From Oscillospiraceae bacterium (GTDB taxonomy: Bacteria > Bacillota > Clostridia > Oscillospirales > Ruminococcaceae): a DNA stretch of 40,177 nucleotides. The notes beneath the pieces were generated by a model that saw nothing but the letters and a program-made list of their open reading frames with translations, had not been told where the DNA came from and searched no databases. The position numbers and the translations under genes were made by a program. Position 1 is the first letter of the stretch. Every line of letters begins with the position of its first letter. The stretch is from contig JAFTXQ010000016.1 in NCBI GenBank assembly GCA_017461565.1, forward strand, positions 1 to 40,177, written 5' to 3'. This document shows positions 1 through 40,177 of the stretch, one piece after another.

Positions 1-230
1 GAAACGGAACAGTTACAATGAGCTGGAACGCAGTAAACGGCGCTACAAAGTACGCAGTATATATGCTTGAAAACGGCGCTTATGTATGCAAGTCCAACGC
101 AGTTACAGGAACATCCTACACATTCACAGGTCTTACGAATGGAACAACATACAACTTCAAGGTAAAGGCTTATGTGAACGGCGCATGGAAGACAGCTTCT
201 GGCGCAGTAAGCGGAACTCCCAAGGCTTGA
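1..230 (+). CDS. Fn3-domain secreted protein, C-terminal end (5' cut by window edge)
   Basis: This is the last 76 or so codons of a larger gene; the reading frame is open to the left edge, so the first in-frame ATG at 18 is internal. The residues form the C-terminal part of a fibronectin type III module (pattern NGTVTMSW...YAVYMLENG...TGLTNGTTYNF.VKAYVNG.WKTAS) and end in GTPKA. The same module ends the 1260-residue protein encoded on the opposite strand (stop at 1869), and a close relative ends the protein at 418-1800. By analogy the missing part probably carries a signal peptide, LRRs and more Fn3 modules; this is inference. No sortase motif or cell-wall anchor follows the Fn3 module. The gene is followed directly by a strong terminator. 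Confidence 0.85.
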   Translation, partial: NGTVTMSWNAVNGATKYAVYMLENGAYVCKSNAVTGTSYTFTGLTNGTTYNFKVKAYVNGAWKTASGAVSGTPKA

Positions 231-250
231 TACGGCAACTGAATAACATG

Positions 251-281
251 AACGGCGCAGGAGAGATCCTGCGCCGTTTTT
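251..281 (+). terminator. Rho-independent terminator after the partial Fn3 gene
   Basis: Perfect 12-bp stem AACGGCGCAGGA / TCCTGCGCCGTT (251-262 and 267-278) with a GAGA loop, followed by TTT. The same stem recurs at 1821-1848. Confidence 0.9.
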
Positions 282-356
282 GTGTAAAATTCATATTTCC
301 TTTTGTGCATAGTGACGATTTTGTTCTGTTTTACAACATTTTAAGGGAATAAGTGG

Positions 357-362
357 TATAAT
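357..362 (+). promoter_or_regulatory. Probable extended -10 promoter element for the 418 gene
   Basis: TGGTATAAT at 354-362 is an extended -10 with a consensus TATAAT hexamer, 55 nt before the start codon. No convincing -35 lies 17 bp upstream. A small hairpin (CTTCTG 375-380 / CAGAAG 389-394) falls in the predicted leader. Confidence 0.5.
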
Positions 363-417
363 TGCTTTGTGAAACTTCTGCTAAATGTCAGAAGCAAAAT
401 AAAAAGCGAGGTATGAT

Positions 418-1800
418 ATGAGAAAAATATTCGGATCAAAGCCGCTGATGCTGATTGTGGCGACAGCACTGACCGCAACATTCACAGGTATAAGTGCCGG
501 TGCCGCAGGCGATGTGGTTATCAGTGAAGCTAATTTCCCTAACGAGGTATTCAGAAGCTATATTTCAGAGAATTTTGATACAGACAGCAACGGCACGCTC
601 AGCAAGGATGAGATAGTTGCTGCAACAGAAATCTGTTTTTACACATCAGGGGTAACAAACCTCGATGGTATTGAATATTTTACCGAGCTGACAAAATTGG
701 AGTGCGCTAATGATGAGCTTACAAGCATTGATGTAAGTAAAAATACTGCGCTGGAATATTTGGATGTTGGCAATAATCAGCTTACAAATATTGATGTAAG
801 CAAAAATACCGCTCTGGTATATTTGGATGTTTCTACCAATCGGCTTACAAGTATTGATGTAAGCAAAAATACAGCACTGGAAAGTTTGCGCATCGATGCT
901 AATCAGATTACAAGTATAGATGTAAGTAAAAACACAGCGCTGAAATTGTTGAATGCTGGTTCTAATGAGTTTACAAGTATAGATTTAAGTAAAAATACTG
1001 CCCTGGAAAGTTTAATACTTGAGCGTAGTCTGCTTACAAGCGTTGATGTAAGCAACAACACCAAATTGGATTATTTGGATATAATGTTTAGTCAGTTTAC
1101 AAGTATCGATGTAAGCAAAAATGTTGCGCTGGGATATTTTTACGCTGACTATAATCAGCTTACAAGTATTGATGTAAGTAATAATACTGCGCTGGAATTA
1201 TTGAGTATTGGCAACAATCAGCTTAAAAGTATAGATGTAAGTAAAAATACCGCATTGAAAAAGTTGGGCGTTTACCAAAATCAGCTTACAAGCCTTGATA
1301 TTGAGGGGACGGTTGTAGATGGACTCAGGGCTTATATGAATTCCTTTACACTGCACACTGCTTCCCTCAACGAACTCAGGACCTACGGCTTTGATCCTGA
1401 AAAGGCAAGCAACTGGACAGGCGCAACTTATGACTACGCAACAAACTCACTTAAGGATATCACAGCCGATACAGTTACATACGTTTACGATGTAGGTAAT
1501 GATAGCAGTGTAACATTTACACTGGTCATCGATATATATGAAACGCCTCAGAATATCAGGATCACTGCAGGCGACAGCAAGGTAACCATGACATGGGACA
1601 AAGTAACAGGTGCAACCAAGTACGCAGTATATATGCTCGAAAATGGCGCTTATGTATGCAAGTCCAACGCAGTAACAAGTACATCCTATACGTTCACAGG
1701 CCTCGCCAACGGAACAAAGTATAGCTTTAAAGTTAAGGCTTATGTAAACGGCACATGGAAGACAGCTTCCAATATGGTCGTAGCAATCCCATTCGCATAA
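418..1800 (+). CDS. Secreted LRR-Fn3 protein with one EF-hand-like loop
   Basis: A 460-residue protein whose start is set by GAGGT about 6 nt upstream of ATG. Residues 1 to about 30 are a Sec signal peptide (basic start, hydrophobic core, Ala-rich cleavage region). An N-terminal module of the type ISEANFPNEVFRSYI leads into one canonical calcium-loop pattern, D54-x-D56-x-N58-G-x-L-x-x-x-E65. About ten 21-residue leucine-rich repeats follow (core LTSIDVSKNTALEYL) to about residue 310, then a linker and one Fn3 module from about 375 to the end. No enzyme motif, transmembrane anchor or sortase signal is visible, so a secreted binding or adhesion role is inferred. It shares the EF-LRR-Fn3 layout with the 1260-residue neighbour but lacks that protein's transglutaminase-like domain. 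One EF loop is not a cellulosomal dockerin, which needs two. Confidence 0.9.
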   Translation: MRKIFGSKPLMLIVATALTATFTGISAGAAGDVVISEANFPNEVFRSYISENFDTDSNGTLSKDEIVAATEICFYTSGVTNLDGIEYFTELTKLECANDELTSIDVSKNTALEYLDVGNNQLTNIDVSKNTALVYLDVSTNRLTSIDVSKNTALESLRIDANQITSIDVSKNTALKLLNAGSNEFTSIDLSKNTALESLILERSLLTSVDVSNNTKLDYLDIMFSQFTSIDVSKNVALGYFYADYNQLTSIDVSNNTALELLSIGNNQLKSIDVSKNTALKKLGVYQNQLTSLDIEGTVVDGLRAYMNSFTLHTASLNELRTYGFDPEKASNWTGATYDYATNSLKDITADTVTYVYDVGNDSSVTFTLVIDIYETPQNIRITAGDSKVTMTWDKVTGATKYAVYMLENGAYVCKSNAVTSTSYTFTGLANGTKYSFKVKAYVNGTWKTASNMVVAIPFA

Positions 1801-1815
1801 AACAGAGATAAATAT

Positions 1816-2100
1816 AACAAAACGGCGCAGGATCTATCCTGCGCCGTTCATGTTATTCAGTTGCCGTATCAAGCCTTGGGAGTTCCGTAAACAGTTGCGG
1901 ATGCTGCCTTCCATGTGCCGTTCACAAATGCCTTTACTCGGAATGAGTACTTTGTTCCGTTTGTAAGACCTGTGAATGTGTAGGATGTGCCTGTAACTGC
2001 GTTGGACTTGCATACATAAGCGCCGTTTTCAAGCATGTATACAGCGTACTTTGTAGCGCCGTTTACTGCGTTCCAACTCATTGTTACTGTGCCGTTGCCG
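1816..2100 (-). repeat. Right arm of the inverted repeat (Fn3 end plus terminator)
   Basis: Reverse-strand counterpart of 1-283. It encodes the last Fn3 module of the 1260-residue protein and its terminator. The first 50 or so residues of the two partial modules are identical; a block near the end has diverged (TTYNFKVKAY against TKYSFRVKAF), and identity resumes at the stop codon and through the terminator. Confidence 0.8.
1819..1848 (-). terminator. Terminator of the minus-strand LRR gene; shared by both convergent genes
   Basis: 12-bp perfect stem (1821-1832 / 1837-1848) with a 4-nt loop. Read on the minus strand it ends in TTTT, and it is the copy of the terminator at 251-281. Being symmetric, it can also stop transcription arriving from the 418-1800 gene. 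Confidence 0.85.
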
Positions 2101-2945
2101 CCTGTTGTCTTTATGTTCTCAGGGATCACGGATGTGGAAGCCGAAGCCGTGGGAGTTCCGTAAACAGTTGCGGATGCTGCCTTCCATGCACCGTTCACAA
2201 ATGCCTTTACTCGGAAGCTATACTGTGTTCCGTTTGTAAGACCTGTGAATGTGTAGGATGTTCCTGTAACAGCGTTGCTTTTGCATACATAAGAGCCGTT
2301 CTGGAGCATATAAACTGCGTACTTTGTGGCGCCTGTTACTGCGTTCCAGCTCATTGTTACTGTGCCGTTGCCGCCTGTTGTCTTTATGTTCTCAGGGATA
2401 ACGGATGTGGAAGCAGATGCTACAGGAGTTCCGCTAACTGCGGCGGAAGCTGTCTTCCATGCGCCGTTCACATAAGCCTTTACTCTGAAGTTGTATGTTG
2501 TGCCGTTTGTAAGACCTGTGAAGGTGTAGGATGTGCCTGTTACAGCGTTGGACTTGCAAACGTAAGAACCGTTCTGGAGCATGTAAACTGCATACTTTGT
2601 AGCACCTGTTACTGCGTTCCATGTCATGGTTACCTTGCTGTCGCCTGCTGTGGTCTTGATGTTCTCGGGGATAACAGAAGCACCGGTGGGTGTGGCATAA
2701 ACGATCGCAGAAGCGGCGCTCCATGTACCGTTTACGTAAGATTTTACCTTGAAGCCGTACTTTGTGCCGCCTGTCAGTCCTGTTACTGTGTAGGATGTAC
2801 CAGTAACTGCACTGGACTTACAGGTATAAACGCCGTTGTCATAAAGATATACTGCGTATTTTGTTGCGCCTTTCACAGCGTCCCATGCTACTGTCACCTT
2901 GCCGTCGCCTGCGGTGGTCTTGATATTTGCGGGGGCAACAGGCTC
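1869..2945 (-). repeat. Four tandem Fn3-coding units
   Basis: Four units of about 260-280 bp encode the Fn3 modules. The last three, nearest 1869, share long identical DNA stretches such as the code for NAVTGATKYAVYML and KSNAVTGTSYTFTGL. The first unit, near 2690-2945, is more diverged (YLYDNGVYTCKSSAV). The pattern suggests recent duplication or gene conversion. Confidence 0.85.
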
Positions 2946-5651
2946 GGGGATGTCGATAACCAGTGTGAATGTTACTGTATTATCGTTGCCTGCATCGTAA
3001 TCGTATGTTACGGTGTCGGCTGTGATATTCTTAAGAGAGTTTGTTGCGGAGTCGTAAGTTGCGCCTGTCCAGTTGCTTGCCTTGGCAGGGTCGAAGCCGT
3101 AGGGCTTGAGCTCGTTGAGGGAGGAGGTGGTGAGGGTGTAGGAGTTGGAATCGCAATCCAAACCATAATACAACAGTTCAGGATTTTGGCTTATATCAAT
3201 ACTTGTCAGCTGATTGTTGCTGCACCATAATGATGAAAGTGCAGGATTGTTACTTGGGTCAATACTTGTGAGCTGGTTATCGTCACACCATAACCATTTC
3301 AATGCAGTATTCTTGCTTACGTCAAGACTTGTGAGTTGATTTTCGCAACAAAATAAATTTATTAGTGTAGTATTCTTACTTACATCAAGATTTGTAAGCC
3401 GATTGCTATTACACTCCAATATTTCCAGTGCGATATTTTTATTTAAATCAAGACTTGTGAGTTGGTTATTACTACAATACAAATTTATTAATGCAGTGTT
3501 ATAACTTACATTAAGAGCTGTTAAATTATTTGAAGCGCAATTCAATTCTTCAAGTGCAGTATTTTTGCTTACATCAAGATTTGTAAATTGGTTGCCATCA
3601 CAATCAAGCCATCTCAATTTAGTATTATTGCTAAGATCAAGACCGGTTAACTGATTGTTTGCGCAATACAGCAGTAACAATTCAATGTTATCGCTTAAAT
3701 CAATACTGGTAAATCGATTATCGGAACATAGCAATCTCATCAACACAGTATTTTTGCTTAGATCAATATCGGTAAGCTGATTACCAACACAAGACAACAA
3801 TTGCAGTACCAGATTGTTGCTCACATCCAGACTTGTGAATTCATTAGCGTTACAGTTAAAAGTTTTCAGTACAGAGTTCTTGCTTAAGTCAATACTTGTC
3901 AGTTGATTATAGCCACATCCTAAATTTGTCAACGATGTGTTTTTGCTTACATTCAGACTTGTAAGTTTATTATGTCCGCATGACAATTGTTCTAATGCAG
4001 TACAGCCACTCACATCAAGGCTGACAAGCTCATTGCTTTCACAAAACAATTCTGTTAATTCAGTACAACCACTTATATTAAGTTTATTTATCTGATTAGA
4101 GCTGCACTCTGCGTATTCTATTAAAATATTATTGCTCAGGTCCAAACTCGTTAAACTATTGTGCCTACACATCAGTCTTGTTAGTTTGGTATTTTTGCTA
4201 AGATCCAGTTCTGTCAGCGGAGAATTTTCACATATCAAAATCGTCAGTTCTGTGTTCTTGCTTAAATCAAGATTCTCAATTAAATTACCGCTACATGATA
4301 AGCTTTGCAACTTAATGAAATATTCCAAGCCAACAAGGCTGGAAATTCTTTGATTTGTAACATCAATCCTCGTAACCGCACTTATCTCCTCATCAGTGAG
4401 AGTGCCGTTTGCGTCCTGATCCAGATTGTCCGCAACATAGGTTCTGAAGTTTGCGTCGGGGAAATTGGTCTCGTTGATAAGTACGCCCTCAATGCGCTCG
4501 TAATAATTCTTGCTGAGCGTAGGGTAATCGAATGTATATCCAGCATAATGATCGCCGTTTACATGGCTTGAAGAAAACTTGCCGGATGAAAAATGCTCGG
4601 GTATCTCGTCGGAGCCGATGAGGAAGAAGTCATAGTATACCTGACCCTGATCATCCCATGTACAGTCAACAGCGTACCAGCAGTTGTCGTCCATCTTGAC
4701 GTAATTCCACAGATGTGCGCCGCCGTTTGCTTTTCCGGGAACAAGGATATTGGGGATGCCGTAGCTGTCGCACAGCACCTTGAATCCCTTTGCATAGCCT
4801 GCGCATACTGTCAGTATTTCGCTGTCGCCGCCGACAGGGTAGAACGCAGAGTATGCGGTCTGATAAAGGCGGAGCTGTGCCTTGTCAGTAATAGTACCGT
4901 CTGCCGCATCATGATTGTATTCGATGTTTTCTGCGATATAGTCATGGATCTCCCTGACGGTATCGTATCTGTCCGCATTTGTCGGAAGCTCGGCGTTGAT
5001 AGCCGTCTGAGCCTTGCTTACGGCATTGGTAATGTCGGAAGGCGTACCCGAGTCGGTACAGTTTGTTTTAAAGTAGAAAGTAGGTGTATATACTACTGTG
5101 ACCTCCTGAGAGGATACGCCGGACTCGTATTCGGGTATGCTCCTGCTTGCACCCAACAGGAGGTCAGAGTTTACAAGCCAGCTCAGCTCAGGGTGATCGT
5201 ATATCACTGCGCCTAAAGCGGGGGAATAGACGGTTTTATACCATGCAAAGAACTGATCGTCTGCTGTCTGAGGGATATTTATCGTGTTGTTTGAGATGGT
5301 TATAGTGACGTTTTCGATGGTGTGTTCTTCATCAAGTTTATGTACCTCGAGATCAGTGCCATCCGAATAAACATCCAGTATCATCTCGTAAAATTCCAAA
5401 GAAGCGTCATCAAGTTGTGTGCTGTAGGAAGATCCGCTGAAAACAGCGTCGTCTGCGATTCCGTAGAAATAGGGTGCCTCTGAAGCGAGCATCTCTGAAA
5501 CATTGACCTCGATAGGCTCTAATGTCAGCACTGCGGAAGCATCTTCCTGCGCATAAGCGGAAACACCTGCCGAAGCAATGCAGAACGACGAAGCCATCAC
5601 AGTCAGTCCGATAAGGATGCGCCTGATAATTGACTTGTTTTTCGTATCCAT
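1869..5651 (-). CDS. Secreted transglutaminase-like / EF-loop / LRR / four-Fn3 protein
   Basis: A 1260-residue protein with a GGAGG site 9 nt before ATG. The signal peptide probably ends near residue 34 (SAYA). Residues of about 225-335 form a transglutaminase/protease-like core with Cys283 (VCAGYAKGF), His313 (GGAHLWNYV) and Asp329 (YAVDCTWDD) in the usual order of the catalytic triad. A FPDANFRTYV module carries one EF loop (D411-x-D413-x-N415-G). About 18 leucine-rich repeats of 21 residues follow from about 435 to 840, nearly all with Cys in the L-x-C-x-x-N position. Four Fn3 modules end the protein; the last three are nearly identical. In this superfamily the triad supports cross-linking, hydrolysis or only binding, so the activity is uncertain. 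The protein is probably extracellular. No anchor is seen. Confidence 0.92.
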   Translation of the reverse strand: MDTKNKSIIRRILIGLTVMASSFCIASAGVSAYAQEDASAVLTLEPIEVNVSEMLASEAPYFYGIADDAVFSGSSYSTQLDDASLEFYEMILDVYSDGTDLEVHKLDEEHTIENVTITISNNTINIPQTADDQFFAWYKTVYSPALGAVIYDHPELSWLVNSDLLLGASRSIPEYESGVSSQEVTVVYTPTFYFKTNCTDSGTPSDITNAVSKAQTAINAELPTNADRYDTVREIHDYIAENIEYNHDAADGTITDKAQLRLYQTAYSAFYPVGGDSEILTVCAGYAKGFKVLCDSYGIPNILVPGKANGGAHLWNYVKMDDNCWYAVDCTWDDQGQVYYDFFLIGSDEIPEHFSSGKFSSSHVNGDHYAGYTFDYPTLSKNYYERIEGVLINETNFPDANFRTYVADNLDQDANGTLTDEEISAVTRIDVTNQRISSLVGLEYFIKLQSLSCSGNLIENLDLSKNTELTILICENSPLTELDLSKNTKLTRLMCRHNSLTSLDLSNNILIEYAECSSNQINKLNISGCTELTELFCESNELVSLDVSGCTALEQLSCGHNKLTSLNVSKNTSLTNLGCGYNQLTSIDLSKNSVLKTFNCNANEFTSLDVSNNLVLQLLSCVGNQLTDIDLSKNTVLMRLLCSDNRFTSIDLSDNIELLLLYCANNQLTGLDLSNNTKLRWLDCDGNQFTNLDVSKNTALEELNCASNNLTALNVSYNTALINLYCSNNQLTSLDLNKNIALEILECNSNRLTNLDVSKNTTLINLFCCENQLTSLDVSKNTALKWLWCDDNQLTSIDPSNNPALSSLWCSNNQLTSIDISQNPELLYYGLDCDSNSYTLTTSSLNELKPYGFDPAKASNWTGATYDSATNSLKNITADTVTYDYDAGNDNTVTFTLVIDIPEPVAPANIKTTAGDGKVTVAWDAVKGATKYAVYLYDNGVYTCKSSAVTGTSYTVTGLTGGTKYGFKVKSYVNGTWSAASAIVYATPTGASVIPENIKTTAGDSKVTMTWNAVTGATKYAVYMLQNGSYVCKSNAVTGTSYTFTGLTNGTTYNFRVKAYVNGAWKTASAAVSGTPVASASTSVIPENIKTTGGNGTVTMSWNAVTGATKYAVYMLQNGSYVCKSNAVTGTSYTFTGLTNGTQYSFRVKAFVNGAWKAASATVYGTPTASASTSVIPENIKTTGGNGTVTMSWNAVNGATKYAVYMLENGAYVCKSNAVTGTSYTFTGLTNGTKYSFRVKAFVNGTWKAASATVYGTPKA

Positions 5652-5698
5652 AATAATGTCCTCCGTAATTGGTTTTTACGATAAAACTTACCATATTT

Positions 5699-5727
5699 AT
5701 TATATCAAATAATCAGGCGTGTGTCAA
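5699..5727 (-). promoter_or_regulatory. Consensus SigA promoter for the 1260-residue LRR protein
   Basis: Minus strand: TTGACA (5727-5722), 17-bp spacer, TATAAT (5704-5699). Both hexamers are perfect consensus at optimal spacing, 48 nt from the start codon. The gene is probably strongly transcribed unless repressed. Confidence 0.9.
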
Positions 5728-5869
5728 TGATGATCAGATATGATCGTGCTTTAAAATGATGGCGGCTTTTGTGGCTTAGTTGTCGGAGGAATAGACGGTT
5801 TTTCCTTCAAAACAAAAAAAGCTTTTTAAGTGCTTGATTTATTTCACAAAAAATGCTAAAATGTATTTG

Positions 5870-5875
5870 TATAAT
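5870..5875 (+). promoter_or_regulatory. Possible -10 element of the esterase-HAD operon
   Basis: TATAAT at 5870-5875 lies 36 nt before the ATG at 5911 in an AT-rich stretch. No good -35 hexamer is found at 16-18 bp, so this is a weak call. The rest of the 5728-5869 gap holds only AT-rich sequence. Confidence 0.4.
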
Positions 5876-5910
5876 TATGTACCGTAATCTTTTGCTTGGA
5901 GGAGCCTCAA

Positions 5911-6720
5911 ATGACGATCAAAACCTTTTACATCAATCAGGATAAGACTGCCTTTGTAAAGGCGTACATGCTGGACAATATCTCGGGTCTTGCTTTCTGT
6001 GAAAAGCGTCCTGCGGTAATCGTGTTCCCCGGCGGCGGATATGAGTTCTGCTCCGACCGTGAGGGTGAGCCTATCGCACTCCAGTATCTTGCGCAGGGCT
6101 ACAATGCCTTTGTTGTGAATTACACAACTAATGCGAAGTTCCCTGCTTCGCTTATCGATGCGGCATATACATTCTACAAGATACGTATGCGTGCCGAGGA
6201 ATTCGGTGTTGACAAGGACAAGCTTGCCGTTCTCGGCTGCTCCGCAGGCGGTCATCTTGCAGGCTGTCTTGCGACCATGTGGAGCGATGTGCAGATAGTG
6301 AAGTCCATCGGCTGCGAGCCTGAGGATCTCAGACCCAATGCTGCCATTCTCTGCTATCCCGTTATCAGCGGTGTGACCGCTCCCCATGAGGGAAGCTTCA
6401 AGGTGCTTCTCGGCGAAGAACCCAACCGCTCCGATCTGTCCAGACTTTCGCTTGAGAACCGTGTTACGCCCAAGACTCCTCCCGTGTTTATCTGGGCTAC
6501 CGCAAATGATGACTGCGTTCCTGCGCATAACTCCCTTGTTATGGCTAAGGCGTGTATATCCAACAAGGTGCCTGTGGAGCTGCACATGTTCGACGAGGGC
6601 CCTCACGGGCTTTCCACCTGCGACAAGGCTACCGGCTGGCATGAGATGTTCTATCTTGACAACTGCCGCCGCTGGATAGAGCTTTCTGTTGAGTTCCTCA
6701 ACAAGTACATGAACGTATGA
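5911..6720 (+). CDS. Alpha/beta hydrolase, acetyl-esterase-like
   Basis: 269 residues. ATG 5911 is preferred over an in-frame TTG at 5896 because that TTG overlaps the GGAGGA ribosome binding site (5898-5903). The fold markers are clear: an oxyanion-type GGGY at 41-44 in IVFPGGGYEF, the nucleophile elbow G-C-S111-A-G, an acid at Asp200/201 (ATANDDCVP) and His232 (DEGPHGL). The closest remembered families are BD-FAE-type and xylan acetyl-esterase-like hydrolases, which share the PGGGY...REGEPIAL signature. No signal peptide is present, so it would act in the cytoplasm, perhaps deacetylating imported oligosaccharides; the substrate is inferred. Its stop overlaps the next start by 4 bp (ATGA), which implies translational coupling to the HAD gene. 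Confidence 0.88.
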   Translation: MTIKTFYINQDKTAFVKAYMLDNISGLAFCEKRPAVIVFPGGGYEFCSDREGEPIALQYLAQGYNAFVVNYTTNAKFPASLIDAAYTFYKIRMRAEEFGVDKDKLAVLGCSAGGHLAGCLATMWSDVQIVKSIGCEPEDLRPNAAILCYPVISGVTAPHEGSFKVLLGEEPNRSDLSRLSLENRVTPKTPPVFIWATANDDCVPAHNSLVMAKACISNKVPVELHMFDEGPHGLSTCDKATGWHEMFYLDNCRRWIELSVEFLNKYMNV

Positions 6721-7457
6721 AAAAACCAGGAATGATAATCTTCGATTATGGTCAGACCCTCGGCTATGAGCCGGGGTTTGATCTTATGCGGGGATATAAT
6801 GAGCTGTATAAGCATATAACGAAAAATCCTGATAACATCACCGTTGCCGAACTCAAGCAGTTCGGTGACAGGATATTTCAGATGCAGCGTGATGTGCTGC
6901 ACACGGGATATGAGCCGCACAGCCATCAGGGCTACCGTGCTGCGTTTGAGTACTACGGCATAGAGCTTGATGTGGATATTGCGGAGGCAGAGCGCATCAT
7001 CTGGGACAATACTGCCATCGGTGCGATAATGCCCCATGCGGATACGCTGTTGAAATATCTTGATGAAAATGGCATACGTTATGGTGTCATCAGCAACATC
7101 GGATGGTCGGGAAAGGCTCTTTCCGACAGGATGAACAGGCTGTTCCCCGATAACAGATTCGAGTTTGTTATCGCCTCCAGCGAGTACGGAATACGCAAGC
7201 CCGACAGGCTGATATTTGATATAGCACTGCGTAAGGCGGGGCTTCCTGCTTCGGATGTATGGTACTGCGGCGACAGCATCGAAAACGATGTGCAGGGTGC
7301 CATATCCGCGGGGATGTTCCCTGTGCTGTATGAATGCCATGTCGAGGGCGGCTTGCCAAAGGATAACAGCGCTCTCTACGGAAGCTGCGAGTATCTTCAT
7401 ATTCACGACTGGCGTGAGCTGACAGATATTCTGGCTCAGACGGAGGCTACATTATGA
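6717..7457 (+). CDS. HAD-superfamily hydrolase
   Basis: 246 residues, first ATG overlapping the upstream stop (ATGA). HAD motif I is IIFDYGQT, with nucleophile Asp10 but Gly at position +2 in place of the usual general acid Asp. Motif II is the Ser in VISNIG, motif III the Lys in IRKPDR, and motif IV is CGDSIEND with the two metal-binding acids. The helical cap lies between about residues 20 and 120, as in subfamily I enzymes. The missing second Asp means phosphatase activity should not be assumed; related DxGxT proteins are poorly characterised. The gene sits between an esterase-like hydrolase and a membrane protein, with a 4-bp overlap on both sides. Confidence 0.85.
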   Translation: MKKPGMIIFDYGQTLGYEPGFDLMRGYNELYKHITKNPDNITVAELKQFGDRIFQMQRDVLHTGYEPHSHQGYRAAFEYYGIELDVDIAEAERIIWDNTAIGAIMPHADTLLKYLDENGIRYGVISNIGWSGKALSDRMNRLFPDNRFEFVIASSEYGIRKPDRLIFDIALRKAGLPASDVWYCGDSIENDVQGAISAGMFPVLYECHVEGGLPKDNSALYGSCEYLHIHDWRELTDILAQTEATL

Positions 7458-8068
7458 CAGAGCATGCGGGTTATTCTCAGGTGGATGACAGGTACGGCTT
7501 CTGTGCAAAGGGCACTTTCCGTTGCCCCAAAAAGAAAGAAGCCATGATGCTTAATATAGTTGCGGTGGTATATATCCTGTGGTTTGTCTTAGTGGTTGTA
7601 AATGCGGTGATCGTTTTTACAAGCGATCTCAGTGTGCCGATATTTGAGTACGATAAGACGATAGAGGATTTCGCTCCCACAAGAGATCTGATATGCGTGA
7701 TAATATCGGTGCTGCTTCTTGTTGTTCTGACCTACGGCGCTGTGTTTGCGGTCATTCTGATTACAGGAGGCAGGGAGTACACCTACTTTGCGGATGAGGT
7801 TAAGATGGTGATCGCTGATCCTGATGGCGTGAAAACAGTGTTTGAATACAAGGATGTAGTATTCGTCAGATACGAAAAGCTGACCCTGTTTGCAAGAAGA
7901 GAGCGTGGCTTTGACGTTTATATAGAAACGAAGTACCGTACGCACAATTATAAGTATATATTCTCTAAAAACAAGTTCCTGCGGCAGGAAAAGGATACAC
8001 CGTTTTTTATCCTTGAGGAGCGTGCGGGACTAAAGACACGGAGATACACCGACGAGATGGGAGCATAG
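7454..8068 (+). CDS. Two-TM membrane protein with a PH-like C-terminal region
   Basis: 204 residues; ATG 7454 overlaps the HAD stop by 4 bp. A hydrophilic N-terminus is followed by two hydrophobic helices at about residues 33-55 and 76-100. The C-terminal 100 residues are a predicted beta-rich region (EYTYFADEVKMVI...VFEYKDVVFVRYEKLTLF). This helix pair plus beta domain resembles bacterial PH-domain (YcxB-like) membrane proteins; the match is by eye and tentative. No catalytic motif is seen. Operon position alone gives no function. Confidence 0.7.
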   Translation: MTEHAGYSQVDDRYGFCAKGTFRCPKKKEAMMLNIVAVVYILWFVLVVVNAVIVFTSDLSVPIFEYDKTIEDFAPTRDLICVIISVLLLVVLTYGAVFAVILITGGREYTYFADEVKMVIADPDGVKTVFEYKDVVFVRYEKLTLFARRERGFDVYIETKYRTHNYKYIFSKNKFLRQEKDTPFFILEERAGLKTRRYTDEMGA

Positions 8069-8069
8069 C

Positions 8070-8693
8070 ATGAAAGATATTGAGTGGTTGTTTTTCGATC
8101 TCGGCGGCACATTGATCGATGAGACATGCTCCTGGGATGACAGGATACGCCGCACCTGTAAAAAGCATGATATTCCCGAAGAAGAATTCCGCACTGTAAT
8201 GGCGGATGCGTCACGGAAAAATCTTCATGAATACCGTGGTGCGTTGGACAGGTTTGGTATAAGCTTCGGCGAAAAGTGGGACGGGAGTTTTTCGGCTCCG
8301 TATGAAAAAGCTGAAAAAGTGCTCAGTGCGCTTGGTGCAAAATACAAGCTCGGAGTTGTCGCAAACCAGCCGCTTAATATCAGAAAACGCATGGAAAACG
8401 AGTGGCGGCTTGCAGAATATTTTGATCTTATGATAATTTCGGCTGAGGTGGGCTTCTCAAAGCCCGATCTGCGGCTTTTCAGAGAAGCATTATACAAGGC
8501 GCAGACCACCGCCGAAAAGTGCGTGATGATAGGCGACAAGCTGACGAATGATATCGCACCTGCAAAAAAACTCGGCTTTAAGAGCGTGTGGATAAGGCAG
8601 GAGTGGGGCGGGCTTCAGACCGCGACCTCACAGGAGCTTGAGCCTGATATTGTTATAGACAGTCTTTCGGAGCTGCCTGCATTGTTTTTGTAA
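8070..8693 (+). CDS. HAD-superfamily hydrolase with DxGGT motif
   Basis: 207 residues, starting 1 nt after the previous stop codon. Motif I is FFDLGGT, with nucleophile Asp10 and Gly at +2 in place of the acid/base Asp, the same deviation as in the HAD at 6717. Motif II lies in GVVANQP, where Ala-Asn replaces the usual Ser/Thr. Motif III is the Lys in FSKPD and motif IV is IGDKLTND. The small cap suggests a subfamily I enzyme. With two of the classic residues changed, its activity is uncertain. A lipoprotein gene follows after 12 nt. Confidence 0.85.
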   Translation: MKDIEWLFFDLGGTLIDETCSWDDRIRRTCKKHDIPEEEFRTVMADASRKNLHEYRGALDRFGISFGEKWDGSFSAPYEKAEKVLSALGAKYKLGVVANQPLNIRKRMENEWRLAEYFDLMIISAEVGFSKPDLRLFREALYKAQTTAEKCVMIGDKLTNDIAPAKKLGFKSVWIRQEWGGLQTATSQELEPDIVIDSLSELPALFL

Positions 8694-8705
8694 GGATGTG
8701 ATCGT

Positions 8706-9923
8706 ATGAAACGCAGCTTAGCCGTGGCGGTTGCGGCTTTAGTTCTGCTTACGGGCTGTAACGATACGGAAAGCGGCACAGATATCGAAACGTGGTCGCC
8801 AGCGGAAACTGCCGAGATGCCCGAGAGCGTGGCTTCTACTACCGCAGGCAGTGCAGCGGTGGAGTTCTCGCCATCGGGAGTGAGCCTCGCAGAGGAACAT
8901 CGTGAGCTTAAAGCAGTATTCGGTGGTGCGGATGAATATTGTGATTTTGAGGAACTGGGAGTATCGGTCAGCGACATAACGATAGATTACGATTCCGCTA
9001 TGCTGATGATGAACGGCAGCGAGGAATATTGGGATGGACTCACAGCGGTGCGGACGAATATGCTCAGTCCTCCGGACGGAGATCAGTATTTCTTTTGTAT
9101 TGAGGCAGTGGATGTCTATGAATCGGATGACGAATATATAAGTCACAAGGATCATGGCTACTTTATTGCCGATTGTAATACGGGAGAGCTTACAAGAATT
9201 TATCCCGATGCGGACTATGACGATATCGTATATGCCAACAGGTATTACACTGTAAGCAGCAGGCAGACCGAGGATGGCGTGAGGTATCGGGCGGTGCGCC
9301 GAAACAACGGCATAGCGGCAACGCTTCCGAAAGACACTGAGAGCTTTGTTATAGTTGAGGATAATGTATATTACGATGTTTACGACAGAGATACCGATAC
9401 GTATACGTTATATTGTACCTACATACCTGCGCTTACCGTATCTTATGTCACTTCGGGAGATGCGCACTATCCCGTGCGTGGTGCAGGCAATATGGTATAC
9501 AGTGTGGCAAACAGCCTGTATTCGTATTTCGGGGATGGGCATTACGCTGTCGGAGATCCCAGAGGACGTATCAGGGACTATCCCTACAACACTTGTTATG
9601 CGGGCAGCATAGTCCGCAGCAGCAACGCTTTAGGGTATACCTACAATATCAGCTATATCGGATACAACAACAAGGAAATTCCGTTGGGAACGCATTTCAG
9701 CACCCGTGAGCTTTCGCTTGATACGCTTAACTTTCACATCACTGACAGCAAGCTCGTGTATTTCGATCTGCGTGACGGAAATCCGATAGTGATGCGCATT
9801 GACGGCGATCATGTCTCGGTAGCTTTTCTGCCTGATGAATACAAGGGTATGAACGTCGCCTGCGACGGAGGAGCGATATATCTTTATAACAACAGCAGCG
9901 GCAGACTGGTAACACTGGTATAA
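8706..9923 (+). CDS. Predicted lipoprotein, beta-rich, unknown function
   Basis: 405 residues. The N-terminus is a lipoprotein signal peptide: basic start, Ala/Val/Leu core and lipobox LTGC with the lipidated Cys at 18. A Ser/Thr/Glu-rich linker of about 60 residues follows. The rest is rich in Tyr and Asp with repeated short beta-type segments (YANRYYTVSSRQ, DNVYYDVYDRD, NNSSGRLVTLV), which suggests a propeller-like fold. No enzymatic signature is recognised. LspA, encoded in this window, would mature it. It is the sixth gene of a plus-strand run only if the small membrane protein downstream is counted after it. Confidence 0.82.
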   Translation: MKRSLAVAVAALVLLTGCNDTESGTDIETWSPAETAEMPESVASTTAGSAAVEFSPSGVSLAEEHRELKAVFGGADEYCDFEELGVSVSDITIDYDSAMLMMNGSEEYWDGLTAVRTNMLSPPDGDQYFFCIEAVDVYESDDEYISHKDHGYFIADCNTGELTRIYPDADYDDIVYANRYYTVSSRQTEDGVRYRAVRRNNGIAATLPKDTESFVIVEDNVYYDVYDRDTDTYTLYCTYIPALTVSYVTSGDAHYPVRGAGNMVYSVANSLYSYFGDGHYAVGDPRGRIRDYPYNTCYAGSIVRSSNALGYTYNISYIGYNNKEIPLGTHFSTRELSLDTLNFHITDSKLVYFDLRDGNPIVMRIDGDHVSVAFLPDEYKGMNVACDGGAIYLYNNSSGRLVTLV

Positions 9924-9936
9924 AAGGAGGTAGCTT

Positions 9937-10263
9937 ATGGTACCTGACAAGATTCCGTTTACCCGTGGAGAAAAGATTGCAGAGATCATCTGTGCTGTTC
10001 TGTTTGCAGTGTTTACTGTGATATATATAGTGCTTATCGCTGTCAGCTATCTTTCGGGAGAGGCGATCATCATGATGGTGTGCAGCGGTATCCTTTATTC
10101 AGTATGTACATTGTGCTCGGTTTGGCCACAGGGGACAAACCTTGTAAGCCGCCCCGAAAATTATTCCGAGGAAGCTTTTCACAAGCTGAGAAAGGGCTGC
10201 ATTGCGGCTGCTTATATATTCCTTGTTGTAGTTTTTGCCATAACTGTTGTCGGGAGAGTATAA
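9937..10263 (+). CDS. Small three-TM membrane protein
   Basis: 108 residues, with a near-perfect AAGGAGGT site 9 nt before ATG. Three hydrophobic helices are at about 15-40, 45-62 and 88-106, joined by a polar loop. No family is recognised. It is probably the last gene of the run starting at 5911, because a new promoter lies just after its stop. Confidence 0.75.
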   Translation: MVPDKIPFTRGEKIAEIICAVLFAVFTVIYIVLIAVSYLSGEAIIMMVCSGILYSVCTLCSVWPQGTNLVSRPENYSEEAFHKLRKGCIAAAYIFLVVVFAITVVGRV

Positions 10264-10269
10264 AACCTC

Positions 10270-10298
10270 TTGACAACTTATATGAAATATGATATTAT
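10270..10298 (+). promoter_or_regulatory. SigA promoter of the lysA-like gene
   Basis: TTGACA (10270-10275), 17-bp spacer, TATTAT (10293-10298). The predicted leader is only about 40 nt, too short for a lysine riboswitch. Confidence 0.88.
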
Positions 10299-10343
10299 AA
10301 GGCTAGTTAGATTCAGCTAACCTAAAGAAAGGAACGACATAAA

Positions 10344-11609
10344 ATGAAGACTCCATTTGTAACAAAGGAACAGGTAGAGGAGATAGTAAAGACCTACCCC
10401 ACACCGTTCCACATCTATGACGAAAAGGCTATCAGAGAGAACGCCCGTGCACTTAAGGCTGCATTCTCCTGGAACAAGGGCTTCCGTGAGTATTTTGCGG
10501 TAAAGGCTACTCCCAATCCCTTTATCCTCAAGGTGCTTCAGGAGGAGGGCTGCGGCTTTGACTGCTCCAGCTACACCGAGCTTATGATGAGCGATCAGGT
10601 GGGCGGCAAGGCTCACGACATCATGTTCAGCTCCAATGCAACTCCCGATGAGGACTTCCTGCTGGCTCACAAGCTGGGCGCTATCATCAACCTTGACGAT
10701 TTTACACATATCGATGTCCTCGACAAGCTGACAGGCATCCCCGAGACCATCTGCTGCCGCTACAATCCCGGCGGAGAGTTCAAGACTGACGGCAGCCCCA
10801 ATGTAATGGACACACCCCGTGATGCAAAGTATGGCTTTACTCACGAGCAGATAATCGAGGGCTACCGCATCCTCAAGGAAAAGGGCGCAAAGAAGTTCGG
10901 TATGCACGCTTTCCTTGCTTCCAACACACTTACTAATGACTACTATCCCACACTGGCAAGGATAATGTTCCGTGCCGCTGTTGAGATCAAGGAAAAGTCG
11001 GGCGTACAGCTCAGCTTTATCAACCTTTCGGGCGGCGTTGGTATCCCTTACAAGCCCGATCAGCCTGCTAATGACATCGCAGTTATCGGCGCAAAGGTAA
11101 AGGAAGCCTACGAGGAGATACTCGTGCCCGCAGGAATGGGTGATGTGGCTATCTTCACAGAGCTTGGCAGATTTATGCTGGCTCCCTACGGACATCTTAT
11201 CGCAAAGGCTATCCGTGAGAAGCACATCCATAAGGAGTACATAGGTCTTGACGCTTGTGCGGCTAACCTGATGCGTCCTGCAATTTATGGTTCTTATCAT
11301 CACATCACGGTCCTCGGCAAGGAGAACGCAGAGTGCGACCACAAGTATGATGTAACAGGCGGTCTTTGCGAGAACTGCGATAAGTTCGCTATCGACAGAA
11401 TGTTACCTAAGATCGATATCGGCGACTATGTGGCGATCCACGACACAGGCGCACACGGCTTCTCTATGGGCTATAACTACAACGGCAAGCTGAGAAGTGC
11501 GGAGCTTCTTCTCCGTGAGGACGGAAGCGTTAAGCTCATCCGCCGTGCAGAGACTCCCGAGGATTATTTCAGAACATTCGATTTTGCTGAGGGAAATTTC
11601 GACATTTAA
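10344..11609 (+). CDS. lysA: Diaminopimelate-decarboxylase-like PLP enzyme
   Basis: 421 residues, fold type III (alanine racemase-like) decarboxylase of the DapDC/ODC group. The PLP lysine is Lys54 in FAVKATPNP. A Gly-rich phosphate loop lies at NLSGGVGIPY (228-237), ELGR at 273-276 corresponds to the family EPGR, and Cys342-Glu343 in CENCD supply the second-subunit active-site residues. The family reaction converts meso-diaminopimelate to L-lysine and CO2. Two departures from classical LysA are visible: HIGSQ is replaced by HAFLASN and CESxD by CENCD. These are consistent with a separate clostridial branch, so substrate specificity is not certain. It has its own promoter and appears monocistronic. 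A dispersed repeat begins directly after the stop. Confidence 0.82.
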   Translation: MKTPFVTKEQVEEIVKTYPTPFHIYDEKAIRENARALKAAFSWNKGFREYFAVKATPNPFILKVLQEEGCGFDCSSYTELMMSDQVGGKAHDIMFSSNATPDEDFLLAHKLGAIINLDDFTHIDVLDKLTGIPETICCRYNPGGEFKTDGSPNVMDTPRDAKYGFTHEQIIEGYRILKEKGAKKFGMHAFLASNTLTNDYYPTLARIMFRAAVEIKEKSGVQLSFINLSGGVGIPYKPDQPANDIAVIGAKVKEAYEEILVPAGMGDVAIFTELGRFMLAPYGHLIAKAIREKHIHKEYIGLDACAANLMRPAIYGSYHHITVLGKENAECDHKYDVTGGLCENCDKFAIDRMLPKIDIGDYVAIHDTGAHGFSMGYNYNGKLRSAELLLREDGSVKLIRRAETPEDYFRTFDFAEGNFDI

Positions 11610-11725
11610 GGCTGCCGATAAGCACACATCTACTTCGTCAACCGTCAAGCGACAGGCACAAAGCCTGGTCGCTCGGCGGTTTCCTCGTATCTGTGCACTT
11701 CTCGTTCGCCTTTGGCGCTTTGGAT
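11610..11725 (+). repeat. Dispersed intergenic repeat, copy 1
   Basis: Begins at the base after the lysA-like stop codon. About 75 bp (11610-11690) aligns closely with the minus strand of 38540-38622, including CTTCGTCAACCG, GACAGGCACAAAGCCT and GTTTCCT; weaker similarity continues to about 11725. It contains a 42-nt imperfect hairpin. Confidence 0.8.
11640..11681 (+). ncRNA. Conserved hairpin of the dispersed repeat (candidate RNA structure)
   Basis: 5' arm 11640-11657, loop ACAAA 11658-11662, 3' arm 11663-11681, with one bulged G and one A-C mismatch. The pair G11649-C11672 is C-G in copy 2, a compensatory change. No T-run follows, so this is not a standard terminator. Confidence 0.55.
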
Positions 11726-11752
11726 CGATCTTATTATAATTGGAGGTACCAT

Positions 11753-12727
11753 ATGAAGCGTCTTTTCACCATTGATAAAAATGACTATGATGAAAGCTGG
11801 CAGCACTCTAAACGACCATCTATAAGAGCAGTCATCTTCAAGGGTGACAAGCTTGCCATGGTGTACAGTGTTCGGGACGATTATTATAAGTTCCCAGGCG
11901 GTGGCATGGAGGAACATGAGGATCATCATTCCACTCTTATCCGTGAGGTGCGTGAGGAGGTAGGGCTGAATGTCATCCCGTCCTCAGTAAAGGAATTCGG
12001 TGAGGTGGTCATCCTCGGCAAGAGCGACATTTTCGAGAATACCGTATTCGAACAGGAAAATTTCTACTATTTCTGTGAGGTGGAGGAGAACATTACGGAG
12101 CAGAGTCTCGACGAATACGAAGCTGAGTCAGGCTTTGAGCTGCGTTATGTTACTCCAGAGGAGGCTTATGAGCTTGACAGCCGGTATCCTGATGTGGATT
12201 TTCTTGTCAGAGAAGCAGGAGTTTTGAAAATGCTTGCTGAGCAAACATACAATATAAGTACAGGAGGGCGTATTGTGAAGCTTGTTGATATAACCAAAGA
12301 GAATTATGTTCAGGTGGCTTTGCTCACCACAAATGAGGACCTTATTCCGACTGTATTGGAAAAATACGTCACATCCAATGCGTTTTCCATGGCACAGTCG
12401 AAGTATTCAGACAAGTGGATTACCAAGGCAGTTGAGCACGATGGAAACATTATCGGCTTTGTTATGTACGGACCTACCGATCTTGACGGAGCCACTGTGT
12501 TTCAGCTTTGCAGGTTTATGATAGATGTGCGTTTTCAGGGTAAGGGCTATGGCAAGCAGGCGCTTTCGCTTGTCCTTGATGAGATGAAACGGCTTGACGG
12601 CTGTAAGGAAGTTTATCTTTCGATAGAGCCTGAAAACAAGCGTGCACGTCACATTTATGAAAATGCGGGATTTGTTTGTCTTGACAGGGAGATAAGCGGC
12701 GAGCTGCTGTTTAAGCTGAAGTTCTGA
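11753..12727 (+). CDS. Nudix hydrolase - GNAT acetyltransferase fusion
   Basis: 324 residues; ATG 11753 follows TTGGAGG by 7 nt, better placed than upstream in-frame starts. The N-terminal half is a Nudix domain with a complete box: G50-x5-E56-x7-R64-E65-x2-E68-E69-x-G71-L. The C-terminal half, from about residue 175, is a GNAT domain with acetyl-CoA loop RFQGKGYGKQAL and an ARHIYENAGF end, closest to spermidine/amino-group acetyltransferases. The substrates of both halves are unknown; a Nudix-GNAT pairing could act on a modified nucleotide or a toxic metabolite, which is speculative. Between the domains an AGGAGGG stands 7 nt before an in-frame GTG (12275), so the GNAT half may also be made alone. 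Confidence 0.85.
   Translation: MKRLFTIDKNDYDESWQHSKRPSIRAVIFKGDKLAMVYSVRDDYYKFPGGGMEEHEDHHSTLIREVREEVGLNVIPSSVKEFGEVVILGKSDIFENTVFEQENFYYFCEVEENITEQSLDEYEAESGFELRYVTPEEAYELDSRYPDVDFLVREAGVLKMLAEQTYNISTGGRIVKLVDITKENYVQVALLTTNEDLIPTVLEKYVTSNAFSMAQSKYSDKWITKAVEHDGNIIGFVMYGPTDLDGATVFQLCRFMIDVRFQGKGYGKQALSLVLDEMKRLDGCKEVYLSIEPENKRARHIYENAGFVCLDREISGELLFKLKF
12262..12277 (+). promoter_or_regulatory. Internal ribosome binding site and GTG start within the Nudix-GNAT gene
   Basis: AGGAGGG (12262-12268) precedes GTG 12275-12277 at codon 175, exactly at the domain boundary. It could be a relic of two separate genes or a working second start. Confidence 0.5.
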
Positions 12728-12810
12728 TGTTTTCATTGAGCGGTGGCAGTTATGTAAAAACGTTTCGGTATGATGTGCTTACAGATCGAAAAATGACAGA
12801 GGTAAAATAT

Positions 12811-13215
12811 ATGACAAAGGAACAAATAATTGTAGCGTTGAAAGATGCAGCAAAGCCGTATGAAAGCTATTACATCGATGATGAAACAGGACAGGCTATG
12901 ATGCAGCTTCCGAATCCTTTTGAATTGGTTGAGCCTATTCTGGATATTATCGGAACGAACCCAACCGTAGATTTTGGTATGCCGGGGGAACTGGTTCGTT
13001 TTGTAGAGAGTTTCTATAAAAAAGGATACGAGGAATTGCTCATTGCTTCTGTAAAAAAGAATCCAACCGAGCATAACATTTGGATGGTACATCGTTGTTT
13101 TAATGATATTAATAATCCGATGCGAGAGAAGTTCAAAGCATTGATCGAGGAGCTGAAAGAAGACAGCTCCGTTTCCGAAGAGGTTAAAAATGCGATTGAT
13201 GATTTCAATTGGTGA
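12811..13215 (+). CDS. Small acidic unknown protein, immunity-like
   Basis: 134 residues from ATG 12811 (upstream AGAGGT); an in-frame frame extension reaches ATG 12727, but those extra 28 residues look like untranslated leader. The protein is acidic and mostly helical, with a central segment MPGELVRFVESFYKKGYEELL followed by KKNPTEHNIWMVHRCFND. The pattern of short acidic helices with a conserved N-P-T...W-M...R-x-x-N stretch recalls small immunity proteins of polymorphic toxin systems (Imm families), but no toxin gene is nearby. The gene is more AT-rich than its neighbours, which hints at transfer. Function is unknown. Confidence 0.65.
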   Translation: MTKEQIIVALKDAAKPYESYYIDDETGQAMMQLPNPFELVEPILDIIGTNPTVDFGMPGELVRFVESFYKKGYEELLIASVKKNPTEHNIWMVHRCFNDINNPMREKFKALIEELKEDSSVSEEVKNAIDDFNW

Positions 13216-13245
13216 ATTTCAACTTACCCAAGAGAGGTGATATCC

Positions 13246-14175
13246 ATGAACAAGGTGATAGTAGTCTGCGGACCGACAGCCTCGGGCAAAACTGCACTCG
13301 CAGTAGAGCTTGCGAAGCTGTATGACGGCGAGGTCATCTCTGCTGACTCCATGCAGATATATACGGATATGGATGTAGCCTCCGCAAAGGCAACTCCCGA
13401 GGAGCAGCAGGGGATACCGCATCATCTGCTGGGCTTTCTAGACCCTGCCGAGGCCTTTTCGGTGGCTGATTATGTGAAGCTGTGTGATGAAAAGGTGCGG
13501 GATATCCTGTCCCGTGGGAAAACGCCTGTTATCTGCGGAGGAACCGGGCTTTACATCTCGTCTTTTGTGGATAATATACAGTTTGACGACTCCGGAAGCG
13601 ATCCCGATTTCCGTGAGAAGATGCGTAGGATCGCAGAAGAGAAGGGAGCGGCAGTGCTGCTCGAACGACTGCGTGAGATCGATCCCGAAACAGCGGCAAC
13701 GCTTCATGAGAACAATGTTGGCAGGGTCATCCGTGCATTGGAGGTGCACCATATCACGGGGCACACCATAAGCGAAGCAAAGCGGATGTCGAGAGGTGTT
13801 CCGTCGCCGTATGAGTTTATCATGCTTACGCTTGAATACGAGAATCGTGAAAAGCTGCATGAGCGTATCAATCTGCGTGTTGATCGCATGATGGAGGCGG
13901 GTTTGCTTGATGAGGCGAAAGCCTGTTTTGCTCAGCCTGACCGTCCTACTGCGGCACAGGCGATAGGCTGCAAGGAGCTGTATCCGTATTTTCGTGGGGA
14001 AAGGTCGCTTGAAGATTGTGTAGAAGAGCTTAAACTTCGCACACGTCAATATGCAAAAAGGCAGATGACATGGTTCAGGCGGGATGAAAGGATACATAAA
14101 ATATCCCTCTCCGACACTGACGGACTTGCTGAGGCAGTGGAAAAGGCAAGGCAGATCATCGCTGCTCAGGTGTAA
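13246..14175 (+). CDS. miaA: tRNA dimethylallyltransferase
   Basis: 309 residues. ATG 13246 is preferred to an in-frame GTG at 13237 that lies inside the ribosome binding site (AGAGGTGA). MiaA transfers a dimethylallyl group to N6 of A37 in tRNAs reading UNN codons. Visible hallmarks are the P-loop GPTASGKTAL near the N-terminus, the D-S-M-Q-I-Y motif (SADSMQIYTDMD) that binds the tRNA target base, the G-G-T-G-L-Y segment, and the C-terminal QYAKRQMTWFR. Length is typical. It is followed by hfq, the same miaA-hfq order as in many bacteria, though here hfq has its own promoter-like sequence. Confidence 0.96.
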   Translation: MNKVIVVCGPTASGKTALAVELAKLYDGEVISADSMQIYTDMDVASAKATPEEQQGIPHHLLGFLDPAEAFSVADYVKLCDEKVRDILSRGKTPVICGGTGLYISSFVDNIQFDDSGSDPDFREKMRRIAEEKGAAVLLERLREIDPETAATLHENNVGRVIRALEVHHITGHTISEAKRMSRGVPSPYEFIMLTLEYENREKLHERINLRVDRMMEAGLLDEAKACFAQPDRPTAAQAIGCKELYPYFRGERSLEDCVEELKLRTRQYAKRQMTWFRRDERIHKISLSDTDGLAEAVEKARQIIAAQV

Positions 14176-14273
14176 AATCGCCTAAAGTCAGCATTGAAAT
14201 GCAGCATTTTCCATAATTTTTTCGTATTTATTAAAAAAATTTTTAAAAAAATATAGCTTTTTTAAAAAAAGTA

Positions 14274-14282
14274 TGCTATACT
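14274..14282 (+). promoter_or_regulatory. Extended -10 promoter upstream of hfq
   Basis: TGCTATACT at 14274-14282 is an extended -10 preceded by a long A/T tract (14217-14270) that could serve as an UP-like element; the -35 is poor. The leader then contains a hairpin CAGGGGC (14311-14317) / GCCTCTG (14323-14329). Confidence 0.6.
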
Positions 14283-14357
14283 AGTTCTATATAGTTGGGG
14301 ATACCATGCGCAGGGGCGTCATGCCTCTGTGACAGATATTAGAAAAGGTGGTATAAT

Positions 14358-14603
14358 ATGGCAAAAGACATCAATCTCCAGGACGTATTTCTCAATCAGG
14401 CGAGAAAGGACAGAATTCCTGTTACTATCTATATTACTAACGGCTTCCAGTTCAAGGGTATAGTAAAGGGTTTTGACAGCTATACCGTAATTCTTGATAC
14501 AGACGGAAAGCAGAACCTTATTTACAAGCACGCTATCTCCACTGTAACGCCCCTGAAGCCTATCTCCATCCTGGACGCTTACGATAAGCCCGAAGAAGAG
14601 TAA
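14358..14603 (+). CDS. hfq: RNA chaperone Hfq
   Basis: 81 residues, typical of Gram-positive Hfq. The Sm1 motif is [17 protein letters not shown] and the Sm2 signature is IYKHAIS, with the Y-K-H that lines the proximal RNA-binding face of the hexamer. The N-terminal [11 protein letters not shown] helix, with the conserved Gln, is also present. Hfq binds small RNAs and mRNAs; in Firmicutes its role varies by species. It has an AAGGTGG site. Its stop codon overlaps the next ATG by one base (TAATG), so the HlyD-like gene downstream is translationally coupled. Confidence 0.97.
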
Positions 14604-15823
14604 TGGAATCCCGCTGGACGACCACCATCATCGTGGTACTGTCGGTTTTTGTTATCGTTTTTTTCATGGGACAGGTGTTTTTCACCGGCAGGTCTGATGT
14701 GCGTACAGAAACCGCTTATGTTTACGACATGACGGAGGACATCCCGTTTGAGGGTGTGTATCTCCGTGATGAAACAGTGATTTACAGCGCAGGTTCGGGC
14801 GTTCTCAGCTATGAGCATGAGGATAGCTCAAAAGTGGGAAAAAGTTCGGTCATTGCTTACAGATATAGCAAAGAGACTGATATAGATGTACGCAGGCAGA
14901 TAGAGGCTCTTGATGCGCAGATAGCTGTGCTGAATGAGGCGGAAAAGCTTGTGGGCACTGATAATTCCCAGCTTGAGACTATAACAAGCCAGATAAATTC
15001 TGTTCACTCCTTGTTGACGGACAGCATAATCAGCGGCGACTATACAAGTGCTGCCGAATATGAAAACCAGATGCTTGAAGCAATGTGCAAGCGTGAGATC
15101 GCAAGAGGCGAAAGCACGGGATATTCCGACAAGATATCCGAGCTTAGGCAGCAGCGCTCCGAGTTGTCGTCGAAGCTGTCGGGAGAGGTACAGAGCATTT
15201 ACGCAAATGATACAGGCTACTTCGTGAGCAGTGTAGACGGCTACGAGGACAGCCTTACTTTTGATACGGGAGATGCGATCACCGCATCAAAAATAGAGAG
15301 CATAATCGAGAACCCCGATATCTCCGAGGGCGGAAACGCTGTCGGAAAGCTTATTGCGGATTATCGCTGGCGTGTTGCGGCGGTGCTGGACAGCGAAAAG
15401 CTGTTCGGAATGTATGCAGGCAGCACAGTCACTCTTCGTGTGGGTTCGCAGAATACCGAGCTTAAGGCTGAGATAGTGTCTGTGACGGATACGGGACGTG
15501 GCGACGGCACAGCTGTTTATGTGTTCCAGTGTGACAGACTCACCCCTGCGGTAGTTACAGGCAGGACAGCGCATTTTAAGCTTGTTGTCAACAGCTACGG
15601 CGGACTGAGGGTCAGCAGAGACGCTCTCCGCTATAACGAGGCGCAGGAGCGTGGCGTGTTTATCGTGCGTGGCAGCAGCCTTGTGTTCAAGAAGGTCAAC
15701 GTTGTTTACTGGGGAGAGGATTATGTGATCTGCTCTCAGGAGGACAGCGATGATTTTCTCAAGCTGTATGACAAGATCGTAACAGAAGGCAAGGATCTGC
15801 ATGATGGAAAAATTGTTGAGTAA
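14603..15823 (+). CDS. HlyD-like membrane-anchored adaptor protein
   Basis: 406 residues with a single N-terminal transmembrane helix at about 7-28 and the rest outside. After a lipoyl/barrel-sandwich-like beta segment (VYDMTEDIPFEGVYLRDETVIYSAGSG is spread over about 43-70) comes a charged coiled coil at about 90-205, then a second beta region and a barrel-type end. This is the order of HlyD/periplasmic-adaptor family proteins, which link transporters to the outside. No ABC or MFS transporter gene adjoins it, so a transport role is uncertain. A structural role in envelope assembly is possible, given the sepF-divIVA neighbours; this is inference. It overlaps hfq by 1 base and yggS by 23. Confidence 0.72.
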   Translation: MESRWTTTIIVVLSVFVIVFFMGQVFFTGRSDVRTETAYVYDMTEDIPFEGVYLRDETVIYSAGSGVLSYEHEDSSKVGKSSVIAYRYSKETDIDVRRQIEALDAQIAVLNEAEKLVGTDNSQLETITSQINSVHSLLTDSIISGDYTSAAEYENQMLEAMCKREIARGESTGYSDKISELRQQRSELSSKLSGEVQSIYANDTGYFVSSVDGYEDSLTFDTGDAITASKIESIIENPDISEGGNAVGKLIADYRWRVAAVLDSEKLFGMYAGSTVTLRVGSQNTELKAEIVSVTDTGRGDGTAVYVFQCDRLTPAVVTGRTAHFKLVVNSYGGLRVSRDALRYNEAQERGVFIVRGSSLVFKKVNVVYWGEDYVICSQEDSDDFLKLYDKIVTEGKDLHDGKIVE

Positions 15824-16532
15824 CACGCAGACGGGCTTTGGCGATATAAAGGAAAGCTACGAAAGGATCTGCGCAGACATAAAGAAAGCTATGGCTGAGG
15901 CGGGCCGCACAGATGAGGTGAAGCTTATGGCAGTCACAAAAACGGTGACGCCTGAGCGTATCAACTGTGCTGTTGATCTGGGAATAGACCTGCTTGGAGA
16001 GAACCGTGTGCAGGAGTTTCTGGACAAGCGTGACAGCTATAAGCCTGCTGAGGTACATTTTATCGGCGGACTGCAGACCAACAAGGTCAAATACATTATT
16101 GATAAGGTCACAATGATCCATTCCGTTGACAGCATAAAGCTTGCACAGGAAATAAGCAGGCGTGCCGGTCAGCACGGATTGGTCATGGATATACTGGCGG
16201 AGATAAATATCGGCGGCGAGGAAAGCAAGGGCGGTATCTCACCTGATAGCGTGAGAGAGTTCTGCGGACAACTCCTTGAACTGCCGAACATAAGGCTGAG
16301 AGGTCTTATGACGATACCGCCGCCCGGGTGCTCCGAGGAGATATTCGCTCAGATGCAGCGCATTTTCGAGGACATCAAGGCAGAACCGCCGCAGGGCAGC
16401 GGCGAATCGAACTTTAAGTTCGACACACTTTCGATGGGTATGTCGGGGGATTATGCGGCAGCCATCAGGTACGGGTCCACAATTATCCGTATAGGCTCAG
16501 GCCTGTTCGGGTATAGGAATTATATAACATAA
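15801..16532 (+). CDS. yggS: YggS/YlmE-family PLP homeostasis protein
   Basis: 243 residues. This is a fold-type III PLP-binding protein without known catalytic activity that keeps vitamin B6 and amino-acid pools balanced. The PLP lysine is in LMAVTKT (Lys47). The family signatures are visible: GENRVQEF, HFIGGLQTNK, a SVDS helix, the G-L-M-T-I-P motif and LSMGMSGDY near the C-terminus. It corresponds to ylmE of the Bacillus yggS-sepF-ylmH-divIVA cluster. It overlaps the upstream gene by 23 bp, and two adjacent ATG codons (15801, 15804) are possible starts. Confidence 0.95.
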   Translation: MMEKLLSNTQTGFGDIKESYERICADIKKAMAEAGRTDEVKLMAVTKTVTPERINCAVDLGIDLLGENRVQEFLDKRDSYKPAEVHFIGGLQTNKVKYIIDKVTMIHSVDSIKLAQEISRRAGQHGLVMDILAEINIGGEESKGGISPDSVREFCGQLLELPNIRLRGLMTIPPPGCSEEIFAQMQRIFEDIKAEPPQGSGESNFKFDTLSMGMSGDYAAAIRYGSTIIRIGSGLFGYRNYIT

Positions 16533-16540
16533 GTAAAGAA

Positions 16541-16599
16541 CGGATATGGGGTTGTGATCGGTGGCCGGTAAACGGGTTACCTCACAAATAAAATATCCG
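16541..16599 (+). ncRNA. Nested-stem leader upstream of sepF (candidate structured RNA)
   Basis: Three co-axial perfect stems: CGGATAT 16541-16547 / ATATCCG 16593-16599; TTGTGA 16552-16557 / TCACAA 16582-16587; GGTAA 16567-16571 / TTACC 16577-16581 with loop ACGGG. There is a 9-nt internal bulge (TCGGTGGCC). No T-run follows, and it ends 11 nt before the sepF ribosome binding site. I do not recognise a known riboswitch. Confidence 0.6.
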
Positions 16600-16624
16600 A
16601 AAAGAAAAATTGGAGGAAAATATC

Positions 16625-17074
16625 ATGGCATTTGGAGATTTACTTGCAAGATTCCGTCAGACAGACGATGAGTACGCAGAGGATTACGAGGAGTATGTAG
16701 ACACTTCCTCCTCCGCTGTAACAGAGGCTGAGGTCGAGGCTGCTCCCGCACCTAAGATGTCTTCTATCAGAAATGAGAAGGTGATCAATATGCACGGTGG
16801 CGCACACGGTGGTGCGACTCTGGTAGTACTTAAGCCCAAGAACTATGATGAGATCATGAAGGAAGCTGTAAGATTCCTCAAGGAGAACGCTATCGTTATC
16901 CTTAACCTCGACAATGTTACTGCCGAAGCAAGAATGAGGATCGTTGACTTTATGACAGGCGTTATCGCTGTCATCGACGGCAAGATGGAGAAGATCGCAA
17001 GCTGCACATACACAGTTACACCCAGAAACGTAAGCCTTCAGGGTGATCTGGTAGAGTACGAGCAGTTCGATTGA
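16625..17074 (+). CDS. sepF: Cell division protein SepF
   Basis: 149 residues. ATG 16625 follows TTGGAGG; a TTG at 16610 overlaps that site and is not used. The N-terminus MAFGDLLARF is the membrane-binding amphipathic helix typical of SepF, followed by an acidic linker to about residue 50. The SepF domain (residues of about 55-145) carries VVLKPKNYDE, AIVILNLDNV and the RIVDFMTG helix. SepF anchors FtsZ to the membrane and aligns filaments at the septum. The gene is preceded by an 84-nt leader with nested stems and followed 3 nt later by ylmH. Confidence 0.95.
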   Translation: MAFGDLLARFRQTDDEYAEDYEEYVDTSSSAVTEAEVEAAPAPKMSSIRNEKVINMHGGAHGGATLVVLKPKNYDEIMKEAVRFLKENAIVILNLDNVTAEARMRIVDFMTGVIAVIDGKMEKIASCTYTVTPRNVSLQGDLVEYEQFD

Positions 17075-17077
17075 TCT

Positions 17078-17833
17078 GTGGCGTTTTCGCTTTTAAATGA
17101 GGAAGAGCGCTATCTTTCGGCGCACATCGCAGATCTGCAAAGGCTCAGTGTAAAATCGGGCGTGCCAAGATTTTCGGCGTTCCTGAATGAGCGTGAGGCT
17201 GTTGTAGCCAAAAACGCCGTAAAGGGCAGCCCATGTTTTTACGGAGGCTACGATGGCGCCGCAAGGGTCGTCTGCGGATTCACCGAACAGACGTATGCCG
17301 AGGAGCTTTCGCCATGTGATGTGTTTCCCATAGTCGCTCTTACTTTTACTTTCAGAGCACGTGATGTCCTGTCACACAGGGATTTTCTGGGTGCGATACT
17401 CTCGCTTGAGATAAAGCGTGAGTTAGTCGGAGATATACTTATTTCCGAGGGCTATGCTGTTGTGTTCGTACACGAAACAGCGGCAGAACTTGTCGGGGCT
17501 CTGGATAAGATAGGCAGAGTCGGTGTTTCCTGCGAGAGGGGTGTTACAAGACCTGTTCCGCAGCAGCAGACTCAGCGTATCGATACAACGGTTTCATCTT
17601 TGCGGCTTGACTGTATCGTCAGCGCTGCGGTGAATACATCAAGGGAGAGATCCGCATCGCTCATTAAATCGGGCATGGTAAATGCGGACTTTTCTCCATG
17701 CTTAAATGTCAGTGCCGAGGTGCGGGAAAACACCGTCATCTCTGTACGTGGCAGCGGCAGGTACAGACTGTCGCAGATCATCGGTGAGACCCGCAAGGGG
17801 AGGATCCGTATAGTGATTGAAAAATACATCTGA
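17078..17833 (+). CDS. ylmH: YlmH-like S4-domain RNA-binding protein
   Basis: 251 residues from a GTG start 3 nt after sepF; the ribosome binding site is weak, so translation is probably coupled to sepF. The N-terminal region (LLNEEERYLSAHIADL, then VPRFSAFLNEREAVV) and the central RNP-like region match YlmH. An S4 RNA-binding domain occupies about residues 170-240 (LRLDCIVSAAVNTSRERSA... and GRYRLSQIIGETRKGRIRI). YlmH binds ribosomal RNA or stalled large subunits in Firmicutes. The ylmG/yggT gene that usually separates sepF and ylmH is absent here. Confidence 0.92.
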   Translation: MAFSLLNEEERYLSAHIADLQRLSVKSGVPRFSAFLNEREAVVAKNAVKGSPCFYGGYDGAARVVCGFTEQTYAEELSPCDVFPIVALTFTFRARDVLSHRDFLGAILSLEIKRELVGDILISEGYAVVFVHETAAELVGALDKIGRVGVSCERGVTRPVPQQQTQRIDTTVSSLRLDCIVSAAVNTSRERSASLIKSGMVNADFSPCLNVSAEVRENTVISVRGSGRYRLSQIIGETRKGRIRIVIEKYI

Positions 17834-17896
17834 CGTTCCTGCGGTCGGACCGCTGAGGCGAAGATCAGGCAGTTTAAAGGAAGGAAGAAAACACCA

Positions 17897-18841
17897 ATGA
17901 ACGCAAAGGATATACTGGCAAGGCGGTTTGAGAAGGCCACATTCAACGGCTACAAGACAGAGGACGTTGACGAGTTCCTGAGAGAGCTGTCCAGCGAATT
18001 CGCTCAGCTCCAGAAGGAGAAGAACGAGCTTGAGCGCAAGCTTGAGGTGCTGGCTGATAAGATCCGTGAATATCGTGATGACGAGGATGCGCTGAAGGAT
18101 GCGCTTCTTATGGCACAAAAGCAGGGAAATCAGATAATCAGTGATGCAAAGACTGCTGCAGATAAGCTGAAGAAGGAAACAGATGAGACTGTTACAAAGC
18201 AGCTTGCAGACGCAAAGGAAAAGTCCGAGAAAATGATAAAGGACGCCGACGAATATGCCAAGCGCATGACTAAGGAGTCCAACGAGCGTGCGGATAAGCT
18301 TGTAAAGGACGCACGTGCAAAGGCTGACGAGATACATACCCTTATGCAGCGTCAGACCGAGATCCAGCAGACCGTTCTGCAGAAAACCCGCAAGGAAGCG
18401 GATGAATACCGCAACAGACTTATTTCTGCTTATCAGGCACAGATCGAGCTTATCGGTAAGCTCCCTGAGACCTGCGAAAATGAGTTTGTGAAGAATGCGG
18501 CAGCAGAGGTTGAAAAGCGTGAGGCTGAGCGTGCGAAGGCAGCAGCCGCTGCAAAGCAGAAGGAAGCAAAGCCCGCACAGCCTAAGCCTGTCGAGGCAAA
18601 GCCTGCACCCAAGCCCGAGGATAAATCCGAGGTGAAGGAAGAGGCGAAGTCCGAAGAAAAGTCGGAAAAGCCTGCCGAGGCACCTGCCAAGAAGGCGGAG
18701 CCTGTTGAGGAGGAGCCTTTTAAGAGCGTTCCCATCGAAGAAGATAATGCAAAGACAGGAGAGTTTGATCTTCCTTTCTTTAGCGCAGGTTCGGAGAAAA
18801 AGTCCCGTCACGGCGATCTTCAGTTTGGAAAACACAAGTAA
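17897..18841 (+). CDS. divIVA: DivIVA-family polarity/division protein
   Basis: 314 residues. The N-terminal 60 residues are the DivIVA lipid-binding domain, with the hallmark FNGYKTEDVDEFL and the start MNAKDILARRFEKATF. A long coiled coil runs from about 35 to 215. The last 90 residues are a low-complexity Ala/Lys/Pro/Glu-rich tail with repeated KPAP-type units, ending in LPFFSAGSEKKSRHGD. DivIVA senses membrane curvature and directs septum placement or polar growth. The tail is much longer than in B. subtilis DivIVA (164 residues). It lies between ylmH and ileS, as in Bacillus. Ribosome binding site AAGGAAGG. Confidence 0.94.
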   Translation: MNAKDILARRFEKATFNGYKTEDVDEFLRELSSEFAQLQKEKNELERKLEVLADKIREYRDDEDALKDALLMAQKQGNQIISDAKTAADKLKKETDETVTKQLADAKEKSEKMIKDADEYAKRMTKESNERADKLVKDARAKADEIHTLMQRQTEIQQTVLQKTRKEADEYRNRLISAYQAQIELIGKLPETCENEFVKNAAAEVEKREAERAKAAAAAKQKEAKPAQPKPVEAKPAPKPEDKSEVKEEAKSEEKSEKPAEAPAKKAEPVEEEPFKSVPIEEDNAKTGEFDLPFFSAGSEKKSRHGDLQFGKHK

Positions 18842-18891
18842 GCTGAAAGGCTTATTTCAATCATATATAAAATAATTAAGGAGACAGCACT

Positions 18892-21714
18892 ATGTCAGAG
18901 GATTTTAACAGCACACTCAACCTTCCCCAGACCGAGTTCCCCATGAGGGGCAATCTTCCCAAGAGAGAGCCCGAGATGCTCGAGAAGTGGGAGAAGGACC
19001 GCATCTACTATGCACTTTCCGAGAAGAACAAGGGCAAGCCGTCCTATACACTGCATGACGGACCTCCCTATGCAAACGGCAACATCCACATCGGTACAGC
19101 ACTTAACAAGATCCTTAAGGATATCATCGTTAAGTACAAGAGCATGATGGGCTTCAATGCCAATTATGTTCCCGGATGGGACTGCCACGGTCTGCCTATC
19201 GAGCTTAAGGCTATCAAGCAGATGGGCGCTGACAGCGGCACTATCGATCCCGTAACGCTCCGCAAGAGCTGCCGTGAGTTCGCTCTTTCCTGCCTTGACG
19301 ACCAGAAGGCACAGTTCAAGCGTCTTGGCGTATGGGGCGATTTCGACGATCCTTACCTCACCATCAGACCCGATTTTGAGGCTAAGCAGGTAGAGGTATT
19401 CGGCGAGATGGCAAAGAAGGGCTACATCTACAAGGGCCTTAAGCCTGTTTACTGGTGCGCAGACTGTAACACAGCACTCGCAGAGGCTGAGATCGAGTAC
19501 CAGGACGACCCCTGCTATTCCATCTATGTTAAATTCCCCCTGTCCGATTCCAAGGGCAAGTTTGACGATCTGGGCATCGACCTGTCCAAGGCGTATGTAG
19601 TTATCTGGACTACTACCACATGGACACTGCCAGGCAACCTTGCTATCTGCCTTGGCCCCAACTACGAGTACACATTCGTAAAGGTCGAGGATGAGGAGAG
19701 CAAGTCTTACGGCGAGTACCTGCTGATGGCAACAGATCTTGTTTCCACAGTTATGGACGCTGTTGGTATCACAAAGTACAGCACAGTCGGCAGCTTCACA
19801 GGCGCTGAGCTGGAGCTTATCGAAACAGATCATCCCTTCATGGGCAGAAAGTCCCCTGTTATCGTGGGCGACCATGTTACACTTGACAGCGGTACAGGCT
19901 GCGTTCATACAGCTCCCGGCTTCGGTGTGGAGGACTTTGAGGTATGCAGCAAGTACAAGGGAATGTTCGAGATCGTGGTTCCCGTTAACGAAAAGGGCAT
20001 CCTCACCGAGGAGGCAGGTCCTTTTGCAGGACTCAAGACAGGCGACGCAAACAAGGTGATCGCACAGCGTCTTGAGGACGACAATACTCTGCTTGCTATG
20101 CAGAAGATCGTCCACCCCTATCCTCACTGCTGGAGATGCCATGAGCCTATCATCTACCGTGCAACAGATCAGCTTTTCTGCAGCGTTGATATGTTCAAGG
20201 ACGAGGCTATCAAGGCTATCGAGGGCGTAAAGTGGATCCCCGAGTGGGGCGAGGAGCGTATCAAGAACATGGTTTCCATGCGTTCCGACTGGTGCATCTC
20301 CCGTCAGAGAAGATGGGGCGTTCCGATCCCCATGCTTTACTGCGAGGACTGCGGCGCTACTATCGTAAATGACGCTACTATCAAGGCTACTGCCGATATG
20401 TTTAGAGCTGAGAGCTCCGACGCATGGTACAGCAAGGACGCATCCGAGTTCATCCCTGCTGACGTTAAATGCGAGTGCGGTTGCAACAAGTTCCGCAAGG
20501 AAATGGACATCTTTGACGTATGGTTTGACTCCGGTGTTACACACGCTGCTGTTCTGCAGGAGCGTCCCGAGCTTTCCTGGCCTGCTGACCTGTATCTTGA
20601 AGGCTGCGACCAGTACAGAGGCTGGTTCCAGTCCTCTCTGCTGACCTCCGTTGCAACAACGGGACAGGCTCCCTACAAGGCTGTATGTACACACGGCTGG
20701 GTAGTTGACGGCAAGGGCGAGCAGATGCACAAGTCCAAGGGCAACGTTATCCTCCCCGAGGAGGTCATCAAGCAGTATGGTGCCGATGTGCTCCGTCTGT
20801 GGGTTGCTTCCCTTGACTTCCACAATGACATGAGAGTTTCTCAGGATATGCTCAAGCAGCTTTCCGAGGCTTACAGAAAGATCAGAAACACAGCAAGATT
20901 CATCCTTGGTAATCTGGGCAACGGCGATGGCTTCAATCCCGATACCGAGATGGTGTCTCTTGACAAGCTCAGCGACATCGACAAGTGGGCACTGTCCCGT
21001 CTTGATGTGGTGACCGAGAAGGTAAAGGCTTCCTATGAGAGCTTCGACTTCTATCTCGCATACCATGCTATCCACAGCTTCTGTGTCGTTGATATGTCCA
21101 ACTTCTATCTTGATATCGTAAAGGATACGCTGTATTGCTCCGCTGAGAAGAGCGAGGAGAGAAAGGCTGTACAGACAACTATGTACATCATCCTTGATTC
21201 GCTTGTAAAGCTGATCGCACCTATCCTTACATTCACAGCAGACGAGATCTGGCAGTATATGCCCCACAAGTCCACAGACGATCTGCGTGGCGTTCCCTTC
21301 AATGCTATGGCTGAAAAGACAGGAGTTGCTGTTGACGCAGCATTTGAGGCAAAGTGGAGCAGGATCCACGCTGTTCGTGACGATGTTCTCAAGGCTCTTG
21401 AGGAGAAGAGAACAGCAGGCGTTATCGGTAAGGCACTTGACGCAGGTGTTAAGCTTTACGCTGACGAAAAGACAGTTGCAGAGCTTTCAGCTTACGGCGA
21501 GCTTGCTGCGGTATTCGGTGTTTCCTACGTAACAGTAGAAACCGGCGAGGGCGAGTTCAAGGGCGCTGTTGAGGGCGTTTCCGTAACCGTTGAAAAGGCA
21601 GCAGGCGAGATGTGCGAGCGCTGCTGGAGCCATAGTGCGACAGTAGGCACAGTTTCCGAGTATCCTCACCTGTGCGCACGTTGTGCAGCAGTAATGAAGC
21701 TCAACCTGAACTGA
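18892..21714 (+). CDS. ileS: Isoleucyl-tRNA synthetase
   Basis: 940 residues, class I synthetase charging tRNA-Ile. The N-terminus has the HDGPPYANGNIHIGT signature, in which the last His of HIGH is replaced by Thr. The editing domain contains the WTTTTWTLPGN and TGCVHTAPGFG blocks. The KMSKS loop reads QMHKSKGN. The C-terminus ends with a Cys4 zinc ribbon (CERCW...CARC), typical of bacterial type 1 enzymes. The start is supported by AAGGAGA. No T-box leader is visible in the 50-nt gap after divIVA, so the usual Firmicutes tRNA-sensing control appears absent. A strong terminator follows. Confidence 0.97.
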   Translation: MSEDFNSTLNLPQTEFPMRGNLPKREPEMLEKWEKDRIYYALSEKNKGKPSYTLHDGPPYANGNIHIGTALNKILKDIIVKYKSMMGFNANYVPGWDCHGLPIELKAIKQMGADSGTIDPVTLRKSCREFALSCLDDQKAQFKRLGVWGDFDDPYLTIRPDFEAKQVEVFGEMAKKGYIYKGLKPVYWCADCNTALAEAEIEYQDDPCYSIYVKFPLSDSKGKFDDLGIDLSKAYVVIWTTTTWTLPGNLAICLGPNYEYTFVKVEDEESKSYGEYLLMATDLVSTVMDAVGITKYSTVGSFTGAELELIETDHPFMGRKSPVIVGDHVTLDSGTGCVHTAPGFGVEDFEVCSKYKGMFEIVVPVNEKGILTEEAGPFAGLKTGDANKVIAQRLEDDNTLLAMQKIVHPYPHCWRCHEPIIYRATDQLFCSVDMFKDEAIKAIEGVKWIPEWGEERIKNMVSMRSDWCISRQRRWGVPIPMLYCEDCGATIVNDATIKATADMFRAESSDAWYSKDASEFIPADVKCECGCNKFRKEMDIFDVWFDSGVTHAAVLQERPELSWPADLYLEGCDQYRGWFQSSLLTSVATTGQAPYKAVCTHGWVVDGKGEQMHKSKGNVILPEEVIKQYGADVLRLWVASLDFHNDMRVSQDMLKQLSEAYRKIRNTARFILGNLGNGDGFNPDTEMVSLDKLSDIDKWALSRLDVVTEKVKASYESFDFYLAYHAIHSFCVVDMSNFYLDIVKDTLYCSAEKSEERKAVQTTMYIILDSLVKLIAPILTFTADEIWQYMPHKSTDDLRGVPFNAMAEKTGVAVDAAFEAKWSRIHAVRDDVLKALEEKRTAGVIGKALDAGVKLYADEKTVAELSAYGELAAVFGVSYVTVETGEGEFKGAVEGVSVTVEKAAGEMCERCWSHSATVGTVSEYPHLCARCAAVMKLNLN

Positions 21715-21724
21715 TCAAATCTAT

Positions 21725-21763
21725 AACAGGGGGAGGGGTTTACCCCTTTCCCTTGTTTTTTTA
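21725..21763 (+). terminator. Terminator between ileS and lspA
   Basis: Long stem AACA-GGGGGAGGGG / CCCCTTTCCC-TTGTT with one bulged T and two G-T pairs, followed by a run of seven T. The lspA ribosome binding site starts at its end, so lspA would depend on read-through or its own promoter. Confidence 0.9.
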
Positions 21764-21776
21764 AGGGGAATAATAA

Positions 21777-22385
21777 TTGAAAGAAAAAACTATAACTTCC
21801 GATAAAAAGCTGAATATTACGGTGTTTTTCGGGCTGCTGATGGCGGCGGCGCTGGTCGGGATAGATCAGCTTACAAAGTGGCTCGTGGTATCGAATATGG
21901 AGCTGCATGAGTCGGTTCACCTTATCAAATTCGGCGAAACGCAGGTGCTTAATTTCTCGTATTATCTGAATGACGGCTCCGCTTTCAGTATGTTCGGCGG
22001 TCAGACGGAGATGCTTATCTGTGTCACCTCCCTTATGATGGGTGCGTTGCTGTGCGCAATGGTGATGAAGCAGGTGCGCCGCACTCCTTATATCATCGCA
22101 TTTTCGCTGATAATCGGCGGAGGTGTCGGCAATCTGATCGACAGGCTCTTCAATGAGGGTCTTGTGGTGGATTTTATTGATGTAAGGATAATAAATTTCG
22201 CTATATTCAATTTTGCGGATATATGCGCTGTGTGCGGCGGAATTTTTCTGTGCCTGCTGGTAGTCCTTGACGAGGTGAGGGACGCCCGTGAGAAGAGGGC
22301 GAAGAAGTCTGCCGAGGAAGCAGACGCTGACAAGCCCGAGGAAACCGAAAACAACGAAGAAGCTACTGAAGATGGAAACGATTGA
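21777..22385 (+). CDS. lspA: Lipoprotein signal peptidase II
   Basis: 202 residues from a TTG start with AAGGGG 8 nt upstream. LspA cleaves the signal peptide of diacylglyceryl-modified prolipoproteins in the membrane. Four transmembrane helices are visible. The catalytic aspartates are in GNLIDR and FNFADI, and the family motif NDGSAFSMF stands for the usual N-x-G-x-A-F-S. A charged C-terminal tail of about 40 residues (KKSAEEADADKPEE...) extends beyond the usual 150-160-residue core. The gene's last 14 bases overlap the rluD-type start. Confidence 0.94.
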   Translation: MKEKTITSDKKLNITVFFGLLMAAALVGIDQLTKWLVVSNMELHESVHLIKFGETQVLNFSYYLNDGSAFSMFGGQTEMLICVTSLMMGALLCAMVMKQVRRTPYIIAFSLIIGGGVGNLIDRLFNEGLVVDFIDVRIINFAIFNFADICAVCGGIFLCLLVVLDEVRDAREKRAKKSAEEADADKPEETENNEEATEDGND

Positions 22386-23268
22386 GATAATTGCGCAGGG
22401 CGGAGTTCGCCTTGACAAGCTGATATCCGAGCAGACGGAGCTTTCACGCAGTGCGGCGGCAAGGTTGATCGAGGATGGATCGGTCACAGTGGACGGCAGG
22501 CCTGTTAACAAAAAGGACACGCCGAAAAGCGGAGCAATGGTGGAGATAACTCTGCCTGAGCCGCAGAGTGTTGATATACTTCCCGAGGATATCCCGCTTG
22601 AGATAGTGTATGAGGACGATGATCTACTTGTGGTCAACAAGCCCAAGGGGATGGTAGTGCACCCTGCGGCAGGGCATTACAGCGGAACGCTTGTCAATGC
22701 GCTGATGTTCCACTGCGGCGACAGCCTTTCGGGAATAAACGGCGAGATACGTCCCGGCATAGTTCATCGTATAGACAAGGATACCAGCGGACTGCTGATG
22801 GTGGCAAAGAACGACCTTGCTCACTTAGGTCTGTCGGAGCAGATAAAGGATCACAGCTTCACACGTGAGTATGAGGCGGTGGTTTGCGGCGCTGTCAAGG
22901 AGGACGGCACTGTGAACGCTCCCATCGGACGAAGCAGGAACGACCGTAAAAAGATGTGTGTTACGCTTGAAAACTCCCGTGAGGCAGTGACTCATTACTC
23001 CGTTATCCGCAGATTTGCGGGTTACACGCACCTGAGGATACGCCTTGAAACGGGAAGAACGCATCAGATACGTGTTCACATGGCGTACAAGGGAAATCCC
23101 GTGGCAGGCGATGAGGTGTATGGCAACGGAAAGCCGAAATGGCTGGATGGTCAGTGTCTGCACGCAAAGAAGCTCGGGTTCGTTCATCCGAGGACAGGGG
23201 AGTATATGGAGTTTGAGAGTGAGCTTCCCGAATATTTCACAAAGTTTCTGAAAAATATAGAGGACTAG
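22372..23268 (+). CDS. rluD: RluD-family 23S rRNA pseudouridine synthase
   Basis: 298 residues. ATG 22372 gives an N-terminus matching the family, with an S4 domain at about 10-75 (RLDKLISEQTELSRSAAARLI). The catalytic segment is HRIDKDTSGL, with the essential Asp, followed by the GRTHQIRVH motif. Enzymes of this family convert specific uridines of 23S rRNA (or other RNAs) to pseudouridine; which site this one acts on cannot be read from the sequence. The symbol is by family. It overlaps lspA by 14 bp, as lspA-rluD pairs often do, and the next gene follows after 2 nt. Confidence 0.93.
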   Translation: METIEIIAQGGVRLDKLISEQTELSRSAAARLIEDGSVTVDGRPVNKKDTPKSGAMVEITLPEPQSVDILPEDIPLEIVYEDDDLLVVNKPKGMVVHPAAGHYSGTLVNALMFHCGDSLSGINGEIRPGIVHRIDKDTSGLLMVAKNDLAHLGLSEQIKDHSFTREYEAVVCGAVKEDGTVNAPIGRSRNDRKKMCVTLENSREAVTHYSVIRRFAGYTHLRIRLETGRTHQIRVHMAYKGNPVAGDEVYGNGKPKWLDGQCLHAKKLGFVHPRTGEYMEFESELPEYFTKFLKNIED

Positions 23269-23270
23269 AT

Positions 23271-24074
23271 ATGGATTTCAGTCAAGTCATAATAATGACC
23301 GATCTTGACGGCACGCTGCTTACGGACGATAAGCAGATATTACCGCAGGATCTTGCGGCGATAGAGCGTTTCCGTGCAGGCGGCGGTATGTTTACAGTCG
23401 CTACGGGACGTGGCTGCGGAATGGCGAGAGGCATCGTAAAAAAGCTTGGTATAGATATTCCTGCAGTGGTGTTCAACGGAGCTGCGGTGTATGATTTCGA
23501 GGAAGAGAAATTCGTGTGGCAGTGCGAGATAGGTATGCACGCACGGGATTATATCAGCAAACTTCATGAACAGTTTCCCGATCTTGGTATCGAGGTGCTT
23601 CACGAACAGACTATCTATACGCCGTTTATAAATCAGACGGAGCTTGATCACCTTGCACTTGAGGGTATACCGCCTCATCCCTGCACTATTGACGAGCTTC
23701 CCGACAGCGGATGGCTTAAGGTACTGCTGGCGCATGAGCCTGAAAGGATGGACGAGATACAGCGGTACATCGAGGCTTCGGATATGCAGCAGGCGCAGTG
23801 GGTGCGCAGCGCCCCTGTTTACTATGAGTGCCTGCCCGAGGGCGTGGATAAGTCTATGGGCTTTAAGCAGCTAATAAAGATACTTGGTGCAGAGAATAAG
23901 TTCACTGTTGCTTCAGGTGATTACATGAACGATCTTGCCATGATACAGAAAGCAGATCTCGGTGTTGCGGTGGCTTCCGCGCAGGAGGCTGTCAGGGCTG
24001 CTGCGGATCTTGTGGTATGCGACAACAACAGCGGCGCTATGGCACAGATCATCGACTATATTGAAGGGCTGTAA
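23271..24074 (+). CDS. Cof-type HAD phosphatase
   Basis: 267 residues. Motif I is TDLDGTLL with both Asp (11 and 13), unlike the two HADs at 6717 and 8070. Motif II is VATGRG, motif III the Lys-containing MGFKQLIK and motif IV GDYMNDLAM. The large cap inserted between motifs II and III, with a VFNGAAVYD segment, marks the Cof/subfamily IIB type, which dephosphorylates sugar phosphates or cofactors such as pyridoxal phosphate and FMN. Substrate unknown. It starts 2 nt after the rluD stop. Confidence 0.9.
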   Translation: MDFSQVIIMTDLDGTLLTDDKQILPQDLAAIERFRAGGGMFTVATGRGCGMARGIVKKLGIDIPAVVFNGAAVYDFEEEKFVWQCEIGMHARDYISKLHEQFPDLGIEVLHEQTIYTPFINQTELDHLALEGIPPHPCTIDELPDSGWLKVLLAHEPERMDEIQRYIEASDMQQAQWVRSAPVYYECLPEGVDKSMGFKQLIKILGAENKFTVASGDYMNDLAMIQKADLGVAVASAQEAVRAAADLVVCDNNSGAMAQIIDYIEGL

Positions 24075-24075
24075 A

Positions 24076-24885
24076 ATGCTTACGAACAGATGGTTTTTGC
24101 TTGGTATCAAGATATTTCTCGGTATAGCTTATTATCTGCTAGCCGTTACCCGAAGCGAGCCTCAGAATTATCTGTGGGCGGCTGTCTGGTTTGGTGCGGC
24201 GATGATCGATCTGATACTCAGCTTCCGAAAGGACAAAAAGAAAGCGGTTGTGAGTACACAGCCTGTGCAGGCGGCAGCAGTCGGCAATACCGACAAGGTA
24301 AAGGTCATGCCTGACGCCTTTCCCGATATGCCGCAGCCGATAGGCTACAAATCCACATGGATGTGCATAAAGGGTGCAACTCCCGAGGAGGTCATCGGAA
24401 AGCTCGGACTGAAAAACGCAGTTCCCGCAAACTGGCAGAGCGGTCTTTCCGAGTGCGGAAACAGGATATTCGTTTCGCCTGTCGTTAAGGGATATGTGAT
24501 GGTTGTCGGCTATGATATATTTGACGGCGCAGATGCGGAGAAGGAGCTTCTTAAGCTTGCCGAGATAGCAAAAGGCTTCCGTGAGGTGCAGTGCTTTGCG
24601 ACGCACCGTGTTGCGGAGTTCCATGTATGGGCTAAGTTTTCGCTTGGCAGGCTGATACGTGCCTACGGCTGGTGCGACGGAGTATATATGAACAAGTGCT
24701 CACTTACCACGGAGGAGGCTGAGCTTTACTTCGACGGACTTGTTCAGAGCAACGAGGACGACTGGGAGAACAGCATCATCCCGGGTGAGGACGAGGTAAT
24801 GAAGATCGCCGCAGCATGGGGCGTTGACCCGTTTTTCTCTGACGGCGGATACGAGTGCGGAGTGGGATATCTCTGTGATAAATAG
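24076..24885 (+). CDS. Membrane-anchored unknown protein
   Basis: 269 residues; the ATG begins 1 nt after the previous stop codon. Two hydrophobic helices occupy about residues 5-45, followed by a basic stretch FRKDKKK, then a soluble domain of about 200 residues. The domain contains ATHRVAEFHVWAKFS, IRAYGWCDGVYMN and AAAWGVDPFF. This motif order (a W-A-rich helix, the R-A-Y-x-W-x-x-G segment, and W-x-V-D-P at the end) recurs in uncharacterised bacterial proteins, some of them immunity-like; I cannot name a function. The gene is last in the core run; a promoter for the next genes begins just after it. Confidence 0.72.
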   Translation: MLTNRWFLLGIKIFLGIAYYLLAVTRSEPQNYLWAAVWFGAAMIDLILSFRKDKKKAVVSTQPVQAAAVGNTDKVKVMPDAFPDMPQPIGYKSTWMCIKGATPEEVIGKLGLKNAVPANWQSGLSECGNRIFVSPVVKGYVMVVGYDIFDGADAEKELLKLAEIAKGFREVQCFATHRVAEFHVWAKFSLGRLIRAYGWCDGVYMNKCSLTTEEAELYFDGLVQSNEDDWENSIIPGEDEVMKIAAAWGVDPFFSDGGYECGVGYLCDK

Positions 24886-24923
24886 ATGCCGTCAATATGC
24901 GATAATCTTGTACAGTATTGATA

Positions 24924-24952
24924 TTGACTAATTTGAGAATACACGGTATAAT
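24924..24952 (+). promoter_or_regulatory. SigA promoter of the transketolase operon
   Basis: TTGACT (24924-24929), 17-bp spacer, TATAAT (24947-24952). The leader is about 47 nt and carries an AGGAGG site before ATG 25006. Confidence 0.9.
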
Positions 24953-25005
24953 AATTAAGGAAATTAATATCGGATCACCGATTTTAAAACACAGGAGGAC
25001 TAAAC

Positions 25006-25848
25006 ATGGACGAACAGCTGAAAAAGCAGCTTGAAATAGCTGCAACAAAGGTCAGAATGGGCGTGATCGAGGGCGTTTACAACGCTAAGGCGGGACATCC
25101 CGGCGGCTCGCTCTCTGTAGCTGACACTCTGACATATCTGTACAACAACAGAATGAACGTTGACCCCGCTAACCCCGAAATGGCAGACCGTGACAGACTG
25201 GTGCTTTCAAAGGGACATACAGCTCCCGCACTTTATGCTTGTCTTGCGCACAGAGGATTTTTCCCCGTGGAGGAGCTTAAAACTCTGCGTAAGATTGACT
25301 CCAGACTTCAGGGCCACCCCGTAAGAGGCAAGGTTCCCGGCGTTGATATGAGCACAGGCTCCCTCGGTCAGGGTATCTCCGCTGCCTGCGGTATGGCACT
25401 TTCCGGCAAGATCTCCAACGACACCTACAAGGTTTATGCTGTTCTCGGCGACGGCGAGATCCAGGAGGGTCAGGTCTGGGAGGCTGCTATGTTCGCAGCT
25501 CACTATCAGCTTGATAACCTCGTTGCTGTCGTAGACAACAACGGTCTCCAGATCGACGGTAAGATCGGCGACGTTATGAGTCCCTATCCCATCGATGAGA
25601 AGTTCGCTGCTTTCGGCTGGCACGTTATCGTTATCAACGGCCACGATTTCGACGAGATCGAAAAGGCATTCAACGAGGCTGAAACAGTTCTCAACAAGCC
25701 CACAGTTATCATCCAGCGTTCCACAAAGGGCAAGGGCGTTTCCTTTATGGAAAACCAGTGCGGATGGCACGGCAAGGCTCCCAATGCTGAGGAGTACGCT
25801 AAGGCTATGGAAGAGCTGAATGCTCACCTCGCAGAGCTCGAGGCCTGA
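25006..25848 (+). CDS. Transketolase, N-terminal subunit
   Basis: 280 residues, the thiamine-diphosphate-binding half of a split transketolase. The ThDP motif is GDGEIQEGQVW...VVDNN. KGHTAPALYACL and the GHPVRGKVPGVDMSTGSLGQG stretch (positions of about 103-123, split here in description only) are the conserved active-site surroundings. With the C-terminal subunit encoded 45 nt downstream it transfers two-carbon units between sugar phosphates in the non-oxidative pentose phosphate pathway. Split transketolases are common in Clostridia. Length matches the N-terminal subunit of that type. Confidence 0.95.
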   Translation: MDEQLKKQLEIAATKVRMGVIEGVYNAKAGHPGGSLSVADTLTYLYNNRMNVDPANPEMADRDRLVLSKGHTAPALYACLAHRGFFPVEELKTLRKIDSRLQGHPVRGKVPGVDMSTGSLGQGISAACGMALSGKISNDTYKVYAVLGDGEIQEGQVWEAAMFAAHYQLDNLVAVVDNNGLQIDGKIGDVMSPYPIDEKFAAFGWHVIVINGHDFDEIEKAFNEAETVLNKPTVIIQRSTKGKGVSFMENQCGWHGKAPNAEEYAKAMEELNAHLAELEA

Positions 25849-25893
25849 TGATCGGCCATAAATTTTAATAACACCGAAAGGAAATCATAGATT

Positions 25894-26829
25894 ATGGAAA
25901 AGAAAGCAACCCGTGACAGCTACGGCGAAGCTCTTGTAATGCTCGCTGAGAAGCGCCCTGACCTCGTTGTTCTGGACGCTGACCTTGCTGCCGCAACAAA
26001 AACAGGAACCTTCAAGGCTGCATATCCCGACCGCTTCTTCGACTGCGGTATTGCAGAGGCTAATATGATGGGCGTTGCCGCAGGTATCGCTACAACAGGC
26101 AAGCTGGTATTCGCAAGCTCCTTTGCGATGTTCGCAGCAGGCAGAGCTTTTGAGATCGTAAGAAACAGCATCGGTTATCCCCACCTCAATGTTAAGATCG
26201 GCGCAACACATGCGGGTATCTCCGTTGGTGAGGATGGTGCTTCCCACCAGTGCAACGAGGATATAGCACTTATGAGAGCTATCCCCGGCATGACTGTTAT
26301 CAATCCTGCTGACGATGTTGAGGCTAAGGCTGCTGTACTGGCTATGGCTGACTATGTTGGTCCCACATACATGAGATTCGGCAGACTTGCTGCTCCTATC
26401 TTCAACGACGCTGCAACCTACAAGTTCGAGGTAGGCAAGGGCGTTCAGTTAAAGGACGGCAAGGATATCACCATCATCGCAACGGGTCTTATGGTTGCAG
26501 AGGCTATCGAGGCAGGCAAGGCTCTTGCTGAGCAGGGTATCGATGCACGCATCATCAACATCCACACCATCAAGCCCATCGACCGTGATATCATCATCAA
26601 GGCTGCCAAGGAAACAGGCAAGATCATCACAGTTGAGGAGCACAGTGTTATCGGCGGTCTCGGCGCTGCTGTTGCAGAGGTTGTTACCGAGGAGTGCCCC
26701 GTTCCCGTTATCAAGATTGGCGTAAAGGACACCTACGGTCACAGCGGTCCCGCAGTTGACCTGCTCAAGGAGTTCGGTCTTTGTGCTGACAATATCGTGG
26801 CTACTGCAAAGGCTGCACTGGGTAAGTGA
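25894..26829 (+). CDS. Transketolase, C-terminal subunit
   Basis: 311 residues. This is the pyrimidine-binding and C-terminal half of the split transketolase. The activating Glu lies in FDCGIAEANM, and IGATHAGISVGEDGASHQ is the substrate-pocket region. The C-terminal domain (KDITIIATGLMV..., TVEEHSVIGGLG) follows. It resembles the DXS/PDH-beta type C-terminal domain as well, but the neighbouring N-terminal subunit settles the assignment. The start has an AAAGGAAA site. A strong terminator follows 19 nt after the stop. Confidence 0.95.
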   Translation: MEKKATRDSYGEALVMLAEKRPDLVVLDADLAAATKTGTFKAAYPDRFFDCGIAEANMMGVAAGIATTGKLVFASSFAMFAAGRAFEIVRNSIGYPHLNVKIGATHAGISVGEDGASHQCNEDIALMRAIPGMTVINPADDVEAKAAVLAMADYVGPTYMRFGRLAAPIFNDAATYKFEVGKGVQLKDGKDITIIATGLMVAEAIEAGKALAEQGIDARIINIHTIKPIDRDIIIKAAKETGKIITVEEHSVIGGLGAAVAEVVTEECPVPVIKIGVKDTYGHSGPAVDLLKEFGLCADNIVATAKAALGK

Positions 26830-26848
26830 TATTAACCTTATAAAAACC

Positions 26849-26882
26849 GATCCCCTCGGATTTCCGAGGGGATCTTTATGTT
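26849..26882 (+). terminator. Terminator of the transketolase operon
   Basis: Perfect 11-bp stem GATCCCCTCGG / CCGAGGGGATC (26849-26859 / 26864-26874), loop ATTT, then TTTATGTTTT. It also lies just beyond the stop of the convergent lipoprotein gene and is symmetric enough to serve both. Confidence 0.9.
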
Positions 26883-26886
26883 TTAT

Positions 26887-27648
26887 TTATAGTGTCGGTG
26901 CTGTACCTATTATAGTGCCGTTGGCGTTTATACCTGCTATTTCTCCATCCCATTCATAGGTTGGAATAAAAGTTCCATCCTCCTCAACATCTGGACAGCC
27001 TTCGCCGTACTTTATCGTAGATGTCATATCTTCGATGAAAATTACGGAAGTACATTCTCCACCACATAAATATGCTTTGAAAGAAGCATTTTCAATATCG
27101 GGAAAATCTTGTGACAAATAAAGGCATATCAGGCTTTCGGCATTAGTGATACTTTCTTTTTCGGTGGATGAGTCGGCACTGCCGGGTTCTCCCCATTTCA
27201 GTGAATCGGTAAAGCCATCTAAAAAGTTATCAGAATTTACAGCGTTGCAGGACCACTTTCCGTTTTCAGCAATAATGTCCAGTACCTGAGTGTAAGACTC
27301 TGATCTTTTCATGCCCAGTCCATACACATCCAACTCTACAAGTGTATAGCTGATGGTGTGTTTTGCGGTGCTTGCTGTTGAATTGGCTTTGTTTACTGCC
27401 GCTTGTAGTGCTTCGGGATAGATTTCTTCCATAAATACTGCATTCCAGAATTCATCGTCCGACATATTATCATATTGATTGTAGCTGCCTCTGTATTTTT
27501 TCCATAGTTCGGTATCGCTGAGCTTGGAGTTTTCATGCTCTCTTACTAACTGCCATTCTTCCGAAGAAAAGTTTCCTGTTGTTGTACATCCGCTCAAGGC
27601 TAATATTGCGGTAAGCCCTAAGGTCAATATCTTTTTTGTTTTATCCAT
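26887..27648 (-). CDS. Predicted lipoprotein, XRE-linked
   Basis: 253 residues. The signal peptide ends in the lipobox ALSGC, with lipidation at Cys21. The mature part begins with a Ser/Thr/Glu-rich stretch, then a helical section (LSDTELWKKYRGSYNQYDNM) and a mixed beta region carrying ISYTLVELDVYGLGMKR and ICLYLSQDFPD; no known domain is recognised. AAGGAGG lies 11 nt before the ATG. Its promoter is covered by an inverted-repeat operator, and the divergent neighbour is a small XRE repressor, so expression is probably repressible. The role is unknown. Confidence 0.82.
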   Translation of the reverse strand: MDKTKKILTLGLTAILALSGCTTTGNFSSEEWQLVREHENSKLSDTELWKKYRGSYNQYDNMSDDEFWNAVFMEEIYPEALQAAVNKANSTASTAKHTISYTLVELDVYGLGMKRSESYTQVLDIIAENGKWSCNAVNSDNFLDGFTDSLKWGEPGSADSSTEKESITNAESLICLYLSQDFPDIENASFKAYLCGGECTSVIFIEDMTSTIKYGEGCPDVEEDGTFIPTYEWDGEIAGINANGTIIGTAPTL

Positions 27649-27702
27649 CTTTGTTTATCCTCCTTGTGAATTAGCACGACATAAGTCGGTGTGCTATCAT
27701 TT

Positions 27703-27747
27703 AGTATACAACATTTTGTTGTATTTGTCAATACTACAAATTGTTGT
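27703..27747 (-). promoter_or_regulatory. Lipoprotein promoter with two 15-bp operators
   Basis: Minus strand: TTGACA (27731-27726), 17-bp spacer, TATACT (27708-27703). Operator 1 (27708-27722) is the perfect palindrome ACAAC-n5-GTTGT, inside the spacer and touching the -10. Operator 2 (27733-27747), ACAAC-n5-GTAGT on the minus strand, lies one base upstream of the -35. Centres are 25 bp apart. Binding there would block RNA polymerase. Confidence 0.75.
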
Positions 27748-27788
27748 GTGAGATAATATCATCACAGAAATCGGTCGGAGGTGATGGT

Positions 27789-27998
27789 ATGTACAGAAGG
27801 ATAAGGGATCTTAGAGAGGACAGCGATCTGACACAAAAGCAGGTCGCACAGAAGCTTTGCTGCTCGCAGCAGGCGTATAGCAATTATGAGCTGGGGCTTC
27901 GGGACATCCCGACCGATATTCTTATTGCCCTTGCAAGAATGTATAATACTACTGCCGACTATATCCTGGAGCTTTCTGATGAGAGAAACGGCAGATGA
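27789..27998 (+). CDS. Small XRE-family (Cro/CI) transcriptional regulator
   Basis: 69 residues from ATG 27789, with GGAGGTGA just upstream; longer in-frame starts lie in the operator region. The whole protein is one helix-turn-helix domain: RIRDLREDSDLTQKQVAQKL, the recognition helix CSQQAYSNYELG, and IPTDILIALARMYNTTADYIL. The size and the lack of a second domain suit a simple dimeric repressor. It is divergent from the lipoprotein gene at 26887, and the shared gap carries palindromes suited to it, so autoregulation and repression of the lipoprotein gene are likely (inference). Confidence 0.9.
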   Translation: MYRRIRDLREDSDLTQKQVAQKLCCSQQAYSNYELGLRDIPTDILIALARMYNTTADYILELSDERNGR

Positions 27999-28103
27999 AT
28001 CTTATAGCGTTGATTTCGTATAATGTTTCTGAAAATACTGTTGGGTATTATATGAACCTGCATTTCAAAGGTATTATTGGTTCGGCGTATTTTGCTAAAA
28101 ATA

Positions 28104-28130
28104 AAAAGCCCGGCCTTAAGCCGGACTTTT
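28104..28130. terminator. Bidirectional terminator 1 between XRE and methyltransferase genes
   Basis: Stem AAGCCCGGC / GCCGGACTT (28106-28114 / 28120-28128) with one C-A mismatch on the plus strand, followed by TTTT. Read on the minus strand it is followed by TTTTTATTTTT, so it ends the methyltransferase transcript well. Confidence 0.85.
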
Positions 28131-28142
28131 CCACGGTCTCAG

Positions 28143-28168
28143 ACCACCGTTTATAGCGGTGGTTTTTT
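28143..28168. terminator. Terminator 2 between XRE and methyltransferase genes
   Basis: Stem ACCACCG / CGGTGGT (28143-28149 / 28157-28163), loop of 7 nt, then six T. Upstream, the palindrome GGTCT-C-AGACC (28135-28145) overlaps the 5' arm. No real gene is seen in 27999-28179. Confidence 0.8.
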
Positions 28169-28179
28169 CGTATGTAATA

Positions 28180-29130
28180 TTATTCTTTCTTTAATAAAGC
28201 TTCCCATCCTCCGACAAACGGCCATTTGCGGAATATGTACCAGACAGATTTCATTAGGTGCGAGATCAGCGCACCGACAGGTGCCGAGCGGAAGCTTTTT
28301 TCAACTATCGCAGGCTTTGATCTTATTACCTTGATATCTCCGTTTTTATACCCCACATGAGCAGGAGCATCATCCCACCAGCTTTTCCCGAGATCCCATA
28401 TATGTGCCGGGAACCCTGTATTAAGATGTATCCTTAAGCGTTTGAGAGCATTAAATAATGGGAAAACATAAGGTGTCCTGAAATAAAGAATACCGTTTTT
28501 AGCAGTCAATTCGAACAATTTTCTCATGATCTCCCCTACATTGGGAAGATGTTCTATAACAGCGCTTGCGATCACCAGGTCAAAAGTTCTGTCTGAAATC
28601 GAGAATAACGGGAATGTCTGTGATAATTTTATTGTCTCATCATCTGAGCAGTAGAGCTTTTGCTCATAATCTACAACAAGTATCTCAATTTCACTGTATT
28701 TATTCTTTTTTAAAAGCTCTTTTGCAGTTGCGTATGCGATCTCGCCTGAGCCACCACCAAAATCCAGAATAGAGATCTTTTCCTTGTTTGTGCCAGGTAA
28801 GCTATTTCCGCATAGCTTTATGATATGCTTGCCTATTCTTTCTGCCCCGTAAAATGTTATATTGGAATTGCCTTTTGAATTATAGTCATCATAATAATTT
28901 TCAGGGTCATATAACGAATCAATAGTTTCGTCAGAATAAACACGATCGAATGTGACCGCATCACAGGTATTGCAACGAATATAATTGATAAGCGGTTTTT
29001 CGTATAATGTGGTCAATTTGGTGAAATCCTTACCGGAACAGCATCCACAGATCTTATTGTCGATGAGACACTCGGTGTTGATGTCCTGAGGCAGTACAAC
29101 GCTGGATTTGTTGATTGAATTAAGCTGCAT
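28180..29130 (-). CDS. Class I SAM methyltransferase with N-terminal zinc-binding region
   Basis: 316 residues. The N-terminus has two cysteine pairs (CGCC near 29 and CNTC near 53), like the zinc-binding domain of C-methyltransferases that act on nucleotide sugars or tailor small molecules. The Rossmann core follows: SAM motif ILDFGGGSG, the acidic LVVDYE after it, FDLVIASAVIEHLPN and LTAKNGILYFRTPYV, the signature of Methyltransf_23-type enzymes. The C-terminal part (HIWDLGKSWWDD, YIFRKWPFVGGW) is less conserved. Substrate unknown; a sugar or surface polymer is plausible. More AT-rich than its neighbours, possibly acquired. AGGAG precedes the ATG; the gene starts 28 nt after the GH26 stop. 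Confidence 0.87.
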   Translation of the reverse strand: MQLNSINKSSVVLPQDINTECLIDNKICGCCSGKDFTKLTTLYEKPLINYIRCNTCDAVTFDRVYSDETIDSLYDPENYYDDYNSKGNSNITFYGAERIGKHIIKLCGNSLPGTNKEKISILDFGGGSGEIAYATAKELLKKNKYSEIEILVVDYEQKLYCSDDETIKLSQTFPLFSISDRTFDLVIASAVIEHLPNVGEIMRKLFELTAKNGILYFRTPYVFPLFNALKRLRIHLNTGFPAHIWDLGKSWWDDAPAHVGYKNGDIKVIRSKPAIVEKSFRSAPVGALISHLMKSVWYIFRKWPFVGGWEALLKKE

Positions 29131-29158
29131 AATAACTCCTGATAATTAATATGTTATG

Positions 29159-30505
29159 TCAATCCATCTTGAAATATTCCCAGTTTTTGATCCTCTGAGG
29201 GAAGCCCTTGCCATCAGTGAACTTTGAAGGAAGATCCTTGTAGGTGATAAGCGCCTCGTGAGCGTAGTGTTCTACAAGCATTTCGTTGGTCATACGTTCA
29301 GTGTTTGGAGAGGGCGTACCGTCAAGGCTGGTCTTAGCCTTTCCGCTGGCGTTTGCTTCAAATACGAAGTCGCCGTTCCAGATCATGTAGTAAAGCCACA
29401 TCGTGTCTGTTGCTACGCAGTCGGCAGGGTCGGGGAGGTATCCGCACTCGGTCAGTGCCAGCATTTTGCCTTCGTCCTCAGCGCTCAGGCCGTCAAGATG
29501 TTTGTATTGTCCGTTAAGCGCAGAATGATCTTCAGTGCTTGCGTAGTAGTCAACGCCTGCGATATCGTATGTGTTAGCGCTGACTGTGCAGAACTGAGAC
29601 TGACCGTTCCATATCCATATTACATTTGTAAGCTTGTGATAGTTTTCGATGCGATCGAAGATCATGTACCACAGCTTCTGGAAAACTTCGTTCTCGGCGC
29701 TTTTCTTACCCTGGAGACCCCACCAGAACCATGCGCCGCTTGCCTCGTGAAGGGGGCGGAACATAACGGTGACGCCTGCCTCCTCAAGGCGCTGGAGGTG
29801 CATTGCGATGGTGTCTATATCGTGGATGACCTGCTCATACTCCTTGGTGCCCGGCGTAACTGCATTGACCTGATCCCAGTTCTGTATCTCATCCTGATAG
29901 AAAGCATAACCTTTAGAGGGATCGTCTACATCTATGGGAACATTCCAGTGCCATGTGAATGTGACAAGTCCGCCGCTTTCGTCATGCCATCTGATAGCCT
30001 CGTCGATCATTTCGTGGTTTATATAGCTTCCGGTGCAGAATATGAAGTCAAAGCCTTTCATTGCGGGCATATCACCTGTTGCGTTGTAGTACACGATATC
30101 CTCGTATGAGTCGCTGTCCATCATCTGCTGACAGGTGAGTATCTGCTTGCCGTATATGCTTCTGAGATATTCAAAGACCGCTGTGGTTTTTTCGTTGGAG
30201 TTGGCGGATACCGTATCGTTCGGATCTACTTCTTTAGCTGCCAGTGCTGCTTTTAAAGCCTCAATGTCTGTTTCGTAGGCGAGAGCCTTTGCCATGTCGA
30301 TGTTGCCGTCCTCATCCAGTGCAACAGGGTTTGAGAGAGGCTCGCTCGTTTCGGGAGCTTCGCTGCTGTCAGAGGAGGTACCACTTGTGTTTGCTTCGGC
30401 TGTTGATGTATTTGTGCTGTCGGATGCGGAGCTTGTATCACCACCGCAACCTGCCATTGTAAGTATCATTGACGCCGCAAGCAAGGCGGATATAATCTTT
30501 TTCAT
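29159..30505 (-). CDS. GH26 beta-mannanase, lipoprotein
   Basis: 448 residues. The signal peptide ends in MAGC with lipidation at Cys20; a Ser/Thr-rich linker runs to about residue 60. The catalytic (beta/alpha)8 domain holds the two glutamates of family GH26: acid/base Glu254 in RPLHEASGAWFWWG and nucleophile Glu353 in LTECGYL, with the conserved TWHWNVP strand between 183 and 190. GH26 enzymes cleave beta-1,4-mannan chains; this would sit on the outer face of the membrane. AGAAAGGA lies before the ATG. It begins 21 nt after the serine-hydrolase stop and is probably co-transcribed with it. Confidence 0.93.
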   Translation of the reverse strand: MKKIISALLAASMILTMAGCGGDTSSASDSTNTSTAEANTSGTSSDSSEAPETSEPLSNPVALDEDGNIDMAKALAYETDIEALKAALAAKEVDPNDTVSANSNEKTTAVFEYLRSIYGKQILTCQQMMDSDSYEDIVYYNATGDMPAMKGFDFIFCTGSYINHEMIDEAIRWHDESGGLVTFTWHWNVPIDVDDPSKGYAFYQDEIQNWDQVNAVTPGTKEYEQVIHDIDTIAMHLQRLEEAGVTVMFRPLHEASGAWFWWGLQGKKSAENEVFQKLWYMIFDRIENYHKLTNVIWIWNGQSQFCTVSANTYDIAGVDYYASTEDHSALNGQYKHLDGLSAEDEGKMLALTECGYLPDPADCVATDTMWLYYMIWNGDFVFEANASGKAKTSLDGTPSPNTERMTNEMLVEHYAHEALITYKDLPSKFTDGKGFPQRIKNWEYFKMD

Positions 30506-30526
30506 CGTGTTTTCCTTTCTGTTGTA

Positions 30527-31705
30527 TCAGTTTTCTGCGCCATATACTATCTGCTTGATCATGCGGATGGGACGCTGGCCAAGACCGCCGCAGCGCTGTA
30601 TGAAGTACAGGAATGTATAACCGTTCTGAGGATCGTTTGCGAAGAAGCAGCCAAGCCATCCGTCCCATCCGTATTCGCCCTTAAAGCAGCTTATACCTGC
30701 GCCGTCACGTTCGTCCTTGCATATACGCATAAGGTTACCGTAATTGTAGCCTATCATGCTGTCCCATGTAAGCTCGCTCTGCTGCTTGTCTGTAAGCTGG
30801 GGAGAGGTGAGATATCTCACTGCGTTTTCGCTGAGGATGCGTCTGCCGTGGTACGTTCCCTTGTTGAGAAGCATGGTAGCAAATGCCGCATAGTCGTTCA
30901 TTGTTGAGCAGAGTCCTGCGCCGCCCGACTGGAACTCCGGCATTTTGCGGCAGAGATATGTAAGTCCAAGATGCTGCCACAGGCAGGGGACGAGGGAGCC
31001 GTCCTCTTTAGGCTCATAGTTCTCCGCAAAGCGGCAAAGCTTTTCCTCGGGAACATAGAAGTCGGTGTCAACCATTCCAAGCGGCTCGAAAAGCTCATCC
31101 TTTAGGAAGTCGCCGAACTTCTTGCCTGATACGACTTCTATCACTGCGCCGAGGATATCCGCACTTGTGCCGTACATCCATTTTTCGCCGGGCTGGAATG
31201 CCAACGGCTGCTGACCGATGAGGTTGGCATAGGTAAGGGTATCGGAGGGGTTGCCTGCCTTATATTCAGCGTCCAGGCGGTCGTACAGCTTCTGCATTTC
31301 AGCGCCTGCGGGGAACCATCCGTCGGGATAGCACAGCCCGGAAGTCATATCCAGCAGATTTTTTATGGTAACAGGCTTCTGCACAGGGACAAGTCCGTCC
31401 TCTGTCCAGACCTTCTGATCCTTGAACCCCGGAATGTAGTCAGCCACCTTATCCTGCAGATCAAGCTGTCCTCTGTCAAAGAGTATCATAGCAGCGGCAG
31501 CGGTTATGGGTTTTGTCATGGAATAAAGGCGTACGATGGTGTCCTCTGTCCATTTTATACCACGTGCCTCGTCTGCCATTCCGCAGCAAGCCTTATAGAT
31601 TGGATGTCCGTTTTTGAGGACGTATGCGGCATTGCCCTTTACAAGCCCCCATTCGATCTGCTTTTGCAGCATATCGGTTATCTGTTCAAGCTTTACTAAA
31701 TTCAT
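30527..31705 (-). CDS. Serine hydrolase, beta-lactamase/class C-like (esterase family VIII type)
   Basis: 392 residues without a signal peptide. The catalytic SxxK is Ser62-Met-Thr-Lys65 in RLYSMTKPITAA. The second-motif tyrosine is Tyr178 in WMYGTSADILG, where penicillin-binding proteins have YxN. The third motif is hard to place. Proteins of this group act as esterases or peptidases rather than true beta-lactamases. A cytoplasmic location suits a carbohydrate esterase or small-ester hydrolase. Gene order with the GH26 lipoprotein 21 nt downstream suggests a polysaccharide-linked job, though that is only context. The gene begins 79 nt after the DUF1015 stop. GAGGTAAC precedes the ATG. Confidence 0.88.
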   Translation of the reverse strand: MNLVKLEQITDMLQKQIEWGLVKGNAAYVLKNGHPIYKACCGMADEARGIKWTEDTIVRLYSMTKPITAAAAMILFDRGQLDLQDKVADYIPGFKDQKVWTEDGLVPVQKPVTIKNLLDMTSGLCYPDGWFPAGAEMQKLYDRLDAEYKAGNPSDTLTYANLIGQQPLAFQPGEKWMYGTSADILGAVIEVVSGKKFGDFLKDELFEPLGMVDTDFYVPEEKLCRFAENYEPKEDGSLVPCLWQHLGLTYLCRKMPEFQSGGAGLCSTMNDYAAFATMLLNKGTYHGRRILSENAVRYLTSPQLTDKQQSELTWDSMIGYNYGNLMRICKDERDGAGISCFKGEYGWDGWLGCFFANDPQNGYTFLYFIQRCGGLGQRPIRMIKQIVYGAEN

Positions 31706-31784
31706 GTCGTTACCTCGCAGTTTTTACCGATCTTTGGGTGATGTTTATTTATATTATTCGTTCCAAGAACGTGAAAAGCTCGCG

Positions 31785-33038
31785 TCAGCGTATCTTTCTC
31801 GCCTCGCAGTAGAATCTCTTGTCATGAGCATGGCCCATTGAGAAGGTCTTTCTCGGCAGGGCGCCGTCTTTGATAACAGTGGGGAAGAGCTCTGCCTTTG
31901 TCATAGAGGGCAGCAGGAAACCAATGCTGTTGTCAGCTTCGCACAGGGATCTTACAACATCGTCGCCATGGATGTAGTCGATAGCACCCTTATTCTGTGC
32001 AAGATAGCCGTCAAGGAAATTCTGCAGGCTGCCTACGGTGAGGTTTGCGGTGGGCTTTGTTACAGCGTAGCTTTCCTCTGTGCCGTTAAGTACGACCACA
32101 AAGCTCTGACCCTCTGTGCCCTTTACGAGACCGAGTGCTTCGTTCATTTCTGCCATCAGCTTATCCGTATCAACATCAACTATAACACGGTGAATAGCCT
32201 CGAATTCAAGAGCTTCGCTGTGCAGGTTAACTACCTCTGCAAGAGCATAGCGTGCAAGCGCAGCTTCGGGAGAGTTTGCTGCCTTTTTCTCCTCGTAGCA
32301 CGCCTTTGCGGTGGCGAGGGAGTGGTTGCCGTCGCCCATAGCATACAGCAGCACCTCCTGTCCGCTGAGTCCGTAGCGATTGTTGAAATCCGCCTTGTCA
32401 GCAAGAACATCCAGTGCAGCAAAAACAGCCTTTGCGTCATCGCCGTTAACAAGATAACCTGCGAGGTGCCCGCCGTTCTGCATAAGTTCAAAATCATACA
32501 GCTTTGTGAGTGTATCAAGACGTGCTTCAAGCGGCTCGATAACCGTCTTTTTCACATCGTCAATAAGTATCATGATATGGGGAAGCTCCAGCTCTGCGTC
32601 ACGGCGTATCTCCATTCTGGGAGGGATACGGGAGGCAACGGTCGCTTCGGTAGCACGTACCTGCGAGGTGCTTCCTTTGGTATAATCATACATCTCAAGG
32701 TCGATAGCGCCGACAAGACCTGTGCGTACCTTGCCGTCAGCCTGTGTGCGGACGGTGAGGATGAGAGAATCCTTATACTCGTTGAAAATGGCTTCGCTGA
32801 GGTATTTGCGCATCTGTTCGTTGATGTCAGCGATGCGCTGTTTAGCGTCGGGGGATTCGAGATAGACCTCGGGCAGGATGAGCTTGAGTGCCGAGGGGCT
32901 GCTCCCAGCGATCTCCGCTGTTTTTTCCCAGTACTGAGGCTCGCTTGTGTACTGGTCGCAGGCAACGACCGCCCACTTTGTCATTTCCTCTTCTGAAAGC
33001 TTCGGCAAAAGTATATCCGCTGTGGTGAAAGCTGTCAT
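31785..33038 (-). CDS. DUF1015 family protein
   Basis: 417 residues. It matches the conserved DUF1015 pattern: the N-terminal WAVVACDQYTSEPQYW block, a central DYTKGS...VRATE segment and GDGNHSLATAKACYE, with C-terminal DDVVRSL and FPTVIKDGALPRKTFSMGH (final 19 residues of that block). The protein is widely conserved, often next to serine biosynthesis genes, but its biochemistry is not established; no ser genes adjoin it here. No signal peptide; it should be cytoplasmic. It is transcribed from its own promoter and possibly feeds into the serine hydrolase downstream. Confidence 0.92.
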   Translation of the reverse strand: MTAFTTADILLPKLSEEEMTKWAVVACDQYTSEPQYWEKTAEIAGSSPSALKLILPEVYLESPDAKQRIADINEQMRKYLSEAIFNEYKDSLILTVRTQADGKVRTGLVGAIDLEMYDYTKGSTSQVRATEATVASRIPPRMEIRRDAELELPHIMILIDDVKKTVIEPLEARLDTLTKLYDFELMQNGGHLAGYLVNGDDAKAVFAALDVLADKADFNNRYGLSGQEVLLYAMGDGNHSLATAKACYEEKKAANSPEAALARYALAEVVNLHSEALEFEAIHRVIVDVDTDKLMAEMNEALGLVKGTEGQSFVVVLNGTEESYAVTKPTANLTVGSLQNFLDGYLAQNKGAIDYIHGDDVVRSLCEADNSIGFLLPSMTKAELFPTVIKDGALPRKTFSMGHAHDKRFYCEARKIR

Positions 33039-33067
33039 GATATCAGTTCCTTTCGTATTTGTAAAAC

Positions 33068-33081
33068 CCGTCCGCTGACGG
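33068..33081 (-). promoter_or_regulatory. Leader hairpin of the DUF1015 gene
   Basis: Minus strand: CCGTC-AGCG-GACGG followed by GTTTT, beginning about 10 nt into the predicted transcript. The stem is short (5 bp); it could be a weak attenuator or a stability element. Confidence 0.4.
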
Positions 33082-33098
33082 ATCGTGCATATATAGTC

Positions 33099-33127
33099 AT
33101 TTTACCATAAAAAACGTATTTGTTCAA
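33099..33127 (-). promoter_or_regulatory. Promoter of the DUF1015 gene
   Basis: Minus strand: TTGAAC (33127-33122), 17-bp spacer, TAAAAT (33104-33099), with an upstream TGG. The leader is about 50 nt. Confidence 0.75.
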
Positions 33128-33181
33128 TACTTTTTTAAGATGAAGCGACCGCTTTCACGAAACTTTTATATGTGATTTTTA

Positions 33182-33220
33182 ACATATCTGATTGTGCTTT
33201 TTGCACAAATCTTGATATGT
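33182..33220. repeat. Imperfect palindrome between two divergent promoters
   Basis: ACATATC (33182-33188) / GATATGT (33214-33220) outside, TTGTGC (33192-33197) / GCACAA (33203-33208) inside, T5 loop. It lies 26 bp upstream of the -35 for the GS[FY]-repeat gene and may be a regulator site. Confidence 0.6.
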
Positions 33221-33245
33221 GGCGATTTTTGTTATTGTAAACTTG

Positions 33246-33274
33246 TTGAAATTTATTAAAAGATATGGTATACT
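33246..33274 (+). promoter_or_regulatory. Promoter of the GS[FY]-repeat / glycosyltransferase operon
   Basis: TTGAAA (33246-33251), 17-bp spacer, TATACT (33269-33274) with a TGG extension. The start site falls near 33281, giving a leader of about 30 nt with TTGGAGGAAG before ATG 33312. Confidence 0.82.
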
Positions 33275-33311
33275 ATAAAAGATAATTGTGCATTTTTATT
33301 GGAGGAAGCGG

Positions 33312-34127
33312 ATGGATTGTGCTTTATGGCTTAACAAAAAGAAGATCTATTCGGCAGATGAGATCGCCGATAACTTCGACATAGCTGCTATCCGTGGATA
33401 TTTCCTCGGGGGTAGCCTGATAAAATGGCTTTCTTCCCACGGGGGAGAAGAGCTTGCGAGGGAGCTTTCCAACGTGCTCCCCGATGAGCCATGCCTTAAT
33501 GACCGTCTGAGCGGTATTTTTCTGGAAAAGAAGTGCGATGTGCCTGTCCACAGGACGGATGAAAACGTTGTTGCGGCGGTGGAGCGCTTCAGAAGCAATG
33601 CAGCACCTCAGCCCTCTGTAACAGGAAGCTTTGCTTCAACAAGTTCTTTTTCGGGAAGCTTTTCTTTCGGCAGCTTTGGTTTTGGCATAACGGCGGCAAA
33701 CGGTTCTTTCGGCTATGGTAGCTATTCTCTCAGCTCATTCAATCGTGGCAGCTTCTCCAATGCGTGGCAGTGGGAGTGGGAATGGTACTTGGGCTCTTTC
33801 AGAAAAGGCTCGTTCCGCTATGGTATGACAAGCTTCGGCGGGTCTTATGCGTATAATTTCGGCTTATATCGTTTCGGCTCTTTCGATTATGGCTCATTTA
33901 ATTATGGTTCTTTCGGCTACGGATCGTATCCCTATGGGAAAGGCTCCTTCCGCTTTGGCGGTCCTTTTGCTTCGGGCGAGGCTTTATTGTTCGGCTCTTA
34001 CAGAGGGGTTCCTATGTCAGGCGGCAGTTTCCGCTGCATCTCCTCGGACGAGTACGACGAGATAATGTACCGCACTCTCGGTATGTGTCCGTTAAATCGA
34101 TTCGGCTATGGCATACATCTGATATGA
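33312..34127 (+). CDS. GS[FY]-pentapeptide-repeat protein with helical N-terminal domain
   Basis: 271 residues. ATG 33312 follows TTGGAGG; an in-frame GTG at 33288 precedes that site and is rejected. Residues 1-95 form a compact, mostly helical domain with NFDIAAIRGYFLGGSLIKWL at 21-40. Residues of about 104-240 are low complexity: some 15-16 copies of Gly-Ser-Phe/Tyr, mostly on a five-residue grid (G-S-F-x-Y), clearest at 189-208. A Trp-rich insert (W152, W154, W156, W158) interrupts them. The period suits a pentapeptide-repeat beta-helix, but the consensus is not the classical A-D/N-L-x-x. There is no signal peptide or transmembrane helix. The glycosyltransferase-like gene begins 7 nt downstream. 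I do not recognise a named family. Confidence 0.85.
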   Translation: MDCALWLNKKKIYSADEIADNFDIAAIRGYFLGGSLIKWLSSHGGEELARELSNVLPDEPCLNDRLSGIFLEKKCDVPVHRTDENVVAAVERFRSNAAPQPSVTGSFASTSSFSGSFSFGSFGFGITAANGSFGYGSYSLSSFNRGSFSNAWQWEWEWYLGSFRKGSFRYGMTSFGGSYAYNFGLYRFGSFDYGSFNYGSFGYGSYPYGKGSFRFGGPFASGEALLFGSYRGVPMSGGSFRCISSDEYDEIMYRTLGMCPLNRFGYGIHLI

Positions 34128-34134
34128 GGTATTT

Positions 34135-34971
34135 ATGAACGCTATTCATATAATTTCCACCGCTCCGTTTTTTGCAAAGAAAAGCGGAGCTTTTTTTCAG
34201 GAGGATTTCGACCTTTACTGCACCGTGCTTTCTGCGTTAAGCTGGAGGAAGCATAACGGTGATATTTCGCTTTATACCGATACCGCAGGTGCGGAGTATT
34301 ATAACAGGATCGGACTTTGCGACATCTGGAATGAGGTGCGCATCTGTATTCCCGATGATCTTGAGGGGATCGACCCGCAGATGTTCTGGGCAGGCGGCAA
34401 GCTTTTCGCTTTGCGTGAGGCAGAGGCACCCTGCGCTATGATCGACACCGATATGATAATATGGAACGAGCTTCCTCTTGGAAAGGAGCTTGTAGCGGCG
34501 CATAGGGAGGAGATATATCCCGATATTTATCCTCCTGTTTCCTACTTTCGTCTTAAGGATCACATTCTGCCACCATTTGATGAGAGCATACTTCCGCTGA
34601 ATACAGCATTTCTGTATCTTCCCGACAATGATTTCAAGGAGTTTTATACTTCTCAAGCGATAGCTTTTATGAAATCATCCGTACCCTGTGATGACAGGCT
34701 GTGCTATATGGTGTTTGCTGAGCAGCGTATGGCGGCTATGTGTGCCGAATACACAGGAACCCCTGTAAAGACGCTGCTTGACAAGGATCATTTGTTCTTT
34801 CCGCAGGATGATGTCACTCATCTGTGGGGCGCAAAGCAGGTTATGAGAGATAAGCCCGAGCTTCGCAGCGACTTCTGCCGCAAAGCGGCTCAGCGCATAC
34901 GCAGTGAGTTTCCTGACTATGCCTATACAGTGGATATCATAGAGGGACAATCCGCAGTTTCGTCAAATTAA
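34135..34971 (+). CDS. Glycosyltransferase-like protein (DUF6734-type)
   Basis: 278 residues; the upstream stop codon is part of its TGAGGT ribosome binding site, so the two genes are translationally coupled. A GT-A-like layout is visible: an N-terminal beta-strand (AIHIISTAPF), a YTDT segment, an acidic D104-T-D106 (CAMIDTDMIIW) in the position of the metal-binding DxD of nucleotide-sugar transferases, and a late His/Trp motif (THLWGAKQ). The resemblance to DUF6734 is from memory. No membrane segment: a cytoplasmic enzyme. Its obvious candidate substrate is the Ser-rich repeat protein encoded just upstream, which is inference. Confidence 0.8.
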   Translation: MNAIHIISTAPFFAKKSGAFFQEDFDLYCTVLSALSWRKHNGDISLYTDTAGAEYYNRIGLCDIWNEVRICIPDDLEGIDPQMFWAGGKLFALREAEAPCAMIDTDMIIWNELPLGKELVAAHREEIYPDIYPPVSYFRLKDHILPPFDESILPLNTAFLYLPDNDFKEFYTSQAIAFMKSSVPCDDRLCYMVFAEQRMAAMCAEYTGTPVKTLLDKDHLFFPQDDVTHLWGAKQVMRDKPELRSDFCRKAAQRIRSEFPDYAYTVDIIEGQSAVSSN

Positions 34972-35006
34972 ACAAAAGAAAAGAACAAAATTGTTTTATA
35001 AAAAAG

Positions 35007-35035
35007 TAGACATTTTCAAACTGTTGTGATATAAT
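35007..35035 (+). promoter_or_regulatory. Promoter of the small four-Cys protein
   Basis: TAGACA (35007-35012), 17-bp spacer, TATAAT (35030-35035). Leader about 57 nt, ending in GGAGG. Confidence 0.85.
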
Positions 35036-35099
35036 GTATTTATAAAAGTAGATTTTATTTCAGTGCGGATATGCTATCCGTCGGATGGAGGTAATATTT

Positions 35100-35315
35100 A
35101 TGGCTAAGAAGAAGCTGTTCGGCAATAATATTAAGCCGTCCTGCAAATACTGCGAGCTTGGTACAGCAGGTGAGGGCGACAAGATCATGTGCTCTAAGTT
35201 TGGTCCTGTAAAAACCTACGACTCCTGCAAGAAGTTTGTTTACTCTCCTCTTAAGAGGGTTCCCAAGAAGGAGCTTCAGCTTGCAAACTCCGCTGTAAAC
35301 GATATCGATTTCTGA
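35100..35315 (+). CDS. Small four-cysteine (zinc-ribbon-like) protein
   Basis: 71 residues from ATG 35100, with GGAGG 8 nt upstream; an in-frame start at 35085 overlaps the binding site. The N-terminus is basic (MAKKKLFG), followed by CKYC and two more Cys (MCSKFG, YDSCKKF), the spacing of a small metal-binding knuckle, then a basic linker and polar end. It may bind zinc and RNA or protein; function unknown. It has its own strong promoter and terminator, which argues for a real, well-expressed monocistronic gene. Confidence 0.8.
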   Translation: MAKKKLFGNNIKPSCKYCELGTAGEGDKIMCSKFGPVKTYDSCKKFVYSPLKRVPKKELQLANSAVNDIDF

Positions 35316-35340
35316 TACATACGGCATAATAACAAGATGA

Positions 35341-35369
35341 CCGTCCCGATAGATATTCGGGACGGTTTT
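35341..35369 (+). terminator. Terminator of the four-Cys protein gene
   Basis: Stem CCGTCCCGA / TCGGGACGG (35341-35349 / 35357-35365), loop TAGATAT, then TTTT. Confidence 0.9.
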
Positions 35370-35382
35370 GATTATAAAGCTG

Positions 35383-35422
35383 AAGCTCCGCTTTATTGCA
35401 AAGCGGAGCTTTAGTTGTTTTT
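35383..35422. terminator. Second terminator, between convergent genes
   Basis: Perfect 12-bp stem AAGCTCCGCTTT / AAAGCGGAGCTT (35383-35394 / 35400-35411), loop ATTGC. On the plus strand a T-rich tract (TTAGTTGTTTTTTT) follows. It lies against the ruvX stop, so ruvX transcripts traverse the hairpin as well. Confidence 0.8.
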
Positions 35423-35848
35423 TTATTCGTCGGGGTGATTTTTGCGAAAAGCGAGGTAGCTTTCGAGAATGATCGCTGCCGCCACTGCGTCGAGGGTCTC
35501 CTTGCGCTTTTTGCCGCGCTTGTTGTTCTCGTTCATAATGCCGATAGCGGAAACGGTGGAGCTGCGCTCGTCCCACATCTTAACTTCAACATCCACAAGC
35601 TCACGTAGCTTCTCGGCAAAGAGATTGCACTTTTCGCTTCGTGGACCGTAGGTGCCGTTCATGTTGATGGGATTGCCCACGATCACCATTTCAGCCTTGT
35701 TCAGCTTTACTTCCTCCGCTACCATCTCAATGCAGCGGTCAAAGTCCTTCATGGTGATTATCTTAAGCGGCGAGGCGAGTATCTCGCTCTTGTCGCACAT
35801 TGCAAGTCCCGTGCGTGTATCGCCGTAGTCTACTGCCATTATTTTCAT
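35423..35848 (-). CDS. ruvX: Putative Holliday junction resolvase / pre-16S rRNA nuclease YqgF
   Basis: 141 residues, the usual YqgF length. RNase-H-like fold with the first acid in MAVDYG (Asp7), the G-N-P strand of MVIVGNPINMNGT, and the later acids in DERSSTV and LDAVAAAIIL. YqgF proteins are thought to process the 5' end of pre-16S rRNA or to resolve recombination junctions. The start is backed by AGGGAGGAC. It has no close operon partner: terminators lie on both sides. Confidence 0.94.
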   Translation of the reverse strand: MKIMAVDYGDTRTGLAMCDKSEILASPLKIITMKDFDRCIEMVAEEVKLNKAEMVIVGNPINMNGTYGPRSEKCNLFAEKLRELVDVEVKMWDERSSTVSAIGIMNENNKRGKKRKETLDAVAAAIILESYLAFRKNHPDE

Positions 35849-35907
35849 ATATGTCCTCCCTGTACAGGATGATTTTATTGCTTGTTATGTTTGTAGCCCA
35901 GAAAAGG

Positions 35908-35945
35908 CTCAACGGCAAGGCTGTGTGCCTGCCGTTGAGTTTTTG
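35908..35945. terminator. Terminator between ruvX and pyrD
   Basis: Stem CTCAACGGC-A-AGGC / GCCT-GCCGTTGAG with one bulged A; T5 follows on the plus strand and TTTT on the minus strand. It would end the pyr operon transcript ahead of ruvX. Confidence 0.85.
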
Positions 35946-35964
35946 CTTTAGGAAGCATGAAGTA

Positions 35965-36882
35965 TTACCACGGTTTAACTTGTCCAACTATTTCGCTAAG
36001 GCTCTTGATACCGTTGTCGTCCATATACTTCGCAAGACCCTCTGTAACCTTGAGGGGAGCGTAGGGATCGGTGAATATCGCTGTCCCCATCTGGATGGCG
36101 GAAGCGCCTGCCAGCATCATTTCAACAGCGTCCTCCCATGTGGAGATACCGCCCATACCGATTATCGGGATCTTTACAGCGTTGAAGCACTGCCATACGC
36201 AGCGTACAGCCACGGGGAATATAGCAGGGCCGGACAGACCGCCTACGTTGTTGTGGAGGATAGGTCTGCGGTTGCGGATGTCTATTCTCATGCCGAGGAG
36301 AGTGTTGATAACGCTGATGGAGTCGGCACCCTCTGCCTCGACTGCCTTTGCGATGTCTGCGATGCTTGTTACGTTAGGGGTCAGCTTCACGATAAGCGGC
36401 TTCTTTGTTGCGTTTCTCACAGCCTTTGTAACGGCTGCTGCGCCCTCGGTGGTAACGCCCCATGTAGCACCGCCTGCCTTTACGTTGGGACAGGAGATGT
36501 TAAGCTCTATCATATCAACGTTGCTGCTTTCCAGTATCTCGGCAGCAGCGATGTAGTCATCGAGAGTTGCACCTGCAACGTTTGCGATTATTACAGTACC
36601 CTTGCCTTCTTCCTTGAGGGTATCGAGGTAATAGTCAACAAAGCCACGCACGCCGATATTCTGAAGCCCCACGGAGTTAAGGATGCCCGAGGGCGTCTCG
36701 GCAATTCTGGGAGGGATGTTGCCCATCTTAGGCTCGATAGTCATGCCTTTGCAAGAGATACCGCCAAGCTCGGAGATAGGGTAGAGGTCGGTGTAGCACT
36801 CGCCGTTGCCGTAAGCGCCCGAAGCCATTATTACAGGGTTCTTGAAATCAACGCCTGCGATTTTTACAGAAAGATCAGCCAT
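35965..36882 (-). CDS. pyrD: Dihydroorotate dehydrogenase B, catalytic subunit
   Basis: 305 residues, type 1B (PyrDB) by length and by its partner. The active-site cysteine is in NISCPNVKAGG, with the FMN-site VMASGAYGNGE and GMGGISTWEDA. It oxidises dihydroorotate to orotate and passes electrons through PyrK to NAD+. The start overlaps the pyrK end by 8 bp, with GGAGG inside pyrK. A terminator lies beyond its stop. Confidence 0.97.
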   Translation of the reverse strand: MADLSVKIAGVDFKNPVIMASGAYGNGECYTDLYPISELGGISCKGMTIEPKMGNIPPRIAETPSGILNSVGLQNIGVRGFVDYYLDTLKEEGKGTVIIANVAGATLDDYIAAAEILESSNVDMIELNISCPNVKAGGATWGVTTEGAAAVTKAVRNATKKPLIVKLTPNVTSIADIAKAVEAEGADSISVINTLLGMRIDIRNRRPILHNNVGGLSGPAIFPVAVRCVWQCFNAVKIPIIGMGGISTWEDAVEMMLAGASAIQMGTAIFTDPYAPLKVTEGLAKYMDDNGIKSLSEIVGQVKPW

Positions 36883-37648
36883 CGAATCTTACCTCCTTAG
36901 CGTCAAATACAGGTCCGTCCTTGCAGACTCTGGAATAATACTCCTTGCCGTTTCTTACTGTCATGCAGCTGCATACGACGCAGGCGCCTACGCCGCAGCC
37001 CATACGCTGCTCGAGAGAAACACGGCAGGGGATGTTGTTGTCCTCGCACTCCTTTACAACAGCCTTTATCATAGGCTCGGGACCGCAGGCGCATACAAGG
37101 TCAACGTTGCCCTTTGCAAGCTCCTCTGTGAGAGGAGTTGTCACAACACCGTGATAGCCTACGCTTCCGTCGTCGGTGCAGACGATGGTGTTTGCACCAT
37201 AAGCTGCGAACTCCTTGTCGAGTATTACCTTGTCATAGCTTCTGAAGCCGAGGATGGCTGTGCAGTCAGCACCGCACTGCTTGGCGATGCCCAGCAGCGG
37301 AGGAACGCCGATGCCGCCTCCGACAACGATCACTTTCTTGCCCTCGGGCACCTTGAAGCCGTTGCCGAGCGGGCCGAGAACATCCAGATTATCACCCACG
37401 TTTGCATGGGAGATGACCTCTGTGCCCTTGCCACGGACTTCAAACACGAAGCGCAGCGTGCCCTGATCCTTGTCTATCTCGCATATTGAGATGGGGCGGC
37501 GCAGAGTGTAGCCGTCTGCCAGAATGTTGGCGAATTGTCCCACCTCTGCTGCGTTTGCTGCATCGGGACACTTAACAGTGATGGAGAATATCCCTCCTGC
37601 GAGGGCTTTTTTCTCAATTACGGGGTACTTGTCGCAGAAATAACTCAT
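36875..37648 (-). CDS. pyrK: Dihydroorotate dehydrogenase B, electron-transfer subunit
   Basis: 257 residues. FAD-binding site TLRRPISIC, NAD-binding stretch VVGGGIGVPPLLG and a C-terminal [2Fe-2S] cluster with three closely spaced cysteines in MGCGVGACVVC and one more in SRVCKDGPVF. It couples PyrD to NAD+. AAGGAGG precedes the ATG. Its first codon overlaps the stop of the upstream membrane-protein gene (ATGA), so translation of the two is coupled. Confidence 0.96.
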   Translation of the reverse strand: MSYFCDKYPVIEKKALAGGIFSITVKCPDAANAAEVGQFANILADGYTLRRPISICEIDKDQGTLRFVFEVRGKGTEVISHANVGDNLDVLGPLGNGFKVPEGKKVIVVGGGIGVPPLLGIAKQCGADCTAILGFRSYDKVILDKEFAAYGANTIVCTDDGSVGYHGVVTTPLTEELAKGNVDLVCACGPEPMIKAVVKECEDNNIPCRVSLEQRMGCGVGACVVCSCMTVRNGKEYYSRVCKDGPVFDAKEVRFDG

Positions 37649-38295
37649 AAGTCCTCCTTGGTGTTTTTATCGTTTTCGGGAGCGTTGTCCTTGCTCGCCG
37701 TATCTTTTTTCTCGGATACCGCAACAGCCTTTACCTTGATGGCGTTGCTTTCGGCCTTTTCGGGCTTTGCGGTTATGGTGGCTATTCTGTGGGAGGTGTA
37801 GCGGATAAGAATAGCTATCAGCAGCGCATACAGTATCACCGACCAGCTGAACCACGAAAAACCGTACTGCGGCAGCAGCTTGTCCTGGGCGATACACATG
37901 ATGTCAAATACGATAACAAGTGCAGGTATCTTACACAGTGAGGCGCAGAAAGCGAGTGCATCGTAGCAGTCTTGAGCGTTGCGTTTTGTGACTGCATAGC
38001 GGCTGAATTTATGGCTCTTAAGCACCAGCACTATGTATGCCGTAAGTATTCCCACTGCAAGCACTGGGAATATCAAGGCAAGCCACTGCTTCCACTGATA
38101 GTTGGGGTCGTTCGCTGTCAGTGTGGCCAGCACTTCGGGGTTTGAGGTGTCGATAAGGCTGTAGAAATCATCGTAGCGCTGAAAGAAGCTTATCGTTGAC
38201 GATACTATCAGCACCACAAGTCCCAGCGAAAGAACATCCGCAACCAGACGGGATACCTTATATGTGTGCTTTACGGGATATTTGCCGATCTTCAT
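37645..38295 (-). CDS. Four-TM membrane protein in the pyr operon
   Basis: 216 residues; ATG 38295 follows GAAAGGA better than an earlier in-frame start at 38310. Four hydrophobic helices are visible (LSLGLVVLIVSSTISFF, LALIFPVLAVGILTAYIVLV, ALVIVFDIMCIA, WSVILYALLIAILIRY), then a charged cytoplasmic tail of about 50 residues with repeated Lys/Glu/Asp. No family is recognised. It sits between carB and pyrK and shares an ATGA overlap with pyrK, so it is translated with the pyrimidine genes. A role in nucleobase transport or membrane attachment of PyrK is speculation. Confidence 0.8.
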   Translation of the reverse strand: MKIGKYPVKHTYKVSRLVADVLSLGLVVLIVSSTISFFQRYDDFYSLIDTSNPEVLATLTANDPNYQWKQWLALIFPVLAVGILTAYIVLVLKSHKFSRYAVTKRNAQDCYDALAFCASLCKIPALVIVFDIMCIAQDKLLPQYGFSWFSWSVILYALLIAILIRYTSHRIATITAKPEKAESNAIKVKAVAVSEKKDTASKDNAPENDKNTKEDL

Positions 38296-38460
38296 TTGTT
38301 TTCCTTTCACAGAACAGGGGTCATATACCCGAAAACGGCGAGAGCCAGTCCCGCCGTTGGGTTGTAGTTCGTACTGTCGTACAATTTGAATAGAAATTAC
38401 GCTCTAAGGGTGGCAGGATGGCAGAGTTCTTAGTGTATGCTAAAGATCCACCCTCAGACA

Positions 38461-38622
38461 AGTGAGAAGCACACAGATGCAAGAAATGTACTCGCAGATA
38501 TGTGATTGGTCTGTGCTTAAAGGGTGGCGGAAAGGTGGTAGATGCAAGGAAACTGCCAACCGACTAGGCTTTGTGCCTGTCGGTCGGCGGTTGACGAAGC
38601 AGATGCCTCCTTAACGCCAGCC
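38461..38622 (-). repeat. Dispersed intergenic repeat, copy 2 (expanded)
   Basis: On the minus strand it begins 3 nt after the carB stop and matches copy 1 (11610-11725). After TTTCCTTGCATCT it carries about 65 bp that ends in a second TTTCTTGCATCT before continuing as copy 1 does (GTGTGCTTCTC against GTGCACTTCTC). Copy 2 is thus a nested or duplicated form. Confidence 0.78.
38551..38592 (-). ncRNA. Conserved hairpin in repeat copy 2
   Basis: 42-nt hairpin with loop ACAAA, equivalent to 11640-11681. A C-G pair here replaces the G-C pair of copy 1. Confidence 0.55.
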
Positions 38623-38625
38623 GTA

Positions 38626-40177
38626 TCAGATTTTTGTGATGTCGACCATCTCAACATCATCCACACTCTTGTGCATCTCAAGGCACTCAAGCAGTGCGTT
38701 TGCGGTGTCGATGGAGGTAAGGCAGGCAATAGAACGCTCAACAGCCTTACGGCGCATCTTAACGCTGTCACGGGAGGGCTGTCTGCCCGTCTCGGATGTG
38801 GAGATAACGTAGTTGATCTTGCCGCTTTCAAGCAGGGAGATAACGTCGGGATCGCCCTTGCCGATGCGGTAAGCGTGGTTGGTTGCGATCATGTTGCGGT
38901 TGAGTATAGAAGCTGTACCGCCTGTTGCGTAGATATCGAAGCCAAGAGCCTCAAAGCGGCTTGCTATCTCGATAACCTCATTCTTGTCGCTGTCACGCAC
39001 GGAGATAAGCACACCGCCCTTGTCGTACATCTTGTAGCCTGCGGCTGTAAGACCCTTGAGCAGTGCCTCGCCGAAGGTCTTTGCGATACCGAGACACTCG
39101 CCTGTGGACTTCATCTCGGGGCCGAGCTGGTTGTCCACGTCATGCAGCTTCTCGAAGCTGAATACGGGAACCTTTACTGCGATATAATCCGCAGAGGGGT
39201 AAAGACCGCTCTGATAGCCCATGTCCTTGAGCTTCTTGCCCAGCAGTATCTTTGTAGCGAGGTCTACCATGGGAACACCTGTAACCTTGCTGATATAAGG
39301 AACTGTTCTGGAGGATCTGGGGTTTACCTCGATAACGTATACTTCGTGGTTGTATACAACGTACTGGATATTTACAAGACCGATAACGTGGAGCGCCTTT
39401 GCAAGCTTCTCTGTGTAGTCGATGATGACACGCTTGATGTGGGGAGTGAGGGTCTGGCAGGGATATACCGAGATGGAGTCGCCGGAGTGGACACCTGCAC
39501 GCTCAACGTGCTCCATGATGCCGGGGATAAGGAAATCCTCGCCGTCGCAGATAGCGTCTACCTCTACCTCTGTACCCATCATATATTTGTCGATAAGCAC
39601 GGGGTTCTCAAGCTCTGTTGCGGTGATGATGGTCATATACTCCTGAACATCGTTGTCGCAGTGAGCGATTATCATATTCTGACCGCCGAGAACGTAGGAA
39701 GGTCTCAGCAGTACGGGATAACCAAGCTGGTTTGCGACCTTGAGCGCCTCTTCCGTTGTGAAAACAGTGGAGCCCTGAGGTCTGGGGATGCCGCACTTTT
39801 CAAGCAGCTCGTCGAACAGCTCTCTGTCCTCTGCTGCGTCAACGTCCGCAGCGGACGTGCCGAGGATCCTTACGCCGAGGTCTGTCAGATGCTTGATGAG
39901 CTTGATAGCTGTCTGACCGCCGAACTGTACAACAACGCCGTAGGGCTTCTCGGTTGCGATAAGCGCCTCAACGTCCTCACGGGTCAGCGGGTCGAAGTAA
40001 AGTCTGTCGCCTGTGTCGAAGTCGGTAGAAACGGTCTCGGGGTTGTTGTTGCAGATGATAGCCTCGCAGCCCTCTTCCTTAAGGGACCATACACAGTGAA
40101 CGGAGCAGTAGTCGAACTCGATACCCTGTCCGATACGGATGGGGCCCGAACCGAATACGATGATCTTTTTCTTGTCT
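38626..40177 (-). CDS. carB: Carbamoyl-phosphate synthase large subunit, C-terminal half (5' cut by window edge)
   Basis: The frame is open to the right edge and gives 516 residues. It begins at the start of the second synthetase half (KIIVFGSGPIRIGQGIEFDY), which in E. coli CarB lies around residue 560, so about half the protein is missing. The second ATP-grasp domain follows (VVQFGGQTAIKL, VLLRPSYVLGGQNM, VIEVNPRSSRTVPYISK), then the C-terminal MGS-like allosteric domain (VLISVRDSDK, ATGGTASIL, INYVISTSE). CarB makes carbamoyl phosphate from glutamine nitrogen, bicarbonate and ATP for pyrimidines and arginine. The pyrK and pyrD genes downstream fit the pyrimidine use. A dispersed repeat begins 3 nt after its stop. 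Confidence 0.96.
   Translation of the reverse strand, partial: DKKKIIVFGSGPIRIGQGIEFDYCSVHCVWSLKEEGCEAIICNNNPETVSTDFDTGDRLYFDPLTREDVEALIATEKPYGVVVQFGGQTAIKLIKHLTDLGVRILGTSAADVDAAEDRELFDELLEKCGIPRPQGSTVFTTEEALKVANQLGYPVLLRPSYVLGGQNMIIAHCDNDVQEYMTIITATELENPVLIDKYMMGTEVEVDAICDGEDFLIPGIMEHVERAGVHSGDSISVYPCQTLTPHIKRVIIDYTEKLAKALHVIGLVNIQYVVYNHEVYVIEVNPRSSRTVPYISKVTGVPMVDLATKILLGKKLKDMGYQSGLYPSADYIAVKVPVFSFEKLHDVDNQLGPEMKSTGECLGIAKTFGEALLKGLTAAGYKMYDKGGVLISVRDSDKNEVIEIASRFEALGFDIYATGGTASILNRNMIATNHAYRIGKGDPDVISLLESGKINYVISTSETGRQPSRDSVKMRRKAVERSIACLTSIDTANALLECLEMHKSVDDVEMVDITKI

Follow-up and report, generated by a model that had tools for sequence, protein, structure and literature searches.

The gene pair

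In the window, the 40,177-nucleotide stretch of Oscillospiraceae DNA analysed here, a gene encoding a serine-rich repeat protein with a C-terminal tag is followed on the same strand by a gene encoding a DUF6734-like protein, predicted to be a glycosyltransferase (Table 1). The first-pass annotation of this DNA had described a gap of 7 nt between the stop codon of the repeat protein and the start of the second gene, with the ribosome binding site of the latter inside the upstream stop; both points are borne out, the TGAGG of the site overlapping the stop codon. Upstream of the pair lies a promoter-like site, and the sequence around it is largely conserved in three Oscillospiraceae MAG relatives (four-sequence alignment).

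Table 1. Positions of the features discussed in the text. Plain ranges refer to the window; ranges beginning with L refer to other loci.
Feature	Position	Strand	Evidence
Promoter-like site TTGAAA-17-TATACT, TG before the -10	33246..33274	+	consensus match, 4-sequence alignment
Tagged Ser-rich repeat protein, 271 aa	33312..34127	+	ORF, partner survey
Head domain N1 (residues 1-95)	33312..33596	+	family search of 297 genomes
Sixteen GS[FY] units, proposed acceptor region	33624..34031	+	repeat count, shuffles
Alternating aromatic-acidic stretch WQWEWEW, amid GS[FY] units	33765..33785	+	
C-terminal tag GYGIHLI, proposed docking signal	34104..34124	+	strict-pattern search, 74-partner comparison
DUF6734-like glycosyltransferase (predicted), 278 aa	34135..34971	+	ORF, Pfam match, GT8-like predicted fold
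D-T-D, residues 104-106	34444..34452	+	73 relatives aligned
T-H-L-W-G-A-K, residues 228-234	34816..34836	+	73 relatives aligned
DUF6709-type proteins between tagged protein and transferase	L033:5206-5871, L035:5445-6750, L036:5003-6311		L033 and L036 scanned, L035 by likeness
Bacteroidota plasmid DUF6734 loci	L117:7658-9494, L188:6001-9542		bacteriocin-type surroundings

Pairing across genomes

That the two genes form a pair, as the annotation had proposed, holds at every transferase locus surveyed, since each of the 74 has a tagged partner in the same genome. The loci come from 71 genomes, which are the union of overlapping family, order and class samples and belong to six families (f1, f13, f14, f36, f65 and f76), and from three Oscillospiraceae MAG contigs (the titles of two point to deer gut, and the third has no stated source). 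Sixty-eight partners lie upstream on the same strand, one lies downstream and five are elsewhere in the genome. Among the upstream partners, 64 are within 50 nt of the transferase gene and 35 overlap it by 1 or 4 nt; four lie 682-1363 nt away, with other genes between (G180, G291, G094 and G010). The intervening genes encode DUF6709 in G180 and G291 (scanned) and in G094 (by likeness), and an unscanned ORF in G010; one or two such DUF6709-type proteins separate the tagged protein from the transferase in three genomes of the window genus. In G364, the tag is found 263 nt past the enzyme stop, after GS-rich sequence. The five loci that lack an adjacent partner are all from one genus, and for these we predicted a tagged protein elsewhere; a genome-wide tag search gave nine pattern matches, and among these every one of the five genomes proved to have one tagged Ser-rich ORF. 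Contig ends cut the partners of G637 and G1003, the latter being one of these five.

The transferase occurs in 15 of 297 genomes of the family, 46 of 394 of the order and 20 of 391 of the class, and because the genomes are related, these counts do not represent independent events. In a phylum sample, PF20508 was found in 1 of 199 genomes, the window's own, and in 0 of 14 controls. Carriage of the subfamily by phages or plasmids was considered and rejected: phages gave no match to the transferase subfamily, viral_contigs gave none with the enzyme profile or with one repeat protein, and a plasmid search returned one distant match.

No third gene of the system recurs across families among 73 loci, for which clusters were named by eye and flanks of 1.5 to 7 kb (frequently shorter where a contig ended) were covered. 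The widest extra cluster is an unidentified opposite-strand ORF (for example L089:2288-3523) in 17 of the 73 loci, all in f13 but from four genera; the next, a TtcA-like ORF, is confined to 12 loci of one genus. Genes for ABC ATPases, HAD-like proteins and response regulators turn up in 4 to 8 loci, from groups that are not alike.

The DUF6734-like enzyme

DUF6734 (PF20508) is the only Pfam match of the enzyme (44.1 bits, cut-off 27), which is a distant member: a Hymenobacter protein of 517 aa scores 293 bits; next to its gene is a small gene for a GG-leader-like peptide, and no tagged repeat partner was seen there. The D-T-D motif noted in the first pass is present, and D104 and D106 are invariant in 73 of 73 relatives (the enzyme of G015, cut by a contig end, was excluded from the residue counts and from the tree described below). 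Equally invariant are T228, H229, W231, G232 and K234 of a second motif, THLWGAK, which resembles the C-terminal metal-His motif of GT8 enzymes.

The predicted fold (pLDDT 94.6) is closest to glycogenin and LgtC, both GT8, and the model is a GT-A fold close to GT8 structures, with which the enzyme shares the DxD and the H-x-x-G-x-K near its C-terminus. The two differ in that identity is about 11% in structural alignment and that the window enzyme pairs with a separate tagged protein. A search of PDB sequences gave nothing significant, and hhalign found no match to the E. coli GT8 enzymes WaaO and WaaJ, nor to the control WaaG, a GT4 enzyme. Direct sequence homology to the E. coli GT8 enzymes was not detectable, and kinship with GT8 rests on the predicted fold.

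Variable heads

The annotation had assigned docking to the N-terminal domain of the repeat protein, which it took to be helical, and proposed a search with residues 1-95; homologues occurring mostly without the transferase gene were to count against it. Run against the 297 genomes of the family, this search found the N1 head in 12, of which 10 also have the transferase and 2 do not. Across the 74 partners, however, there are at least five kinds of head: N1 in 22, N3 in 28, N2 in 7, N5 in 6, N4 in 3 and others in 8. These types were assigned by regular expressions, so that G986, for example, is filed under 'other' while being N2 by alignment. Signatures of the heads are 'EIDGVVFDLDSY' for N3, 'CDNxFxLP' for N2, 'LLLMFFNERCYTYLL' for N5 and 'AGTAALTLV' for N4. 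Thus, the same enzyme family is served by unrelated heads in other clades, N1 also occurs on Sel1-like proteins in genomes where no transferase was found, and the element common to all partners is the C-terminal tag; since the heads are replaceable, we rejected the N-terminal domain as the docking site.

The proteins that carry N1 away from the transferase are four in number and are found in G158 and G288 (L047:3653-6067 and L048:2999-7669). Three of them continue with N2; three look Sel1-like by eye, and one has an SH3 domain. The Sel1 score of the one scanned for it was 15.2 (cut-off 30.7), and Pfam, run on two of the four, recognised neither N1 nor N2.

In a tree built from 73 transferases, N1, N4 and N5 are each set off from the rest by a single branch; N3 requires two changes (a truncated partner falls inside its group) and N2 requires six (f36 is interspersed with short or unclassed partners, and G011 lies apart). 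Judged from this distribution, enzyme and tag look old, and the heads would have been swapped.

The serine-rich tail

The 15-16 GS[FY] units claimed for the window protein are there: we counted 16, in residues 105-240. When residues 96-245 were shuffled, 0 of 10,000 shuffles reached 16 units, the maximum being 7. The accompanying claim of a strict five-residue grid stands only in part. Successive units are spaced 10, 5, 11, 5, 10, 15, 5, 11, 12, 5, 5, 5, 7, 17 and 10 residues apart, so that a spacing of 5 is frequent (six successive pairs, a number seen in 15 of 10,000 whole-unit shuffles) and ten spacings are divisible by five (3 of 10,000 such shuffles), but the grid is not strict. At the DNA level, the 16 units are written in 13 different 9-nt spellings, with all six Ser codons in use, so the repeat is kept by selection on the protein and is not a young DNA repeat.

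Among the partners, the repeats are of several types, including GSFxx, TSYx, SSGSFR and (GS)n. Since these tails differ in period, the five-residue helix envisaged for the window protein was rejected as a general property. The claim that the repeat is unlike the classical pentapeptide family holds for the window copy. Although the five-residue GSFxx period recalls Pentapeptide_2 (PF01469), the window protein scores 15.8 bits, below the gathering cut-off of 26.4, and 12 of the 13 other partners scanned fail as well; one relative, G258, passes with 36.7 bits.

Alternation of aromatic and acidic residues, as in WQWEWEW of the window protein (YEYEYE and similar elsewhere), is found in 26 of the 74 partners (19 N1, 4 N2, 2 N3 and 1 unclassed). 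Serine, in contrast, is common to nearly all tails of the 74-locus survey, and it is serine that we regard as the shared feature, because the N5 and G011 tails consist of (GS)n with few aromatics. In G010 and G946, the tag is present and the Ser repeat is almost absent, and repeats are therefore not strictly required. A hydropathy scan of 73 of the 74 partners (that of G348, over-extended at its start, was dropped) found no hydrophobic segment, that is, no 19-residue stretch with a mean above 1.6. The modified protein would thus probably be cytoplasmic.

A near-invariant C-terminal tag

The window repeat protein ends in ...CPLNRFGYGIHLI. Its last seven residues, GYGIHLI, follow a nearly invariant heptapeptide consensus, GYG[IL]x[LIN][IV], across the 74 partners: G; Y in 73 and F in one (G330); G; I or L; a fifth residue that varies and is mostly polar (E, H, N, D, S or G); L, I or N; and I or V. 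The tag is C-terminal in 72 of 74 partners, with 10 aa following it in G010 and 34 aa in G364. Neither this heptapeptide nor WQWEWEW, nor the contrast between a variable head and repeats and a constant tag, figured in the first-pass annotation.

In the genome from which the window comes, the strict pattern matches nothing but GYGIHLI, and there is one transferase. Of the 394 genomes of the order, 42 contain the strict tag-plus-stop DNA pattern, including 36 of the 46 with the transferase; this association has a Fisher p of 1.9e-39, uncorrected for the relatedness of the genomes. In the other ten genomes with the transferase, where the strict pattern gave no match, the tags end in V, contain N or F, or are non-terminal; all ten were seen at the protein level. 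Of the 348 genomes that lack the enzyme, 6 match, four of them reading Trp for the stop, and the 2 true matches that are left are not Ser-rich proteins. Since 6 of 348 is the chance level indicated by a reversed control pattern (7 of 394), we rejected the idea that the tag is a general bacterial C-terminal motif.

The residue at tag position 5 appears to vary with residue 15 of the enzyme, H going with K in 20 of 22 cases and E with R in 24 of 25. With only 3 to 4 independent contrasts, this covariation is not significant by independent pairs, and it was put aside as no better than suggestive.

A candidate protein-glycosylation pair

The pairing, the near-invariant tag behind changing heads and repeats, and the predicted glycosyltransferase fold with its invariant DxD emerge from the computation, and they are best explained, with a probability that we put at roughly 60%, by a cytoplasmic glycosyltransferase that is dedicated to its partner, docking on the tag and glycosylating the serines of the tail. 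The two genes would then encode an intracellular pair devoted to protein glycosylation. Of the two, the downstream protein would be a metal-dependent, GT8-like nucleotide-sugar glycosyltransferase that recognises the upstream protein through its C-terminal GYG[IL]x[LIN][IV] and adds sugars to Ser, perhaps also Thr, in the flexible Ser-rich tail that directly precedes the tag. The variable head may link the multiply glycosylated tail to whatever the head binds, and the sugars might keep a sticky, aromatic-rich tail soluble or set its self-assembly. We infer the glycosylation step from the pairing and the fold, and likewise catalysis, Ser as acceptor, the tag as docking site, the cytoplasmic location and any physiological role; the first-pass annotation, which had seen in the repeat serines an array of acceptor sites, is probably right.

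Several other readings share part of this evidence. The tag itself could be the acceptor, the enzyme glycosylating the Tyr of GYG or the terminus while the Ser-rich tail serves some other purpose. Glycogenin modifies itself in this way, by glucosylating a tyrosine of its own, and it is glycogenins that provide the nearest solved folds; moreover, the tag is the most constant element of the partners and stands in G010 and G946 beside hardly any repeat. Yet Phe replaces Tyr in G330 and the polar position varies, and this lack of an invariant nucleophile makes docking likelier than acceptance; nearly all partners also have Ser-rich tails, and we think an acceptor tag rather unlikely. The kinship of the fold with glycogenin has a further possible meaning, namely that the tagged protein is one half of a split glycogenin and primes a storage or surface polysaccharide from the enzyme's first sugars. 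The C-terminus of glycogenin recruits glycogen synthase, and the C-terminal motif of such a primer could recruit an enzyme. This idea is weakened, for glycogen, by the window's own genome (92.8% complete), which has no GlgA above the 328-bit cut-off (partial matches score 38 and 34), and the neighbourhoods share no widely recurring polysaccharide gene; we judge the idea quite improbable. We give very little credence to the DUF6734-like protein being a non-catalytic binder, or acting elsewhere, with the pair as a structural complex. While it shows no sequence similarity to characterised enzymes, the DxD and 29 other residues, including H229, G232 and K234, are invariant over 73 diverged proteins, as would be expected of an active site.

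The repeat protein might also be a precursor, as in RiPP systems, with the tag as follower and a short glycosylated peptide excised and exported. The DUF6734 genes on two Bacteroidota plasmids do lie in bacteriocin-type surroundings: both loci have VKOR and TlpA, one has a lantibiotic dehydratase, and the peptide beside the Hymenobacter gene has a GG-leader-like start, albeit with scores below the cut-offs (TIGR04149, 21.3 bits against 25; Bacteriocin_IIc, 17.3 against 27.1). Some partners are short as well, at about 61-81 aa (G946, G936 and G867). On the other hand, 68 of the 74 are 120-330 aa long as called, a range that may be too long since starts were set at the first possible codon, and the heads N1 and N2 are also found on Sel1-like proteins. 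Inspected by eye, the flanks show neither an exporter gene nor a leader-peptidase gene that is shared across families: a site-2-protease-like ORF is seen in 10 of 73 loci, all of them f13 and with a scpA-like gene alongside, and four loci have an ABC ATPase. Visual inspection of the window repeat protein (P0001) and of the partners listed revealed no GG leader, and NCBIfam models gave no match to P0001 at E up to 1. Excision of a peptide is unlikely in our view, and glycosylation of the tail serines by an enzyme docked on the tag is the reading that we prefer.

Relation to known systems

In SRRP systems, the transferases, GtfA/B among them, are encoded with the Ser-rich repeat protein, and SunS-type glycocin transferases belong to GT2. 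The window pair resembles SRRP systems, and staphylococcal Sdr with SdgA/SdgB, in combining a Ser-repeat protein with its own transferase gene (PMC7661464 and PMC3794999); the enzyme-substrate relation is here the presumed one. SRRP and Sdr proteins are wall-associated or exported, with accessory Sec in streptococci (PMC5076819). In contrast, the repeat protein of the window pair has a C-terminal heptapeptide tag and no hydrophobic segment, and the hydropathy scan of 73 of the 74 partners gave no sign of a signal peptide or of a membrane or wall anchor. Glycocins likewise combine a transferase with a ribosomal substrate; they differ from the present system, in which no exporter or leader peptidase recurs nearby across families, most substrates exceed 120 aa and the transferase is of another family.

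Our literature search, with most subscription papers outside its scope, found no paper on DUF6734 or on the strings GYGLEL, GYGIHL or GYGLDL, and a combined search gave none. The substrate-enzyme cassette is real, widespread in several Clostridia families and apparently undescribed. If our interpretation is correct, this cassette, which 46 of the 394 sampled genomes of the order contain, would be a new kind of protein glycosylation in bacteria, one with a genetically simple address tag; it would assign a function to an uncharacterised Pfam family, account for repeat proteins that look like filler and offer a compact tool for attaching sugars to proteins of choice. Because of the tag, the question lends itself to direct testing with one enzyme, one substrate and one short motif. 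More tentatively, and with the odds somewhat against it, GYG[IL]x[LIN][IV]-COOH could be a portable address that sends a Ser-rich protein with any head to a cytoplasmic GT8-like enzyme, which would give it an intracellular mucin-like tail. Such a tail would be comparable to O-GlcNAc on the FG repeats of nucleoporins.

Other features of the window

The first part of the transferase ORF contains a terminator-like hairpin with a T run (34162-34190). Its 29-nt stem-loop is identical in the three MAG relatives, two of which have a shorter T run, and is not shared by G240 and G180, of the same genus, or by G204; the hairpin might lower the level of the enzyme relative to its substrate. After the pair comes a gene for a 71-aa Cys-containing small protein (35100-35315) with a promoter-like site of its own (35007-35035). 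Elsewhere in the window, two convergent genes (418-1800 and 1869-5651) are apparently related copies: judged by eye, both encode leucine-rich-type repeats, of the form SKNTALExLxxxxNQLTSIDV, and their C-terminal fibronectin-like repeats are similar.
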